Below are positions 1 to 64,000 of a stretch of DNA of 64,000 nucleotides, piece after piece. A model generated the notes under the pieces. The model was given only the letters and a program-made list of their open reading frames with translations, was not told the origin of the DNA and did no database searches. Position numbers and translations under genes: made by a program. The first letter of the stretch is position 1; each line of letters begins with the position of its first letter. The stretch is from Paraglaciecola hydrolytica (lineage in GTDB: Bacteria; Pseudomonadota; Gammaproteobacteria; Enterobacterales; Alteromonadaceae), in contig NZ_LSNE01000003.1 of NCBI RefSeq assembly GCF_001565895.1, positions 1,036,380 through 1,100,379 of the forward strand, read 5' to 3'.

Positions 1-90
1 AACTATCCCGATCCTATGCCTGGCAATATGCAAAACTGTTTGTATATGGTTCTTGAGCAAACCTCTTTATTAGCTTTGATTACAAATTAG
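1..90 (+). CDS. possible 3' end of a truncated plus-strand gene
   Basis: Frame 1 is open from the first base to a TAG at 88-90, giving about 29 C-terminal residues that end in LLALITN. The stop lies one base from the stop codon of the minus-strand amidohydrolase, which is typical of two tightly packed convergent genes. I do not recognise the product. A stop-free run of this length is expected by chance fairly often, so this is a weak call that needs the upstream sequence. Confidence 0.3.
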   Translation, partial: NYPDPMPGNMQNCLYMVLEQTSLLALITN

Positions 91-91
91 C

Positions 92-1753
92 TTATTTATT
101 CTCGGCATCGGCTAAAACGTAACGTTGTTCACCCGCAATCCAGGTTTCGATTACTTGAGTTTTCCAGATATCTTGCGCTTTAATCTTAAAAATATCCTGA
201 TCAACCAATATAAAATCGGCCCACTTACCCACCGTCAATCCACCTAAGATATTTTCTTGATGGGCGGCATAGGCTGCATCAAGGGTAAAAGCCCGAAATG
301 CTTGTTGAATGCTTAACGCTTCTTCAGGGATCCAACCAGCAACTGGCTGATTGTCACGATCTTGCCGCGTTACTGCCGCATGTAAACCGTAAAATGGATT
401 GGCGAGTTCTACCGGAAAATCTGAACCAAAGGCCAGTGGTGAGCCTTGTTTTAAAAAGGTATGCCAAGCGTAAGCGCCTTTTAAACGTTCTGCGCCAATG
501 CGATCTTCGGCCATGTTTTTGTCGCTGGTGGCGTGAGTGGGTTGCATGGAAGGAATGATGTTTAAACTGAGGAAGCGAGGAATATCTTCCACCGCTACCA
601 CTTGGGCATGTTCAACTCGGTTACGAAGGTCTTGACCACCAATTCGTTTAAAGCTGTCGGCAAATTGATCTAATACCATGCGGTTCGCTCGGTCACCGAT
701 GGCATGAAAGTTAAGTTGAAAGCCATGACTTAGGACAAGATCAAAAAGGGGTTTAAAATCTGCTTCACGGGTGAGCAATAAACCACTATTGTCTGGTGCA
801 TCTGAATAAGGTGCTAATAATGCAGCACCTCGGCTGCCTAAAGCCCCGTCACCATAAGCTTTTACACTGCGAATAGATAAGTAGTCATACTGGTCTTGTA
901 CAAAGCCTCTTTTAAGCATAGCGCTTAGATGGGGGTCACTAGCCGACAGCATTGGGTAGATACGTACAGGTAAAGAATGCTCTGCTTGGCGCTTTATATA
1001 ATAATCATAAATATCTTCACCAATACCAGCATCATGAACACTAGTAATCCCTAGTGATAGCAGGTGCTCACCTGCGACATCTAGTTTGTTTTTTGTACTG
1101 GCTTCTGAGGATTGAGGTAGGTGCTGCCAAACTAAACTATCTGCTTTATCTATCAGTACGCCAGTGGGGTTGCCCTTGGCATCACGAATAATTTTGCCAC
1201 CCGGTGGATCTAAGGTTTCTTTAGTAATGCCAGCTAATTCTAAAGCCTTGCTATTTACCCAACTGGCGTGTCCATCTACCCGAGATAATATGACAGGCCT
1301 ATCTTGAATATATTCATCCAACAACTGGGCGCTTGGAAATTGTTTGTCGGGCCACAATACTTGATTCCAACCACCGCCAGTAATCCACTGTAATTCAGGA
1401 TGTTTTTTTGCGTAATCACTGACTTGTTGGGCCGCAATACTGGCTGAGCCAACACCACGTAAGTCAACTTCAAGTAAGGATTCACCTAAACCCATAACAT
1501 GACCATGGGCATCAATTAATCCAGGTAGTAGTACCTTATTGTGACCGTCAAGCTGGGTGGCATGAGGGTATTTTTTGGATAGCTCGCTCCCACCAATGGC
1601 GATTACTTTGCCACCATCAAATACCAAATTACTAAAGCTTAATAATTTGCCATCGTTGTCGAGTGTGTAACCTTTCACGTTAAATAGTTGGCTAGGGGCA
1701 GCCTGCACGGCAGTACTCAACAGCATAAGTACAGTGATTAACAACGTTTTCAT
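92..1753 (-). CDS. exported amidohydrolase, YtcJ-type (metal-dependent hydrolase)
   Basis: A 553-residue protein of the amidohydrolase superfamily, TIM-barrel metal hydrolases that cleave amide or related bonds. The N-terminus is a Sec signal peptide ending near AVQAAP (about residue 20), so it acts in the periplasm or at the membrane. The HxH metal motif of the family is seen as DAHGHVMG (H83, H85), and a late GSDFPVE supplies the usual barrel Asp. Length and the long insertion before the barrel fit the YtcJ/Amidohydro_3 group rather than dihydroorotases. The substrate cannot be read from sequence. It is probably monocistronic or cotranscribed after the DUF4174-like gene, 85 bases upstream on the same strand. 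Confidence 0.88.
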   Translation of the reverse strand: MKTLLITVLMLLSTAVQAAPSQLFNVKGYTLDNDGKLLSFSNLVFDGGKVIAIGGSELSKKYPHATQLDGHNKVLLPGLIDAHGHVMGLGESLLEVDLRGVGSASIAAQQVSDYAKKHPELQWITGGGWNQVLWPDKQFPSAQLLDEYIQDRPVILSRVDGHASWVNSKALELAGITKETLDPPGGKIIRDAKGNPTGVLIDKADSLVWQHLPQSSEASTKNKLDVAGEHLLSLGITSVHDAGIGEDIYDYYIKRQAEHSLPVRIYPMLSASDPHLSAMLKRGFVQDQYDYLSIRSVKAYGDGALGSRGAALLAPYSDAPDNSGLLLTREADFKPLFDLVLSHGFQLNFHAIGDRANRMVLDQFADSFKRIGGQDLRNRVEHAQVVAVEDIPRFLSLNIIPSMQPTHATSDKNMAEDRIGAERLKGAYAWHTFLKQGSPLAFGSDFPVELANPFYGLHAAVTRQDRDNQPVAGWIPEEALSIQQAFRAFTLDAAYAAHQENILGGLTVGKWADFILVDQDIFKIKAQDIWKTQVIETWIAGEQRYVLADAENK

Positions 1754-1838
1754 GGGTACTTCCTAGAAATCAGCTGGATAAGTACTGATAACTTGCCTTA
1801 AGCAAGACAGACAAGCAAGAGTTTGCCTTGTTTAAATA

Positions 1839-2213
1839 TCACTCAGGACAGGCAAGTACCAAAGTAACAAGGGTGACTGAGCCAGTGTGTCTACTGATTT
1901 CAAAACCCTTTGAGTCGAGCACCACTGCTTGATTGGTGTTGGCGGGCAGTTGATAGCGTTCCCGCAACAAACTACGTTCGCGGCCAGTCACACTAAGGTA
2001 GGGCGCTTCGTAGTACCAATTATTCAAATCAATTAAGTGAATGTTTTGGCGTTTAAGTTGGGCATCTAACTGAGTTACTTCGTCGATAAAATAAGACTCA
2101 GCATTACGTTGTAATGAATAAATAATCGTACAAGTGGGGCTAAACTCGACAGTGGCTTTAACCGGTAAAACAGGCAGGCACAGCAATAAGGTTAATAGCA
2201 AGCTTAAGCGCAA
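1839..2213 (-). CDS. small secreted DUF4174-like protein
   Basis: A 124-residue protein with a clear signal peptide (MRLSLLLTLLLCLPVLPVKA). The mature part has the pattern of the DUF4174 group: a strand with YSLQRNAES, a middle RERSLLRERYQL, and a terminal strand VVLDSKGFEISRHTG. This group looks thioredoxin-fold-like but has no redox CxxC here. Function is unknown. It lies between the dehydratase-like gene (51 bases upstream) and the amidohydrolase on the same strand, so the three may share a transcript. The DUF4174 assignment is recognition by eye and could be wrong. Confidence 0.72.
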   Translation of the reverse strand: MRLSLLLTLLLCLPVLPVKATVEFSPTCTIIYSLQRNAESYFIDEVTQLDAQLKRQNIHLIDLNNWYYEAPYLSVTGRERSLLRERYQLPANTNQAVVLDSKGFEISRHTGSVTLVTLVLACPE

Positions 2214-2263
2214 AATGAGGTTCCCAAACGTAAAATAGTCTTAGTTATGGCAGTATTCTGCCT

Positions 2264-3259
2264 TTAAATCAACAAATTAGGTAGTTCTTCTAGGTGATTG
2301 GTCTGCCAGATTTTTTGCATTTTGCTTTGGTCAATGTTGCCACCTGAGAGGATCACCAATACGGTTTGCGGACTGTTTTGGTTTTTTAACCACTGACAAA
2401 CCGCTTGCATACTCATGGCACTGGTAGGTTCGACGTGGATTTTTAATAGATGTTGTAACCATTGGGTCCAATAGGCAATTTGGGTCTCGCTTACTTCAAC
2501 TATGTCATCGAGTTGTTGTAAAAAGGGAAAGGTCTCTTCTCCTACTGCCAAGGTCGCTGCGCCATCCGCCAAAGTATTGGGTGAATCATCCAGAGATTGA
2601 ATAGTACCAGCACGCAAGGACTGGGCTGCGTCATTACCCATAAGGGGTTCAGAGCCTACGACCGCGCAATTAGGATTGATGCCTTTGGCATAAATCAAAG
2701 TACCCGCAACTAAACCACCACCACCAACAGGAGCAAATACGCCATTCACGGGTCCCGTTTGCTCTAAGGCATCGGCCACTACAGTGCCTTGTCCGGCAAT
2801 AATGTCGGCATGATTAAAAGGTGGCACCCACAAAGTATCAGGCTCACTGGCGGCAAGTTTAACTTGTTGGTCGGCTTCTCTGCGGGTTGGATATAATTTT
2901 AACTCTGCACCATAAAAACGGGTGGCTGCGGCTTTAACACTAGAAATATTTTGGCCACTAAATATCGTGGCTTTTTTACCCAATAACTTAGCAGCATAGG
3001 CTACAGCTTGCGCATGATTACCTGAACTGCTGGCCACGATGTGGCTGGCGAGAGTGCCTTCTTCCTGCGCTTTTAACAACATGTTGAGTGCGCCACGAAT
3101 TTTAAAGGCGCCAATTTTTTGTAAACACTCAGCCTTAAACAAGATGCGGTGTCCTAACCATTCGTTGAGTAAAGTTGACTCGAGAATAGGAGTTTGATTG
3201 ATAAAAGGTTGTATACGTTGCTGTGCTTGCTGGATGTCTTGAAGGCTGACTGACGACAT
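2264..3259 (-). CDS. PLP-dependent threonine/serine dehydratase or serine racemase-like enzyme
   Basis: A 331-residue fold-type II PLP enzyme. The PLP lysine is K53 in KIGAFKIRGA, the substrate-binding loop is SSGNHAQ (78-84), and the phosphate-binding glycine loop is GGGG (179-182), closed by ILSGGNID near the C-terminus. There is no C-terminal ACT-like regulatory domain, so it is not the biosynthetic IlvA (about 500 residues). The length fits catabolic threonine dehydratase, serine racemase or hydroxyaspartate dehydratase. These cannot be separated from sequence alone. It would deaminate threonine or serine to a 2-oxo acid plus ammonia in the cytoplasm. Confidence 0.85.
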   Translation of the reverse strand: MSSVSLQDIQQAQQRIQPFINQTPILESTLLNEWLGHRILFKAECLQKIGAFKIRGALNMLLKAQEEGTLASHIVASSSGNHAQAVAYAAKLLGKKATIFSGQNISSVKAAATRFYGAELKLYPTRREADQQVKLAASEPDTLWVPPFNHADIIAGQGTVVADALEQTGPVNGVFAPVGGGGLVAGTLIYAKGINPNCAVVGSEPLMGNDAAQSLRAGTIQSLDDSPNTLADGAATLAVGEETFPFLQQLDDIVEVSETQIAYWTQWLQHLLKIHVEPTSAMSMQAVCQWLKNQNSPQTVLVILSGGNIDQSKMQKIWQTNHLEELPNLLI

Positions 3260-3353
3260 AGTTCGTTAATTTTCAAAGGCAGGTAATGGGCTTAGGTGCA
3301 TATTAACATGATGAATTAGTTTATGACTTACTTTATGACTGACTTGAATTCAG

Positions 3354-3380
3354 TCCCTTACAAAAAATTTTTGTAAGGGA
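3354..3380. repeat. 27-bp dyad with 13-bp perfect arms
   Basis: Arms 3354-3366 and 3368-3380 are perfect inverted copies around one base. No T-run follows on either strand, so it is not a simple terminator. The right arm (GTAAGGGA) would contain the ribosome binding site of the short reading frame at 3389. It also lies about 95 bases upstream of the dehydratase start, where an operator could sit. Confidence 0.6.
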
Positions 3381-3388
3381 GAAAAAAC

Positions 3389-3463
3389 ATGAGTTTATTA
3401 GATGCCTTGTTAGATAAAACGACACAAGTAACTCATTTATGTTTACTAGTGGCCATTTACTAG
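3389..3463 (+). CDS. possible 24-residue small protein or leader peptide
   Basis: ATG at 3389 is preceded by a good Shine-Dalgarno sequence (TAAGGGAG, about 8 bases away) and reads MSLLDALLDKTTQ... to a TAG at 3461-3463. The ribosome binding site would be buried in the 3354-3380 hairpin, as in translationally controlled leaders. A second inverted repeat (3445-3453 / 3463-3471) overlaps its end. No gene follows on this strand, only the 3' end of the opposing peptidase gene, so a leader function lacks a target. Low confidence. Confidence 0.22.
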   Translation: MSLLDALLDKTTQVTHLCLLVAIY

Positions 3464-3471
3464 CCACTAGT
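3445..3471. repeat. inverted repeat downstream of the dipeptidyl peptidase gene
   Basis: ACTAGTGGC and GCCACTAGT form a 9-bp perfect stem with a 9-base loop just past the peptidase stop codon. No T-tract follows on the minus strand, so it is at most a weak or Rho-assisted terminator or an mRNA 3' end stabiliser. Confidence 0.4.
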
Positions 3472-3482
3472 AAGTGGTTTTG

Positions 3483-5693
3483 TTACATACCAAAATGTTT
3501 ATCAAAAAAGTTGGTGATGGTTTTATACAAGTGGATACCGGTGTTTTTGCCATTTATGCTGTGTTTTTTACCAGGGTAATCCATGCTTTCAAAAGGAATG
3601 GCTAAGTCTTGTAAGTGTTTATACAACATGGTGCTGTGAGTAAACAAGACGTTGTCGTCGGCCATACCGTGATAGATCAGCAAGTCGCCTTTTAGGTCTT
3701 TTGCGTATGGGAATACCGAAGAAGCGGTATAGGCTGCTTTATCGGTTCTGGGGTCACCCATATAACGCTCAGTGTAGAAAGTATCATAGAGTTCCCAGTC
3801 GGTTACTGGTGCGCCAGCTACCCCTGCTTGAAAATAATCGCCAGCTTTAAACATGCCCATTAAGGTCATGTATCCGCCATAACTGTGACCGTGAATACCA
3901 ATTCTTGTGGCATCCACATAAGGCAAATTGCGTAAAAACTTAACACCTTCTATCTGATCCCGTACTTCGATATCACCCATTTTTTTGTAAATAGGATCTT
4001 CAAAAGCTTTACCACGGTAGTTTGAGCCACGGTTATCTAGGGTAAACACAACATAACCTTTGTTTACCCAATGTTGGAATAACAAACCACGATTGCCAGC
4101 CCAGCTGTTAGTGACTTGTTGGGCATGGGGACCGCCGTATAGATAAACGATAACTGGATGTTTTTCTTGCAGATTTTGCGGTTTATACAGGCGGTAATAA
4201 AGCTCTGTACCATCTTCTGCTTTAAAACTAGCAATATCCGGTTTAACCCATTGCTCCTGATAGGCAAATAAGGGGTGATTGGTATCAATGGCATTTTCGC
4301 TCAACCAAGTGATATGTTCGCCATTAGCCCGATGCAAGCTAACTTGAGCAGGGCTGTTGACCGTAGAAAAATTGTCCACATAAATGCTGGCATCTTGGCT
4401 AAAGCTTATGTTGTGAAAACCGCGGCGCTGAGTAATGCGTTTTAGCTCGTCATTTTTTAGGGATACAGAATAAAGATGGGCTTCAGTGGGCGTATCAACT
4501 CTGCCGGTAAAATAGATAAGTTGTTTCTTTTCATCTATTGCCTTGATGTCGTCAACCACCCAAGGACCTTTAGTGAGTTGTTTTACCAACGTGCCGTCGT
4601 TGTTGTACAAATATAGATGTTTAAAACCATCACGTTCTGAGGCCCAAACAAATTGTTTTTTGTCGCTTAAAAAATGTAAGTCGTCATGTAGGTTAATCCA
4701 CATTGCACTGGTTTCTGTTAATAAAGTGCTCTGTTTTTTATCATGCAGATTATACGCCTTGAGCAACAAGGTTTGCTGACTACGCGGCTGCATTTGATAA
4801 GTTAAATTACGGCTGTCAGCCATCCAATCTACGCGATTTAAATAAATGTCTTTATCTTCACCCAAGTCCACCCATTGAGTTTGCTGACTGGCAACGTCCA
4901 TCACGGCCAGTTTAATCAGTACGTTAGGCGTACCAGCGGCAGGATAACGTTGAGTGATCATCTGAATAGAATCCGCATAAATTTCACTGCGGGTGACTTG
5001 TTGTACTGGGCTTTCATCAATTTGGGTAAAGGCGATATAACGCTCGTCTGGTGACCACCAATAACCTGTCATGCGGCTCATTTCTTCCTGAGCGACAAAT
5101 TCAGCCATGGCATTTTTAATATTGCCTTGGCCATCATGAGTTAAGCGGGTTTCGACACCGTTTTTGATATGTTTGATGTACAAATCTTGGTTTCGTACAT
5201 ATGACACATAGTTGCCATTAGGCGATAACTTAAAGTCGGTTTCAAACTCAGGAGTATCAAGCAATTGCAGGGCTTTTTTAGCGCCCAATTTAAAATAATA
5301 TAGATCTCCAGCCAAAGGGAATAATAAGGCCGTGCCATCTGGTGACCATTCATAACTTACTATACCTGTGCCACTTAAACGCATACGCTCGCGGCGGGCT
5401 TTTTCTTCATCTGAGAGTGCTTCTGGGCCTGAACTTAAATCATCGGAGTTAAATAATATCTGGGTCTTTTTAGTTTTGAGGTCGTACTCCCACAAATCTA
5501 GGCGCTCATAGTCACTGCTTTTACCTTGTAAAAAAGTCACTCGTTTGCCGTCTGGTGATATTTTTAAATTGCGTGGCGCGCTGCCATCTAAAGCTGGCGA
5601 AGTGAATATACGTTCTATGCTTAGGGTGTCACTGTGGCTGGTGTTTGTCATAAAACTGAGTCCCAAAAATAAAAGACAGGTGAGTTTTTTCAT
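3483..5693 (-). CDS. prolyl dipeptidyl peptidase IV family protein (S9B)
   Basis: A 736-residue secreted serine peptidase. It has an N-terminal signal peptide (to about residue 22), a beta-propeller with repeated SPDG-type blades (DPPIV_N) and a C-terminal alpha/beta-hydrolase domain. The catalytic triad is visible: S604 in GHSYGGY, D679 in ADDNV and H711 in KKHSIN. The Glu-Glu pair that anchors the substrate N-terminus in DPPIV is present (E203-E204 in VAQEEMSR, followed by YWWSPD). It should release X-Pro or X-Ala dipeptides from peptides in the periplasm. It is divergent from the SDR gene, with 88 bases between starts. Confidence 0.92.
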   Translation of the reverse strand: MKKLTCLLFLGLSFMTNTSHSDTLSIERIFTSPALDGSAPRNLKISPDGKRVTFLQGKSSDYERLDLWEYDLKTKKTQILFNSDDLSSGPEALSDEEKARRERMRLSGTGIVSYEWSPDGTALLFPLAGDLYYFKLGAKKALQLLDTPEFETDFKLSPNGNYVSYVRNQDLYIKHIKNGVETRLTHDGQGNIKNAMAEFVAQEEMSRMTGYWWSPDERYIAFTQIDESPVQQVTRSEIYADSIQMITQRYPAAGTPNVLIKLAVMDVASQQTQWVDLGEDKDIYLNRVDWMADSRNLTYQMQPRSQQTLLLKAYNLHDKKQSTLLTETSAMWINLHDDLHFLSDKKQFVWASERDGFKHLYLYNNDGTLVKQLTKGPWVVDDIKAIDEKKQLIYFTGRVDTPTEAHLYSVSLKNDELKRITQRRGFHNISFSQDASIYVDNFSTVNSPAQVSLHRANGEHITWLSENAIDTNHPLFAYQEQWVKPDIASFKAEDGTELYYRLYKPQNLQEKHPVIVYLYGGPHAQQVTNSWAGNRGLLFQHWVNKGYVVFTLDNRGSNYRGKAFEDPIYKKMGDIEVRDQIEGVKFLRNLPYVDATRIGIHGHSYGGYMTLMGMFKAGDYFQAGVAGAPVTDWELYDTFYTERYMGDPRTDKAAYTASSVFPYAKDLKGDLLIYHGMADDNVLFTHSTMLYKHLQDLAIPFESMDYPGKKHSINGKNTGIHLYKTITNFFDKHFGM

Positions 5694-5781
5694 TATTATC
5701 AGTATCCTGCTTGAGTTACATTAGCTTCTGTCATTGGTTGAACGTGGCCAAGTCCTTTAAGTATTATTGTGCAGGTAAAAC

Positions 5782-6411
5782 ATGTCAGTAAAAATTCATG
5801 CATTAGTGCTGGGGGCCACGGGATTAGTTGGAAAAGCCTTGGTTGAACAACTGCTCGTAGATGAGCGCTATGAAACTATTACCTGTTTGTTGCGTAAGCC
5901 TTTAAGCCGCCAGCTTTTTAACAACCAACAGGCTAAATTGCAACCCATAGTTATTGATTTTGAGCGCTTACAAGAATATCAGGGCTACTTTGGTGCCCAG
6001 CATATTTATGTGTGTTTAGGTACCACAATTAAACAGGCTGGTAGTCGTGCTGCCTTTCGTAAAGTGGATTTTGAATATGTGCATATCGCTGCTCAATTAG
6101 CCCGTGCTCAGCGAGCCTTAAGTTTTGTGTGGATATCTTCCGTTGGAGCCAATGCTAAAAGTCGTAGTTTTTACTTACGCGTTAAAGGCGAGCTTGAAAA
6201 CGCCATCATGGCCATGTCGGGATTGCCTCAATCATCGGCGGTGAGACCTTCTTTACTACTGGGAGAACGCAAAGAACAACGCTTTGCTGAAACCTTGGCC
6301 GCTAATATTGCGAGTTTTATAAGCCCTGTATTCAAAGGCAAATTGGCAAAATACCGCCCTGTACATGCTGCCGAAGTAGCGGCGCAGATGATCCGTTTGC
6401 AACAATTTTGA
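5782..6411 (+). CDS. SDR-superfamily NAD(P)-binding protein, HTATIP2/TIP30-like
   Basis: A 209-residue Rossmann protein. The dinucleotide-binding motif is GATGLVG near residue 12, followed by CLGTT, a KVDFEY segment, WISSVGAN and a KGELE helix. This is the pattern of the short atypical SDR group related to HTATIP2 and bacterial NAD(P)H-binding oxidoreductases. The Tyr/Lys pair appears as YLRVKGE. The substrate is unknown. It stops 6 bases before trmN, so the two are likely cotranscribed. Confidence 0.78.
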   Translation: MSVKIHALVLGATGLVGKALVEQLLVDERYETITCLLRKPLSRQLFNNQQAKLQPIVIDFERLQEYQGYFGAQHIYVCLGTTIKQAGSRAAFRKVDFEYVHIAAQLARAQRALSFVWISSVGANAKSRSFYLRVKGELENAIMAMSGLPQSSAVRPSLLLGERKEQRFAETLAANIASFISPVFKGKLAKYRPVHAAEVAAQMIRLQQF

Positions 6412-6417
6412 GTAAAC

Positions 6418-7167
6418 ATGACAGGCAAAAATAAGGGATTTCAGTTTAAGCAGTTTTATATCGAACATAGTCGCTGTGCCATGAAAGTGGGCACCGACAG
6501 CATTATGTTAGGTAGCTGGATTGAACCAGCAGGCGCAACAAACATCTTGGATATCGGCACTGGGTCAGGTTTGTTAGCGTTGATGTTGGCACAAAAATCC
6601 ACTTCCACCGCAAAGATTTTAGGCATAGATATTGATCATGAAGCTGTTGAGCAAGCTAAGGTTAATGGTGTAAATAGCCCCTGGGCTGACAAGCTGAGTT
6701 TTGTCCAACTAGCGGCGCAAGAGTTACAAACTGCAACGCACTGTTGTCAGTCTTTTGATTTGATCGTCAGTAACCCACCGTATTTTCCCTTAAATATTAC
6801 TGCTAACCAACAAAATGCACCTAAAGCCGATTTGTCACGTATCGTTGCTAGACAAACCACGAGTTTGTTGCACACCGAATTATTAAATTATGTAAACATT
6901 CACCTATCACAGAGCGGTTGTTTTTATTGTGTTTTACCAGCAGATTGTGCCGAAAATTTTATTAACTATGGGGCACTACTTGGTTTGCATCTTGAGCAAC
7001 AATTACTGGTGCAAACTCAGCCAGCAGCAAAATTCACTCGAGTATTATTAAAATTCAGTCGTTATAAAAAGGAGGCGCAAATTAATCGGTTGACTATTTA
7101 TAATAAAGACAAGCATTATTCAGATGACTACATTAGTTTGTGTAAAGCGTTTTATTTAGCTTTTTAA
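6418..7167 (+). CDS. trmN: tRNA1(Val) (adenine(37)-N6)-methyltransferase
   Basis: A 249-residue class I SAM-dependent methyltransferase homologous to E. coli YfiC/TrmN6, which methylates A37 of tRNA1(Val). The SAM motif is DIGTGSG (45-51), the acidic ribose-binding residue lies in GIDIDHEA, and the catalytic N6-adenine motif is NPPY (119-122, in SNPPYFPL). Length matches the family (about 245). It sits directly behind the SDR gene and is likely translated from the same mRNA. Confidence 0.9.
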   Translation: MTGKNKGFQFKQFYIEHSRCAMKVGTDSIMLGSWIEPAGATNILDIGTGSGLLALMLAQKSTSTAKILGIDIDHEAVEQAKVNGVNSPWADKLSFVQLAAQELQTATHCCQSFDLIVSNPPYFPLNITANQQNAPKADLSRIVARQTTSLLHTELLNYVNIHLSQSGCFYCVLPADCAENFINYGALLGLHLEQQLLVQTQPAAKFTRVLLKFSRYKKEAQINRLTIYNKDKHYSDDYISLCKAFYLAF

Positions 7168-7274
7168 ACGTTTATTACCTTTACATAAACTTAGTGCAGT
7201 AAGGCAGCTAAAATTGGAATGACACTCTAGTCTTGATAAAAGTCTAGTACTCACGAAAGTTATAGGAGAGCGCG

Positions 7275-7652
7275 ATGCGGACACTTAAATTGCCTTTATC
7301 CATCACCACACTGGTCGAACAACTGCAGATTGTAGAGCTTAGCTGGCAAGGGATCCCTATTCAGCTGCCTAAATTTGCTGTTTATGCCGTATTAGACAAA
7401 CCCCTATTTGATAAAGTGATATACCGTAATGGTAGGCAAATTGGCTTGTTGCAGTTTGGCCGTTATGCCATTCCGGTACTTGATCCTTTCCGTGCCGATG
7501 TTGATCCTCAGCCCAATTTTGCCATAGTCATTAGTCACGCTCGAGATAATCGTTTTGGTTTGTACGCTTACACTGCTGATCATATTAACTTCGATATCTC
7601 TGTGCCTTTTGGTCATGGCTCAGTGGCAAAAATCGTTCAGGCTTATGTTTAG
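7275..7652 (+). CDS. small CheW-like domain protein, orphan
   Basis: A 125-residue cytoplasmic protein with no signal peptide or membrane segment. The start is well supported by TAGGAGAGCGCG just before ATG. The pattern of short strands with an IPVLDPFR segment (about 68-75) and a following FAIVISHARDNRFGLYA strand resembles the CheW-like fold, but the sequence is divergent and no other chemotaxis gene is nearby. It could be a scaffold or adaptor in an uncharacterised signalling complex. I see no catalytic motif. The family call is tentative. Confidence 0.6.
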   Translation: MRTLKLPLSITTLVEQLQIVELSWQGIPIQLPKFAVYAVLDKPLFDKVIYRNGRQIGLLQFGRYAIPVLDPFRADVDPQPNFAIVISHARDNRFGLYAYTADHINFDISVPFGHGSVAKIVQAYV

Positions 7653-7852
7653 CTATCTTACAAAGGTAGATGTAAGCTTTACCGACGCAATGTGTAAAAA
7701 TGCCAATTTTCTTTAAGTCTCGGTGATCCCTATTACGCCCTGATGCGTATGAAATCTAGCTAGTTGCACTTGGAATGAAATTTGATACTCATTTACGTTA
7801 AGCTGTTTTTAAAATGGTTTAGTGTTGATATGCAGTTAAACAAGGATTGAGT

Positions 7853-8833
7853 ATGTGTTCTTACAGTAAAGTGAATGACTTTAGTTATTATTTTTTCAGC
7901 ACAGATTATGTAAATAAAAAGATCGTAAGTAGCATGGTAAAAGTGGTAATGGTCTTAGCGGTGAGTCTATTTTTAAACGCTTGTGCGGCTAAGCCTGAGC
8001 CACAAAGAATATCAACTGAAAATAGTACATCAACTGAAAATACCTCGACACCCAAGGCAGAAAAACTGCTGGTTAAAAGCTCTCATGGCACCTTTGAACT
8101 TGAACCAACGGTTGTCGCCTATGAGCCAGAAACCTTTAATGATCCATTAGAAGGTTTTAATCGGCCAGTTTTTGCATTCAACGATTTTATGTTTCGTTAT
8201 GTTTTGATCCCCGCCAGTCATGGTTATCAAGCTGTGGTGCCATCACCGGTGCGCAGTGGTGTGAGCAATTTTTTCAGTAATATCCGCGAACCTCTAAATG
8301 CCATAAATCATGCCATGCAAGGCAGTGGCTCTAGCCTTGGCACCAGTGTTTCGCGCTTTTTGATTAACTCTACTGTTGGTATTTTGGGTTTATTTGACCC
8401 AGCCGATCACTGGTTTGATATTAAAGAAAAAAAAGCCACCTTAAACCAGACATTAGCATCTTATGATATGGGGTATGGCGCGTTTTTAGTTTTGCCTTTT
8501 TTGGGTCAAACCGATACCCGCAATGGCTTTTCAACTGTGGTAGAAGGCATAGTGCATCCGATAAATGCGTTAAGCAATTCGCCTGAGACTCTATATATCC
8601 AGTCCTATAACAGTTTTCATGAGTTTGCCCCTCAAGCAGACGGTTACGAAACGCTCAAGCAACAAGCTGAAGATCCTTATTTATTTTTCCGTAATCTGTA
8701 TTTGCAAGGCGTCTTACGTGATCAACAATTTTCAGAAAAGGTAGTGGGCAGTGAGTCTTTTCCATTAAATCCTCATTCTACTGGTCATCAAAAAGCCCAA
8801 ATTAAGTCTGAAGAACCGATGGCGGAGCAATAA
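7853..8833 (+). CDS. mlaA: MlaA (VacJ) family outer-membrane lipoprotein
   Basis: A lipoprotein of about 326 residues. The MlaA core is visible as DPLEGFNRPVFAFNDF, then VPSPVRSGVSNFFSNI, REPLNAIN and FLINSTVGILGLFDPA. MlaA sits in the outer membrane and removes mislocalised phospholipids from the outer leaflet. I chose ATG 7853 because AAGGA lies 7 bases upstream. A TTG at 7847 is in frame but overlaps that site. ATG 7934 (starting MVKVVMVLAVSLFLNAC) would give a more normal lipoprotein signal, with the lipobox LNAC. The RND gene follows after one base, so translation is probably coupled. The C-terminal tail is Pro/Glu rich. Confidence 0.88.
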   Translation: MCSYSKVNDFSYYFFSTDYVNKKIVSSMVKVVMVLAVSLFLNACAAKPEPQRISTENSTSTENTSTPKAEKLLVKSSHGTFELEPTVVAYEPETFNDPLEGFNRPVFAFNDFMFRYVLIPASHGYQAVVPSPVRSGVSNFFSNIREPLNAINHAMQGSGSSLGTSVSRFLINSTVGILGLFDPADHWFDIKEKKATLNQTLASYDMGYGAFLVLPFLGQTDTRNGFSTVVEGIVHPINALSNSPETLYIQSYNSFHEFAPQADGYETLKQQAEDPYLFFRNLYLQGVLRDQQFSEKVVGSESFPLNPHSTGHQKAQIKSEEPMAEQ

Positions 8834-8834
8834 G

Positions 8835-11249
8835 ATGCAAGGACTAGCGCGTTTTATCACCGCAAATAACAAGTGGATAATTGGTTTTTTTATCGTCATT
8901 ACCCTTGTACTAGCTTGGTTTGTGCAAAACTTTAGGATCGATGCTTCAGCCGAAACGTTGTTAGTTAAAAACAACAAGCTTTATATTGAATCACAAGTGA
9001 TTAATCAGCGATTTTCGCCCCAAGAATTTGTTTTAGTCGCTTACCAACCTAAACAGGCGGAGCTATTTTCTGACGATACTTTTGCGGTTTTGGGCGAGTT
9101 AAGTCTTAAATTTGCACAGCTCGACAGAGTAGAAGCCCTTACTAGCATATTGAATGTGCCCTTACTGTCTAAGGCTGGGTCTTTAGATAGTGAGCTAAAT
9201 CCTGATGATTGGACTTGGGAAAAACAAGCTTATGCACCCCAAGAAATGCGGCAGATATTTGTCAAACATCCTCTTTATACCGACTTGTTAGTTAACGAAA
9301 AGATGGATGCGACGGCTATTCAAATCGTATTTAAGTCCGATGAAGAGCTGACAAAAATTACCGACCAAATAACCGAGCTACAACAAAAAGTACTGAGCGA
9401 TACATTTACTGACGAGGATCAACTTAAGGTCGATGAACTGCGCGAGCAGGCGGACCCTTTAGAGCAAAAACTAGCTAAACAACGTCAACAAGAAATCGAA
9501 CAAATCTATCAAATTATCGAACCCTACCAAACTAACGCCAATATCTATTTAGGTGGCGCCCATGTTTTGGGTTTTCAGCTAATTGATATTATTCAGAATG
9601 ACTTAGTGTTGTTTGGCAGCGCTATAGCTGGGGCAATTTGTGTTTTGTTATTGGTGATATTTCGTCAATTTCGTTGGGTTTTGGTGCCAATTATTTGCTG
9701 CGCGGTCAGTGTGGTTTGGACCATAGGTTTATTTGGTTTATTGGATTTACGTACCACGGTTATTTCGTCGAATTTTGTGGCTTTACAACTAATCCTGACA
9801 CTCGCCATCGTCATCCATTTATTAGTGGAATACGGCCAGATTGCTCAAGACAATCCGCAGGATAGCCAAGTCGATTTGGTACAAAAGACGTTTTTACACA
9901 AACTCAGTCCGTGTTTTTATGCCGGTATCACGACTTGTGTGGGTTTTGGCTCTTTGTTGTTTAGTGGCATTCAGCCAGTAGTGTCTTTTGGCTGGATGAT
10001 GATGGTGGCCATGGTCATATCTATTCTGGTCAGCTTGATTTTGTTTCCGGCCATTGTGTGTTTGTTCAAACGCAAAGATAAAAAACAGGGGCATAAGTTA
10101 TCCAATAAACTTATCGCGCTGTTACAAAATCTCAGTCTAAAACGCAGCTCGTGGATTTTTGCGGCCAGTGGCGTAGTACTGGTACTGAGTATTGTGGGTT
10201 TACTTAAGCTCAACGTTGAAAACAGCTTTATTAATTATTTTGCTTCCGATACTCGGGTATTTAAAGAATTATCCTTTATTGATCAACAATTTGGTGGTTC
10301 GACCCAACTTGATGTCATCTATGATATTCCTCAGCAACAGCATGATAAAGACTTAGTGTTGACGGCAGAAAGTATTCAGTCATTACAAAAAGTACAGTTT
10401 GTGATGCGCCAATTTGAGGCCATGGGCAACGTGACTTCTATCGTGAATTTTACTGAGCTTGCCAAGATCATCAATGACGGCAAACCGTTGACCGAATATG
10501 AATTAACCGTGATCTATCGCTTGATTGATAAGTCGCTGACTGAAAAGTTACTCGGTTCTTATTTTGCACCAGAGCACAATCAGTTGCGCATCAGTAGCCG
10601 CATTAAAGATACTACCGAGGGTTTGAATCGCGCCGAGTTTATGCAGACTCTAAAAAGTGATATTGAAGGAGTGTCGGTGGTGGCCAACTCCTTTACCCTG
10701 GGTAATTTGTTTGTACTTTATCAAGACATATTGCAACGATTATTTAGCTCACAAATTTTAACTATGGGCATAGTCTATGTGGCTTTATTTGTGGTGTTAC
10801 TGGGCATTTTCCGTTCGTTTAAAATTGCCGCCATTGCCATTGTGCCAAATATTATTTCGACTCTTGTGGTCTTAGGTACTATGGGCTGGTTTAACATTCC
10901 GCTGGATTTGATGACGATTACTATCGCTGCGATTGCTATGGGCATCGCGGTGGATGATACCATTCATTTTGTGCATCGTTTTACCGAAGAATCACAAACG
11001 CAATCGAGCATTGAAGCGGTTAAAGCTACGTATGGCAGCATAGGTTTTGCCCTGCTGTATACCTCGTTTATTATTACTTTGGGTTTCTCGTTGCTGAGTT
11101 TTTCAGACTTTGTACCCAGTGTGATGTTTGGTTTGTTGACCGGTTTAGCCATGTTAGTGGCACTGCTGACGGATTTAACTTTACTACCCGCCATGCTGGC
11201 GCGGTTTTGTAAGTCTAAGGCAGATAAAACTGAAGTGGCTGAGGCCTGA
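8835..11249 (+). CDS. RND superfamily (MMPL-type) transporter
   Basis: An 804-residue inner-membrane protein with the duplicated RND plan: one N-terminal helix (WIIGFFIVITLVLAW), a large periplasmic loop, five helices, then a second helix-loop-five-helix repeat. The second half carries the family motif GIAVDDTIHFVHRF. A charged, coiled-coil-like stretch (about 180-220) lies in the first loop. It belongs with the MMPL/HpnN-like lipid-linked RND proteins rather than tripartite drug pumps, since no membrane-fusion or TolC-like gene is adjacent. Coupling to the MlaA gene suggests a role in envelope lipid movement. The substrate is not known. Confidence 0.86.
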   Translation: MQGLARFITANNKWIIGFFIVITLVLAWFVQNFRIDASAETLLVKNNKLYIESQVINQRFSPQEFVLVAYQPKQAELFSDDTFAVLGELSLKFAQLDRVEALTSILNVPLLSKAGSLDSELNPDDWTWEKQAYAPQEMRQIFVKHPLYTDLLVNEKMDATAIQIVFKSDEELTKITDQITELQQKVLSDTFTDEDQLKVDELREQADPLEQKLAKQRQQEIEQIYQIIEPYQTNANIYLGGAHVLGFQLIDIIQNDLVLFGSAIAGAICVLLLVIFRQFRWVLVPIICCAVSVVWTIGLFGLLDLRTTVISSNFVALQLILTLAIVIHLLVEYGQIAQDNPQDSQVDLVQKTFLHKLSPCFYAGITTCVGFGSLLFSGIQPVVSFGWMMMVAMVISILVSLILFPAIVCLFKRKDKKQGHKLSNKLIALLQNLSLKRSSWIFAASGVVLVLSIVGLLKLNVENSFINYFASDTRVFKELSFIDQQFGGSTQLDVIYDIPQQQHDKDLVLTAESIQSLQKVQFVMRQFEAMGNVTSIVNFTELAKIINDGKPLTEYELTVIYRLIDKSLTEKLLGSYFAPEHNQLRISSRIKDTTEGLNRAEFMQTLKSDIEGVSVVANSFTLGNLFVLYQDILQRLFSSQILTMGIVYVALFVVLLGIFRSFKIAAIAIVPNIISTLVVLGTMGWFNIPLDLMTITIAAIAMGIAVDDTIHFVHRFTEESQTQSSIEAVKATYGSIGFALLYTSFIITLGFSLLSFSDFVPSVMFGLLTGLAMLVALLTDLTLLPAMLARFCKSKADKTEVAEA

Positions 11250-11250
11250 G

Positions 11251-12402
11251 CTAGGCATCCCTTGGCAGGCCTTTTTCGACACTACGGATCAAACGTTCGG
11301 TTAAACGCTGTTGAGGCTCGGGCGCTTTAATGGCTAGTGCTTTGATCGCTTGTTGTTCAAGCGCCCAATCAATATGTTCTTTTACTAAGTCGCTGGCCTG
11401 AGCTTTGGCTTTTATTAAAACATCAACTATCTCTGATGAATAAGGTGCATTACCTAAACCTACAGCTAGATTACGCTGCCAACGTTCGTAACCTATTCGA
11501 CGAATAGCCGAACCTTCGGTAAGTTTCAAAAATGTTTGTTCGTCCCAGTTAAATAAGTCGACTAATTCTTTGGCTAATAAGTCTTTACGTGGCTGAAAAT
11601 CGGCTTCGGCGGTGATGCTGGCATAACGATTCCAAGGGCAAATTAGCTGGCAATCATCACAACCATAAATACGATTGCCTATGAGTGTTCTAAATTCTGT
11701 GGGGATCGCGCCTTTTTGTTCAATGGTTAAATAGGATATGCAACGCCGAGCATCCACCACATAGGGTTCGACTATGGCTTGGGTGGGGCAGATGGTTATG
11801 CATGCTGTGCAGCTACCACAGTGTTCTGTGGCGGGAGCATCAACGGGTAAGGGCAAATCAATTAATAACTCGCCTAAAAAAAACCACGAACCGGCTTTTT
11901 TGTTGAGAGTAAGTGAATGTTTTCCTGTCCAGCCAAGCCCCGCTTTTTCAGCTAGGGCATGTTCCAATACAGGGGCAGAATCAACAAAGGGGCGATAGTT
12001 AAGCTCGCCACATTCAGCTTTAATTTTTTCGCCTAGTTGTTTTAAGCGCGCGCGCATTAACTTGTGATAGTCACGGCCTAAAGCATAACGGCTGATATAA
12101 GCTTGATTTTTGTTTTTGAGGCTGCGGGCAAATTGCGCGTCGGGAGGCAGATAGTCCATACGCACACTGATGGCACGTAAGGTGCCGGGTTGCAATTCTG
12201 CTGGGCGCGCGCGTTTCATACCGTGTTCACTCATGTAGTGCATTTCACCGGCATAACCTTGATCTAGCCAGTTTTGTAACCTGCCTTCATGTTGACTCAG
12301 ATCAACATCGCAGATACCGACTTGCTGAAAGCCTAGTGTTTTGCCCCAAGCCTTGATATTTTCAGCTAATAAGACCAGTGCCTGAGTATCCAATTGTGTC
12401 AT
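11251..12402 (-). CDS. queG: epoxyqueuosine reductase QueG
   Basis: A 383-residue cobalamin-dependent iron-sulfur enzyme that performs the last step of queuosine synthesis, reducing epoxyqueuosine to queuosine in tRNA. Family motifs are clear: YRPFVDSAPVLEHALAEKAG with the catalytic Asp (D141), then WTGKHSL. Two 4Fe-4S clusters are served by C195, C198, C201, C205 and by C221, C248, C251, C255. Length fits (379 in E. coli). It is convergent with the RND gene, with one base between stops, and its 5' end overlaps the 5' end of divergent nnr. Confidence 0.95.
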   Translation of the reverse strand: MTQLDTQALVLLAENIKAWGKTLGFQQVGICDVDLSQHEGRLQNWLDQGYAGEMHYMSEHGMKRARPAELQPGTLRAISVRMDYLPPDAQFARSLKNKNQAYISRYALGRDYHKLMRARLKQLGEKIKAECGELNYRPFVDSAPVLEHALAEKAGLGWTGKHSLTLNKKAGSWFFLGELLIDLPLPVDAPATEHCGSCTACITICPTQAIVEPYVVDARRCISYLTIEQKGAIPTEFRTLIGNRIYGCDDCQLICPWNRYASITAEADFQPRKDLLAKELVDLFNWDEQTFLKLTEGSAIRRIGYERWQRNLAVGLGNAPYSSEIVDVLIKAKAQASDLVKEHIDWALEQQAIKALAIKAPEPQQRLTERLIRSVEKGLPRDA

Positions 12403-13940
12403 TACCTATAAGACTAAATTCAAAAACGCCGCCAAGTTTAGCATATAAATTGCATAACGCAGCCCAGGTTAGAGAGCATGAAGCTGCGGCTGCTCAGGCA
12501 CAAAACGCTAGCTTATTTGATTTGATGCAACGTGCTGGAGCCGGTGCCTTTAAGCACTTGTTAGAGCGTTATCCCTTAGCAACTAAGCTCATTGTTCTGG
12601 TCGGCTGGGGCAATAATGCGGGCGACGGTTATATCTTGGCAAACTTAGCCCACCAACATGGTTTGTGTGTTGAACTCGCCTGTGCCGACCCTGCACGAAT
12701 ATTGACAGGTGATGCTTTATTGGCTCAGCAACTGTGTTTGCAAGCTGGGCTTCAGCTTGTCAGTTGGCAGCAAGTTGATTGTAGTAAGGCAGATGTATTG
12801 GTGGATGCTTTGCTGGGCACGGGACTAAGGGGCGAGATACGTCCTTTAATGCAGAATATTATCGAACACCTCAACCAAGTTACTGTGCCCATATTGAGTC
12901 TCGATTTACCTTCGGGCTTAGATGCTGACACTGGCTCACCCATGCCTGTGGCAGTAAAAGCCGCTAGTACCGTGAGTTTTGTGGCACTCAAACCGGGTTT
13001 AGTCACTGGCATAGCTAAAACCTATTGTGGTGAGCTAGTGCTGGATGAGTTGGGTATTAGCCACGCTTTTAGCCAGTTAGCCACAAGCTCGGCTGAACTG
13101 GTGTCGTGGGCAAGTTTAGCGCCGCTGTCTGTGCGAGATAAGCATGCCAACAAAGGACATTTTGGCCGCTTGTTATGTATAGGTGGCAACCGTGGCATGG
13201 GCGGTGCAATTCGATTAAGTGCCGAAGCGGCTTTGCGCTCAGGTGTGGGTTTAGTCAAAGTATTTTGTCATGAACAAAGCCAGTGGCAAGTCAGTACTGG
13301 GCGACCCGAAATCATGCTCAATATTGATAGTGGTACTGCCGCCTTAAAGGCTGCATTAGACTGGTGTACTTGCATTGTGCTGGGGCCAGGTTTGGGTACA
13401 GACAGCTGGGCGCAAAGTCAGTTTGAGCAGGTACTCTGTTATGTGCAACTAAGTCAAAAACCACTGCTTATTGATGCGGATGGTTTGAATTTGTTAGCGC
13501 TGAAAAAAGCGCAGTCTACTCACTTGAGTTTACCAATGTGTATTGTGACTCCCCATCCTGGTGAGGCTGCTCGATTACTTGATACAAGGGTCAAAGATAT
13601 TGAACAAAATCGTTATCGAGCCTGCCAGGATATCGCACAACAATATGGTGTGGTCGTGGTATTAAAAGGCGCAGGCACTGTGATTGGTAGTTCACAAACC
13701 AATGAAGTGCAGGTTTGTGCCGATGGTAATCCCGGTATGGCAACCGCAGGCATGGGTGATGTATTAAGCGGGGTCATTGCCGCTATGATTGCACAGGGTT
13801 TAGTTGCACAGTTAGCTGCCACTTATGGTGTGTGTCTACACGCAGCCGCGGGTGATAGGGTTGCCAGTATCTATGGGCAGCGTGGTATGATAGCCGGCGA
13901 TTTGTTTGAGCCCCTACGGACACTGTTAAATTACCAATGA
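12378..13940 (+). CDS. nnr: bifunctional NAD(P)H-hydrate epimerase / ADP-dependent dehydratase
   Basis: A 520-residue repair enzyme for hydrated NAD(P)H (E. coli YjeF). The N-terminal epimerase half carries GNNAGDGY (78-85). The C-terminal kinase-like dehydratase half has KGHFGRLL, GPGLGTD, IVTPHPGEAARL and the ATP/ADP site GMGDVLSG (catalytic Asp D461). No ATG is available before residue 50. GTG 12378 and GTG 12396 are both possible starts and give 520 or 514 residues, close to E. coli's 515. Both overlap the start of divergent queG. The stop overlaps the tsaE start by ATGA. Confidence 0.94.
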   Translation: MPEYPIVSLPIRLNSKTPPSLAYKLHNAAQVREHEAAAAQAQNASLFDLMQRAGAGAFKHLLERYPLATKLIVLVGWGNNAGDGYILANLAHQHGLCVELACADPARILTGDALLAQQLCLQAGLQLVSWQQVDCSKADVLVDALLGTGLRGEIRPLMQNIIEHLNQVTVPILSLDLPSGLDADTGSPMPVAVKAASTVSFVALKPGLVTGIAKTYCGELVLDELGISHAFSQLATSSAELVSWASLAPLSVRDKHANKGHFGRLLCIGGNRGMGGAIRLSAEAALRSGVGLVKVFCHEQSQWQVSTGRPEIMLNIDSGTAALKAALDWCTCIVLGPGLGTDSWAQSQFEQVLCYVQLSQKPLLIDADGLNLLALKKAQSTHLSLPMCIVTPHPGEAARLLDTRVKDIEQNRYRACQDIAQQYGVVVVLKGAGTVIGSSQTNEVQVCADGNPGMATAGMGDVLSGVIAAMIAQGLVAQLAATYGVCLHAAAGDRVASIYGQRGMIAGDLFEPLRTLLNYQ

Positions 13941-14419
13941 CAACCTTAAAACCTAACTTGTTATCTCAACGTGATTTTGATTTGCCTGACGAAGAATCCA
14001 TGGTGCAACTGGCTGGACGCTTGGCTTCAGTCTGCCAACACTCTTGTGTAATCTATTTACAAGGTGACTTAGGTGCGGGTAAAACCACTTTTAGCCGTGG
14101 TTTTATTAAGGGTATGGGCCACAAGGGCAAAGTTAAAAGTCCCACTTATACCTTGGTCGAACCATACGAAATTGGACCTTGGCGAATTTTTCATTTTGAC
14201 TTATATCGCTTGGCAGATGCGGAAGAACTCGAATTTATGGGGATCAGAGATTATTTTGAAGAAGACTGTATTTGCCTTATCGAATGGCCAGATAAAGGGC
14301 ACGGGCTCTTGGCAGCAGCGGATTTAACCATTAGTATTGACTACACACCACTGGGAAGACGTTTGTCGATGTTAGCATTGTCCGCACGAGGACAATCATT
14401 GCTCGAGGTCTTGACCTAA
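13937..14419 (+). CDS. tsaE: tRNA threonylcarbamoyladenosine synthesis ATPase TsaE
   Basis: A 160-residue P-loop ATPase that works with TsaB and TsaD to form t6A37 in ANN-decoding tRNAs. The Walker A is GDLGAGKTT (43-51), followed by the family motifs SPTYTLVEPYE and HFDLYRL, and LIEWPDKG. Length fits (153 in E. coli). It overlaps nnr by four bases (ATGA), so translation is coupled. amiB starts 36 bases downstream. Confidence 0.95.
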   Translation: MTTLKPNLLSQRDFDLPDEESMVQLAGRLASVCQHSCVIYLQGDLGAGKTTFSRGFIKGMGHKGKVKSPTYTLVEPYEIGPWRIFHFDLYRLADAEELEFMGIRDYFEEDCICLIEWPDKGHGLLAAADLTISIDYTPLGRRLSMLALSARGQSLLEVLT

Positions 14420-14455
14420 GATTTTGGTAACTGAGTCAGCAATAAGAAAAATAAT

Positions 14456-15802
14456 ATGCAAAGCCATCGATTTTTAGCAAAATTAGTGCAGCGAGTTACA
14501 GCTTTAGTGTTGCTTGCCAGCCTGTTGTTGAGCGCCGGTTTGCACGCGCAAAATAACATTGATGGATTACGTATTTGGCCCTCCCCCGCCAATACTCGTT
14601 TGGTCTTTGATTTAGCCCAAGCGCCAGATTTTAGTTATTTCACCCTGAGTAATCCTGAACGTCTGGTCATCGACATTGCCAATACCAATGATAACTTTAA
14701 CTTTTCTCAGGTGGAAAATCAGAGTTCTCTGGTAAAAAAAATCCGTTACAGCACGGCCAAAGATAAAAAGTCCATACGAGTTGTTATCGAATTGCCTAAA
14801 AAGCTCGAACTAACGGTGTTTTCGCTGCCCCCGACTACTCCTTACAACGATCGTTTAGTCATTGATCTAACCGATGATAAACCTCAACCTTCTATTATAC
14901 TCGATGCAAAAACAGCCAGTTCTGAGCGTGATATTATTGTGGTGATTGATGCTGGGCACGGTGGTGAAGATCCTGGCTCGGTGGGCAGTGCTGGCAGTTA
15001 TGAAAAACACGTTACCCTGAGTATTGCAAAACATCTGGAAGATCTGATCAAACGTGAGGTGGGTATTCAAGCGGTAATGACCCGTACCGGTGATTATTAT
15101 ATTTCACCGAATAAACGCCCGGAAATTGCCCGTAAACATAAAGCTGATTTGCTGGTATCAATTCATGCAGATGCTTTTGTCACTCCGCAACCCAGTGGTG
15201 CATCAGTGTGGGTATTATCCATGAGTCGAGCCAACTCTGAACTAGGTCGTTGGATGGAAAACACCGAAAAACATTCTGAGTTACTCGGTGGTGCAGCTGA
15301 GATCATTCAAGATACCGCCAGCGAATTGTATTTAACTCAGGCCTTGCTGGATATGTCGATGGATCACTCCTTAACGACTAGTTATGACCTTAGTCGCGAT
15401 GTTATCACGCAATTACGCGCTGTTACCAAGATGCATAAAACAGCGCCGCAGGCAGCGAGTTTGGCGGTATTAACCTCGCCGGATATAGCTTCTATTTTGG
15501 TTGAAACGGGTTTTATTTCTAATCCGGGTGAAGAAAAAAATCTAAATAATCAAGTTCATCGCCAACGTTTAGCCCAATCAATTTTTGATGGTTTGAAAAA
15601 ATACTTTAAACGTTTACCCCCTGATGGCTCCTTGTGGGCGAGACTTAAAAAAGAACATCGCACTCATCAGGTACGCAGTGGGGAGTCTCTGTCTTTATTA
15701 GCCCAACGTTATAATGTGGATGTGGGTCAGTTGAAAAAGGCCAATAATATGAATACCGATGTGGTGCGTATTGGCCAGATACTAACCATTCCGCAAACCT
15801 AG
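14456..15802 (+). CDS. amiB: N-acetylmuramoyl-L-alanine amidase AmiB with LysM domain
   Basis: A 448-residue periplasmic zinc amidase that splits septal peptidoglycan during daughter-cell separation. Order of parts: signal peptide to about residue 31, AMIN domain (about 35-140), Amidase_3 domain starting at IVVIDAGHGGEDPG (H168, with a further His in SIHADAF and the catalytic Glu region ETGFISN), and one C-terminal LysM (404-448) for glycan binding. The family needs an activator such as EnvC or NlpD, not present here. It sits between tsaE and mutL in the conserved block. Confidence 0.95.
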   Translation: MQSHRFLAKLVQRVTALVLLASLLLSAGLHAQNNIDGLRIWPSPANTRLVFDLAQAPDFSYFTLSNPERLVIDIANTNDNFNFSQVENQSSLVKKIRYSTAKDKKSIRVVIELPKKLELTVFSLPPTTPYNDRLVIDLTDDKPQPSIILDAKTASSERDIIVVIDAGHGGEDPGSVGSAGSYEKHVTLSIAKHLEDLIKREVGIQAVMTRTGDYYISPNKRPEIARKHKADLLVSIHADAFVTPQPSGASVWVLSMSRANSELGRWMENTEKHSELLGGAAEIIQDTASELYLTQALLDMSMDHSLTTSYDLSRDVITQLRAVTKMHKTAPQAASLAVLTSPDIASILVETGFISNPGEEKNLNNQVHRQRLAQSIFDGLKKYFKRLPPDGSLWARLKKEHRTHQVRSGESLSLLAQRYNVDVGQLKKANNMNTDVVRIGQILTIPQT

Positions 15803-15845
15803 TTTTTGCTAGCTTTTCGCCCTATTTAAACCAACAGGTTGTGCT

Positions 15846-17642
15846 GTGCCGATACAAATTTTACCTGCCATTTTAGCCAACCAGATTGCCGCCGGTGAGG
15901 TAGTTGAACGCCCCGCATCGGTAGTTAAAGAGCTAGTTGAAAATAGTCTGGATTCAGGCGCCAGCCTTATTGAAATAGAAATCGAAAAAGGCGGCCACAA
16001 ACAAATATTAGTGCGCGACAACGGCAACGGTATTCCACAGCAAGAATTAGCCTTGGCGTTAAGTCGCCATGCTACCAGTAAAATCAGTAGCTTAGATGAT
16101 CTTGAACATATAGTGAGTTTAGGATTTAGAGGAGAAGCACTCGCCAGTATCAGCTCGGTTTCACGTTTGAGTTTAAGTTCTAAACCGGCTGAACAAAATG
16201 AAGCTTGGCAAGCCCACAGTGAAGGGCGCGATATGCAAGTGCAGCTCACGCCGATTGCCCATCCTAAAGGCACCAGCGTTGATGTCACTGATTTGTTTTT
16301 TAATACCCCTGCACGGCGCAAATTTTTAAAGGCCGAAAAAACCGAATTTAGCCACATTGATGAAATTATTCGGCGGATTGCCTTAAGTCGTTTTGATGTG
16401 GCCTTTAGCTTAAAACATAACGGCAAGTTGTTGCGCAAATATCCTGCGGCTGACAACTCAGTATCCAAACACAAGCGCTTAATCAGTATTTGTGGCAAGG
16501 AGTTTGGTGAGCAGGCCATTGAGCTAAATAGCCAATATCAGGATTTTAGCTTGCAAGGCTGGTTAGCTCCGCCTAACACAGCAAAACCTCAGGTTGATTG
16601 CCAGTATTTTTATGTCAACGGTCGCATGATGCGTGACAAATTGCTCAATCATGCAGTACGTCAGGCCTTGGAGGGAGTGATTGCGCCAGAGCATCAGTTA
16701 GCTTATGTCTTGTATTTTAGTCTCGATACCGCTCAAGTAGATGTCAACGTACATCCCGCCAAACACGAAGTACGCTTTCATCAAAGTAGATTGGTGCACG
16801 ATTTTGTCTATCGGGCTTTAAGCGACGCCATCAATCAGTATTTTTCTGCCAGCCCGCAAGCTGGTAATGAATGTAATGAACTCGCTCCAGTTGAGCCAAA
16901 TCATAGTTATATTCAGCCGCTACGTCAGGCTCAGCCCAACGAAGTAAATGAGCGACATAGACAACATTCTGAATTTAAATCAGCACATGCAAGTGCTAGT
17001 CAAAGTGTCGCCGTCAACTATGCAGCACAACCAACTAGCAGACAGTCCCACCTTGGGAATTCTGCCCAAGCCGCCCAGCATTATCAGCAACTGATGAGCG
17101 CGCCAGAGCCTAATGGCACATTAGCAGGCTCGTGGCTAAAAATTGATGATAAACAATTATTGGTGAGTACCAAGGCGGTTTTTTATCTTGTGCCTATCAA
17201 AGCCTTACTTAAGGCTCAGCTACAACGTAACTACGCACATGCCATGCCGGTGAGTCAGCCTTTGTTGTTACCCATTTCTATTGAAGGTGATGTGTCCTTA
17301 CTAGCCCAAGCAAAAGCTTTGAGTGAGGTATTGTTGCAAAACAGTATCGACATCACTTGGCAACACAAGCGCATTATATTACGCAAAATTCCAGCGGGAA
17401 TGCGTCAATACAATTGGAGTGTGATCCTCGAAAAGGTTTTACAGACACCGGAACACTCGGCTCAAAGTGTTAAACAATATTTGTTAGATTGTCTGGCTGA
17501 GCAACAAAGTGAGTTAGCAGAGCCGCAAATTTCACTATTGTGGACGGATTTTTGCCAACCTGCGTTGCTATCATTAGATCAACAACTTGCCGCTATTGGT
17601 CGTAAAGTACCTTTGCAGGAGTGGATAGCAAAACATGACTGA
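15846..17642 (+). CDS. mutL: DNA mismatch repair protein MutL
   Basis: A 598-residue GHKL ATPase that links MutS mismatch recognition to MutH or UvrD. The four N-terminal motifs are visible: [36 protein letters not shown] and [17 protein letters not shown] variable Gln/Ser-rich linker (about 335-420) precedes the C-terminal dimer domain. No DQHAX2E endonuclease motif was seen, as in MutH-dependent MutL proteins. The start is GTG (reading MPIQILP). Its last 8 bases overlap miaA. Confidence 0.96.
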
Positions 17643-18579
17643 AAACGTATCCACTACACTACCGCCAGCGATATTTTTAATGGGGCCGACGGCCTCAGGT
17701 AAAACCGCCTTGGCTATTGAGTTATGTCAAAAACTACCTTGTGAGATCATCAGTGTGGATTCGGCGCTGATTTATCAGGGCATGGACATAGGTACTGCTA
17801 AACCCACAGCGGCAGAACTCGCCTTAGCCCCCCATCGACTCATAGACATACTCGATCCTGCGCAAAGTTACTCAGTGGCCGAATTTCGCCGTGATGCCTT
17901 GCGAGAGATGGCTGAAATAACGGCCAAGGGGAATATCCCGTTGTTGGTGGGAGGCACTATGCTGTATTTCAAAGCGCTAATTGATGGGTTATCCCCCTTG
18001 CCTGAATCTAATCCAGCAGTGCGCGCACGTATCGAGCAACAAGCACAGCAGTTAGGCTGGCAGCATATGCATGAGCAACTGGCGAAAATTGATCCACAAT
18101 CGGCATTGCGCATTCATCCAAATGATCCTCAGCGGCTATTACGCGCGCTAGAAGTATATGAATTAACTAATAATTCTATGACAACTTTGATGGCTACCAA
18201 GTCAGCACCTTTGCCTTATAACGTGAGTCAATTTTCTATCGCTCCGGCCGATAGAGCAGTATTGCACCAACGAATTGCCCAACGATTTCAACTGATGTTA
18301 GACGGTGGATTTGAAAAAGAAGTTGAAAAATTGCGCCAACGTATTGATTTACATCTAAATTTACCTTCAATACGCTGTGTGGGTTATAGGCAGATGTGGC
18401 AATATTTAGAAGGGGATTTTGCTTTTGATGAAATGCGCGAAAAAGGTGTCGCGGCTACTCGTCAGTTAGCCAAACGTCAGTTAACGTGGTTACGTAGTTG
18501 GGACAAGGTATTTAGTTTGGACACATTTGCAAAAGACAATTTGACTCAGGTGATTAAACTGAGCAAACTTCGCACTTAG
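17635..18579 (+). CDS. miaA: tRNA dimethylallyltransferase MiaA
   Basis: A 314-residue P-loop enzyme that transfers dimethylallyl to A37 of tRNAs reading UNN codons. GPTASGKT is at 17-24. It is followed by [28 protein letters not shown] and the tRNA-binding segment RCVGYRQMW. Length matches E. coli (316). The ATG lies inside the end of mutL (8-base overlap). The hfq gene follows after 77 bases that hold a likely separate promoter. Confidence 0.96.
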
Positions 18580-18605
18580 CAGCGCTATACAGCTTTTTGA
18601 AAATC

Positions 18606-18640
18606 TGTATAATCCTGTTTAGGGTATTTTTTATAATAAA
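18606..18640 (+). promoter_or_regulatory. candidate hfq promoter region with two TATAAT boxes
   Basis: Two perfect TATAAT hexamers occur upstream of hfq, at 18608-18613 and 18632-18637. Neither has a good -35 box at 17 bases, so the first may act with a weak -35 inside the end of miaA. In E. coli hfq also has its own promoters besides readthrough from miaA. Confidence 0.4.
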
Positions 18641-18653
18641 AAGAAAAGGATAG

Positions 18654-18899
<246 letters not shown>

Positions 18900-18917
18900 T
18901 GGTGCTAGGAGAGTGGC

Positions 18918-20216
18918 TTGTTTGACCGTTATGCAGCTGGTGAGCAAGCTGTTTTAGTACACGTCGATTTTGCTGATGAAAATAGCAGAGAAGATTTATT
19001 AGAGTTACAGCTACTTGTATCCTCCGCTGGTGTGAACGCTGTTGATGTTGTTTCAGGTTCGCGCCAAACACCTAAGGCCCGCTACTTTGTTGGTAGTGGT
19101 AAAGCCGAAGAAATAGCCAATTCTGTACGTGCCAATCAGGCTGATGTGGTTATTTTTAATCATAGTTTAACTCCTTCGCAAGAACGTAACTTAGAGAAGC
19201 TGTGTCAATGTCGAGTGCTCGACAGAACCGGTTTGATCTTGGATATTTTTGCTCAGCGTGCCCGTACCCACGAAGGTAAGTTGCAAGTTGAGCTCGCTCA
19301 GTTAAAACATATGAGTACTCGTTTGATCCGCGGCTGGACTCACCTTGAACGTCAAAAAGGCGGGATAGGTTTACGCGGTCCGGGTGAAACTCAGTTAGAA
19401 ACTGACAGACGGTTATTACGTGAACGTATTAAAAGTATTACCCGTCGCTTGGCGAAAGTGCAGGTTCAGCGTGAACAAGGGCGGCGTGCTCGTTTACGTG
19501 CTGAAATTCCCACGGTTTCTCTTGTAGGTTATACCAACGCAGGTAAATCAACCTTATTTAATACCGTGACTCAGTCAGCGGTTTATGCGGCTGATCAGTT
19601 GTTTGCGACGCTAGATCCGACTTTACGAAAAATTCAGTTACAAGATATAGGTTCAGCAATATTGGCTGATACGGTTGGTTTTATCCGTCATCTCCCCCAT
19701 GATCTGATAGCGGCCTTTAAAGCCACTTTGCAAGAAACCCAACAAGCCGATTTATTATTGCATGTGGTTGATTACGCAGATGAGCAATTTCGGGAAAATA
19801 CCGATCAGGTCAATAAGGTGTTGGAAGAAATTGAAGCTGATGATATTAAGCAATTAGTAGTCTGTAATAAAATTGATCGCATGGAAGGTGTTGAAGCGAG
19901 AATTGACCGTGACGAAGAAAATGTACCTATACGTGTATGGGTGTCTGCGCAACAGGGTTTAGGAATAGATTTATTGCTCAGCGCAATAAGCGAATGTTTA
20001 TCAAAAAATATGGTACAACATACCTTACGTATTCCGCCTAGTTTGAGTAAATTACGCGGTGCCTTGTATGAAATGAATTGTATTGCGGAACAAAGTTATA
20101 CCGACAACGGTGATTGGCAAGTTGCGGTGCGTATGGAACAAAGCGACTGGCAACGTCTAATAAAGCGCTCAGAAATAAACTTGCAAGACTATATTGTTAG
20201 TGACAATCAAAACTAA
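18918..20216 (+). CDS. hflX: ribosome-rescue GTPase HflX
   Basis: A 432-residue OBG-HflX GTPase that splits stalled ribosomes. It has an N-terminal glycine-rich helical domain (ending near GGIGLRGPGETQLETDRR), then the G domain: G1 GYTNAGKST, G3 DTVGFIRHLP, G4 NKID. The start is TTG 18918, supported by AGGAG six bases upstream and by the MFDRY opening shared with E. coli HflX. It follows hfq in the conserved order and precedes hflK. Confidence 0.95.
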   Translation: MFDRYAAGEQAVLVHVDFADENSREDLLELQLLVSSAGVNAVDVVSGSRQTPKARYFVGSGKAEEIANSVRANQADVVIFNHSLTPSQERNLEKLCQCRVLDRTGLILDIFAQRARTHEGKLQVELAQLKHMSTRLIRGWTHLERQKGGIGLRGPGETQLETDRRLLRERIKSITRRLAKVQVQREQGRRARLRAEIPTVSLVGYTNAGKSTLFNTVTQSAVYAADQLFATLDPTLRKIQLQDIGSAILADTVGFIRHLPHDLIAAFKATLQETQQADLLLHVVDYADEQFRENTDQVNKVLEEIEADDIKQLVVCNKIDRMEGVEARIDRDEENVPIRVWVSAQQGLGIDLLLSAISECLSKNMVQHTLRIPPSLSKLRGALYEMNCIAEQSYTDNGDWQVAVRMEQSDWQRLIKRSEINLQDYIVSDNQN

Positions 20217-20299
20217 GTAACAAACAGAAAATAGGCATAATGTAAGTTAACATTGTGCCAATCAATTATTTTAGTGAATCAACTAGTTGGAGAGTGAAG

Positions 20300-21451
20300 A
20301 TGGCTTGGAATGAGCCCGGTGGTAACAACAATGATCCTTGGAAAAACAAGGGTGGTAAAGATCAAGGTCCGCCTGATTTAGACGAAGTGTTTAAAAACAT
20401 TATGGCTAAATTTGGCAAATTTGGCGGTGGCAAAGGCGGTTCCGCACCCAGTGGAAAAAGCTTTGGTGGCATTGGCCTCAGTGTGATTTTAGGCATTATC
20501 GTTGCTGTATGGGTTCTGAGTGGTTTTTACACCATTCGTGAAGCAGAACGTGGTGTCGTACTTAGATTTGGTGAATTCAGCCATTTTGTTGAGCCAGGTT
20601 TACGTTGGAAACCCACCTTTATTGACTCAATCGTGCCGGTAGATGTACAAACTGTACGTTCTATGGCGTCGTCTGGTTCTATGTTAACCGAAGACGAAAA
20701 CGTAGTACGAGTCGAAATGGAAGTGCAGTACCGCATACTTGAACCTTATAAGTATAGTTTTGCCGTGACTGTGCCTGAAGAAAGTTTAAGCCAAGCTTTT
20801 GATAGTGCTATCCGCTACGTGGTTGGTCATTCAAAAATGGATGCTGTCTTAACCAGTGGTCGTGAAGTCGCCCGTCAAAACGTACGTGATGAACTGCAAA
20901 CCATCATAGAATCCTATGATATGGGTTTGGCCATAGTTGATATGAACTTTAAAGATGCACGTCCACCTGAAGAAGTTAAAGCTTCTTTTGATGATGCGAT
21001 TGCCGCTCAAGAAGATGAACAACGTTTTATCAATGAAGCCGATGCTTATGCCCGTGAAATCGAACCTCGCGCTCGTGGTCAGGTAAACCGTATGGCTCAG
21101 GAAGCACAAGCTTATAAAGAGCGTGTAACCCTAGAAGCACAAGGTGAAATCGCTCGTTTCGAAGAGTTATTACCACAATATAAGGCGGCGCCTGAAGTTA
21201 CACGTAGCCGTATTTACATTGAAACTTTAGAAGAAGTGTATAGCAATACCAGCAAAATACTGGTGGATACCAAAGGTACAGGCAACATGATGTACTTGCC
21301 CCTTGATAAGATATTAGAGCGTCAATCGGGCTCTAATGTGCCTGCGAATATTCGTAGTACGTTAGAAGGTTTACGTAATCAGGATAGTGATGGTGTAAAT
21401 GACAATTCAACGGTTACTTCTCGCAGTAACAGCCGTACGGGGAGAAACTAA
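20300..21451 (+). CDS. hflK: FtsH regulator HflK (prohibitin/SPFH family)
   Basis: A membrane protein of 383 residues from ATG 20300 that forms with HflC the periplasmic cage around the FtsH protease. I chose this ATG, not the in-frame upstream GTG at 20255, because GGAG lies 7 bases before it and the protein then opens MAWNEPGG as in E. coli HflK. It has a Gly-rich N-tail with DQGPPDLDEVF, one transmembrane helix (GLSVILGIIVAVWVLSGFY) and then the SPFH domain. hflC starts 3 bases after the stop. Confidence 0.95.
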   Translation: MAWNEPGGNNNDPWKNKGGKDQGPPDLDEVFKNIMAKFGKFGGGKGGSAPSGKSFGGIGLSVILGIIVAVWVLSGFYTIREAERGVVLRFGEFSHFVEPGLRWKPTFIDSIVPVDVQTVRSMASSGSMLTEDENVVRVEMEVQYRILEPYKYSFAVTVPEESLSQAFDSAIRYVVGHSKMDAVLTSGREVARQNVRDELQTIIESYDMGLAIVDMNFKDARPPEEVKASFDDAIAAQEDEQRFINEADAYAREIEPRARGQVNRMAQEAQAYKERVTLEAQGEIARFEELLPQYKAAPEVTRSRIYIETLEEVYSNTSKILVDTKGTGNMMYLPLDKILERQSGSNVPANIRSTLEGLRNQDSDGVNDNSTVTSRSNSRTGRN

Positions 21452-21454
21452 GCC

Positions 21455-22333
21455 ATGAAAAATTTTATCGGTGTCATTGTTATTTTGCTTGGTTTTTTAG
21501 CTTATGGCTCATTGTTTGTGGTGAGTGAAGGCAACAAAGCCATTGTTATCCAGTTTGGTAAAGTACAGCGTGATGGCGAAAATCAAACCGTGGTATTTGA
21601 GCCAGGTTTGCATTTTAAACTACCCATTTTTGATCGTGTGGTAGTGCTTGATGCACGTATTCAAACCTTGGATGAAATGCCTAGTCGTTTTGTTACGTCA
21701 GAGAAAAAAGACTTAATTGTTGATCTCTATGTTAAATGGAAAATCAAGGACTTTGCTAAGTACTACTTGTCTACTGGTGCTATCAAAGGTAATGCTGAAA
21801 TACTCTTGCAACAAAAGGTCAATAACGGTCTTCGTTCAGAGTTTGGTACTCGTACTATTTCACAAATCGTGTCTGGCGAACGTTCTGAATTGATGGATGA
21901 AGCGATGAATCAAGCTTCAACTAGTTCAGATGAATTGGGTATTGAGATTGTTGATGTGCGGGTTAAACAAATCAACTTACCACCTGAAGTACGTAACTTT
22001 ATATTTGAGCGTATGCGCACAGAACGCGAAGCGGTTGCTCGTGAACATCGTTCTGAAGGTAAGAAAAAAGCTGATTTTATCAAAGCCGATGTAGACGCAA
22101 AAGTAACTGTATTATTAGCTGACGCTGATCGTAACGCCCGTAAATTGAAGGGTGAAGGTGATGCTCAAGCGGCTAAAATCTACGCAGATACTTATTCTAA
22201 AGATCCAGAGTTTTATAGCTTCTTACGTAGTATGGATGCTTATAGAACCAGCTTTAGTAGCAAAAATGATGTCTTAGTGGTAGAGCCTACCAGTGACTTT
22301 TTCCGTTACATGAAAGGTAAACAAGGTAAATAA
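21455..22333 (+). CDS. hflC: FtsH regulator HflC (prohibitin/SPFH family)
   Basis: A 292-residue partner of HflK. It has an N-terminal membrane anchor (FIGVIVILLGFLAYGSLFVV), the SPFH core with EGNKAIVIQFGKVQR and EPGLHFKLPIFD, a long coiled-coil (AEGKKKADFIKADVDAK region), and a C-terminal FRYMKGKQGK. It acts on the periplasmic face with HflK to modulate FtsH. The operon ends at the terminator about 90 bases downstream. Confidence 0.95.
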   Translation: MKNFIGVIVILLGFLAYGSLFVVSEGNKAIVIQFGKVQRDGENQTVVFEPGLHFKLPIFDRVVVLDARIQTLDEMPSRFVTSEKKDLIVDLYVKWKIKDFAKYYLSTGAIKGNAEILLQQKVNNGLRSEFGTRTISQIVSGERSELMDEAMNQASTSSDELGIEIVDVRVKQINLPPEVRNFIFERMRTEREAVAREHRSEGKKKADFIKADVDAKVTVLLADADRNARKLKGEGDAQAAKIYADTYSKDPEFYSFLRSMDAYRTSFSSKNDVLVVEPTSDFFRYMKGKQGK

Positions 22334-22420
22334 TCGACTACTTTGTATTTTGCTTACAAGGTACTTCGAGTTTAATATCATCAGTAAAAAATATTAATGA
22401 TGGTTCATTTTTGCCCTGAT

Positions 22421-22455
22421 AAAAAATCCGATGCGCGTTAGCCATCGGATTTTTT
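22421..22455 (+). terminator. intrinsic terminator after hflKC
   Basis: The arms 22421-22433 (AAAAAATCCGATG) and 22443-22455 (CATCGGATTTTTT) form a 13-bp perfect stem with a 9-base loop and end in a T-run. The same element has a T-run in the reverse direction and so may serve both the hfl operon and the convergent thioesterase gene. Confidence 0.85.
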
Positions 22456-22582
22456 GTTTAAAAACACTTAAACCGTTGGATGCGTTCTGAGTGCATATTT
22501 ATTTAATAGAATTGGTATTAGGTTTATCTAATCGTTTTGACAATAGCACAGCTCGAAAAACTCTAGTGATAGGTATCACTGA

Positions 22583-23044
22583 TTAAACGATGTAGGTTGC
22601 TGTACCTGTGGCGATATGTAAGTTGTCTTCATTGTGCAGTTCCATGCGACATACCGCGACTTTATTGCCTCGTCGTATAACCTGAGCCGTTGCGATAAAG
22701 TGCTTACCCTTACCTGGGCGCAAATAATCCACCCGCATATCTAAGGTGCCACCGTAGGGTAGTTGCTCGTAAAAAGCTTTTACCGCATCTTCGTTTTCTA
22801 ACTGCTGTATTCCATAAAATAAGGCCGCGATACTACCTACCGTGTCTAGTACGGCAGCAGTTACCCCACCATGCAGGATTTTGTGTACCGGATTGCCCAT
22901 TAGTTTATCTTGCCAATCTAAGCGAATTTCGGCTTGAAAGTTATCTAGTTGGCTAACTGTTAAGCCCAATACTTGATTAAAGGGCATTTGCTGATTAAAA
23001 AAATCAGTTACAAAATTTTGAAGTTGTTGTTTATGCAGTGTCAT
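22583..23044 (-). CDS. YigI-type hotdog-fold acyl-CoA thioesterase
   Basis: A 153-residue hotdog-fold thioesterase. Residues 20-30 (PFNQVLGL), HGG with following Asp (58-60, D67) and the end segment RVDYLRPGKGKHF...RGNKVAVCRMELHNE match E. coli YigI closely, a thioesterase for medium to long acyl-CoA. It acts in the cytoplasm. It is followed on the minus strand by the hfl terminator region and preceded by marC with a 2-base gap, so the two are cotranscribed. Confidence 0.85.
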   Translation of the reverse strand: MTLHKQQLQNFVTDFFNQQMPFNQVLGLTVSQLDNFQAEIRLDWQDKLMGNPVHKILHGGVTAAVLDTVGSIAALFYGIQQLENEDAVKAFYEQLPYGGTLDMRVDYLRPGKGKHFIATAQVIRRGNKVAVCRMELHNEDNLHIATGTATYIV

Positions 23045-23046
23045 TG

Positions 23047-23667
23047 TTAGCTGACTCCCGTTAAACCGAAATACAGGCTAATCCCCTGCAATACGGCACT
23101 AACCGCAATTGAAGCGAGGATCATGCCCATCACTCTGCTCACCACACTAGCTCCGGCTTCACCAATGATGTTGAGGATGCGGCTGGCAAGCAACATAAAT
23201 ATTAAGGTGACGAGCAATACGGCAAGCATAACAAGGGTTGTTATACCTTGATGCAGCACAGAAAAACGATGGTTATCAGTAAGCAACACTGCGGCCATCA
23301 TGGCGCCAGGCGAGGCTATGGATGGAATGGCAAGGGGGAACACATACTTGTGTAAATTTTTTTTCACTAAATGCATTTCGACTTCTGGTTTGCTTTCACC
23401 GAATATCATCGTCAGCGCAAAAAGGAATAACACTATGCCCCCTGCAATTTGAAAAGCAGATAAGGGTATTTGCATGGCATCAAGCAAATACTCACCGACG
23501 AGTACAAAAAAGAGCAATACAATGGCGGCAACTAGGGTGGCTTTCAGAGCTATGGTACGGGCCATTCCCTTGCTCATTCCTATCGTTACCGCAATGAATA
23601 CCGGTATGGTGCCGATGGGGTCGATTACCGCCCAAAGCAGTACAAATTGTTTAAAAATTTCATCCAT
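23047..23667 (-). CDS. MarC family integral membrane protein
   Basis: A 206-residue protein with about six transmembrane helices and the MarC/UPF0056 signature: WAVIDPIGTIPVFIAVT at the N-terminus, then FQIAGGIVLFLFALTMI, and PLAIPSIASPGAMMAAVLL in the middle. The family was once named for multiple antibiotic resistance, but that role was not confirmed and the true function is unknown. It is upstream of the YigI-like gene in a two-gene unit. Confidence 0.88.
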   Translation of the reverse strand: MDEIFKQFVLLWAVIDPIGTIPVFIAVTIGMSKGMARTIALKATLVAAIVLLFFVLVGEYLLDAMQIPLSAFQIAGGIVLFLFALTMIFGESKPEVEMHLVKKNLHKYVFPLAIPSIASPGAMMAAVLLTDNHRFSVLHQGITTLVMLAVLLVTLIFMLLASRILNIIGEAGASVVSRVMGMILASIAVSAVLQGISLYFGLTGVS

Positions 23668-24154
23668 TTTGATCTTTGCCTAAGTTAGTTGACTATAGAT
23701 TGGTTGTTATATTGATAGCGGTGTTTGACTCTTCGCCGTTCGTGTCAACGCTGAAAGTACGGAACGTTGCGGTATAAAAACGAACGGGTGGATTTCTCAT
23801 CGTGATGTTACTAAAACTTGCAACAAGCACCCAAATGATAATATTAATGGTAACAGATGAACCTTGGAATGTTCTAACATGCTCGGGCTATATACCCAAG
23901 CTCCCTCAGAAACGCTCAAACTCGTATCTTCAGGTTGTTTGGGTATATTCATAGCTCATTTTAAATTGATTCTCATTTTGACATGAATGTAATCGGGTTG
24001 TTTGTTAACCCTGTTTCAGATTTTTTATGTCTTTTATGCTAGAGTTCAAGCCTCATAAACTGCATTAATGAATCATTTCCAAAGAGTCTATAAAACCTAG
24101 TGTTGCAGTATAAGGCACTACTTTTGTAATTTGATTTAAGGAGGCTAAGTCGGA
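23668..24154. other. 487-bp gene-free region between marC and the antiporter gene
   Basis: Divergent intergenic region. No convincing coding frame or RNA gene was found. It holds the 57-bp inverted repeat at 23891-23947, and an 8-bp inverted pair CCGTTCGT / ACGAACGG near 23736 and 23780. The Shine-Dalgarno sequence AAGGAGG (near 24138) serves the antiporter gene. Promoters for both genes must lie here but I could not place them with confidence. Confidence 0.5.
23891..23947. repeat. 57-bp inverted repeat with TATACCCAA ends
   Basis: TATACCCAA (23891-23899) and TTGGGTATA (23939-23947) are perfect inverted ends around a less paired core that begins GCTCCCTCAGA and closes ATCTTCAGGTTG. It resembles short dispersed palindromic elements of marine gammaproteobacteria. 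A related shorter dyad lies at 61973-61991 in this window. Confidence 0.55.
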
Positions 24155-25885
24155 ATGACAATTGAGCTTACCAGCCAATTTATTTTTATAGGCTCAATAC
24201 TGGCAGTGTTATGCATTTTGGCCAGTATTCTATCTCGTCGTTTTGGTGCTCCCCTGTTACTTGTTTTTCTCATTCTAGGTATGTTGGCCGGAGAAGATGG
24301 CTTAGGAGGAATTACCTTTAACGATTTTTCCTTAGCTTTTCTATTAGGGAATTTAGCCTTAGCGATAATCATTTTTGATGGTGGTTTAGGTACTCGTAAA
24401 AGTACCTTCAGAGTCAGCCTTAAACCAGCATTGTCGTTGGCAACGGTTGGGGTAATAGTGACGGCTGGGATCACCGGTTATTTTGCCCACTGGTTGCTGG
24501 ATTTAACCTGGCAAGAAGGTTTGCTCATTGGTGCGATTGTCGGCTCAACCGATGCCGCCGCCGTGTTTGGACTTTTACGAACCGCCGGATTGGATCTTAA
24601 AGAGCGGGCTGGGGCAACATTGGAAATTGAGTCAGGTAGTAATGATCCCATGGCCATTTTCCTCACTATTGCGATGGTGCAACTGTTAGTACAAGATACT
24701 GATAATCCAGGATGGTCATTTTTAATCGAGTTTATTCAGCAAATTGGACTGGGAGCTATTGTCGGGCTGACTTGTGGTTATTTACTGACCGAACTAGTAA
24801 AACGCATTAGTTTACCCAGCGCTTTGTACCCTCTGCTTGCCTTGGCGGGTGGCTTGAGCGTATTTGGAGTCGCCAACTTGTTGGGCGGCAGTGGTTTTTT
24901 AGCGATTTATATTACGGGAGTCTTGGTTGGTAATAGACCCTTGCCTTATGGCAATGATATTCATCGTTTTCATGATGGCATAGCGTGGTTAAGTCAGATT
25001 GGCATGTTTTTGATGCTGGGGCTATTGATTACACCCAGTCATTTACCACCTATTATTTTGCCTGCTATCGGTATCGCTGTAGTGCTTATTTTTGTCGCCC
25101 GTCCCCTTGCAGTATTAGTCGCATTGTTGCCCTTTCGTTTCCCGTGGCGCGAACAAGTTTTTGTTGGTTGGTGTGGACTAAGAGGCGCAGTACCCATCAT
25201 TCTGGCGCTATTTCCTTCTCTGGCAGGTATGGAGAATACGGTTATCTATTTTGAGTTGGTGTTTTTTGTGGTGTTGATATCATTATTACTGCAAGGATGG
25301 ACTATTGCCCCCGTGGCAAGATGGTTGAAAATTGATTTACCCCCTTTACCTCGCAACCCAACTCATTTTTCTCTGACGGTTTCCACTGAGCAGCAAAAGG
25401 AGCTGCTCGTTTATGAGATATTAGAAAATACACCCGTATTAGGCATGAAGCAGCATCAATTACCGATGACACAAGGATCACAGGTCGTAGGCATTATTCG
25501 TTTAGGGGTTTTAGTGGAAGCGCCGGCCCAACAAATTTTGCAAGCAAAAGATCAACTGCTAATACTGGCCTTGTCAGATGCCAAAGCAACGCTCAATAAT
25601 AGCTTTGCCGCTCCAAGGACGGCGACCAATATTGAACTGCGCAGCTATTTTGGCATGTTTACCATCAGAGCGGAGACGTCGTTGGGAGACTTATCCCTAG
25701 TTTACGGTTTTAGCGTCGATGATGGTTTACTCGATACGCCTATTGCTCAATTTATTGAAAATCGGTTTCACGGTAAACCTGTTGTTGGTGACAGGGTTCG
25801 CTTTGGTTCAGTGCAATTTGTGGTCAGAGAAGTGGTGATGGGAAAAATTACGGTTGTGGGTTTAAAGCTACATACTGAGACGTAG
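24155..25885 (+). CDS. K+/H+ antiporter, CvrA/NhaP2 type
   Basis: A 576-residue inner-membrane cation/proton antiporter of the CPA1 group. It has about 12 helices with the ion-site motifs DGGLGT, GSTDAAAVFGLLR and ESGSNDPMAIFLT. A cytoplasmic TrkA-C-like domain (about 400-480) and a CorC/HlyC-like C-terminal domain (about 490-576) follow, as in E. coli CvrA (578 residues). It exports K+ during hypo-osmotic or K+ stress. The start has an AAGGAGG ribosome site. It stands alone, with recQ following. Confidence 0.9.
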   Translation: MTIELTSQFIFIGSILAVLCILASILSRRFGAPLLLVFLILGMLAGEDGLGGITFNDFSLAFLLGNLALAIIIFDGGLGTRKSTFRVSLKPALSLATVGVIVTAGITGYFAHWLLDLTWQEGLLIGAIVGSTDAAAVFGLLRTAGLDLKERAGATLEIESGSNDPMAIFLTIAMVQLLVQDTDNPGWSFLIEFIQQIGLGAIVGLTCGYLLTELVKRISLPSALYPLLALAGGLSVFGVANLLGGSGFLAIYITGVLVGNRPLPYGNDIHRFHDGIAWLSQIGMFLMLGLLITPSHLPPIILPAIGIAVVLIFVARPLAVLVALLPFRFPWREQVFVGWCGLRGAVPIILALFPSLAGMENTVIYFELVFFVVLISLLLQGWTIAPVARWLKIDLPPLPRNPTHFSLTVSTEQQKELLVYEILENTPVLGMKQHQLPMTQGSQVVGIIRLGVLVEAPAQQILQAKDQLLILALSDAKATLNNSFAAPRTATNIELRSYFGMFTIRAETSLGDLSLVYGFSVDDGLLDTPIAQFIENRFHGKPVVGDRVRFGSVQFVVREVVMGKITVVGLKLHTET

Positions 25886-26008
25886 CGGTTTAAATTCCCT
25901 TCATCCTTAAAACAGCAAGTTTGTTGGTTAATTATTTGTAGTCTAGCAAGTGAACCTCAGATTAAAAACCGTTAGACTTGCGGCCTAATTTTGCGACGAA
26001 GAAATTTT

Positions 26009-27811
26009 TTGAGTTTAAGTACCCCTTTAATGGAGCAAGCCGTTCAAGTACTGAGCCAAACTTTTGGTTACAGTGAGTTTCGTGCTGGGCAAGCCGAAGT
26101 CATCGAGCAGGTATTGGCTCATCGTGATGTCTTAGTGTTGATGCCAACCGGCGGTGGTAAATCACTCTGTTACCAAATTCCTGCTTTGGTCTTGCCTGGT
26201 TTGAGCATAGTTGTATCCCCGCTTATTTCCTTAATGAAAGATCAGGTTGATGCCCTCAATGCTTATGGTGTGAGTGCGGCTTATGTTAATTCCAACTTAA
26301 ATTCTGAGCAGTTAGTTAGTGTATTTCGGGGTATGCAGGAAGGGCGCTACAAGCTGATTTATGTGGCACCTGAGCGTTTGATGAAAATGGATTTTATCGA
26401 ACGGTTACAGCACTTGGATATCAGTTTAATTGCCGTCGATGAGGCCCATTGTGTATCACACTGGGGCCATGATTTTCGTAAAGACTATCGTTTGTTAGGT
26501 CAACTTAAAGCGCAGTTTCCTCATGTGCCGATGTTGGGTTTAACTGCCACTGCTGATTTAGCTACTCGTGCGGATATTGCTCAGCAGTTAAACTTGCAGC
26601 AACCTTTTGTATTTAAAGGTAGCTTTGACCGGCCGAACATTCGTTATAATCAAATCACAAAATATAAGGCTACCGACCAAGTTATCCAGTTTGTAAAACA
26701 ACAGGACGGCAGTGGGATCATTTATTGTAACAGTCGTAAAAAGGTTGATGAACTTGCGCTTGCGCTGGCTCGGCAAGGGGTCAATTGCGCGGGTTACCAT
26801 GCTGGGCTAGAAGGTAATATCCGTGACCTTATTCAACGTGACTTTATTCAGGACCGTATCGACATCATAGTTGCCACGGTTGCTTTTGGTATGGGTATTG
26901 ATAAATCCAACGTGCGTTTTGTGGTGCATTTTGATTTACCCCGCAGTATCGAGTCCTATTATCAAGAGATTGGTCGAGCAGGGCGTGATGGCATGCCTGC
27001 CGAAGCTTTATTGTTATACGATGAAAAGGATGCTGTACGTATTCGTCAGTGGATAGCCAGCGGCGAAAACGTAGAACGCAATGAAGTAGAATTACAAAAA
27101 TTTACTGCTATTGAGGCCTTTGGCGAAGCGCAAACCTGTCGCCGTCAGATCTTACTTAATTATTTTGCCGAATATTCCGCCGGTCAGTGTCAAAACTGTG
27201 ATATTTGCCTCGATCCACCTAAAGCCTTTGACGGCACTTTAGATGCGCAAAAAGTGCTATCTTGCGTGCTACGTTTACAGCAACAAGTTGGCAGTCAGTA
27301 TCTAATTGATGTACTGCGAGGCAAGCAGCTCAAACGCATATTTGAGTTACAGCATGAGCAACTCAGTACTTTTGGCATTGGCAAGGCACAAAGTGATGCC
27401 TACTGGCATAACATTATTAATCAACTGATTCATCGTGGTTTATTACGGGTGGATATCACTCAACATGCGGTATTAAAACTTACGGAAGAAGCGCGCCCAG
27501 TGCTGCGTCAAACACAAACTGTGCAACTAGCAGTGCCGCGATTAACCATAGATCTAGGTAAGAAAAAACGGGTTTCTGAACAAGACTATGATCGACCTTT
27601 GTTTGCCAAACTTAAACATCTGCGTAAAAGTATTGCCGAACAAGATAATGTGCCACCTTTTGTGGTGTTCAGTGATGCTAGTTTGGCCGATATGGCCGCT
27701 AAATTTCCTCAATCCAGTAGTGATTTTTTACAAATATCAGGCGTCGGTCAAACCAAACTAGAGCGCTATGGTCAACGTTTTATCGAAGTGATATCCAAAC
27801 ATTTGGATTAA
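26009..27811 (+). CDS. recQ: ATP-dependent DNA helicase RecQ
   Basis: A 3'-5' helicase of the RecF pathway, 600 residues from TTG 26009. The chosen start gives MSLSTPLMEQAV before the conserved helicase start and has GAAGA six bases upstream. TTG 25991 and ATG 26030 are alternatives. Domains: helicase (Walker A MPTGGGKS, DEAHCVSHWGHDFR, motif VI QEIGRAGRDG), RQC zinc site (TCRRQ then CQNCDIC) and a C-terminal HRDC domain (from about RPLFAKLKHLRK). The last bases overlap the stop of the convergent UDG-like gene. Confidence 0.94.
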   Translation: MSLSTPLMEQAVQVLSQTFGYSEFRAGQAEVIEQVLAHRDVLVLMPTGGGKSLCYQIPALVLPGLSIVVSPLISLMKDQVDALNAYGVSAAYVNSNLNSEQLVSVFRGMQEGRYKLIYVAPERLMKMDFIERLQHLDISLIAVDEAHCVSHWGHDFRKDYRLLGQLKAQFPHVPMLGLTATADLATRADIAQQLNLQQPFVFKGSFDRPNIRYNQITKYKATDQVIQFVKQQDGSGIIYCNSRKKVDELALALARQGVNCAGYHAGLEGNIRDLIQRDFIQDRIDIIVATVAFGMGIDKSNVRFVVHFDLPRSIESYYQEIGRAGRDGMPAEALLLYDEKDAVRIRQWIASGENVERNEVELQKFTAIEAFGEAQTCRRQILLNYFAEYSAGQCQNCDICLDPPKAFDGTLDAQKVLSCVLRLQQQVGSQYLIDVLRGKQLKRIFELQHEQLSTFGIGKAQSDAYWHNIINQLIHRGLLRVDITQHAVLKLTEEARPVLRQTQTVQLAVPRLTIDLGKKKRVSEQDYDRPLFAKLKHLRKSIAEQDNVPPFVVFSDASLADMAAKFPQSSSDFLQISGVGQTKLERYGQRFIEVISKHLD

Positions 27812-28392
27812 GTTAAATCGAGAGCTGTTGCTACTCGCTTGCGCAACTCAGGTACAAGCTCTTGTTCAAACCATAGATTGCGTTTCAGCCAAATGTTATT
27901 GCGTGGACTCGGATGGGGCAGAGGCAGCAGTTTTGGCCCAAACTGCCGCCAATTTTGCACGTTTTCAGTTAAGGTTGGTGCTGGCGTGGGCAAATAATAA
28001 TGTTGTGCGTATTGTCCAATCAACAAAGTGAGTTTGAGCTCTTTCAGGTGACTTAATAGCTGTGCATGCCACGTTGGGATACATTCTGGACGTGGTGGTA
28101 GATCACCACTTTTACCCTTACCGGGGTAACAAAACCCCATTGGTACTATTGCAACTCGGTTTTTGTCGTAAAAAATATTTGCGTTAATGCCCAACCACTG
28201 CCGCAAACGTTCGCCACTGGCATCGTTAAACGGGATGCCAGTTTCATGCACTTTACGGCCAGGTGCTTGCCCTATAATGAGTAACTTAGCCGATGGTTGG
28301 ATTTGCACAACTGGGCGAGGTTCATCGCTAAGATGACTCGCGCAAAGTGTGCAGTGCTGGACACGGTTTAACAAAGATTCGAATGAGTCCAT
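27808..28392 (-). CDS. uracil-DNA glycosylase superfamily protein
   Basis: A 194-residue protein with the UDG fold motifs: N-terminal CTLC (C14, C17), GQAPGRKVHETGIPFND (from residue 41) and a late HPSPRN. The two cysteines and GQAPG motif recall families 4 and 5, but the cysteine set for an iron-sulfur cluster is not complete, so activity on uracil is uncertain. It is convergent with recQ, the stops overlapping by four bases, and faces divergent dnaB. Confidence 0.78.
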   Translation of the reverse strand: MDSFESLLNRVQHCTLCASHLSDEPRPVVQIQPSAKLLIIGQAPGRKVHETGIPFNDASGERLRQWLGINANIFYDKNRVAIVPMGFCYPGKGKSGDLPPRPECIPTWHAQLLSHLKELKLTLLIGQYAQHYYLPTPAPTLTENVQNWRQFGPKLLPLPHPSPRNNIWLKRNLWFEQELVPELRKRVATALDLT

Positions 28393-28488
28393 TAGGTTTT
28401 TCTCTTTGCTGTCGTTTGTTAAAGCCTATGTAACAGACCTTTCTATCTGACGCAATTTATCGCATACTTAGCGGCCGTTTTTGCGCTG

Positions 28489-29895
28489 ATGATTGTTATT
28501 TCCGTGAAAGATACTCCCAAAAAAAAATCTGATCCTAAAGTCGAAAGACTCAAGATCCCACCTCATTCCATAGAAGCCGAACAATCGGTTTTGGGTAGTA
28601 TGCTGATTGCCCCCGATTCTTGGGACAAAGTCGCTGAATTAGTCACCGACGAAGATTTCTATAATCGTTCACATCAAATTATATTTCGCGCCATACTGCG
28701 TTTGTTAACCAAAAGCCATCCAGTTGATTTAATTACCGTTTCTGAAAATTTAGAAGAGCGTGATGAGCTCGATGATGCCGGTGGTTTTGCCTATTTGGGA
28801 GAATTGGCGCGCAATACACCTAGTGCTGCGAACGTAACGGCCTACGCGCAGATCATTAAAGAGCGTGCGGTAACACGTGAGCTCATTGGTGTTGCCCATG
28901 AGATAGCTGAAGCGGGTTATAATCCGGAAGGCCGCAATAGCGGTGAAATTCTGGATATGGCTGAGAGCAAGGTTTTTGAGATTGCCGAAAAACGAACGGG
29001 CAAAGACGAAGGTCCTAAGAATGTTGAGACCGTATTAGGTAAAACTATCGATCGTCTAGAAATCCTAGTTAAAAGTAATAAAGAAGTGACAGGAGTATCC
29101 ACCGGTTATACGGATTTAGATAAAAAAACCAGTGGTTTACAGCCTTCAGATTTGATCATCGTTGCTGCTCGTCCTTCTATGGGTAAAACCACCTTTGCGA
29201 TGAATTTGTGTGAAAACGCCATGTTACTGGAAACCAAACCCGTATTGGTATTCAGTCTTGAGATGCCTTCCGAACAGATCATGATGAGGATGTTAGCCTC
29301 ACTCAGCCGAGTAGACCAGACCAAGATCCGAACCGCTCAACTCAATGACGAAGATTGGGCGCGTATTTCCAATACCATGGCCATGCTCAAAGACAAAGAT
29401 AATTTATTTATTGATGATTCCTCTGGTTTAACGCCCATGGATGTGCGCACTCGAGCGCGTAAACTCGCTCGTGATAAAGGGGGGATCAGCTTGATAATGA
29501 TCGACTACTTGCAGTTAATGCGAGTACCGAGTCTAAGTGATAACCGTACCTTAGAAATTGCTGAAATCTCGCGCTCGTTAAAATCCTTAGCGAAAGAATT
29601 AGAAGTACCTGTGGTGGCACTGTCACAGCTAAACCGTAGTTTGGAACAACGTGCGGATAAACGTCCAATCAACTCTGATTTACGTGAATCAGGCTCTATC
29701 GAACAAGACGCCGACTTAATTATGTTTATTTACCGTGATGAGGTTTATCACGAAGAAAGCGCAGATAAAGGGGTGGCTGAAATCATAATCGGTAAACAGC
29801 GTAACGGCCCAATCGGCACCAGCCGTTTAACCTTTCAGGGCCAATTTTCTCGTTTTGATAATTATGCAGGGCCAGCGGTAGCAGACGATTATTAA
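28489..29895 (+). CDS. dnaB: replicative DNA helicase DnaB
   Basis: A 468-residue hexameric 5'-3' helicase of the replication fork. The N-terminal domain (IPPHSIEAEQSVLGSML) interacts with primase. The RecA-like C-terminal half holds Walker A ARPSMGKTT, LIMIDYLQLM (Walker B) and the ending KQRNGPIGT. No intein was seen. ATG 28489 and GTG 28504 are both possible starts, with no clear Shine-Dalgarno for either. In E. coli dnaB is next to alr; here the SMP-30 gene is convergent with it. Confidence 0.95.
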   Translation: MIVISVKDTPKKKSDPKVERLKIPPHSIEAEQSVLGSMLIAPDSWDKVAELVTDEDFYNRSHQIIFRAILRLLTKSHPVDLITVSENLEERDELDDAGGFAYLGELARNTPSAANVTAYAQIIKERAVTRELIGVAHEIAEAGYNPEGRNSGEILDMAESKVFEIAEKRTGKDEGPKNVETVLGKTIDRLEILVKSNKEVTGVSTGYTDLDKKTSGLQPSDLIIVAARPSMGKTTFAMNLCENAMLLETKPVLVFSLEMPSEQIMMRMLASLSRVDQTKIRTAQLNDEDWARISNTMAMLKDKDNLFIDDSSGLTPMDVRTRARKLARDKGGISLIMIDYLQLMRVPSLSDNRTLEIAEISRSLKSLAKELEVPVVALSQLNRSLEQRADKRPINSDLRESGSIEQDADLIMFIYRDEVYHEESADKGVAEIIIGKQRNGPIGTSRLTFQGQFSRFDNYAGPAVADDY

Positions 29896-29921
29896 AGACT
29901 TAGTTTCTTAAATCCATCTAA

Positions 29922-29961
29922 TGCCAGTTAAGGTTAAACTTAATTTTAACCTTAACTGGCA
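29922..29961. terminator. 17-bp perfect hairpin between dnaB and the SMP-30 gene
   Basis: Arms 29922-29938 and 29945-29961 (TGCCAGTTAAGG... and its complement) pair perfectly with a 6-base loop. It lies between the two convergent stops and probably ends or protects both transcripts. No T-run follows, so it is not a textbook intrinsic terminator. Confidence 0.6.
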
Positions 29962-29969
29962 ATTACGAA

Positions 29970-30929
29970 TTAATACGGCAGTCCAGCAATCGGGCTTGTT
30001 ATGGTAAATAACTTACCGCCTGCCGTGATTAATATTGTTTTGCGCTCTGGGCCACCAAAGGCAACGTTGGTCAACCGCGGGGCGATATCCAGTTTGGCAA
30101 GCTCCAAGCCTTGTGGCGACAAAACATATAATTTACCTGCTGTATGGCTTGCGACATATAAGTTTCCTGCGCAGTCCATCGCCATGCCATCAGGATGCGG
30201 TACTTCGGCAAACTCTTTACGTTCAGCAGTAGAACCATCTGAATTAACTGCGTAACGGCCAATTTTGCCATTAGCATCCCCAACATATAACCATTGCTGG
30301 TTGACTGATAGCGCAACGCCATTGGGTTTACGCAAAGTGCCATCCACTAGGCTGACTTCACCCTTGGCTGCAAGTCGATAAACTCCTGTCATGCCGGTTT
30401 GATTTGCACGACTACCTAACTGCCAGTCTGGATCGCTAAAATAGATATCTCCACGATTGGATATCGCTAAATCATTAGGTGAATTAAATTGTTTACCTTC
30501 AAAGGTATCGAGTACTTCACTGCGCTTTTTAGTTGTTAGGCTGTAACGAGTGATTCCTTGATCATCATGGGTAGTTGCAAGCAAATCTTGACCATCAGTA
30601 GCGAGCCCATTACTGCCAGCATTGTCGATAAATGGTGTGATTTTATTTGGTAAACTTAGTTGATGTATAACAGAGCGTGGGCCATTTTCCTGTGGCCCAC
30701 TAAAGTCCATTTCTGAAAATAAGAAACTGTTTAAAGACTCAATCCAAACTGGGCCTTCGAGAAAAACAAAGCCATCTGCAATCAAACTAACTGCGCTATC
30801 ACTTACAATAGTTTGTGTTTCACCAGCTATGCAATACGCCGGTAGCTGAGGTGTTTGGGCCGCAGTATTGGATGAATGACAGGCTAACAGTAGGATACTA
30901 GCCAACAAAGTAACAGCGGGATATTTCAT
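29970..30929 (-). CDS. SMP-30/gluconolactonase family lipoprotein
   Basis: A 319-residue lipoprotein with lipobox LLAC (C17). It is a six-bladed beta-propeller of the SMP-30/LRE group, seen from FLEGPVWIESLNSFLFSEM, SNGLATDGQDLL, FNSPNDLAI, YFSDPDW and RKPNGVALS. These carry the usual metal-binding Glu, Asn and Asp. The family hydrolyses sugar lactones, such as gluconolactone, in the periplasm, but the natural substrate here is unknown. It is monocistronic, convergent with dnaB. Confidence 0.87.
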   Translation of the reverse strand: MKYPAVTLLASILLLACHSSNTAAQTPQLPAYCIAGETQTIVSDSAVSLIADGFVFLEGPVWIESLNSFLFSEMDFSGPQENGPRSVIHQLSLPNKITPFIDNAGSNGLATDGQDLLATTHDDQGITRYSLTTKKRSEVLDTFEGKQFNSPNDLAISNRGDIYFSDPDWQLGSRANQTGMTGVYRLAAKGEVSLVDGTLRKPNGVALSVNQQWLYVGDANGKIGRYAVNSDGSTAERKEFAEVPHPDGMAMDCAGNLYVASHTAGKLYVLSPQGLELAKLDIAPRLTNVAFGGPERKTILITAGGKLFTITSPIAGLPY

Positions 30930-31106
30930 CTTTCTAAATCCATATTGAAAACGAAAGCAGTAGACTAATGAAATTTACGTATTTCACAATGCTTTTGCTT
31001 AATATTTATCGTTTGTTAAGGTGTTCAGAAGGGAATTAGGGCTGGTCAACTAAAACCAGCACTATCAATAAAATAACAAAAACTAAACTTTGCGAACACC
31101 ATTTTA

Positions 31107-33212
31107 TTAGTCATAAAAAGGTGAGCGAACTTCAGTGATATTTCTAAGTTCAACAGGGCGAGTGAGCTTTTGACCACCATCACGGGCAATGGGGATCCAA
31201 GGTAGTTTACCTCTGCCTCTAGCTGGCTCAAGGGTAAATAATTCAAAGGGTAGTGAGATATAAAATCCTTTGGTAAAACTACCTTCTCCATATTCTTCGG
31301 CAGATACGTTCGTAAAGGCCGCGTAAGCACCGACAATAATGCCGCTATCAAAACGTTTGGCAAAATCAATATTAACGCCTTTGTCTTTCGCTAAAAATTG
31401 TCCGGCACTGACTATTATTTGGGTATCGGGTAAAAACGAAGGTTGCCAATAGATACTTGCATGGCCAGTTAAAACTTTATAATCGAAAAAGTCCCAATCA
31501 TTTTCATAAGAGCGCTGTTGCACATAATTTACATCCACACCAAAAGCAAAGTTACTGTCAACTGGCCGATAGAGTAATTCACCACCAATGCCCCCAAACA
31601 TGCTTTCCAGATAACCTGCATAAGCTTGGGCATAAGTGTTTTCTGCTATGCGATCAAACCAACTTACATAGGCCGTTTCCATGGTGACTTTACTACGAGT
31701 GACGTACTCTCTTGCATAAGTTCTGACGCGCGGTACAGAAGTGTCTTGGTTATCTACCTTAAAAGTAAACTTATCGAAATTTTCGACAAGCGTGGCTTTA
31801 ACGCTACTCACAACGGAAAAATTATTAAAGGCATAACCTCCACTTAAGAATAAACCGCCTTGATAAAGGTAAAAATCTTCAGGGCTGCCAAAGGTCTGGA
31901 TCCAGAAACTATCAGCACTATAAAACACTCCAGACGTTCTGTTGGGTTTAAAGTTTTCTAGAGTATCTATGTCGGTATCCTGACGAAAGTAACTAGCCTT
32001 AATATCATTTTCCAAAGACTCTAGGCGAGCGGCGGACTTAAATTTTTCTGCATCTATAACCGTTTCCAACATCGGAACCGCGCCAGTAGTCTCTACAATG
32101 CTATATTTTTTAATGTCATTAGGGAGCTCTGAGGCAATAATGCGACCTACACGTTCAATCGCCTCATCTTTTTCTCTGTAGTTTAGTTGCATGCCATAAA
32201 AGGTCATTTCATCGGCAGTGGTATGGGTTGCACTAAGCGAAAAACCTCCCTGCGAGTACAGCTCATTATAAAGTCTATTACGATCTAACTCTTCCATTGA
32301 AGCAGCAGGCTGACTATTAAACAGTGGCCGTGGGGGACTATCAATTTTTGCTTGACTGACCGTATGCATATTAAATTTGTAACTCACACCAAAGCCTACA
32401 GTATTGCCCCGTTGATAGTTCAAACTAAAATCAAAATCCTGCCATTGATATACTGCGCCTAAATTCCAATAACTATCTTGTTGCAAATTACCAGCACGAT
32501 CATTGATATAGTTTTTTGCTTCGTATTCCAGCTTAAGCCTAAGCCCTTCGATAGGGGTTACATATTCAAGACCACCAAATAAAGCGGTGGTTCCGGTAAA
32601 AAATTTATCAAACTCAACTATACCACCACGACCTGAAAAACCTGATGTACGATTACAATATGAATCACTGAGTTCACAAAATGGATTAGATAGATTATCA
32701 CCGGTTCCGAGGTATCCCCATCCGAGACCTAAATGAAAATCGAAAGGACCGATGGCTTTACTAGCAGTAATATACTCACTGGCAAACCAGCCTGTACCAC
32801 CTATATCAGTAAATCCAACAGCAATGTTGGGTAAATAATAGTTCTCTTGCAATAAACGGAACTTAACATCAATACCTTTATCTTTAAGAGTTTGCTCACC
32901 ACTAAAAGAAGGTACATCACTGTATAAACGAGTGCGTGCGTCAGTATATCTGACAGTCGACTCCATCCAGGGAAAGAGCTGTAAGCTTGCTGACCAAAAA
33001 CGGTATTCTTCGTTATCAGTATAGTTAACACTTAAGCTACCATTAGCGGCCATACGTGCCGTTGGTACTTGCCATAGACCAACTCCACCACGCACCATTT
33101 GCGAAACTTGCCCATTGGAATATGGCAATTCGTTTGCTTGTGTTACCGCAAGGATTAATAGATAGCTAAGTAATAAACTCAATCTGGTCAGAAACAACGG
33201 TTTATAACTCAC
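31107..33212 (-). CDS. yjbH: YjbH-type outer-membrane exopolysaccharide protein
   Basis: A 701-residue outer-membrane protein of the YjbH family, last gene of a yjbEFGH-type operon. Signal peptide to about residue 27, then GGVGLWQVPTARMAANGSL and repeated beta-barrel strands such as VRYTDARTRLY and YEAKNYINDRAG. It ends with a short non-barrel tail. In E. coli the operon promotes an extracellular polysaccharide, and YjbH is a duplicated barrel possibly for export. It overlaps the yjbG-like gene by 4 bases, so translation is coupled. Confidence 0.85.
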   Translation of the reverse strand: MSYKPLFLTRLSLLLSYLLILAVTQANELPYSNGQVSQMVRGGVGLWQVPTARMAANGSLSVNYTDNEEYRFWSASLQLFPWMESTVRYTDARTRLYSDVPSFSGEQTLKDKGIDVKFRLLQENYYLPNIAVGFTDIGGTGWFASEYITASKAIGPFDFHLGLGWGYLGTGDNLSNPFCELSDSYCNRTSGFSGRGGIVEFDKFFTGTTALFGGLEYVTPIEGLRLKLEYEAKNYINDRAGNLQQDSYWNLGAVYQWQDFDFSLNYQRGNTVGFGVSYKFNMHTVSQAKIDSPPRPLFNSQPAASMEELDRNRLYNELYSQGGFSLSATHTTADEMTFYGMQLNYREKDEAIERVGRIIASELPNDIKKYSIVETTGAVPMLETVIDAEKFKSAARLESLENDIKASYFRQDTDIDTLENFKPNRTSGVFYSADSFWIQTFGSPEDFYLYQGGLFLSGGYAFNNFSVVSSVKATLVENFDKFTFKVDNQDTSVPRVRTYAREYVTRSKVTMETAYVSWFDRIAENTYAQAYAGYLESMFGGIGGELLYRPVDSNFAFGVDVNYVQQRSYENDWDFFDYKVLTGHASIYWQPSFLPDTQIIVSAGQFLAKDKGVNIDFAKRFDSGIIVGAYAAFTNVSAEEYGEGSFTKGFYISLPFELFTLEPARGRGKLPWIPIARDGGQKLTRPVELRNITEVRSPFYD

Positions 33213-33958
33213 TGAACAATCCTATTTTTGGCTAACATAACAATTTGTTCGTTTAATAAGCTGTTATCCTGAAAGAATTGCGATTCTGGCAATGGCAAGT
33301 AAATCTGACTGCCCGGCATAACATCAACGCATTCCGTATTCCAATATGCAATGCCAATTTTTTTAGTAGTGCCATCAGGTTGGATAAGGTAAGCATAATC
33401 GTGATTGATTAGGTCTTCCGATAAGGCTCTAATATGCTGGTGAGCACATTGTTTATTACTTAGATCAATTGAGAAAGTAGCGCTAATTAATCCAAATACA
33501 CTGGCAGACTTCGGTCGTGTTATAAGATCTAAGCGATATGAACCATTTTCAAAGCGAGGATTATTGTTGGCATTCATTTGTGCTGCATCATAATCAATTT
33601 TGATATTAACGCGTTCGGCTAAGTTCCATTGATTGATTTGTCCAATTAAGCCATTCACTTTGGTGGCATCTTCTTGACTCAAAGATAATTGTATATATGC
33701 AAGTCGGTTAATGATCTCACGTCGCTGTTTTTCTACCAATAGCGACTCTAAGCGATATAAAGCACTAGCCGGCCAATACCATTGCTGGTTTTCGGTTACT
33801 TTAGCGAGCACTTCAACTAAACGGGGATTATTTGCAAAACTATAAAATTCGTTATTTACTTGGATAGATACCTTAGCAGAGGCGCTAAACGTAGAAGCTA
33901 AAAAATAGAGAATGAGTAAGCGAGGTGTCAATTTAGAGTTTCCATTTAAAAGCATCAA
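33209..33958 (-). CDS. yjbG: YjbG/GfcC-type periplasmic polysaccharide protein
   Basis: A 249-residue exported protein with signal peptide (LILYFLASTFSASA). It is the GfcC/YjbG family, beta-rich domains with a helical segment, and a C-terminal PGSQIYLPLPES segment. GfcC proteins occur beside YjbH/GfcD barrels in capsule or exopolysaccharide operons and are thought to act in the periplasm. It follows the yjbF-like gene after 5 bases and overlaps the yjbH-like gene. Confidence 0.8.
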   Translation of the reverse strand: MMLLNGNSKLTPRLLILYFLASTFSASAKVSIQVNNEFYSFANNPRLVEVLAKVTENQQWYWPASALYRLESLLVEKQRREIINRLAYIQLSLSQEDATKVNGLIGQINQWNLAERVNIKIDYDAAQMNANNNPRFENGSYRLDLITRPKSASVFGLISATFSIDLSNKQCAHQHIRALSEDLINHDYAYLIQPDGTTKKIGIAYWNTECVDVMPGSQIYLPLPESQFFQDNSLLNEQIVMLAKNRIVQ

Positions 33959-33963
33959 AAATT

Positions 33964-34644
33964 TTAGAGCCTTAATGCCCTGCTAATATAGGTTATATCA
34001 ACAAAATCACTGTTTGGCGTAATTTTTTGATTACTACGTATGACTCTGCCTGATGATTTGTTAAGCCAGAACTGATTTAGCCATTCACTTTCACTAAAAT
34101 CATGATCGTTGTTTTCGATTACCCTTACGCGTTCTTCTATTAAAACAACTTCTATATTTTGTTCTAGAATAGCCAAGACTTGAGATCCCTTTTGAGAAAA
34201 TACCGAATCTAGTTGAACGCCAAAATGAGAACCATCAAAGTCTATCTCTCTTTGCCAAGTGGCAGAATCTTTGATAGCCAAAGGATGGATTAGAGGATCT
34301 TCCACATCGGCCGTGACAAAATCAAGATTATGATCCAACGAAAGAGTTTTTATAATTCGTCCATTTTGCTCAATCAAAGACGCCTTATCTGACGAAATCC
34401 ACTTATATTCATCGTTTTCAATAAAAGCCAGAGCAAGCACAATAGTAGGGAAACTTCCTTTTTTAACGTAAATAAGATCAACAGGAGATTGACTGATATC
34501 ATTTGTTTGCAAAATTATGTCTTGTGATTCATCGAAGGCTAATTTTAGAGTTCGTAAATAGGCTTGATGAGTTGATGAACAAGAGGATAATAAACTTAAC
34601 AATATAAAAATATAATAATAGCTATAGATTCGACTCATTGGCAT
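33964..34644 (-). CDS. yjbF: YjbF/GfcB-type lipoprotein
   Basis: A 226-residue lipoprotein with lipobox LLSSC near residue 21. The mature part is beta-rich, with QREIDFDGSHFGVQLD and the conserved DFVDITYISR ending, as in YjbF/GfcB (DUF2886-like) lipoproteins of group 4 capsule or exopolysaccharide operons. The role is accessory and unknown. It is separated from the upstream yjbE-like gene by 75 bases holding a strong terminator, so its expression is probably lower. Confidence 0.8.
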   Translation of the reverse strand: MPMSRIYSYYYIFILLSLLSSCSSTHQAYLRTLKLAFDESQDIILQTNDISQSPVDLIYVKKGSFPTIVLALAFIENDEYKWISSDKASLIEQNGRIIKTLSLDHNLDFVTADVEDPLIHPLAIKDSATWQREIDFDGSHFGVQLDSVFSQKGSQVLAILEQNIEVVLIEERVRVIENNDHDFSESEWLNQFWLNKSSGRVIRSNQKITPNSDFVDITYISRALRL

Positions 34645-34676
34645 ATTGTTCTGTTATATCTAGGCAGTGATTTACA

Positions 34677-34705
34677 ATAAAAAAGCCGCCCATTAGGCGG
34701 CTCGT
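34677..34705 (-). terminator. intercistronic terminator in the yjb-type operon
   Basis: On the minus strand AGCCGCC TAATG GGCGGCT is followed by a run of six T. It is a canonical intrinsic terminator (core 34684-34702) located after the yjbE-like gene and before the yjbF-like gene, so it should reduce readthrough into yjbFGH. Confidence 0.85.
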
Positions 34706-34719
34706 AAAATAACAACTTC

Positions 34720-35127
34720 TTAGCTAGGGATAGTAGGAAGATAAGTAAATGTTACAGGGACATAAATTGTCGTAGTTCCAGATACGGTTACTGTTACATT
34801 AGTACCGATACATACTCCGTCCACTAATGGATCATCACCTTCACATACTGGGTCAGTTGGCCCAACAGGCACACACACACCACCAACCAAAACCTCATCA
34901 CTCTCACATACTGGAGGCTTAATTGGAGCTTTGACTATTCTGCCATTACTATTCGCAACACCAGCAACAATTAAGCCACCTACCACAGTACCAACGATAA
35001 CTGCGGTCTTTTTCATTTCACCAGAGGCCCAAACAGAACCCTCAGAACCACCAGCCATTTCGTCTGCGTGCAAACCACTCGAAATTAACAAACCAGCACT
35101 TAATAATGCCATAGCAATTTTTTTCAT
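34720..35127 (-). CDS. YjbE/GfcA-position small secreted protein with repeated Cys modules
   Basis: A 135-residue protein with signal peptide (to about residue 21) and a membrane-like stretch VIVGTVVGGLIVAGVA (about 43-58). A duplicated module PVCESDEVLVGGVC (73-85) and PVCEGDDPLVDGVC (94-106) has four cysteines (C74, C85, C95, C106). A Thr/Val-rich tail TVTVSGTTTIYVP follows. It is first gene of the yjb-type operon, the place of YjbE/GfcA in E. coli, but the sequence similarity is limited to size, secretion and Thr richness. Function unknown. Confidence 0.7.
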   Translation of the reverse strand: MKKIAMALLSAGLLISSGLHADEMAGGSEGSVWASGEMKKTAVIVGTVVGGLIVAGVANSNGRIVKAPIKPPVCESDEVLVGGVCVPVGPTDPVCEGDDPLVDGVCIGTNVTVTVSGTTTIYVPVTFTYLPTIPS

Positions 35128-35156
35128 AAAAAATCCTTATTAAAATAATTATCCGT

Positions 35157-35185
35157 ATACTAATGCAAGCTTGAAGTGATCTCAA
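35157..35185 (-). promoter_or_regulatory. candidate promoter of the yjb-type operon
   Basis: On the minus strand TTGAGA (35180-35185) and TAGTAT (35157-35162) are separated by 17 bases and lie about 30 bases upstream of the first gene start, with AAGGA before the ATG. It overlaps the region used by the divergent solute-binding gene. Confidence 0.45.
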
Positions 35186-35193
35186 TGCTTATT

Positions 35194-35220
35194 TTGACAG
35201 CAATAATGGCTGGCTATAAC
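35194..35220 (+). promoter_or_regulatory. candidate promoter of the solute-binding protein gene
   Basis: A perfect TTGACA (35194-35199) is followed after 15 bases by TATAAC (35215-35220), 35 bases before the TTG start. The spacer is shorter than ideal, but the hexamers are good. Confidence 0.45.
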
Positions 35221-35254
35221 ATCTGATATCAACATCTTAACAAAAGGAGATGCA

Positions 35255-35953
35255 TTGAAAATAATAACCTTAGTGGTGATTATTTTGTTAGCGTGTAATT
35301 GTCACGCAAAAAACAAAATAGTATTAGCTGCAGAGGATAGTTGGCCACCTTTTTCTCGCAGTGATGGTGAGGGTATTTCGCAGCAAACTATTTTACAGGC
35401 ATACCAGTTAGTGGGTGTAGAAGTGGAATTTGTTGTTGTGCCTTATGCCAGAGCACTGCATATGGCCAAAATGGGTGAGGCAGATGGTGCGTTTAATGTC
35501 ACTAAGCAGCAGAGTACCATTGCGCAATTTAGTTTTGGTGAAGAGCCTTTATTACAAGCAAAGGCCAGCTTCTATTATCCTTCCACGTCGCACTTAGATT
35601 TCACGTCCATTAATGAAGCACCTGATAGTTTAGTTATCGCTTTGATACTGGGATATGAATACGGAGAGTCGTATGAAATGAACCGTAGTAGATTTAAAGA
35701 AATTAGAGTATCTAATCAAATTCAAATCATTAATTTAATGCTGAAAAACCGCGTAGATATGGCCATCATGTTTGATGATGTTGCTGAGTTTTATTTAAGT
35801 AAAATGCAAGTTCCAACGACTATCCTTAAAAAAGGTCAGGTAAATCACATCAGTGATATCTATGTAGCGTTTAACAACAAACCTGAAATTCAGCCGTTAA
35901 TTGACAAATTGGATCTGGGTTTACGTTTGATGCGAAGCGTTGAGCAGCCCTAA
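35255..35953 (+). CDS. solitary periplasmic solute-binding protein (SBP_bac_3-like)
   Basis: A 232-residue exported protein. Start TTG 35255 has AAGGAGA four bases upstream. Signal peptide MKIITLVVIILLAC, which may be a lipobox (LLAC). The mature part begins VLAAEDSWPPFSRSDGEG and continues with ARALHMAKMGEADGAFN, typical of family 3 amino-acid-binding-like proteins. The protein is short and no ABC permease or ATPase lies nearby, so a sensory or non-transport role is likely. Divergent from the yjb-type operon. Confidence 0.8.
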   Translation: MKIITLVVIILLACNCHAKNKIVLAAEDSWPPFSRSDGEGISQQTILQAYQLVGVEVEFVVVPYARALHMAKMGEADGAFNVTKQQSTIAQFSFGEEPLLQAKASFYYPSTSHLDFTSINEAPDSLVIALILGYEYGESYEMNRSRFKEIRVSNQIQIINLMLKNRVDMAIMFDDVAEFYLSKMQVPTTILKKGQVNHISDIYVAFNNKPEIQPLIDKLDLGLRLMRSVEQP

Positions 35954-36148
35954 AAATAACCTTATCTGCCTATTTGCTACTATTGTTATTCGCAGTTTTT
36001 GTAGAGTTATCACCTCCGTTTATAGTAATTATTCGCTAAAAAATCCCCTCATCTGATATGTGCCACTTAGTTTGTTATGTTACATTCCGTCTTGCAGAGA
36101 TATCAAAAAAACAATAATAAACTCATGGAGTTAGATGATTCTGTAAGT

Positions 36149-36179
36149 AGTGTTGAAATAATTCAATAAAGACAACACT
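36149..36179. repeat. 7-bp inverted repeat upstream of the malic enzyme gene
   Basis: AGTGTTG (36149-36155) and CAACACT (36173-36179) are separated by 17 bases, about 35 bases before the malic enzyme ATG. It could be an operator or chance. The rest of the 35954-36213 gap shows no gene. Confidence 0.3.
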
Positions 36180-36213
36180 TTAGCTATTCACCCTACACAG
36201 GACTAACACATCA

Positions 36214-37464
36214 ATGACTGATTTTCGTCAACAAGCACTTGATTATCACGCTTTGCCCACGCCGGGAAAAATTAGCATCGAAATAACTAAACCCGCCGAA
36301 AGTGTCACCGATCTTGCGTTAGCATACAGCCCTGGTGTTGCTGAACCAGTGCGCGAAATTGCGGCTAATCCAGATGCGGCATATCAATATACAGCCAAAG
36401 GTAATTTGGTCGCTGTTATCTCCAATGGTACGGCTATTCTGGGCTTAGGTAATTTAGGCCCATTGGCTTCTAAACCTGTCATGGAAGGCAAAGCGTTACT
36501 CTTCAAACGTTTTGCTGGGATAGATTCCATCGATATTGAAGTAAGTCACAGCAGCACCGACGATTTTATTAATACTGTGGCTAATATAGCTGATACGTTT
36601 GGGGGCATAAATCTCGAAGATATTAAGGCTCCAGAATGTTTTGTGATTGAAAAGGCACTTATTGAGCGCTGTAATATTCCAGTTTTCCATGATGATCAAC
36701 ATGGCACTGCTATTGTGACCGCGGCAGGTATGTTGAATGCTCTTGAAGTGCAAGGCAAAGAAATAAGCGAAGTGACTGTAGTGTGCATGGGGGCAGGCGC
36801 TGCCGCAATTGCTTGCATGGAGCTACTGGTAAAATGTGGGGCAAAACGCGAGCGTATTTATATGCTCGACAGACAAGGTGTTATCCATACTCGGCGTAGT
36901 GATCTAACAGAATATAAGTCCTTGTTTGCCAATAATACCGACAAGCGCACTTTAGAAGATGCCTTAGAAAATGCCGATGTTTTTGTTGGGGTATCTGGGC
37001 CTGATGTATTGCCTCCCGAAGCTTTAGCCCTAATGGCGGCTAATCCTATTGTGTTTGCCTGCTCTAATCCTGACCCTGAAATCAAACCTGAAATAGCCCA
37101 CGCTGTTAGAAGTGATTTGATTATGGCGACGGGGCGCTCAGACTACCCCAATCAAGTGAACAACGTATTGTGTTTCCCGTTTATTTTTCGTGGCGCTTTG
37201 GATGTTCGTGCGGCACGAATTAATGATGAAATGAAAATTGCCGCAGTGGATGCTATTCGTTCAATCGCTAAAGAACCAGTACCTGAATCTGTGTTAAAAG
37301 CCAGTAAGGTAACAAGTTTGAGTTTTGGTAAGGATTACATCATTCCCAAACCTATGGATCCTCGTTTACTCAAACGTGTAGCCAAAGCTGTGGCGCTAGC
37401 GGCTATTGAGTCAGGAGTGGCGAGAATAACCACATTACCTGTGGACTATATGTCTGAACTCTAA
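36214..37464 (+). CDS. NADP-type malic enzyme (short form)
   Basis: A 416-residue malic enzyme that decarboxylates malate to pyruvate with reduction of NAD(P). It has LALAYSPGVAEPVREI, the catalytic Lys region VMEGKALLFKRFAGID, the metal-site DIKAPECFVIE, FHDDQHGTAIV, the Rossmann motif CMGAGAAAIA and ACSNPDPEI. It lacks the C-terminal phosphotransacetylase domain of the long MaeB, so it is the short bacterial form. Cytoplasmic. Convergent with the DUF1439-like gene. Confidence 0.92.
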   Translation: MTDFRQQALDYHALPTPGKISIEITKPAESVTDLALAYSPGVAEPVREIAANPDAAYQYTAKGNLVAVISNGTAILGLGNLGPLASKPVMEGKALLFKRFAGIDSIDIEVSHSSTDDFINTVANIADTFGGINLEDIKAPECFVIEKALIERCNIPVFHDDQHGTAIVTAAGMLNALEVQGKEISEVTVVCMGAGAAAIACMELLVKCGAKRERIYMLDRQGVIHTRRSDLTEYKSLFANNTDKRTLEDALENADVFVGVSGPDVLPPEALALMAANPIVFACSNPDPEIKPEIAHAVRSDLIMATGRSDYPNQVNNVLCFPFIFRGALDVRAARINDEMKIAAVDAIRSIAKEPVPESVLKASKVTSLSFGKDYIIPKPMDPRLLKRVAKAVALAAIESGVARITTLPVDYMSEL

Positions 37465-37562
37465 GGCTTAAGTTTTTTGCTCAGCAACCTCAATTTCGGA
37501 TAAGAACCCTAGACTGTCTAGCTTCTTCGCTCGAATGAATAAGATAGACAGTACTATATATG

Positions 37563-38072
37563 CTAGAAATTGATAACGATGTTACTACCCCGTAGCGCTA
37601 TGTTTTTAGGTTGTAATCCGGGCAATAATTGACCTATTTGTTTCATGTCGAGCAGAAAAATCATGGGTAATTGCTGTCCAATTGCTTGTTTAAGTGTATT
37701 GATGGTCTGCTCAGATTGAGCGATTGAATTATCCAAAATAGTAAACTCAACCAAACTGGGCTTGATAATCTCAATGACTTGTTCTTTTTGGTTATAGTTT
37801 ATTTGGCCTTGGACGCTGGCGATGGCTCGTAGTTTTTGACCGTTTTGTTGAGCCAATATCACACTTTTGACCTTAATATTATTTATTGCACCTTCTATAT
37901 TTACTTTTGGATCTGAAAAAGTGATATCAAAACCCTGATAACTCTGACGCACAGGGAATCTTATTTGCAACATGTCGCTGACTTGTTGTTCAGTAAGTGT
38001 GACTTCAAAGGCAGAAGCTTTAGGCATAACAACATTTAACAAACAGAATAACAGCACTAAAAAGGTTTTCAT
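37563..38072 (-). CDS. secreted DUF1439-like protein
   Basis: A 169-residue protein with signal peptide cleaved near PKASA (about residue 21), without a lipobox cysteine. The mature part, from VTLTEQQVSDMLQIRFPV, resembles the DUF1439 group (E. coli YceB): a beta-rich lipid-binding-like sheet with a C-terminal helix. Predicted to act in the periplasm. Function unknown. The family call is by pattern. Confidence 0.68.
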   Translation of the reverse strand: MKTFLVLLFCLLNVVMPKASAFEVTLTEQQVSDMLQIRFPVRQSYQGFDITFSDPKVNIEGAINNIKVKSVILAQQNGQKLRAIASVQGQINYNQKEQVIEIIKPSLVEFTILDNSIAQSEQTINTLKQAIGQQLPMIFLLDMKQIGQLLPGLQPKNIALRGSNIVINF

Positions 38073-38332
38073 CTTAACTCCTATAATATTAATGCAAGAG
38101 TCTAATGCTTTTCACTCAGACTAAATAGGATACTCAATACAAAATTCAACCTTAAAAAAGTCATAGGCTAAGCTTGAGCTATTTTTTTAGTCTGTTCGGT
38201 GATGTGTCGTCAATAATCAAGCAAACATAATCAAAATTATTCATAACTAAACAAAATTTGCGGTTGTAATATTTTTCTCTTACTAAAAATGCCAAAATTA
38301 ACTATCAGCTATATTTTAAATTTGGAGTCTAT

Positions 38333-38968
38333 ATGAAAATCGCCCTAATGAACGAATTCAGCCAAGCGGCTAAAAACGCTGTGGTACTGGAGCAACTTAA
38401 TGATGTCGCCTCAGGCTTAGGTCATAGTGTGTTCAACGTAGGTATGAGTGACGATAATGATCACCGTCTAACCTACATTCATCTTGGTATAATCGCATCG
38501 TTGTTAATTAACTCAAAAGCCGTTGATTTTGTTGTTGCTGGCTGTGGGACAGGGCAGGGAGCCTTGATGTCATTAAACGCCTACCCTGGGGTCAATTGTG
38601 GTTATTGTATCGATCCGGCTGATGCTTATCTGTTTGCACAAATCAATAATGGTAATGCACTGTCATTGGCTTTTGCTAAAGGCTTTGGTTGGGGCGCGGA
38701 ACTCAACGTGCGTTATATTTTTGAGAAAGCCTTTACTGGCGCTAAAGGGCTTGGCTATCCGCCTGAGCGCCGAGAATCTCAAGCAGCTAATGCTGGGATC
38801 TTAGAATCAATAAAAGCGGCTACAACTAAACCTTACCTTGAAGGTTTGAAAGCGATTGATCCAGAATTACTGAAAACTGCAGTAGGCGGCGAGCGTTTTC
38901 AAGCATGTTTTTTTGAAAATTGTCAGGATGATGAACTTGCGGCTTTTGTAAAAACCTTAATTGCTTAA
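38333..38968 (+). CDS. RpiB/LacA/LacB family sugar-phosphate isomerase
   Basis: A 211-residue cytoplasmic isomerase. The family motif with catalytic Cys is VVAGCGTGQGALMS (C71), and a substrate loop is seen in YCIDPADAYLF and NNGNALSLAF. It is longer than RpiB (about 150) because of an added C-terminal helical extension seen in some marine bacterial members. Ribose-5-phosphate or a 6-carbon sugar phosphate could be the substrate. No transporter or catabolic neighbour suggests which. Confidence 0.83.
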   Translation: MKIALMNEFSQAAKNAVVLEQLNDVASGLGHSVFNVGMSDDNDHRLTYIHLGIIASLLINSKAVDFVVAGCGTGQGALMSLNAYPGVNCGYCIDPADAYLFAQINNGNALSLAFAKGFGWGAELNVRYIFEKAFTGAKGLGYPPERRESQAANAGILESIKAATTKPYLEGLKAIDPELLKTAVGGERFQACFFENCQDDELAAFVKTLIA

Positions 38969-39001
38969 TTTGAAGTGCACACAGGGAAGTGTGCACAAGC
39001 A

Positions 39002-39766
39002 TTAATGTACATTGTAATTTTGCAGAATTTGTTTGATTTGACCGTTCTTTTGTAGCAAAACAATAGCGCGGTTAAAGGCTGGGATGAATTCGCTGTATTC
39101 TTTACGCAGTCTGATAACAATATCACCCTGTGAATGGACTGTTGCAAGGCTAATAGCTACTTGATGCATATTAGCCCAATAAGTCGCCGTTACACCTTCC
39201 AATATTACCGCTTCAAAACGTAGCTTGGCTAAACCTTCAATTAAGTGACTTTCAGATAAAAAATCCTCTCGGGTAAATTTATCATCATCTCGATAAGAAT
39301 AACCTGCAACTGTGCCTATTCTTTTACCATAAATTGCTTCAGTGTGAGTAAATTTCTGGGCATTTTGGGGTAATGTTACGACGTATTCTATCAGGTCAAA
39401 AATGGCAATTGTTGTTACAAATTCATCACCAATATCACCATTTTTAAACCATTCTGGACTCACAAAGTCAAAATCAAGATTACCATCTTCAATAGCCATT
39501 TCGGCGCGCTTCGGCGGATAGTAATAAAACTCATAGGGGATTGCTGTGTGTTGCATAATCGCATGTATAACATCGGCAAAAATCCCCTGCTTCTTTGGGT
39601 CACCAAAATAACCGTATGGCACCCATGCAGAACTGCCACCTAAGTTGTAGCGCAAAGTGGGTAAGGCGGCTTCTTCAGCGCAAAGTTTTTGCGTGTTTAT
39701 TACGACTAAACTGAGCAGTATTAAAGAAGGAATTAACTTGTTGAATATAAAAATCAATATACGCAA
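39002..39766 (-). CDS. solitary periplasmic solute-binding protein, SBP_bac_3 type
   Basis: A 254-residue exported protein with signal peptide to about residue 31 (NKLIPSLILLSLVVINTQ). Family 3 pattern: KQGIFADVIHAIM, YYPPKRAEMAIEDGNLDFD, KRIGTVAGYSY and a last helix FIPAFNRAIVLLQKNG. No permease or ATPase genes are adjacent, so it may serve a distant ABC system or a sensor. It stands alone, convergent with the RpiB-type gene. Confidence 0.84.
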   Translation of the reverse strand: MRILIFIFNKLIPSLILLSLVVINTQKLCAEEAALPTLRYNLGGSSAWVPYGYFGDPKKQGIFADVIHAIMQHTAIPYEFYYYPPKRAEMAIEDGNLDFDFVSPEWFKNGDIGDEFVTTIAIFDLIEYVVTLPQNAQKFTHTEAIYGKRIGTVAGYSYRDDDKFTREDFLSESHLIEGLAKLRFEAVILEGVTATYWANMHQVAISLATVHSQGDIVIRLRKEYSEFIPAFNRAIVLLQKNGQIKQILQNYNVH

Positions 39767-39893
39767 AAGCCTAGTTGTCCCTAAATTGCCGTTATTAAAA
39801 CTAACGCACCTTCATAGTATGTGCTAGTTATTGCGGAATAAGTTCAGTTAGTCAACGTAGGCTAGTTGAATTGTGTAAATTTTATCTTTTAAA

Positions 39894-41702
39894 TTAGCGC
39901 TGAAATATGCCTTTTACATGCTCTGCAAAAGGCCTTGCCTGCATAAAACCCGTAACACGAGCGGATTTAAGCTCTGCCCCTTGTTTATCAAAAAACAAAA
40001 TAGTGGGTAAACCAAGTACCGCAAAATGTTCCTGAAATGCTAGGTTGACGGGTGTGTTGTCAGTTAGGTCAATTTGCATCCACTCTGTGTTACCTAAGGC
40101 CTCTATCACGGCGGGATCGGGAAAAGTATATTTTTCAAACTCCTTACAGGCTACGCACCAGTCAGCATAAAGATCGACCATAACGGTCTTGCCTTCGGCG
40201 TTAGCTTTAGCAAGTTTTTGCTCAAAATCCTCAATACTTTTTACTAACATAAAATCTGGGTGCTCAGAGTTAGCAGACTGTTGATGTATGGTGCTGGTAA
40301 CAGACGCAACAGAAACTAACGGGGCAATAGAGCTATAGCCGTATAAAGCGGAAGCAAGCAGGCCGATAAAAATCAACATTACCCTGAGACCTTTAAAAAA
40401 GCTTGTTTTGCTATTGGCGTTCATCACATAAAAGTAGCTGAAAGCACACAAACCAAGTAAAGCCCAGGCTATATCAGTGGCAAAATGACTGACTAAACGT
40501 TCTACAAACATTAAGGCCACGGCTAACATCATAAAACCGAAGGTAACTTTAACTATATTCATCCAGTTACCGGCTTTAGGCAGCAGTTTTCCACCAGTAA
40601 TACCAAACAAAATAAGGGGTATGCCCATGCCTAAACTTAGGGCGTATAAGGCTGAAAAGCCTAAAAGCAAATCACCACTTTGGGCGATGAATAATAAAAT
40701 TCCAGTGAGTGGCGCTGTGGTACAGGGCGATGCAACTAAACCTGATATTGCCCCCATTACAAATACCCCAATATAACTACCACTTTTTTGTTGGTTGCTC
40801 ATTGAATTGAGTTTTTCTTGCCAGCTAGAAGGCATTTGCAATTCATAAGCCCCAAACATTACCACCGCCAATAAAACAAAAATGACGATCAAGCTGATTA
40901 AAATCGCCGGGTGTTGCAAGCTCGCTTGAAATTGCACCCCCGCCGAAGCAACTATCAAACCTAGGAGTGAATAAGTTAACGCCATACCTTGTACGTAAAT
41001 AAACGATAAACTAAAGGCGCGAGAGCTACTGATACCTTTACCCTGGCCAATAACTATACCGGATAAAATTGGGTACATAGGAAACACACAAGGGGTAAAC
41101 GCCAGGCCAATACCCAAACCTAAAAATAACAACAAGGTCCACATTAGGCTTTGTTCGCTGGTGAGTAAATCGGCTAATTCGAATTGTTGTGATACCGGTA
41201 CATCAGCTGTTGCTGTTGGAATTATTGGCTCAGCTGGGGGGGGAGTTTGTAGACCTGCCACTTCATTTAAATAAACAACTTTGATGGTTGGTGGATAACA
41301 TAGACCAGCATCGGCACAGCCTTGATATTGAATTTTAACCACACCATCCTGTACCGAATGAATAATGGGATAAGTAATGGCTACTTGCTGGCGAAATATG
41401 TCCGAAAGCCCAAAAAATTCGTCTTCAATTTGTTCTGAGACAGGGTAAGTTGGCTCCGCTAGTTCAGCATTTTTAACTACAGTCTTAAATTGTTTTTTAT
41501 ATAAATAGTAACCCTCGGCTACCGTCCAGCTCAGCACCAACTCATTATTATGCTGTTTAAAATCAAATTGAAAAGCCTCATCGACAGGCAAAAACTCAGG
41601 CTCTTCAGCAAACAGCTCACTGAAAGGGTCACCTTGCTGTGCAATGCTAGTCAGTGTGGTAAATAAGGCCAATAAAATCAGTAGTGGGCGAATCAATTTC
41701 AT
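39894..41702 (-). CDS. dsbD: thiol:disulfide interchange protein DsbD
   Basis: A 602-residue inner-membrane electron conductor that carries reducing power from thioredoxin to the periplasm. Signal peptide, N-terminal domain with the active-site pair C129 and C135 (GCADAGLCYPP), about eight helices with the membrane cysteine pair C205 (AFTPCVFPMYP) and C327 (SPCTTAPLTG), then the C-terminal thioredoxin domain with CVAC (C516, C519). Length fits E. coli (565). No cutA was seen next to it. It is upstream of a 328-bp gap. Confidence 0.95.
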   Translation of the reverse strand: MKLIRPLLILLALFTTLTSIAQQGDPFSELFAEEPEFLPVDEAFQFDFKQHNNELVLSWTVAEGYYLYKKQFKTVVKNAELAEPTYPVSEQIEDEFFGLSDIFRQQVAITYPIIHSVQDGVVKIQYQGCADAGLCYPPTIKVVYLNEVAGLQTPPPAEPIIPTATADVPVSQQFELADLLTSEQSLMWTLLLFLGLGIGLAFTPCVFPMYPILSGIVIGQGKGISSSRAFSLSFIYVQGMALTYSLLGLIVASAGVQFQASLQHPAILISLIVIFVLLAVVMFGAYELQMPSSWQEKLNSMSNQQKSGSYIGVFVMGAISGLVASPCTTAPLTGILLFIAQSGDLLLGFSALYALSLGMGIPLILFGITGGKLLPKAGNWMNIVKVTFGFMMLAVALMFVERLVSHFATDIAWALLGLCAFSYFYVMNANSKTSFFKGLRVMLIFIGLLASALYGYSSIAPLVSVASVTSTIHQQSANSEHPDFMLVKSIEDFEQKLAKANAEGKTVMVDLYADWCVACKEFEKYTFPDPAVIEALGNTEWMQIDLTDNTPVNLAFQEHFAVLGLPTILFFDKQGAELKSARVTGFMQARPFAEHVKGIFQR

Positions 41703-42030
41703 AGAACGGCAAGTCTCATTGTAGGCTTAGGTTTATCTAAATCAGATATTCCCCTCGCCATAGTTTGTATAAAAGGGTGCACTATAAAAGTGCCTGCTTA
41801 AGATTAACTTAAACAAATTAAGTGCTTCAAGTAATGCGCGCACTTTAGCGTCGCTTTAAGCCTGATCTCTGTTGTAACAAGAGTATCAGGCAGCGCAGAA
41901 AAACCCTACACAACTCGGACTTAATTGACCTGTAGAGCCTAAGATAAATTTCACTGTTTTAGCATTTACTATTGTTTGGCTTCTGCTTTAGCAATTATAT
42001 ATAGGTAGAAAGCAAAAACAGGCCACTAGG
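41703..42030. other. 328-bp gene-free region upstream of dsbD
   Basis: Both flanking genes run on the minus strand, so this holds the dsbD promoter and the end of the double-thioredoxin gene. No coding frame was accepted. It has a hairpin-like inverted repeat, GCCTGAT...ATCAGGC (41860-41866 / 41885-41891), with a further CTCT/AGAG pair and one bulged base. No T-run follows. Confidence 0.45.
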
Positions 42031-43035
42031 CTAGGGCATTAACCATTGCTGAATAGCTGCTAAAAGCTGCGAATTATTGACAATATCAGCAGTGCGGTAG
42101 CGTTCTACCCCATCTTTAAAAATAATAAGGCTAGGAAAAGCATGCACACCGTAACTAAAAAAAGCATCGCCTCCATTATCCACGGCCACAGGGTATTTTA
42201 TTTGGTACTTTTTACTATAAGCATCAAGATCTTCTTCACTTGTCCATAAGTGATTTAGGATGCCATACCAGTGCAAGTGGGGCATGGCTTGTTGTAGACG
42301 ATTGATTTCTTGTTGCCCTTCGATACAGGCTTTTGACATTTCCGAGCGTGTTTCAGCTAGATACCAATCGCACCAAGTTGCGGTAAAGAAAACCAAGCCA
42401 TCAGTTTGTTTAATATCGGCTAATTGAGTGGTGTGGCCACTATTATCAGTCAGTGGTGTGGTGGCAATGTTTGCGCCGTTGTCGGCCGCCAGTAATTGTA
42501 ATTTATGATCTAATTTGTTATTAGCCTGATGACCGCTGTGCACTACCTTGCCTTGTTTATTGAGCAATACATGATAAGGCGTGCCGAGCATTTTATAATG
42601 ATAAGTTAAGGCACTATCATGATCTAAGGCGATAGGTAAAGTAAGATCAAAACGCTGAATAACGGCAGCAATATCTTGCTGGGTTTCATTAATATTGACA
42701 TTGACCGCGATAATCTCGATTTGCTCTGCGTATTTTTCATAGGCATGCTGCAAATGAGGCATTTCTTGCATACAAGGCTGACACCAACTAGCCCAAAATT
42801 TTAGATAAACGGGCTTTTGCCCTACATAGCTTTGTAAGTTAAGTGTTTGACCATTTAACAAACTGATGGGCTGCGCATAAAGCGCTTCGCTATTTACTTC
42901 TTCAGCCACTGCATAAAAAGAAAAACTGCAGATTGCCACCATCATGGCAATTGTAGGTATAAATAATGCCAAGTAAGTTTTAATCATCGTCATTACTGCA
43001 CTACCGTGCATCCCGCTCTTTATCATGTTTCTCAT
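42031..43035 (-). CDS. double thioredoxin-like (TlpA + degenerate) periplasmic protein
   Basis: A 334-residue protein with a hydrophobic N-terminus (signal peptide or anchor) to about residue 45. Domain 1 is TlpA-like with active site WCQPC (C85, C88). Domain 2 (about 190-330) has a thioredoxin-like fold with PSLIIFKDG, but the active site is replaced by WCDWYL (C222), without CxxC. The second domain may bind instead of reduce. The N-terminus is uncertain: M1, M15 and M17 are all possible. It is divergent from the MocR-type regulator and may be its target. Confidence 0.82.
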   Translation of the reverse strand: MRNMIKSGMHGSAVMTMIKTYLALFIPTIAMMVAICSFSFYAVAEEVNSEALYAQPISLLNGQTLNLQSYVGQKPVYLKFWASWCQPCMQEMPHLQHAYEKYAEQIEIIAVNVNINETQQDIAAVIQRFDLTLPIALDHDSALTYHYKMLGTPYHVLLNKQGKVVHSGHQANNKLDHKLQLLAADNGANIATTPLTDNSGHTTQLADIKQTDGLVFFTATWCDWYLAETRSEMSKACIEGQQEINRLQQAMPHLHWYGILNHLWTSEEDLDAYSKKYQIKYPVAVDNGGDAFFSYGVHAFPSLIIFKDGVERYRTADIVNNSQLLAAIQQWLMP

Positions 43036-43095
43036 ATTTAATTCGTCCCAATGTTAAAAACGTCACTCCTAATAATGATAATAGTGTGTTGGATA

Positions 43096-43120
43096 AGTTG
43101 GTTCTTTTAAAGAGCCAACT
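43096..43120. promoter_or_regulatory. 25-bp dyad, candidate operator of the MocR-type regulator
   Basis: AGTTGGTTCTTT (43096-43107) and AAAGAGCCAACT (43109-43120) form 12-bp arms with a single mismatch around one base. It lies in the 189-bp gap between the divergent double-thioredoxin gene and the regulator gene. Position and symmetry suggest a regulator binding site. Confidence 0.55.
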
Positions 43121-43224
43121 ATGAGTGTTTTTATAGATCCAATTTCACTGAGGCCTTACACTCAGTACGGCCAATTAACACTGGTTTTAGCCAACGAACG
43201 GTCAATAAAAAACAGGGGCAGTAA

Positions 43225-44697
43225 ATGGATCCTATATTTGAATTAAATATTTGTTTACCCAAAAACAAAGGAGAGCAGTTACAGCAATCTATTGCCCAAC
43301 AATTAAAAACGGCCATTGCAGATGGCCGTCTGCAAGCCAATTTAAACATGCCACCTAGCCGTAAATTAGCTGAGCACTTAGGTGTATCCCGCAATACCGT
43401 TATTGCTGTTTACGCCACCCTCAGTAGCGAAGGGTATTTGTATTCTCACGCTGGGGCTGGTACCTATGTGGCTGATATACATCAACAACAATTGAAAAAA
43501 GTATTACAGCAAACATCCTCCCAGTCCGCTCTTGCTCGTCAACAACAGCAACAAAAAAAGCTCAGTGCTTTTTGGCGCGAGCAATCTGCGCCGCAGTTTG
43601 TTGTAAATAATACACCGATCGAATTTGATTTTAGTGTGGGTATTCCTGAACTCGGATTTTTTCCTTTTACCCTATGGCGAAAATTACTTACACAGGCATC
43701 TCGATTACAAGAGCAAGGCCGTTTGGCAGCACCTATTGCGGCAGGACAGTTGTCATTACGCTCTGCTATTGCACAGCATGTTTCAGTATCACGGGCAGTA
43801 GCCTGCCATATCGATAATATTGTTGTGACTGCGGGAGCTCAGCAAGCCTTAGATATACTTGCAAGGATCCTAATAACACCTGGCCAGACCCAAGTTGCCA
43901 TGGAGAGCCCAGGCTACCCTTTTGCGCGGCATATTTTTGCTGCAGCGGGGGCAAAAATTATCGATGTTAGCGTTGATGAGCAAGGTATAGTGGTAGAGCA
44001 GATTCCGGCGAATTGTAAGGTCATTTATGTCACCCCATCCCATCAGTTTCCTACTGGCGTGAAAATGTCGGCGCCACGTCGATTACAGTTATTGGCATTT
44101 GCACAACAACATAGTGCATCGATTATTGAAGACGATTACGATAGTGAAATTCGCTTTCAGGGCAGCCCCTTAGATGCCTTGCAAACCTTAGATAACAATG
44201 GTTTGGTATTTTATGTTGGTACATTTTCAAAATGTTTGATGCCAGATTTACGACTAGGTTTTTTAGTTACCCCCCATTGGGCAAGAGAGGCGATAGTGAC
44301 TGCAAAACTCTACTGTGATTGGCATAGCCCCATTTTACTGCAAGAAACCTTAGCCATGTTTATTCACCAAGGACATCTTGTTCGTCACATTCAAAAATTA
44401 CGTAAGTGTTATCATCAACGTTTAGATTCATTGCAGTGGGCACTTGAGCACTACTTAAAAGATAAAGTAGAACCTATTGTGATTTCATCTGGAGCACATA
44501 TGACGGCATTGATCACAGCCGATTTTAATGCTCAAGCCCTTGCCAACAAAGTCTTACAGCGAGGTGTAAAACTATATGCTATTAACGATTTATCTAATGA
44601 TAGCAGCAATATAAATGGCTTGATTTTTGGTTTAGGTGGAATCGACAACAAGCTTATTAGTGAAGGTATTTTTCGCTTATCGCAATGCATGGCATAG
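43225..44697 (+). CDS. MocR/PdxR-type GntR-family regulator with aminotransferase domain
   Basis: A 490-residue regulator. The N-terminal winged helix (about 15-85) has LAEHLGVSRNTVIAVYATL. A fold-type I aminotransferase-like domain follows, with the PLP-lysine region GTFSKCLMPDLRLGF and YDSEIRFQG. MocR proteins such as PdxR and GabR bind PLP or an amino compound and control vitamin B6, GABA or related genes, often the divergent gene. Here that is the double-thioredoxin gene. The ligand is not predictable. Confidence 0.87.
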   Translation: MDPIFELNICLPKNKGEQLQQSIAQQLKTAIADGRLQANLNMPPSRKLAEHLGVSRNTVIAVYATLSSEGYLYSHAGAGTYVADIHQQQLKKVLQQTSSQSALARQQQQQKKLSAFWREQSAPQFVVNNTPIEFDFSVGIPELGFFPFTLWRKLLTQASRLQEQGRLAAPIAAGQLSLRSAIAQHVSVSRAVACHIDNIVVTAGAQQALDILARILITPGQTQVAMESPGYPFARHIFAAAGAKIIDVSVDEQGIVVEQIPANCKVIYVTPSHQFPTGVKMSAPRRLQLLAFAQQHSASIIEDDYDSEIRFQGSPLDALQTLDNNGLVFYVGTFSKCLMPDLRLGFLVTPHWAREAIVTAKLYCDWHSPILLQETLAMFIHQGHLVRHIQKLRKCYHQRLDSLQWALEHYLKDKVEPIVISSGAHMTALITADFNAQALANKVLQRGVKLYAINDLSNDSSNINGLIFGLGGIDNKLISEGIFRLSQCMA

Positions 44698-44806
44698 TCA
44701 CTTCAAAGGTAACAATATGTGTTTTTGCATTGAAGTATAGGAACTAAAACCCATACCCTTAGCCTAGCCATGTTATAGTGAGGCAAACGTTACCGGAGGC
44801 TTTCCA

Positions 44807-45310
44807 TTGGGAAAATTATTTTTTCTATTTGCTCTTTTACCCATTTTAGAAATCACCATTCTAGTTAATGTAGGTGAACAAATTGGTGGCTGGAATACGG
44901 TTGCGATAGTGATCGCTACGGCATTTTTAGGTGCGTATTTGGTTAGGCAACAAGGTTTAAGTACTTTACTGAGCGCGCAACAAAAAATGCAAACTGGCAC
45001 TATCCCAGGCCAAGAAATGGCCGAAGGTTTGTTGTTAGTCATATCGGGCGTGCTGTTGGTTACACCTGGTTTTATCACCGACATCTTTGGCTTTTTACTC
45101 TGTTTACCTTTCACGCGCCCCATCATCGCAAAAGCCTTGTTAAAACAAATGTCTTTAAAAGTGGTACAAGCAAGTGCTCAACAAGGACCTTTTTCGGGTA
45201 CACACTATCAGCAAACCTCATCATCAAATCCTCAGCAAGGTGATATCATTGAGGGTGAATTTGAAAATAAAGATGACCCGATTAAGCAAGGCTTAAGAAA
45301 ACCTGACTAA
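44807..45310 (+). CDS. fxsA: FxsA family membrane protein
   Basis: A 167-residue inner-membrane protein with a start TTG 44807 supported by GGAGG seven bases upstream. Two to three hydrophobic segments (KLFFLFALLPILEITILV, TVAIVIATAFLGAYLV, LLLVISGVLLVTPGFITD) and a C-terminal polar tail fit FxsA, which in E. coli relieves F-plasmid exclusion of phage T7. In many relatives fxsA lies next to groESL, which is not present here. The tail is Ser/Gln-rich. Confidence 0.9.
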   Translation: MGKLFFLFALLPILEITILVNVGEQIGGWNTVAIVIATAFLGAYLVRQQGLSTLLSAQQKMQTGTIPGQEMAEGLLLVISGVLLVTPGFITDIFGFLLCLPFTRPIIAKALLKQMSLKVVQASAQQGPFSGTHYQQTSSSNPQQGDIIEGEFENKDDPIKQGLRKPD

Positions 45311-45349
45311 TATCCTGCTTCATACTTAAACTCGTTAAAATGTCTACTC

Positions 45350-45976
45350 ATGTTAAAACAATTGGTTATTGTTGGATGTTGTTTGCTGCATGCTGCCGGG
45401 CACGCGACAACAGATGACAAGGTTTCAGCCTTGTACAACGACTGGCAAGATTCAGCCATGTTTGTCAATCAGGAGCTGTATAAAAATCAGTTGGGCAGCT
45501 TAGTAAAACAAGCCCAACAACTTTGCCAAGACCACGTTGATAATCCACAAGCCTGTGCCTTAAGTGGCATTATGCAAACCCACTACGCGACACAAGTTAA
45601 TCATCTGCAAGGTTTAAAAGTGGCTAAACAAGCCCGCGATGATTTACAACATGCCTTATCACTTGACCCCTTGGTTTACCGCGGCGAAGCCTATGCCGAG
45701 CTTGGTACCTTGTACCATCAAACTCCGGGTTGGCCATTTTCTTTTGGCAGCCAAGTGATGGCAGAGCGATTATTGCGTAAAGCTTATGAAGTTGAGCCAG
45801 ATGGTTTAATCAGTAATTTACGTTTAGGCGAGTTTTTATTTGACCAACAACGCTACCCTGAAGCCCAACACTATTTGCAACAGGCCGTGGACGTTGCGCG
45901 TCTGGAGCCACAACTATCAAGGTTAGAATTCCAGCTCATACAGGCTAAACAACGGTTGGCCAAAATACAGCACTAA
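45350..45976 (+). CDS. secreted TPR-repeat protein
   Basis: A 208-residue protein with signal peptide to about residue 19. TPR-like helical repeats are seen in ALSLDPLVYRGEAYAELGTLY, AYEVEPDGLISNLRLGEFLF and AQHYLQQAVDVARLEPQL. Probably periplasmic, and a scaffold or partner protein. It is 70 bases upstream of the response regulator and on the same strand, so it may be part of the same transcript. Confidence 0.75.
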   Translation: MLKQLVIVGCCLLHAAGHATTDDKVSALYNDWQDSAMFVNQELYKNQLGSLVKQAQQLCQDHVDNPQACALSGIMQTHYATQVNHLQGLKVAKQARDDLQHALSLDPLVYRGEAYAELGTLYHQTPGWPFSFGSQVMAERLLRKAYEVEPDGLISNLRLGEFLFDQQRYPEAQHYLQQAVDVARLEPQLSRLEFQLIQAKQRLAKIQH

Positions 45977-45992
45977 ACAGAAACTATAGAGC

Positions 45993-46020
45993 ATGTTAAT
46001 CTGAGTCTAGGTTATGTTAA
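45993..46020 (+). promoter_or_regulatory. direct repeat ATGTTAA spaced 21 bp, candidate response-regulator site
   Basis: ATGTTAA occurs at 45993-45999 and 46014-46020, start to start 21 bp or two helical turns. It lies between the TPR gene and the response regulator, as expected for an autoregulated OmpR/QseB-type site. No matching -10 box is assigned. Confidence 0.35.
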
Positions 46021-46046
46021 ACCAATTAAAAATGTGAGATCTGCGT

Positions 46047-46709
46047 ATGCGAATACTGCTTGTTGAAGACGATATGCAACTCGCCAGAGGCTTACACCAG
46101 TCACTGCGGGCTGAAGGATTTACCGCTAATCATGTGAATAATGCCAAGTCAGCTTGGCTGACAATTCAAACCAACGAATGTGATATGTTAATCCTTGATT
46201 TGGGTTTGCCAGATATGGATGGACTGAGTCTGTTAAAAAAAATTCGTCAGCATAACTTGCGACTGCCTGTGCTCATCTTAACCGCCCGCGACTCCATGGA
46301 AGACAAAATTAAAGGCCTTGATCAAGGTGCAGATGATTATTTAAGCAAGCCTTTTGATGTAAATGAATTGATTGCGCGCTTGCGGGTAATTGAGCGGCGT
46401 TTAGGCACGGCCACCAGCAGTGTGATTGTGATCAATCAAGTTAGTTTAGATCTCGCTGCGCATCAGGTTACCTTGGATAAACAACTCCTCGATGTGCCAC
46501 GTAAAGAGTTTATGGTGTTAAAAGTATTGATGGAACAAGCCGGTCGAATTCAGTCCCGTGAGCAATTAGAGTCAAAACTCTATGAGTGGGGTGAAGAAGT
46601 GGCGAGTAATGCCATTGAAGTCCACATTCATCACTTACGTAAAAAACTACCGGATGGCTTTATTAAAACTATTCGTGGGGTAGGTTACAGTGTTGCTAAA
46701 GGTCAATAA
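46047..46709 (+). CDS. OmpR-family response regulator (QseB-like)
   Basis: A 220-residue regulator. The receiver domain has the acidic pair E7-D8-D9 and phosphoacceptor D51 (ILDLGLPDMDG). The winged-helix DNA-binding domain has VPRKEFMVLKVLMEQAGRI and the SNAIEVHIHHLRKKL recognition segment. Its partner kinase follows after 3 bases. It probably regulates the cupredoxin and permease genes of the same cluster. Confidence 0.9.
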   Translation: MRILLVEDDMQLARGLHQSLRAEGFTANHVNNAKSAWLTIQTNECDMLILDLGLPDMDGLSLLKKIRQHNLRLPVLILTARDSMEDKIKGLDQGADDYLSKPFDVNELIARLRVIERRLGTATSSVIVINQVSLDLAAHQVTLDKQLLDVPRKEFMVLKVLMEQAGRIQSREQLESKLYEWGEEVASNAIEVHIHHLRKKLPDGFIKTIRGVGYSVAKGQ

Positions 46710-46712
46710 GCC

Positions 46713-48038
46713 TTGTCTATCCGCCGCTACCTGACTCTTATACTCATTTCGGTTATTACCCTAGTGACCTTTGCCTCGGCAATTCAAGGTTATCGTAGCA
46801 GTATGCTCAAGGCTGCCACGGTGTTTGACGATGAACTGTATGCTTTGGCTCTAGTTTTGTCGGCCACGGTATCGACAGTTCAACCTGCTCTTAGCTTCGA
46901 TGAGACGGCGTTTACCTATCAAGTTTGGCAAGATGAACAATTACTCTTAAGTTCCAATGCCCGTTTAACTTCACCCATAGCGGCATTTCAGCAGGGTTTT
47001 AGTGAAAGTAATTTTTTAGCCCAGCGCTGGCGCACTTACAGCCTTTGGTTAACAGAGCAACAACGCTGGCTTATTGTTGCCCAGCCTCTTAATCGACGTT
47101 TTGAACTGGCAGAAAGCGTGATTTTGGCCGCTGTGACCCCGCTTATTTTGTCTATAGGGGTACTGGCTGTGCTGACTTTTTGGATCATCAGTGCCGGTTT
47201 AAAACCACTAAATTTATTATCTGAAGCACTACAAGAAAAAAAGGCCGATGACTTACGTCCTCTCCCTGCCGTGCCTCAGGCGGCAGAATTGGTGCCGGTT
47301 GTGGATACGCTAAATCAACTGTTTGAGCGTTTAGATGGCGCATTTATGCGCGAAAAACGTTTTGCGGCTGATGCCGCCCACGAACTTCGAACGCCACTGA
47401 GTGTATTAAAAATTAACGCGCATAATTTAGCGCTGGAATTAAAACACGATAGCCAAGCCCAATGTAACATGGACTTTTTACAGCAAGGCATAGAGCGCAT
47501 GAGCCACGTTGTTGAGCAGATTTTATTATTAAACCACACCAACCCTGAGCAGTACCGCGGCAATTTTGTCAGTTTGGATCTCAATGCATTGTGCCAAACG
47601 GTGATTGCGTCGATTTACCCACAAATTGCTCAAAAACAACAAGAAATTGAACTGCTTGGGGGGACCGAAGCTATTGTTGGTGATGAGTTTGCACTTGGCA
47701 TATTGCTGCAAAATCTTATTTCAAATGCCAGCAAATATACGCCTGCGGCGGGGTTAATCAGAGTCACTTTAGCTACTCAGCAAAACACACCTGTAGTGCG
47801 GATTGAGGATTCGGGCCCAGGTATGGAGCCAGCAGAATATGAACGTGTGTTTGAGCGTTTTTATCGCATTGGCGGTGACAGGCATGCCAGCAATGTTGCT
47901 GGTTGTGGTTTGGGATTAGCCATCGCCAAACATATTGCTCAATTACATAAGGCGCAGTTGCAACTGAGTCACTCTGCAGACCTAGGTGGTTTAGCAGTGG
48001 ATATACTCTTTGCAGCTCGGGGCAATACTCATGTTTAG
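46713..48038 (+). CDS. sensor histidine kinase (QseC/PmrB-like)
   Basis: A 441-residue membrane kinase. Start is TTG 46713, 3 bases after the response regulator stop. It has two membrane helices (about 7-25 and 137-160) around a 110-residue periplasmic sensor, a short linker, HisKA with H223 (AADAAHELRTPLS) and HATPase with NLISNASKY, EDSGPG and GCGLGLAIAK. The periplasmic domain has no metal-binding cluster that I can see. Stop overlaps the cupredoxin gene by 8 bases. Confidence 0.9.
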   Translation: MSIRRYLTLILISVITLVTFASAIQGYRSSMLKAATVFDDELYALALVLSATVSTVQPALSFDETAFTYQVWQDEQLLLSSNARLTSPIAAFQQGFSESNFLAQRWRTYSLWLTEQQRWLIVAQPLNRRFELAESVILAAVTPLILSIGVLAVLTFWIISAGLKPLNLLSEALQEKKADDLRPLPAVPQAAELVPVVDTLNQLFERLDGAFMREKRFAADAAHELRTPLSVLKINAHNLALELKHDSQAQCNMDFLQQGIERMSHVVEQILLLNHTNPEQYRGNFVSLDLNALCQTVIASIYPQIAQKQQEIELLGGTEAIVGDEFALGILLQNLISNASKYTPAAGLIRVTLATQQNTPVVRIEDSGPGMEPAEYERVFERFYRIGGDRHASNVAGCGLGLAIAKHIAQLHKAQLQLSHSADLGGLAVDILFAARGNTHV

Positions 48039-48381
48039 ATTGTTTATCAGCTTGCTGCTTGCTTTTTTCAGCTCTTCGCTGTGGGCGATTAGCGAATATC
48101 ATCTGGAAATTAAAGATCATTTGTTTTTTCCTTCACGTATTACTATTCCCGCTGGTCAAAAAGTAAAACTGATAATCCATAATTTAGATGAAACACCTGA
48201 GGAGTTTGAAAGTTTTAGTTTAAACCGTGAAAAAGTGATTTTTGCTCAAAGCCAAGCGGTTATTTTTATTGGTCCTTTAAAACCGGGCGAATACGAGTTT
48301 GTTGGAGAATATAATCCTAATTCCGCCCGTGGCTCTGTGGTGGTTATTTTAGAAAAGGCGGGAGACGGCAATGTTGATTAA
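48031..48381 (+). CDS. cupredoxin-domain periplasmic protein
   Basis: A 116-residue exported protein from ATG 48031, which follows GGGGCAATACTC. An in-frame TTG at 48010 would put residues before the signal peptide MFRLFISLLLAFFSSSLWA. The fold is the Cupredoxin_1 group linked to iron permeases, seen in PSRITIPAGQKVKLIIHN, PEEFESFSLNREKVI and GPLKPGEYEFVGEYNP. The usual His in EFHP is replaced by Asn here (EYNP, N95). It overlaps both the kinase and the permease genes, so translation is coupled. Confidence 0.82.
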   Translation: MFRLFISLLLAFFSSSLWAISEYHLEIKDHLFFPSRITIPAGQKVKLIIHNLDETPEEFESFSLNREKVIFAQSQAVIFIGPLKPGEYEFVGEYNPNSARGSVVVILEKAGDGNVD

Positions 48382-49147
48382 TACCGTCATCTTGTTTTTG
48401 CGTGATGCTTTGCCGATCTTTGTGCTTCTGGGTTTAGTGTTGGCGCAGGTGCGTATAAGTTTCAATATGCTGTGCACGGCATTGATTAGTGGACTTTTAC
48501 TGGCCTTGGTTTTTATCCGTCAAGTGGATAGTTTAGGCTCGATGTTTGAAGGTGCAGGTATCGAGATAAGTTTATGGCTATTAAATGTTGCTCTCTACTT
48601 TGTGGTGCTAATGCTGGGCCATTCGCTGGTAAAAACCAATAAGGCTTTCTGTAAACCCCAATGGCTGGCATTGGCTTTGATCGTTCTCATCATTATTGCC
48701 AAAGGCAGTAACTTTTTATTGTATTTTGATGGTTATCTTAATCAAGCCAATGCTCTGCAATCGATGTTTTTAGGGATCTTACTTGGTGCAGGCATTTGTT
48801 TGAGTCTGGCCGTATTGTTATTCTTTTTTGTCACGGCGCTGCGCTCTCGTTTTGGCTGGTCAGCGCCACTGTTAGTGTTATTGATTTTTGCCTCAGGGCA
48901 ATTGATCAACGCTTTGAATCTGTTGGTGCAAGTTGATTTACTGCCTACATCATCGGTTGTATGGGATAGCCAATGGTTGATTGATGATGAATCTGAATAT
49001 GGGCATTTATTAAATGTGCTCATTGGTTATGTCGCCACCCCATCAAGGATACAAGTAGCCATTTATCTAGCTGCGATTGTGCTGCCTTGGTTTTATTACC
49101 AAAAACTCAAGGGGTTTTCTCATTTTTCAAGAGGTAATACTCTGTGA
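48371..49147 (+). CDS. FTR1-like permease with degenerate REXXE motifs
   Basis: A 258-residue membrane protein with about seven helices in the plan of the FTR1/EfeU iron permease family. The C-terminal helix has VWDSQWLIDDESEYGHLLNVLIGYVATPS (positions 197-225), and G61-x-G-I-E65 fits the loop near helix 3. The first REXXE motif is replaced by RDALP (11-15), and the second region is AKGSNFLLYF (110-119), so neither has the Glu pair that binds Fe. It may transport another ion or act in signalling. Coupled to its neighbours. Confidence 0.78.
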   Translation: MLINTVILFLRDALPIFVLLGLVLAQVRISFNMLCTALISGLLLALVFIRQVDSLGSMFEGAGIEISLWLLNVALYFVVLMLGHSLVKTNKAFCKPQWLALALIVLIIIAKGSNFLLYFDGYLNQANALQSMFLGILLGAGICLSLAVLLFFFVTALRSRFGWSAPLLVLLIFASGQLINALNLLVQVDLLPTSSVVWDSQWLIDDESEYGHLLNVLIGYVATPSRIQVAIYLAAIVLPWFYYQKLKGFSHFSRGNTL

Positions 49148-49851
49148 ACATTTTACGTTTAATTTTTATACTTGGGCTGAGTTTATTAGGCTTTGCCGAG
49201 CAAGTTTGGGCTGACGGTAATCCCGTCGATAAGGTTTATCATCCGCGGGTAGTAGCGAATGAGCGTAAGTTTGAATGGCGCTTTGCATCCCGGCAAACGA
49301 GTGAAGAAAATGTCCTAGCGCAGCGTTTTGCCTATGGACAGGCTTTGACTGAATATCTCATAGTCGAGGCCTATATTAGTGGCGAGCGTGACGAAACTGA
49401 CGATTATGGTTTGCAGGGTTATGAGTTAGAAGCGCGTTATATGTTGACCGAACAAGGGCAGTACTGGGCAGATTGGGGAGTGTTAGTTGAATTTGAAAAA
49501 CAGCATGATGAGGGCAATTACGAAATTACCACCGGACTCCTATTTGAAAAAGAGTTTACTCATACCAGTTTAACCATGAATGCCTTATTGGTATATGAGT
49601 GGGGAGATAGCATAGATAAAGAGTACGAAACGGAATTCAGATTACAATATCGCTATCGTTTTATGCCTGAGGTTCAGCCTGCAATCGAGATTTATACCGG
49701 CGAAGATTTTGTCGGTATTGGTCCTGCCTTTATGGGCGTGCACCGCTATGAGGGGATCAAACAATTAAAATGGGAACTGGCCTTTATCTCTGGGTTAAAC
49801 GGAAAAGGTAAAGATCACACTCTGCGTTTTGCTTTAGAATATGATTTTTAA
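49144..49851 (+). CDS. small outer-membrane beta-barrel protein of the permease cluster
   Basis: A 235-residue protein with signal peptide to about residue 23, then alternating beta strands (KFEWRFASRQT, LIVEAYISGERD, YELEARYML, LTMNALLVYEWG) and a C-terminal Phe (LRFALEYDF) typical of outer-membrane barrels. It starts at GTG 49144, overlapping the permease stop (GTGA), so it belongs to the same operon and could supply a pore for the substrate. Family not recognised. Confidence 0.75.
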   Translation: MNILRLIFILGLSLLGFAEQVWADGNPVDKVYHPRVVANERKFEWRFASRQTSEENVLAQRFAYGQALTEYLIVEAYISGERDETDDYGLQGYELEARYMLTEQGQYWADWGVLVEFEKQHDEGNYEITTGLLFEKEFTHTSLTMNALLVYEWGDSIDKEYETEFRLQYRYRFMPEVQPAIEIYTGEDFVGIGPAFMGVHRYEGIKQLKWELAFISGLNGKGKDHTLRFALEYDF

Positions 49852-50016
49852 CGATGGTGTGTGAGTGCTGGGCAATAAACTTGCCATTTAACTTAACTTC
49901 AAGTAGTTTTACATAAGTGGCGTTTTTTAAGATTACATAAGCCTTAAGTTATTAAACTAGCCATGAATAAACAAAAAACGAAGTTTATATGCACCTAGCA
50001 AATTAAGGGAAATAGC

Positions 50017-50427
50017 ATGAAAAAATCAATTGTTCTATTCACAGTGTTAATCACTAGTGCCGCCAGTGCGACCGCACACACGCTGACTTTAGCTGAAAAA
50101 AATAAAAGCTATGCAGAATTTGTACAAGCAGAAAAGCTTAGTGACATTGATAATATACGCAGTTTTAGGTACACAGGTTGGAAAGCTCTTTCTGACGATT
50201 ACCTAGTAATCACCAATACTAAAAAAGAAGATTACTTGATTGAGTTCAAATCAAGATGTTTAGGCTTGAGCAAAGCAAAAGCTGTCAAACTAAATCGTTT
50301 TTCAGACTCAAGCCTAAGCAGCCAATACGATACTGTATCTGTTGTTGGACCAGCAGCTGAAACCTGTCGAATTGAGTCAATTTATCCTATCAGTGCCGAG
50401 CAATCTCTTACCTTATCTAAGGTATAA
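50017..50427 (+). CDS. small secreted DUF6491-like protein
   Basis: A 136-residue protein with signal peptide cleaved near ASATA. The mature part has IDNIRSFRYTGWKALSDDYL, TKKEDYLIEFKSRCLGL and ETCRIESIYPIS, which fits the small DUF6491 group with two conserved cysteines (SRCLGL and ETCRI) likely forming a disulfide. Function unknown. It stands alone. Confidence 0.68.
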   Translation: MKKSIVLFTVLITSAASATAHTLTLAEKNKSYAEFVQAEKLSDIDNIRSFRYTGWKALSDDYLVITNTKKEDYLIEFKSRCLGLSKAKAVKLNRFSDSSLSSQYDTVSVVGPAAETCRIESIYPISAEQSLTLSKV

Positions 50428-50537
50428 ATTGGTTTTTAAATACAGCATTTTTTTGTGAGTAAAGCTGCTGTACTACCCACAAAACAGTAAGTTGGTTAAA
50501 CTGCAGCTCTCCAACTAACTGTATTTAAGAGAACAAG

Positions 50538-50813
50538 ATGAAAGCCTGTGCTTGCCACATCTTAGTAAAAACCCAAAGTGAAGCAGAAAAAATTAAAGCT
50601 TTGATAGATAAAGGCGGAAATTTTCAGCAACTAGCCAAAAAATATTCCTTGTGTCCTTCAGGTAAAAAAGGCGGTGATTTAGGTGAGTTTAGACCAGGAC
50701 AAATGGTCAAGGCCTTTGATAATGTGGTCTTTAAAAAGCCAATATTGGAAGTGCATGGGCCAGTTAAGACCCAGTTTGGTTTTCACCTGATAAAAACCTT
50801 ATATCGCAATTAG
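50538..50813 (+). CDS. ppiC: parvulin peptidyl-prolyl isomerase PpiC
   Basis: A 91-residue protein without a signal peptide, the size of E. coli PpiC (93). Parvulin motifs: [33 protein letters not shown] and [12 protein letters not shown]. It catalyses cis-trans isomerisation of X-Pro bonds in the cytoplasm. The start is supported by AAGAGAACAAG upstream. It is alone. Confidence 0.93.
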
Positions 50814-50911
50814 AATAAGTAAATTTTAACTAGTCAGGCCGCTGAATTTACATTTTAATTACTCCTCGTTTACAAGTTGAATGTAATGTTGTGCGGGCTG
50901 AGGAAAGTTAA

Positions 50912-52852
50912 ATGTTGTTACAGCGTTTTAGATTATGTGTATTTGTTGGTTTTAGTATGGTTTTTTTATCATCCTGTGGTAGTTCTGGTGGGCAAGCTGC
51001 AACACCGGTAATACCGCGACCGCCATCTGTGCCAACGCCTCCACCTGCTCCAACACCACCCACTACACCAGTGAATAGTGATATTCCAAGTGGTGGCGAT
51101 CTGGTAGTTACAAGCAGTGAAGCCTTAAACCCCGTCACACATCTTGGTAATGCGAATAACCCTGCCGCAAAAGTCACTGTGGTGGCGGCAACTCATGAGC
51201 ATTTTAGTCAAGCATTGAAAGTAGAAGTGCTAAACCCAGGTGGTGAGTTTTGGGATGGTCAAATTCTGATCCCCTTAAATAAAGCGGTGGCAAAAGATGA
51301 TGTGATGTTGGTGCATTTGTATTTTCGTACTACCAAAACTCTATCCGAAACCGGTAGCGGTTTTACCACGGTGTTTATGGAAGGCCCTGCACCTGATTAC
51401 ACTAAGTATATGGTCAGAGAAATTATCAGCGATAGCGAATGGCAAGAATACCTCATCCCAGTACAAATTGGCCAAGCCTTCGCCAAAGGTGGTATACATT
51501 TAAAGTTTGGCCTAGGCGCAGGTGATAAGGCACAGACTTATGAAATTGGCGGCATCGAGTTATATAACTATGGTGCATCCAAAGAATTGTCGAGTTTGCC
51601 CAAAACTGAATTAAGTTACGAAGGTCGTGCACTCGATGCAGCTTGGCGCGCAGATGCGTTAGAAAGAATTGAAACCCATCGTAAAGGGGATTTTAATTTA
51701 ATCGTCAAAAATAGTGAGGGCCAACTTGTAGCTAATGCTGATGTTAAGCTTGAGTTTGTACGTCATGCCTATCACTTTGGTTCTGTTATCGCTGCTGGAA
51801 AATTATTAGAATCATCAGATGACGGCGATAAATATCGTCAAACCCTACTTAAGTACTTTAATCAGTCTGGTACTGAAAATGACTTAAAATGGGCGCCTTG
51901 GGCGGGTGAATGGGGCTCGTCATTTAACCAGCAACAAACACTTGAAGCATTGACGTGGCTTAAAGATAATCAATTTTATACTCGTGGTCACGTATTGGTG
52001 TGGCCCTCAAAACGCAACTTACCTAATTTAATGCAAGAGTATTTGCCAGAAGATTTCAGTCAAGCGGATCCGGCGGCTAAACAAGTTGTACTGGATCATA
52101 TTGACGACATCACCCAAAAAACCAGTCAGTATTTGGATGAGTGGGATGTGTTAAATGAGCCTTTTGATAACCATTATTTGATGGACGCCTTTGGACAGCC
52201 AGTAATGTTAGATTGGTTTAATCAGGCACGTATTAACCTGCCAGAACACGGCTTGTTTATTAACGATTATTCAATTTTATCTGGTGGTGGACGCAATGCA
52301 CCTCATCAACAACATTATGAGGATACTATTCGTTATTTAGTCGACAATAATGCCCCAATTACCGGCATTGGCTTGCAAAGTCATTTTGGTGAAAACCTGA
52401 CGCCAATGAACACCTTGTACAACTTGCTTGATCGTTACCATAGTGCTTTTCCTGAACTTGCCATTCGCGCGACGGAATTTGATATCAATACCAAAGATGA
52501 ACAGTTACAGGCCGACTATACCCGTGATTTCCTTATTTTATTTTTTAGTCACCCTGCTACTGTCGGTGTGCAGCTTTGGGGCTTTTGGGCGGGCCAACAC
52601 TGGTTGCCTGAAGCGGCGATGTTTACTCAAGACTGGCAGGTAAAACCCAATGCAGAGGCTTGGTATCAATTGATCTATCAACAGTGGTGGAATAATTTTA
52701 GTGGTACAACAAATGACGCCGGCACGTTTGCTGAGCGCGGATTTTATGGTGATTATCAAGTTACCGTAACAGTGGGTGAAACCAGCAAAATGTTTGATAT
52801 TACTGTGACAAAAGGACAAATAGCTAATTTTGAACTGGTAATGGATCACTAG
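50912..52852 (+). CDS. GH10 endo-1,4-beta-xylanase lipoprotein
   Basis: A 646-residue lipoprotein with lipobox LSSC (C22) and a Pro/Thr linker (30-55). A carbohydrate-binding-like beta-sandwich (about 65-220) precedes the GH10 barrel (about 280-620). The acid/base Glu is E416 in DVLNEPFD and the nucleophile Glu is E522 in RATEFDINTK. HVLVWPSK is the substrate-binding loop. A short C-terminal beta domain follows (from AERGFYGDYQVTVTV). It likely cuts xylan at the cell surface. No xylan utilisation genes are adjacent. Confidence 0.92.
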   Translation: MLLQRFRLCVFVGFSMVFLSSCGSSGGQAATPVIPRPPSVPTPPPAPTPPTTPVNSDIPSGGDLVVTSSEALNPVTHLGNANNPAAKVTVVAATHEHFSQALKVEVLNPGGEFWDGQILIPLNKAVAKDDVMLVHLYFRTTKTLSETGSGFTTVFMEGPAPDYTKYMVREIISDSEWQEYLIPVQIGQAFAKGGIHLKFGLGAGDKAQTYEIGGIELYNYGASKELSSLPKTELSYEGRALDAAWRADALERIETHRKGDFNLIVKNSEGQLVANADVKLEFVRHAYHFGSVIAAGKLLESSDDGDKYRQTLLKYFNQSGTENDLKWAPWAGEWGSSFNQQQTLEALTWLKDNQFYTRGHVLVWPSKRNLPNLMQEYLPEDFSQADPAAKQVVLDHIDDITQKTSQYLDEWDVLNEPFDNHYLMDAFGQPVMLDWFNQARINLPEHGLFINDYSILSGGGRNAPHQQHYEDTIRYLVDNNAPITGIGLQSHFGENLTPMNTLYNLLDRYHSAFPELAIRATEFDINTKDEQLQADYTRDFLILFFSHPATVGVQLWGFWAGQHWLPEAAMFTQDWQVKPNAEAWYQLIYQQWWNNFSGTTNDAGTFAERGFYGDYQVTVTVGETSKMFDITVTKGQIANFELVMDH

Positions 52853-52872
52853 GTTTTAATCCATAACATTGA

Positions 52873-53781
52873 TTAGCGATAACACCAAAACTGTAGGTTT
52901 TGCTCTTGTAAAAAGGCTTCAGCTTGTTGGCCATGCAATAAAGCCAGTGTGGCCAACAAACCTGCTTGAATACAGTGGGGAGCGGCAACGGTAACTGAGC
53001 GTGGGGCATTCATGATCGGATAGCCAGTTTTAGGGTTAAGGATATGGCTATAACGTACACCATCTTTGATTAAGAAACGTCGAGCATCGCCACTGGTTGC
53101 CAATCCGCCATTTTTAATTTTAAGGATCTTAATTGCTGCTTTTTCATCAGCCAGACTTTCAATACCGATATGCCAATCTTGCTGGTTTTTTCTGGGTTGA
53201 GTCACTTGTATGTCACCACCAAAATTAACCACTATTGAGGTATCAGGTGCTTTAAGCTGACAAAGTTTAGCCACACAATCCACTGCGTACTCTTTGCCTA
53301 TACCGCCTAAATCCAATTCCATGCCCTTGGGCATTTGTATGGTTTTATGATCAAACCGCACTTTAGACCAGCCAATTAAGGGCAGTAGCTTATTAACCGC
53401 TTGCGTAGAGGGTATACGTTCAGAGCCATCAAAAAGCCAAGCCTGACGCAATATACCAGAGCTCAAATCAAACATGCCGTCACTTAACTCATAACAAGTT
53501 TGCGCAAAGCTTAATAGTCGATACGTTTCGTCATCAATAACCACAGGGCTGCCGATGGCGTGATTGATTTGGTAAAGAAGATTATCCTTTTGATAGCGAC
53601 TGAATTTATGTTCGATGCGTTTACTTTCTTGCCACGCCAACAAAGTAAGCTGTTGAGCTAGCTCGTGATCTTGAGTTTCAATTAATAATTCACAGGGGCT
53701 GGCCATAGCCGTAAAACGACCACAGTAGTGGTCGTTTTTGGCTTCTATGCTAAAGGCGTTTATTGTGTTGTTGGCTAACAA
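52873..53781 (-). CDS. apbE: ApbE-type FAD:protein FMN transferase
   Basis: A 302-residue ApbE family protein, which attaches FMN to Thr or Ser of target proteins. It has AMASPCELLIE, ELSDGMFDLSSGI, the flavin-site DLGGIGKEYAVD (157-168), LATSGDARRF and SHILNPKTGYPI. Two oddities: no signal peptide is visible and the gene has only 48 bases before it, and the usual metal-site Asp of the DAxAT motif appears as G274 (AGLLAT), although T278 is kept. It is the last gene of the TlpA-DUF4266-DUF3570 cluster. Confidence 0.88.
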   Translation of the reverse strand: MLANNTINAFSIEAKNDHYCGRFTAMASPCELLIETQDHELAQQLTLLAWQESKRIEHKFSRYQKDNLLYQINHAIGSPVVIDDETYRLLSFAQTCYELSDGMFDLSSGILRQAWLFDGSERIPSTQAVNKLLPLIGWSKVRFDHKTIQMPKGMELDLGGIGKEYAVDCVAKLCQLKAPDTSIVVNFGGDIQVTQPRKNQQDWHIGIESLADEKAAIKILKIKNGGLATSGDARRFLIKDGVRYSHILNPKTGYPIMNAPRSVTVAAPHCIQAGLLATLALLHGQQAEAFLQEQNLQFWCYR

Positions 53782-53829
53782 ACTACTTCCTGTCGATTAA
53801 GCGTGGGTAATGGAGCAAGATAAACCAGC

Positions 53830-55131
53830 TTAAAAGCGATAGCTAACTTGTGCAATTACTGCTTTAACGGTGGGATATAGTTCCATGTCTTGCAAAACAC
53901 CCGGTTCATCAAATCCTGCATTTTTTGGACTTTGTTGATAATACTCAAGTCTAAAAGACAGTTCATCACCATTGTCCAATTCCATGCCGTATTTTAAGCC
54001 TAGGGTATAGGCGGTCATTTCTCCCAGTCGATAGTCTGCGCTAGCAAACTCGGGCAGCGTTTCGCCTTCCTGCATAAAAGGCTGAAAGAACTCTGCCGCT
54101 GCTTGTTGGTAGTAACGAAAATGTGGCTGAATATAGGTGGTGTCCGACAGATTAATGCGTAAACGTGAATCTATGGTATGTGAATCTATTTTCCAATCAT
54201 CAGTGGCAAAACGATAGGAAATATCCGCCACACCAAAATCCATGGCATATTTTGTCTGCCAGTAAAAACTATGGCGAGTACGCGTATCGGGTCTGTTTTC
54301 GTAAACTAAACTTTGGGTTAAACCTTGTTCATCCACTACAGATAAATATTTAAAGGGATCGTTGGTATAACCGTCTACCGTGGATAAACCATAATTAAAC
54401 TGCATTAATAGTCGGCGATTAATGACTTGGGTCAGCCCCAGCATTACATCAAGGGTATTTTTGCTATCTGAGTCTGTTGCCCGCGTGCTGTTGTAATTAT
54501 CTTCGAATTCAGTGCTGTCTTCTTGCTCAGGATTGGGGTTAAATGCCACCGTAGCAAGTGCAAGAGGAATACCTCCTTCAGGTTTTATGGTGTCTAAGGC
54601 ATAAGACAAGCCGAGTGACAGAGTGGTATTTTTCTGATTTAAGTCATAAGCCAATGAGCCATTTAGCGCAAAAGACAAATAGTCATATTCATTAGAAAAC
54701 TGTAGTCCACCACTAGCACGTAAATCCTGCGCAATAGGCTGAGTCCACTGGGCGTTGAGCTGTAACCTAGTATCATGAAAGGTATCATCCAAGGGCGTTT
54801 CACCAGCGGCAATCTCATAGTTGCCATTACCTGAAGGGCGGGTAAAGGTTTGCGCTGTAGGTTGTGCTACTGCCCCTGTCGCTGACGCGCCAGTCAAACC
54901 ATCTATGGTAAGTTTGCCACTAAAAATATGTTCGTCACCAAAGTCTTTTGTGGCGGCAATCACACCCTCAACCGCCGTCACGCGATCGGTTTCACCGTAA
55001 TACATTAGCGCAGTATCAAATTTCCATAACTCAGTATTCTCTTCTGCTTGTGCCGCTGTGACTCCTAATAGTGCACAAGTAGCTGTTGCAAGTACCGCAC
55101 TGATATTGATTGGTTTATGACTTAATTGCAT
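53830..55131 (-). CDS. DUF3570 outer-membrane barrel with flavinylation-like motif
   Basis: A 433-residue protein from ATG 55131. GGAGG lies 6 bases before that ATG, while the TTG at 55137 overlaps it. Signal peptide to about residue 29 (GVTAAQA). The DUF3570 core is a beta-barrel with strands such as LSLGLSYALD and LSFRLEYYQQSP and ends with VSYRF. Residues 77-83 read DGLTGAS (D77, T80, S83), close to the Dxx(S/T)GA(T/S) motif used by ApbE. It overlaps the DUF4266 gene by 10 bases, so translation is coupled. Function unknown. Confidence 0.85.
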   Translation of the reverse strand: MQLSHKPINISAVLATATCALLGVTAAQAEENTELWKFDTALMYYGETDRVTAVEGVIAATKDFGDEHIFSGKLTIDGLTGASATGAVAQPTAQTFTRPSGNGNYEIAAGETPLDDTFHDTRLQLNAQWTQPIAQDLRASGGLQFSNEYDYLSFALNGSLAYDLNQKNTTLSLGLSYALDTIKPEGGIPLALATVAFNPNPEQEDSTEFEDNYNSTRATDSDSKNTLDVMLGLTQVINRRLLMQFNYGLSTVDGYTNDPFKYLSVVDEQGLTQSLVYENRPDTRTRHSFYWQTKYAMDFGVADISYRFATDDWKIDSHTIDSRLRINLSDTTYIQPHFRYYQQAAAEFFQPFMQEGETLPEFASADYRLGEMTAYTLGLKYGMELDNGDELSFRLEYYQQSPKNAGFDEPGVLQDMELYPTVKAVIAQVSYRF

Positions 55132-55346
55132 CCGCAACCTCCGCCAGCAAAGGCTCTACCACCACTAGTGGCTTCTTTACTGAAATAGATATGATCATCT
55201 AAAGCTAAATCGAGTTTTTCAGCATCTAAGGCCATTTCATCTTTGGCGAGTAAATCTCTCTCCCAAGGTTGTACACCTAAACTGGCGCAACTAGCGAGCT
55301 GAATTAATAATAGTGAGGCAAAGATTTTTACGATTTTTGACTGCAT
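55122..55346 (-). CDS. DUF4266 small lipoprotein with GGCGCN tail
   Basis: A 74-residue lipoprotein with lipobox LASC (C20) and the DUF4266 pattern PWERDLLAKDEMALD, followed by LALDDHIYFSKEAT and the terminal Gly/Cys tail GGGCGCN. The family is always small and linked to DUF3570 proteins. The two C-terminal cysteines may bind a metal or carry a modification. Its last codons (GGA GGT TGC GGA TGC AAT) contain the ribosome site and start of the DUF3570 gene. It lies 5 bases after the TlpA-like gene. Confidence 0.85.
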   Translation of the reverse strand: MQSKIVKIFASLLLIQLASCASLGVQPWERDLLAKDEMALDAEKLDLALDDHIYFSKEATSGGRAFAGGGCGCN

Positions 55347-55351
55347 TTGAT

Positions 55352-55849
55352 TTACTCCATTTCTGCCAAAAGATAAGTTATTTCTTGTTCATACTGTTGT
55401 TGTTTTGCACTAAAAAAACCTTGGTGGGTAAAACGTATTTGGCCTTTTTTATCAATAAGATAACTGCTGGGCATGCCGACCAAGGCATAAGCGCTGGCAA
55501 TAAGCCCTTGAGGGTCATAGATGATGGGCATGATGGCGGGTACCTTAGTTAAAAACGTTGCAGCTAGCTCAGGTTCGACATCAAGGTTAATAGCTAAAAT
55601 TTGCAAACCTGCGTCAGCATGTTTTTGCTGCATAGCATTCATCCATGGAAAAGATTTCCGGCAGGGTTTGCACCAACTCGCCCAAAAATCTACATAGACA
55701 ACTTTGCCTTGTAAGTCTTGTAAGGTGCCGGTGAGTTGCGGGGTATTAATGGTGAAATTTGTTGCCGGTTTGAGCTCTGTTACAGCATGAGCAGAGTCTG
55801 TCGTTAACAACAAGCAACTTAGGAGTAGTGAATAGATAATGAAGCGCAA
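55352..55849 (-). CDS. TlpA-family thioredoxin-like protein
   Basis: A 165-residue periplasmic thioredoxin. Signal peptide to about residue 22, then TINTPQLTGTLQDLQGKVV, active site FWASWCKPCRKSFPW and the cis-Pro loop LVGMPSSYLIDKKG. It is the first gene of the DUF4266-DUF3570-ApbE cluster and may keep the Cys tail of the DUF4266 protein reduced. The arcA terminator lies upstream of it. Confidence 0.9.
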   Translation of the reverse strand: MRFIIYSLLLSCLLLTTDSAHAVTELKPATNFTINTPQLTGTLQDLQGKVVYVDFWASWCKPCRKSFPWMNAMQQKHADAGLQILAINLDVEPELAATFLTKVPAIMPIIYDPQGLIASAYALVGMPSSYLIDKKGQIRFTHQGFFSAKQQQYEQEITYLLAEME

Positions 55850-55936
55850 AATACAGGCCTTTTAAACTGGAATAGTCCGAGGATAAAAGAACAATCTTAA
55901 ATAAAACTTAACAAGGGATAATTTTATGGCAGATAT

Positions 55937-55964
55937 AAAAAAAGCAGCTCAATGCTGCTTTTTT
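55937..55964. terminator. bidirectional intrinsic terminator after arcA
   Basis: AGCAGC TCAAT GCTGCT with A-run on the left and T-run on the right, so it has a U-tract on both strands. On the minus strand it follows arcA (stop at 55987) and separates it from the TlpA-like cluster. Confidence 0.85.
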
Positions 55965-55986
55965 ATAGCGTATAAATGAATGAAGA

Positions 55987-56694
55987 TTACGCGTCTACTG
56001 AACCACAAAAGCGGTAGCCTTCGCCGTGGATAGTCACGATCAAATCATCAGCATTCACTTCAGATTCAAAATGTTTACGGATTCGACGAATCGTCACATC
56101 AACAGTACGGTCATTGGGGCGTAATTCACGACCAGTCATTTCTAAAATCAACTGTTCGCGAGTTAATATCTTGCCGGGGTTACTTAAAAATAAATGTAAG
56201 GCACGAAATTCACTGCGTGGTAAACGGAATTCTTTGCTGCTAGGCGAAATCAAACTACGACTGTCACCATCTAATACCCAACCATTAAAGTTAACACGGC
56301 TTGGAAGATCATCGTCTTCATTCGTATTACTAGTACGAGCTAATAAATTGCGTGCACGGATCGTTAACTCACGAGGATTAAATGGTTTTGTTAAATAATC
56401 ATCAGCACCGATTTCTAAACCGAGGATACGATCAACATCGTTATCACGACCAGTTAAAAAGATCAGACCTATATTTTTACGACCTCTAACTTCACGCGCT
56501 AAGATAAGTCCGTTTTTGCCTGGTAGATTAATATCCATAATAACCAGGTTGATGTTGTTATTTTCGAAAAAATCATGCATTTGTTCGCCATTTTCTGCTT
56601 CAAATACATTATATCCTTCCGCCTCGAATAAACTTTTCAGGGTCGTGCGGGTTACGACTTCATCTTCGACAATTAAAATATTGGGTGTCTGCAT
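55987..56694 (-). CDS. arcA: aerobic respiration regulator ArcA
   Basis: A 235-residue OmpR-family regulator almost identical in its key segments to E. coli Arc[12 protein letters not shown], phosphoacceptor D54 in [44 protein letters not shown] and a winged-helix domain with [16 protein letters not shown]. It controls respiratory genes with oxygen supply. No arcB in this window. A CHASE-type kinase gene lies just upstream on the same strand. Confidence 0.94.
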
Positions 56695-56859
56695 GTTTTC
56701 ACGCCGTGTTAATAAATTTGGTTAAAAGTTTATCAGAAAATATCTAAAAATCAGGGTTTTATCTAGTTAAAATTGATTTATACCAAGAAAATTTAATATT
56801 AATTCAACAAAAATGCCTTATTGGGACATTTTTAAACGGATCTGGTTCACCAAGGCCGG

Positions 56860-58512
56860 TTAAAATATTGCAGATCTTGGCAGGTTGGCAGGATTAATGC
56901 GCTTTACTGGGAAAATGATTTTAAATTCTACACCCTTACCCGTTTCACTTTGCACAGAAATAGAGCCATTCAAACCCTGAGTGACTAGATTGTAAACTAA
57001 ATGCATACCCAAACCACTGCCACCTTGTCCACGTTTAGTGGTTACAAAGGGATCAAAGATGCGTTTACGCAGTTGTTCTGGAATACCTTCACCATTGTCT
57101 TTAAAGGTAATGCATATTTTTTTATCATCCAGCATCACGATATCGATATCGATTGTGCCTTTTTCTATAAACTCAAAACCGTGAATGATTGAGTTCATGA
57201 TCAGGTTGATCATGATCTGATTAATCGGCCCAGCTTTAGATTCGATATACAAATCATCTGCACAATGGATAACAATCTCGTGATCAACCCTTTTTAACTT
57301 AGGCCGCATCGACATTAGAATTTCTTCCATCAACTTGGCAAACGAGAAAGTACGGTTATTTTCTGACGATTGATCGACAGCAACTTGTTTAAAGCTAGAT
57401 ATGAGCTCTGCTGCACGATTTAAGTTGCGATAAATGATATTGAGATTTTCTTCGCTTTCGGCAATAAATTTTGCAAGTGCGCTGGCTTTAAGCGTTTTTT
57501 CTTCAAATCCTTTGCGCATATCCGCCAAGCGGTCGAGCATCATAGTAGAGGCGGTAACACCTAATCCAATAGGGGTATTAACCTCGTGAGCAACACCGGC
57601 AACCATATCACCTAAAGACGCCATTTTTTCATTTTGTACCATCTGGCGTTGAAACTGATGGAGTTTTTCTAAGGTTTGGATTAATTCACCGTTAGCTTCT
57701 TTTAAAGCCATTGTGCGTTGATTGACTTTCTCTTCCAGGCTGACATTGAGTGTGCGGTACTCTTGCTCTGCATTTGCTTGGCGTTGCATATGGCCTTGGG
57801 TTCTTTCTAACATACCATTAAAAGCATCTATCAAGATGTCTAGCTCTTTAATGCCATTGGGTTCAGCTCGGTTTGAAAAATCTTTTTGGCGAGTAATGCG
57901 TTGGACCAGTCTGACCAGAATTTGAATGGGAGAGGTAATGGCACTTTGTAATTTGAGCGTGAGAAAAAAACAAATTGCGATACAGATTAGAAATACCACC
58001 AGGGTAAGCATAATCGAGCGACTAATATGTGCCTCAAGTGCTTCAGCCGAGGCGCGTAAATAAATATAACCAATAAGCTCATTTTTTTCGGCAAAAATAG
58101 GTCGAATAATTTCAGCTACTTCACTTGTTACGACGGGATTGGATAAATCATTCGTTTGTTCAAACTTGGCTTTAACAGGCGCAATACCTGCTTTGTTGTA
58201 ACTAGCAAAAAAATCTAAAGTGTTGTTATCAATCACTTTATACAAATGCACATTCTCAATAATTTTAGCAGCAGATAATACGAGTAAGTTTTTTTCCAGT
58301 TCTGCGCCTTCATCGAGCTGCAGGGCATTAATTGCACTGTTGCCAATTAACTCAGCCAGAGTAGTAACGTCGGCTTTTAATTCGGCTTGATAAGAGCTGA
58401 TTTGGGAAAAAAGATTAACACTAGATGCAACGATTAAAGATAACGAAGTAATAGCCATAACGACCCAAATGATCAGGCTTTTGATTGATAGAAACTTCGC
58501 TGTGTTTGGCAT
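56860..58512 (-). CDS. membrane sensor histidine kinase with CHASE8-like and HAMP domains
   Basis: A 550-residue kinase. Helix 1 (about 13-33), a periplasmic sensor (about 40-160, with ISSYQAELKADVTTLAELIG and a NSAINALQ segment like CHASE8), helix 2 (about 167-187), HAMP (188-240), a coiled coil with KVNQRTMALKEANGEL, HisKA with H309 (GDMVAGVAHEVNTPIG) and HATPase (NLIMNSIIHG, GGSGLGMHLV). No receiver or Hpt domain. It lies 165 bases upstream of arcA and may or may not signal to it. Confidence 0.88.
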   Translation of the reverse strand: MPNTAKFLSIKSLIIWVVMAITSLSLIVASSVNLFSQISSYQAELKADVTTLAELIGNSAINALQLDEGAELEKNLLVLSAAKIIENVHLYKVIDNNTLDFFASYNKAGIAPVKAKFEQTNDLSNPVVTSEVAEIIRPIFAEKNELIGYIYLRASAEALEAHISRSIMLTLVVFLICIAICFFLTLKLQSAITSPIQILVRLVQRITRQKDFSNRAEPNGIKELDILIDAFNGMLERTQGHMQRQANAEQEYRTLNVSLEEKVNQRTMALKEANGELIQTLEKLHQFQRQMVQNEKMASLGDMVAGVAHEVNTPIGLGVTASTMMLDRLADMRKGFEEKTLKASALAKFIAESEENLNIIYRNLNRAAELISSFKQVAVDQSSENNRTFSFAKLMEEILMSMRPKLKRVDHEIVIHCADDLYIESKAGPINQIMINLIMNSIIHGFEFIEKGTIDIDIVMLDDKKICITFKDNGEGIPEQLRKRIFDPFVTTKRGQGGSGLGMHLVYNLVTQGLNGSISVQSETGKGVEFKIIFPVKRINPANLPRSAIF

Positions 58513-58670
58513 ATTTGAAACGGATCAACTCTCTTTAAAGTAAGAATGGGCTTAAAGTAATCCTAGCACTCTTGTGCAATTCTGTCTTACTACCAATAGA
58601 CTGTATACAAATAATGATATTTGGACAAATTCATTCGCGTTTTTAAGGCGAAGTTTTCTTACTACTCTTC

Positions 58671-60098
58671 TTAACCTAACGCTTTTAAGTAGAGTTTTTC
58701 ATATTCTTTAGCTGCCGCTTGCCAAGTGAAACGGGTTTGCATGGCCCGTTGCTGGATAAGCGCAAATTTTTCAGGGAATTCATGATAAAACAATAATGCT
58801 CGTTGCACGCAGGCTAGTAGCGCTTGATCATTGGGCTGTTCAAACACAAAGCCGGTTGCGGCTTGCGGATCCTCGGCTACATCTACCACTGTATCTTTTA
58901 ATCCGCCTACAGCACGCACGATAGGCAAAGTAGCAAAGGCTAAGCTATACATCTGATTCAAACCACAAGGTTCAAATAAAGATGGCATTAAAAAGAAGTC
59001 GCTGCCAGCTTCAATCATATGGGCTTTTCTGACACTAAAGTCTTGATGAAAGGCCAATTTCTGCGGAAAGCGCTGCGCCATATCATGTAAATAGCGACAA
59101 ATATCCGGATCACCGGTACCCACTATGGCCAGTTGTACTTTGTGCTGCATCAACTTATCCAACATAGGTAGGATAAAACCAAAACCTTTTTGCTCGGTTA
59201 AGCGACAAACCATGCCAATGACAGGGGTTTTAGGCTCAGCAGGCAAAGTAAGTTCTTTCTGTAAATCTGCTTTACAGGCAGCTTTGCCTTTAAAGTTTTT
59301 ACTGTCGTAGGTTTGAATGATGTGGGGATCATTGACCGGATCCCATTGTGAATAGTCACAACCATTAAGGATGCCAGAAACATCACCACGTCGCTGAGTG
59401 AACTCATAAAACAAGTGATGTGAGCCCAAGGGGGTGAGTAATTCCTGTGCATAGTTAGGGCTTACGGTATTAATTTTAGTCGCGTAACGAATCCCCATAC
59501 GTACAAAATTCAAGGCGTCACCATCGAGCTGTGCAGCTAACTGATGGTGAGGGCGTAAATAGGGAATATCGACAAAGCGATGGGTACCCTGATAGGCACC
59601 ATTATGAATGGTAAAAATGCTTTTACTGTGGTTAAAAAAGCCAGAATCATCAATATGCAAAAAGTATGGGGTTAAAGCGGTATGCCAGTCATTGCAATGC
59701 ACTATGTCTGGTTGAAAATTAACGGCTTGGGCTGTTTTTAGCGCGGCATGGGCAAAAAAAGCAAAACGCTCAGCATTGTCTGGATAGGCGTGATAATCGT
59801 CGGAATATAAACCTTTACGCGCAAAAAAATCAGGATAGTCAACACACAAGACTCGCAAGCCTTGCAATTGAATTTCTCGAATTGCAAATTCATAAGGTGT
59901 TTGTTCAGAATAAAGTATTTGTTTGGGTGCACATTCAGCAGCGGAAAATTGAGTTGCTAATGCCTGATAATAGGGCATCACTATCAGCACTTCATGACTT
60001 AGGTCACGCAGGGCAAGAGGCAAAGACTTAGCTACGTCAGCTAAACCACCGGTTTTCACCAGATCTTCAACTTCTGATACCACAAATAGTATTTTCAT
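58671..60098 (-). CDS. glgA: glycogen synthase GlgA
   Basis: A 475-residue GT5 enzyme that extends glycogen from ADP-glucose. KTGGLADVAKSLP (K15 binds ADP-glucose), VHCNDWHTAL, the FTIHNGAYQGTHRF segment and the C-terminal EPCGLNQMYSLAF are the family motifs. Length fits E. coli (477). No glgB, glgC or glgP nearby, so the pathway must be completed elsewhere. Confidence 0.93.
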   Translation of the reverse strand: MKILFVVSEVEDLVKTGGLADVAKSLPLALRDLSHEVLIVMPYYQALATQFSAAECAPKQILYSEQTPYEFAIREIQLQGLRVLCVDYPDFFARKGLYSDDYHAYPDNAERFAFFAHAALKTAQAVNFQPDIVHCNDWHTALTPYFLHIDDSGFFNHSKSIFTIHNGAYQGTHRFVDIPYLRPHHQLAAQLDGDALNFVRMGIRYATKINTVSPNYAQELLTPLGSHHLFYEFTQRRGDVSGILNGCDYSQWDPVNDPHIIQTYDSKNFKGKAACKADLQKELTLPAEPKTPVIGMVCRLTEQKGFGFILPMLDKLMQHKVQLAIVGTGDPDICRYLHDMAQRFPQKLAFHQDFSVRKAHMIEAGSDFFLMPSLFEPCGLNQMYSLAFATLPIVRAVGGLKDTVVDVAEDPQAATGFVFEQPNDQALLACVQRALLFYHEFPEKFALIQQRAMQTRFTWQAAAKEYEKLYLKALG

Positions 60099-60186
60099 CG
60101 ACTTCCTATTTTATGCTCAAGCAACACACTTTAAATTATTGATTTCACTCTAACTCACCACTTTCTATTGGAGAAAAAGGGCGTTG

Positions 60187-61212
60187 TTATTTACTTCGCT
60201 GACACAGGTATACACTAAACTGGGTTGTTTGTTTGATCAAATTGACGGCTTTAAAACGTTTTTCCAAGAGCTCGGCATAACGTAAAAATTGATTCGCCAC
60301 TAGGATCAAAGAGCCCTCAGAGGTTAAATAATTTTTAAGGCCAGCAATGAAGTTTTCAGTCACCGAATAATCAGTTTGAATGCCTGTATGAAAAGGTGGG
60401 TTAGTGATCACTGTGGTAAATTTGGGACTAAGATCCTGTAAACCATTGGAGGCCACGACATCTATTTCAAGCTTATTGAGTAAGGCACTTTGTTTCGCAC
60501 AATGCACGGCGAGAGCGCTGACATCACTCATTACCACTTTAGTGTCTTTTTTAGTCAGCGCGACAAAACAACCGATAATGCCGGCGCCGCAACCAAAGTC
60601 CAGTACTCGTCCGCCGTGGTAAGGGGGTAAGTTTTCTAATAATACTCGTGTACCAGTATCAACTTGACCATGGTTAAACACGCCGGGCAAGGAGCAAATC
60701 TGATACTGTAAACCGGCAATTTCAATCGTTTGAGTTGTTTGCCATTGTGCCAGAACAAAAGGTTTAGCAACTTTACTGACTTGCCCGCCATAGAGGGCAC
60801 AATGCCGTGCCGAATCGATTTTATTCACTTGCTCACAATAAGGCTCAAGCATTTTATCAGCGCTTTTTACACCACTTTTATTTTCGCCGACCAACAACAA
60901 ATTAGCGCCTTGTTTTAAACAAGCAGCCACATTGGCCAGTAACATTTTGGCGTGTTCTTTGGCTTTAGGCATATAAATAACCGCACCGTCAAACTGCTGA
61001 TTGGTGGGATAAGCAGCACCAAATGTATGCTCAGCGGTTTTACCTGCCTGTTTGCTTTGTTGGTAGATATCGTAAAACTGATGGAATACGGCAATATTGC
61101 TGTTGCCTAAGGCCTGACAAACGTGGGCATCCGTTGGATTAACCAATAACCACTTACCTGTACTAAATAATTCGGCATTGCGTTCCAATACTTGACTGGC
61201 TGGCGATAACAT
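60187..61212 (-). CDS. rsmC: 16S rRNA m2G1207 methyltransferase RsmC
   Basis: A 341-residue protein with a duplicated methyltransferase fold. The N-terminal half lacks SAM motifs and aids RNA binding. The C-terminal half has VLDFGCGAGIIGCFVA and NPPFHTGIQTDYSV, the catalytic NPPF motif. It methylates G1207 in the 30S subunit. The ATG overlaps the trmB stop by one base (TAATG), so the two are coupled. Confidence 0.93.
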   Translation of the reverse strand: MLSPASQVLERNAELFSTGKWLLVNPTDAHVCQALGNSNIAVFHQFYDIYQQSKQAGKTAEHTFGAAYPTNQQFDGAVIYMPKAKEHAKMLLANVAACLKQGANLLLVGENKSGVKSADKMLEPYCEQVNKIDSARHCALYGGQVSKVAKPFVLAQWQTTQTIEIAGLQYQICSLPGVFNHGQVDTGTRVLLENLPPYHGGRVLDFGCGAGIIGCFVALTKKDTKVVMSDVSALAVHCAKQSALLNKLEIDVVASNGLQDLSPKFTTVITNPPFHTGIQTDYSVTENFIAGLKNYLTSEGSLILVANQFLRYAELLEKRFKAVNLIKQTTQFSVYLCQRSK

Positions 61213-61931
61213 TAACTTACCTTCTCAAACATTAAATCCCATACACCATGACCAAGGCGATGACCACGTTGTTCAAACTTAGTCAAAGGCCTTTGTTCTG
61301 GGCGGGGTACATAATCATTGCTGGTGGATTGATTTTTAAATCCTGCAGCCTGCGACATCACTTCGAGCATATGCTCTGCATAGTTTTCCCAATCAGTGGC
61401 CATGTGAAATACGCCACCCATCTCAAGTTTTGCCCGTAATTTTTGCACAAAATCTGGCTGTACTATGCGGCGTTTATGATGACGAGTTTTATGCCAAGGA
61501 TCTGGGAAAAACAACTGCATTCTACTCAAACTGTTATCCGCAATACAGTCAGCTAATATCTCCACAGCATCATGATCATAAACCCGCAAATTAGTCACAC
61601 CTTGTTCGGCCGCATCGGCTAAACAGGCGCCCACACCAGGGGTATGCACTTCAATGCCAATAAAATCTTTGTCTGGTTCATTTTTAGCCATTTCGACTAA
61701 TGATTTACCCATGCCAAAACCGATTTCCAAAACAAGAGGAGCAACTCGGCCAAAAACTTCCGCAAGGTTAAGTAAGCCATCTTTATGCTCTAAACCCATA
61801 GTTGGCCAATGTAGTTCAAGCGCCTTGGCTTGACCATTGGTCAAACGGCCTTCGCGTTTTACAAAGCTTTGGATTTTGCGGATATAGACACCGGATTCAG
61901 CGGCCTCTTGTTCAGATTTATACTGACTCAT
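61212..61931 (-). CDS. trmB: tRNA (guanine-N7-)-methyltransferase TrmB
   Basis: A 239-residue SAM methyltransferase that makes m7G46 in tRNA variable loops. Motifs: [48 protein letters not shown] and [16 protein letters not shown]. Length and motifs match E. coli (239). It is followed by rsmC in the same operon. A dyad of TACCCAAG type lies upstream of its start. Confidence 0.95.
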
Positions 61932-61972
61932 GTTGCTTACTCATAACTGATAAAAGGGTTTTGGAGGTATTT

Positions 61973-61991
61973 TACCCAAGTGACTTGGGTA
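61973..61991. repeat. 19-bp perfect dyad TACCCAAG-TGA-CTTGGGTA
   Basis: TACCCAAG (61973-61980) and CTTGGGTA (61984-61991) surround TGA, about 40 bases upstream of the trmB start. It shares its arms with the 57-bp element at 23891, so it may be a short member of the same dispersed family or a regulator site. Confidence 0.5.
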
Positions 61992-62035
61992 TATAGGCGC
62001 GCATTATCCTGTGACAGTAAATGAATGCAAGGATT

Positions 62036-62770
62036 TCAGGCATTTTCAATTAATCCATATAAATATTCAGCCAATATGAGTGGCTGTTCGAGGCTTAACA
62101 TATGCCCTGCATCGGCTATCAACTTAACAGTACTCGCTGGAATTTGCTCTTGCGCCTCGTTTAGTTGTGCTGCGCTGACTAGGTGGTCTTGTGCACCAGC
62201 AACAAAGTGCACCGGGAACTGACATTTGGCTAATTGAGGTAATACGTTTTTTCGCTCACTGGTAGCCGCCATCTGACTAGCCAGTACCGGCATGCCTAAA
62301 TCTTGTTCCATATCCCGAATTATACTGATTATGCCCTTATCTCCACTGTTATTAACATGCAACATAGTGGCTATCTGTTTATCACTCATGCCTTTGAATT
62401 TGGCTTGTTTTATCGCCGCTAACAACATCTTACGTTGACTCAGTTCGTCTGAGGGTAAGGCTTGGCCGCTAGAAGCCAGCAAAGTCAAAGAGGCAATTTT
62501 GTGTGGAGTAGCAAGTGCAAGCAACGCGGCGATATAACCGCCCATGGAAAACCCAACTACATGCACAGGTTTATCAAAATAATCGAGGCGATCATGGCTC
62601 AAGGCCAACATTTGTTCGAGATCATCAGCCCACTGCAGCGGCACATAAGCTTGATAAGGAATATCTAGATATCGCCAGCACGGCATAAAAACCCGTTCAT
62701 CACATAAGGTACCAGGCAAAAAAACGACTGGGTGGGAAATCTGGTAAGTCGGCGGGTTTGTTGTATGCAC
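62036..62770 (-). CDS. alpha/beta-hydrolase family protein
   Basis: A 244-residue hydrolase without a signal peptide. The nucleophile is S75 in VGFSMGGYIA, the acid is Asp in GAQDHLV and the His is in AGHMLSLEQP. The start is GTG 62770. The ester or amide substrate is unknown; BioH-like and lipolytic members share this pattern, so a specific name is not given. It is divergent from mutY. Confidence 0.82.
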   Translation of the reverse strand: MHTTNPPTYQISHPVVFLPGTLCDERVFMPCWRYLDIPYQAYVPLQWADDLEQMLALSHDRLDYFDKPVHVVGFSMGGYIAALLALATPHKIASLTLLASSGQALPSDELSQRKMLLAAIKQAKFKGMSDKQIATMLHVNNSGDKGIISIIRDMEQDLGMPVLASQMAATSERKNVLPQLAKCQFPVHFVAGAQDHLVSAAQLNEAQEQIPASTVKLIADAGHMLSLEQPLILAEYLYGLIENA

Positions 62771-62853
62771 TGAGTTCTAAGTAAACCAAATAGCTTGAGA
62801 TAAGGTATTATCCCGCATATCAGTTCAGAAGCAAAATAAGCATTAAAATAAGC

Positions 62854-63927
62854 ATGGTAGTCGCACAAAATAAATCATTAGACATTTCAACATTTTCACA
62901 GCGTATTCTCACGTGGTTTGACCAAAACGGGCGTAAAGATCTGCCGTGGCAACAAAGTAAAACCGCCTATTCAGTGTGGATCTCTGAAATCATGCTGCAG
63001 CAAACTCAAGTCACAACAGTTATCCCGTATTATCAGCGTTTTATGCAGCGCTTTCCTGATGTTGCGGCGCTGGCGTTTGCTGAACAAGATGAAGTACTCC
63101 ACCACTGGACAGGACTGGGTTATTACGCTCGCGCTCGCAACTTACACAAAACCGCAAAATTCATAATCAGTGAACATGCTGGAGTATTTCCGCAAACGTT
63201 TGAACAAGTCATGGCCTTGCCTGGGATTGGCCGCTCAACAGCAGCAGCAATTTTATCCTTAGCTCATGATCAACATCACAGCATACTGGATGGCAATGTA
63301 AAACGGGTATTGGGACGTTATGCCGCAGTGACAGGTTGGCCTGGTGAGAAAAAAGTAGAACAAAGTTTATGGGACTTAGCTGACAAACTCACGCCGGCAC
63401 TGCGCACCGCTAACTACAATCAGGCCATGATGGATATGGGCGCAACTCTGTGTACTCGCAGCTCTCCAAAGTGTAATGTTTGCCCTGTTGCTGCTGACTG
63501 CCAAGGCTTCGCTCAGGGCACGCCAACAGCTTTCCCAGGGAAAAAAGCCAAAAAAACCATTCCGGTACGCTCTACTATTATGCTGATACCGCAGTGGCAA
63601 GAAAAAGTACTGTTACATAAAAGACCGCCCAGTGGCATTTGGGGCGGATTGTGGGGGTTTTATCAGATTGAACAGCTGGATGAACTGAGTCGGCAAGCTT
63701 CATCCTTAGGGCTAAGCGAATATTCAGCCAAGTTTTTGTTACCGTTTCGCCACACCTTTAGCCATTTTCATTTGGATATTCAACCCTTGTTACTCACCAT
63801 GCATCAGCCACCCGACGGCGGGCAGGTGCAAGACAGCCAGCAAGTTTGGTATAACTTAATTCAACCTCCGGCCTTGGGTTTAGCTGCACCCACTCAGCAA
63901 ATTTTGCAGCTGCTAACTTCGATCTAA
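62854..63927 (+). CDS. mutY: A/G-specific adenine glycosylase MutY
   Basis: A 357-residue DNA glycosylase that removes A opposite 8-oxoG. The catalytic Glu is E45 in [13 protein letters not shown], the HhH motif is LPGIGRSTA, the catalytic Asp is D146 (ILDGNVKRV), and the 4Fe-4S cluster uses C200, C207, C210 and C216. A C-terminal NUDIX-like domain (about 230-350) reads 8-oxoG. Length fits E. coli (350). No yggX was visible in the 73 bases after the gene, where the window ends. Confidence 0.95.
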
Positions 63928-64000
63928 TCGGATTTAGTACTACGACTAGGGGGAGTAACTTTGCTAAACTGTTGCACTTTAATTTATAGGCCAAAGGCCA

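Follow-up and report, generated by a model that had tools for sequence, protein, structure and literature searches.

An FTR1/EfeU-like permease lacking both REXXE motifs, encoded with a two-component system, a cupredoxin and a predicted outer-membrane barrel in Paraglaciecola hydrolytica and related operons

The stretch of DNA analyzed here (the window) comprises 64,000 nt from Paraglaciecola hydrolytica (assembly GCF_001565895.1, contig NZ_LSNE01000003.1, positions 1,036,380 to 1,100,379 of the forward strand) and contains a run of genes on its plus strand. These encode a TPR protein (45350..45976; TPR_19, 1.2e-5), a response regulator of the OmpR type (46047..46709), a sensor histidine kinase (46713..48038; 2CSK_N, HisKA and HATPase_c, with HAMP below its cut-off), a periplasmic cupredoxin of the FtrB/EfeO type (48031..48381; Cupredoxin_1, 1.6e-27), an FTR1/EfeU-like permease without either REXXE motif (48371..49147; based on profile matches, alignment, trees and dN/dS) and a predicted outer-membrane beta-barrel of 235 aa (49144..49851), whose GTG start overlaps the permease stop. 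The last three are real genes that overlap in series. The TPR gene is probably the first gene of the operon in P. hydrolytica, and a TPR homologue was found ahead of the regulator gene in 42 of 88 loci. The five-gene order from regulator to barrel, to which the earlier note had drawn attention, proved to be conserved in 77 of the 78 family loci examined as well as in the window, with a short regulator frame in one of the 77 (L063); the named loci are the best 80 of 215 from a barrel profile search. Peptide patterns of the window permease, when scanned over the genome contigs, revealed no relatives, and among the open-access papers searched there was none on the operon or the barrel. The new observations are that the third of the overlapping genes encodes a predicted 12-strand barrel, that the operon is linked to a kinase with the motif loss nested inside that linkage, and that a PmrA-type box precedes the operons.

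The window permease shares ancestry with FTR1/EfeU proteins, as judged by profile match, alignment and tree. The NCBIfam EfeU model (NF041756) matched it at 2.7e-8 with 33.7 bits, where the cut-off is 255, and Pfam FTR1 (PF03239), which matched 4 of 45 relatives at E up to 1, gave no match to it even at E 10. Six helices are clear in this protein by hydropathy alone; members of the FTR1/EfeU family have seven membrane helices. The W198-D...G219-Y...P224 residues of the WDxSWLL...GY..PS segment are present, as had been noted before, and among the 129 motif-less proteins W198 is conserved in 104, G219 in 129, Y220 in 119 and P224 in 125. The protein is similar to the EfeU/Ftr1 permeases of PF03239 and NF041756 in profile homology and in the GY..P segment, but differs from them in having neither REXXE motif and in scoring below the curated cut-offs.

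FTR1 proteins are recognised by their REXXE motifs. Alignment of 158 distinct permeases, including that of the window, showed that both motifs are kept in 29 and missing in 129. The first reading of the locus had taken RDALP and AKGSN as replacements for these motifs, and this was borne out for their positions: R11-D-A-L-P15 (48401..48415) and A110-K-G-S-N114 (48698..48712) lie at the columns that hold REVLE- and REGSE-type motifs in related cupredoxin-permease-barrel operons. Because all 129 distinct proteins of the motif-less clade, the window protein included, lack both motifs at these places, their absence is neither chance nor sequencing error; the observation is real and family-wide. All 28 intact operon relatives have the motifs, as does the protein L105. 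In the intact operons the second motif reads RE..E in 26 of 28, the other two having C or H for R, and glutamate stands at both 111 and 114 in all 28. In the motif-less proteins, residue 110 is R or K in 0/129 (vs 26/28 intact), residue 111 is N in 67, K in 18 and H in 18, with Q, D, R and others also found, and residue 114 is N in 44, H in 28 and E in 16. Half of the first motif survives, so "replaced" is too strong a word for it: R or K is still found at residue 11 in 102/129 and an acid at residue 12 in 104/129, with P at residue 15 in 126/129 in place of the E seen in 28/28 intact proteins. Nor have intact motifs moved elsewhere, as the earlier note had considered, since a search of the 129 proteins found nothing at either motif region. 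The pattern RExxE was found in 3/129, each time as REKSE, and relaxing it to [RK][DE]xx[DE] gave 14/129; all 14 strings end in SE and, by the alignment, lie at residues 205–209, a loop that leads into the last helix, away from both motif places. In the window this loop reads D206-E-S-E209 (48986..48997). Its acids belong, with P15 and N4, to a set of residues newly conserved in the motif-less clade: an acid at 206 occurs in 124/129 vs 17/28 intact, an acid at 209 in 114/129 vs 0/28, and N4 in 121/129 vs 5/28. An acid at 65 is found in 129/129 motif-less permeases and Q187 in 127/129.

Loss of the motifs was a single change on two trees, both of them quick trees. On the tree of barrel plus cupredoxin (105 rows, rooted on an intact row; L149 flagged as a long branch), the motif-less set forms one clade (SH-aLRT 99) nested in a kinase-linked clade (99). 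The permease tree, made without the motif columns and with L104, L105, L092 and L102 flagged as long branches, again gave one change (98). Among motif-less permeases, dN/dS had a median of 0.131 and a maximum of 0.335 (29 pairs with no member in common, of which 28 were unsaturated), and the best match was stop-free in 88 of 89 genomes. At a regulator identity of 0.55–0.65, a reference that belongs to the same operon and for which the pairs are not independent, permease identity was 0.276 in motif-less vs 0.413 in intact operons, cupredoxin identity 0.465 vs 0.58 and barrel identity 0.544 vs 0.436. In motif-less operons the cupredoxin thus changed faster, and the barrel was under tighter constraint than its operon partners; of the three proteins, the permease diverges most quickly.

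The best solved match of the cupredoxin was 8VUK (FtrB), and by sequence comparison the protein has the characters of an FtrB/EfeO-type fold with a putative acidic Fe(II)/Mn(II) site. Residues E58, E60, E67 and E93 align with E84, E86, E93 and D119 of FtrB, which are described as the Mn1 ligands of that crystal (PMC11966278). The claim that all metal motifs of the operon had been replaced therefore fails for this protein. All four acidic ligands are kept in 123/128 motif-less and 27/27 intact cupredoxins; the set is EDEE in 112/128 motif-less proteins, in which the second ligand is mostly D vs E in the intact ones, and EEEE in the window. The tetrapeptide EYNP, which had been taken as a mark of co-divergence with the permease, does not track motif loss and is one of several found at that place: EYHP 36, EYNP 31, EFNP 20 and EFHP 20 among 128 motif-less proteins, and EFNQ 5, EFNP 4, EFYP 4, DFNP 4, others 10 and EFHP 0 among 27 intact. 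The copper pair proposed for FtrB (D118/H121) aligns with G92/N95 and is missing from the window protein, but G at the first of these places is common in intact operons too (23/27), and according to PMC11966278 conservation of the pair between FtrB clusters is incomplete. The cupredoxins shown in a paper on copper in Alteromonas (PMC8478169) belong to copA clusters. Of the proposal that permease and cupredoxin diverged together towards another ion, sensing or loss of transport, the permease half fits the data, in that this protein seems to have left canonical iron transport, perhaps for sensing; for the cupredoxin, divergence towards another ion is not supported, since its Fe(II)/Mn(II) ligands are kept even though it evolves faster.

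The suggestion of an outer-membrane barrel was supported by structure prediction. The AlphaFold2 model (mean pLDDT 92, pTM 0.82) has one N-terminal helix and 12 strands, and the even strand number, a signal-peptide-like N-terminus and a C-terminal aromatic residue (...LEYDF) are consistent with this assignment. The protein matched no Pfam family at E up to 10 and no NCBIfam family at E up to 1. Permease and barrel form one open frame in 9 of 28 motif-intact loci. In these fusions a hydrophobic, signal-peptide-like segment precedes the barrel. Judged by eye, it ends in A-x-A in 7 of 9, which points to a cut between permease and barrel once the chain has been made.

Regulator and kinase genes are adjacent on the same strand at 129/129 motif-less vs 10/29 intact permeases; among the other 19 intact permeases, L158 is cut by a contig end. 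The window regulator was matched best by the NCBIfam PmrA model (243.9, cut-off 330) and next by QseB (200.7 vs 345), and the kinase by QseC (214.7 vs 475) followed by PmrB (191.3 vs 314), so that all scores lie below the equivalog cut-offs for PmrAB and QseBC. These remain the best models for the pair, which unlike PmrAB and QseBC is encoded with a cupredoxin, a permease and a barrel. The sequence TTAA-N7-TTAA was found ahead of 37 of 88 related operons, where about 2 were expected from single-base-shuffled sequence (means of 0.5 for TPR-led and 1.4 for regulator-led operons). It precedes 27 of 46 operons led by the regulator gene and 10 of 42 led by the TPR gene, and other spacings gave 0–5. 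Two CTTAAN half-sites five bases apart are thus present ahead of these 37 operons and constitute a candidate target of the regulator; the layout of CTTAAG-N5-CTTAAG agrees with that of the PmrA box, given in PMC3973317 as two half-sites separated by five bases. Motif-less operons account for 36 of the 37 boxes, and only 1 of 10 intact kinase-linked operons has one, so the operator is not demonstrably as old as the kinase link. The box in the window (45281..45297, plus strand), positioned before the TPR gene, is ATTAAG-N5-CTTAAG with one mismatch to YTTAAG-N5-YTTAAG; by mismatch count alone it is not significant, as 43 matches with two or fewer mismatches were found in the window vs 36 expected. 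A regulon in the organism's own genome was also sought with the exact box, and the 10 matches vs 6 for a reversed control gave no clear enrichment.

We tentatively favor the explanation, held at somewhat less than even confidence, that an iron-uptake module captured a two-component system and that its permease then gave up canonical iron conduction for the role of an accessory sensor. The ancestor would have been a module of the Fe(II)-uptake type with an FtrB-like cupredoxin, an FTR1-like permease and an outer-membrane barrel, which in one lineage was joined by a PmrAB/QseBC-like two-component system. In a single later event, at or close to the root of the Alteromonadaceae, both REXXE iron relays would have disappeared from the permease; the cupredoxin retained its acidic metal site and the barrel grew more constrained relative to its operon partners. 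The module would now report metal state and have an output: the cupredoxin may bind Fe(II) or a similar divalent ion in the periplasm, and the former permease, no longer conducting Fe(III) by the known relay, may hold the cupredoxin at the inner membrane and signal to the neighboring kinase whether metal is bound, in the manner of UhpC and its kinase. The regulator would act on the CTTAAG-N5-CTTAAG boxes ahead of its own operon, and the barrel could be the outer-membrane port or partner under control. There are points against a sensor. The two-component system may do no more than control expression of the operon, as it does next to many transporters, and because 10 intact operons are also kinase-linked, linkage alone does not imply sensing. 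In addition, R/K11, the acids at 12 and 65 and Q187 could still line a path through the permease. The broader statement, that two-component capture was followed, across an entire family of bacteria, by conversion of an iron permease to a receptor that conducts nothing, with an envelope-spanning sensor chain of barrel, ferrous-binding cupredoxin, former permease, kinase and regulator, and that sister lineages still have the ancestral transporting form, in some of them with permease and barrel as a single polypeptide, is more doubtful.

A re-tooled transporter is also possible, though we consider it rather less than evenly probable. Here the permease would move an ion or small metal complex other than by a REXXE relay for Fe(III), along a new path of N/K/H 111, N/H 114, D12, E65 and the 206/209 acids, and the two-component system would only regulate expression. 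The polar or basic residues that replaced the second-motif acids at 111 and 114, the lineage-specific conserved acids, persistent purifying selection, the cupredoxin ligands and the outer-membrane route that a barrel could offer all agree with this, but the former motif positions (e.g., 111) vary widely within the clade, unlike a selectivity filter, and no protein of the three changes faster than the permease. Normal iron import, with acids elsewhere standing in for REXXE, is unlikely. The acids at 65, 206 and 209 and D12, the [RK][DE]xx[DE] strings, the kept iron ligands of the cupredoxin and the finding that Pfam FTR1 matches no protein elsewhere in the window genome speak for it; against it are P15, the lack of R/K at 110 and the placement of 206/209 in a loop. 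The best FeoB_N match in the genome (4.2e-44) is a 297-aa frame of a GTPase fold that is widespread, and may or may not reflect other iron uptake. That the permease is a mere scaffold or assembly partner for the barrel, handling no ion and sensing nothing, is quite unlikely: the single-frame fusions and the constraint on the barrel are in its favor, but a scaffold would not need the cupredoxin and its ligands to be kept, and the fusions appear to be cleaved. A decaying remnant, drifting after its function was lost, is extremely improbable despite the missing motifs and a conservation below that of intact operons, as decay of the gene is excluded by dN/dS and is at odds with the stop-free matches, the single loss common to 129 distinct proteins and the new conserved residues.

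The sensor reading has parallels in other systems. UhpC and DcuB are described as transporters that stimulate a histidine kinase (PMC7096432), and the window operon similarly has a transporter-type membrane protein with a kinase and regulator, here joined by gene linkage, so that any coupling to the kinase is hypothetical. UhpC itself can transport according to the same source, so the analogy needs no loss of transport. UhpC and DcuB belong to protein families other than FTR1. We know of no cupredoxin or barrel in their systems. Among the closest known systems is FtrABCD of Brucella, Bordetella and Burkholderia, in which a member of the same cupredoxin family (FtrB) is likewise found next to an FTR1-type permease (FtrC). 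The four Mn1/Fe ligands are conserved in the window cupredoxin, but the window locus adds a barrel and a two-component system and its permease has no REXXE. A search of the window genome for FtrA (P19, PF10634) at E 0.001 found nothing, and the seven locus proteins scanned with Pfam included no candidate for FtrD. To our knowledge, FTR1-type iron uptake is usually drawn without an outer-membrane partner; the barrel described here, which has no name and in some lineages shares an open frame with the permease, suggests that there is one. In the part of PMC11966278 considered here, four- and five-component Ftr systems are described without a barrel.

A large clade that keeps its operon, the metal site of a partner and purifying selection without the motifs is a natural test of the role of REXXE, for which the intact sister operons are closely comparable controls. 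If the sensor reading is true, it would be a conversion of transporter to receptor with steps that can be ordered on a tree. An FTR1 homologue without REGLE, LcFTR1 IV, has been reported from the fungus Lichtheimia corymbifera (PMC8065604); that is one fungal paralogue, whereas the type found in the window is a family-wide bacterial operon.

The FTR1/EfeU-like permease gene (48371-49147) is the fourth of five consecutive genes in the window. It is preceded by genes for a regulator (46047-46709), a kinase directly after it (46713-48038) and a cupredoxin (48031-48381), and is followed by a barrel gene (49144-49851), with the junctions among the five being overlaps or a 3-base gap. A TPR gene (45350-45976) upstream of the regulator gene is probably the opening gene of the operon, because a PmrA-type box (45281-45297) stands ahead of it. 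Pfam FTR1 gave no match to the permease at E-values up to 10, and NCBIfam EfeU gave a weak match (2.7e-8, 33.7 bits; cut-off 255).

The absence of the REXXE motifs, which the earlier note had remarked on in the window permease, proved to be common to 129 distinct permeases (window included). The set was drawn from loci L032-L109 and L140-L252 plus the window, in total 192 sequences, of which 187 had a permease by profile (L155, L165, L170, L171 and L172 were dropped for having none). After trimming, with identical permeases counted once, there were 158 distinct sequences: 129 lacked both motifs ("motif-less"), 29 had both ("intact") and none of the 158 had exactly one. In 126/129 motif-less permeases, P15 stood where motif one has its second glutamate, residue 110 was never R or K, and the motif-two glutamates had mostly become N, K, H or other residues, with E retained at 114 in 16. 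None of the four motif acids was kept in 24 motif-less permeases, one in 79, two in 25 and three in 1. The four order-level loci outside the family comprised three intact (L289, L290, L291) and one motif-less (L292). A PF03239 match was observed in 37 of 196 family genomes, mostly in frames of 616-713 aa, so some of these genomes hold a longer FTR1-type protein beside the motif-less one; a few of the 37 matches were weak or were the motif-less gene itself (e.g., genome G145), and the window genome had no PF03239 match.

Matches to the window permease, including a few fragments or weak ones, were found in 89/196 family genomes, and 78 of these places were retrieved with their flanks. The check for conserved gene order that had been proposed earlier bore out: the window and 77 of the 78 loci have the five genes in identical order, including L063, in which the regulator frame is short. 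The sole exception, L105, has a canonical FTR1 (RESIE, REGAE) adjoining a cupredoxin of the same family. Its genome (G057) also carries a motif-less copy in a five-gene operon (L050). The barrel profile matched in 35/369 class and 20/295 order genomes; among the best 80 of 215 matches, which made up 80 named loci, the nearest named relatives by barrel were Paraglaciecola.

Loss of the REXXE motifs appears, based on quick trees without bootstraps, to have been one event that followed the link to the two-component system. When barrel and cupredoxin were combined in one tree (27 intact and 78 motif-less rows; 80 named barrel-profile loci left out), the motif-less rows formed one side of one branch (SH-aLRT 99). 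When this tree was rooted on the intact row L153, they fell into a group with the ten intact operons that have a linked kinase (99), which was then joined by the intact operons that lack one (98). A permease tree without the motif columns likewise required a single change (98); long branches were flagged in this tree. We consider the intact state the older because REXXE is common to other FTR1 proteins. A regulator and kinase adjoined 129/129 motif-less permeases versus 10/29 intact ones; L158, among the 19 intact loci without an adjoining kinase, is cut by a contig end.

The earlier note had held that permease and cupredoxin co-diverged with all metal motifs replaced, taking EYNP as the sign in the cupredoxin. 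Instead, the crystal-defined metal site of the cupredoxin was retained. Its best solved relative was FtrB (8VUK; 2.6e-15 alone, 2e-19 by profile), for which E84, E86, E93 and D119 are given as Mn1 ligands and D118/H121 as a proposed Cu pair (PMC11966278). The former align with E58, E60, E67 and E93 of the window cupredoxin and the latter with G92/N95. All four Mn1-aligned places were acidic in 27/27 intact and 123/128 motif-less cupredoxins (L105 left out; no cupredoxin found at L161). Intact operons had G at the first Cu place in 23/27 and N at the second in 17/27. As G and N are thus common in intact operons too, EYNP is uninformative on the permease change.

The motif-less permease looks to have undergone a change of constraint, not decay. 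Among 29 close motif-less pairs with no shared members, median dN/dS was 0.131 for the permease (28 unsaturated pairs), 0.090 for the cupredoxin and 0.045 for the barrel. At regulator identities of 0.55-0.65 (2290 motif-less and 30 intact pairs, not independent), identity in the motif-less clade was lower than in intact operons for the permease (0.276 vs 0.413) and cupredoxin (0.465 vs 0.58), and higher for the barrel (0.544 vs 0.436). Newly conserved permease residues were P15, N4 (121/129 motif-less vs 5/28 intact), an acid at residue 206 (124/129 vs 17/28) and E209 (114/129 vs 0/28).

The linked regulator likely controls its own operon. In 27/46 regulator-led and 10/42 TPR-led operons, the sequence TTAA-N7-TTAA, often CTTAAG-N5-CTTAAG, occurred at most 250 bases from the first gene; 200 single-base shuffles averaged 1.4 and 0.5, respectively, with maxima of 4 and 3, and spacings of 4, 5, 6, 8, 9 and 10 between the TTAA halves were found in 0-5 operons each. 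The 37 boxed operons were 36 of the 78 motif-less and one (L149) of the ten intact. Salmonella PmrA boxes have five bases between half-sites (PMC3973317). This shared spacing and the enrichment of the box ahead of the operons make self-control likely, though a different PmrA/QseB-type regulator of the cell could likewise bind the box. An exact TTTAAG-N5-CTTAAG box (41797-41813) was also noted 95 bases ahead of a dsbD-like gene (39894-41702, minus strand; named by reading the translation), ~4 kb before the operon. Exact boxes genome-wide showed no clear excess over control.

FTR1 iron handling is thought to need the REXXE glutamates. The REGLE motif is termed iron-binding in a published account (PMC8065604). 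Canonical Fe(III) conduction by the motif-less permease is unlikely, as these glutamates are gone. We tentatively favor an accessory sensor, based on the retained cupredoxin metal site, purifying selection, the kinase link in every examined motif-less copy and probable operon self-control. That the permease is a re-tooled transporter is a close second, which we regard as possible and slightly less probable than the sensor. The FtrB-type cupredoxin, FTR1-like membrane protein and PmrA/QseB-type system are each of known kinds; in the open-access text searched we found no account of the gene combination, of a single REXXE loss in a kinase-linked clade, or of the barrel with in-frame fusions.

AlphaFold2 predicted 12 strands for the barrel (30 aligned sequences; mean pLDDT 92). 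No Pfam or NCBIfam model named the window barrel, and the distant member at L158 matched Phenol_MetA_deg, which we take to be a barrel family, slightly under the cut-off. Permease and barrel form a single frame of 515-526 codons in 9/28 intact loci (L154, L159, L160, L162, L163, L164, L166, L168 and L169, all with intact REXXE). The joint includes a hydrophobic run and, in 7/9 by eye, an A-x-A end immediately ahead of the barrel. Because the joint resembles a signal peptide, it is plausible that the fused product is cut after export; internal starts are also possible. At the motif-intact locus L161, a stop breaks the barrel gene, and an equal-scoring second match lies 20 kb off on the same contig.

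Immediately downstream of the window barrel gene is a gene for a DUF6491 protein (50017-50427; 3.1e-24), of which no homologue was found in the 78 fetched family loci. Farther 3' of the operon, reading of translations indicated a GH10-like xylanase-type lipoprotein (50912-52852) and, on the minus strand (52873-55849), an ApbE-like flavin transferase, a large outer-membrane-like protein and a TlpA-like redoxin consecutively.
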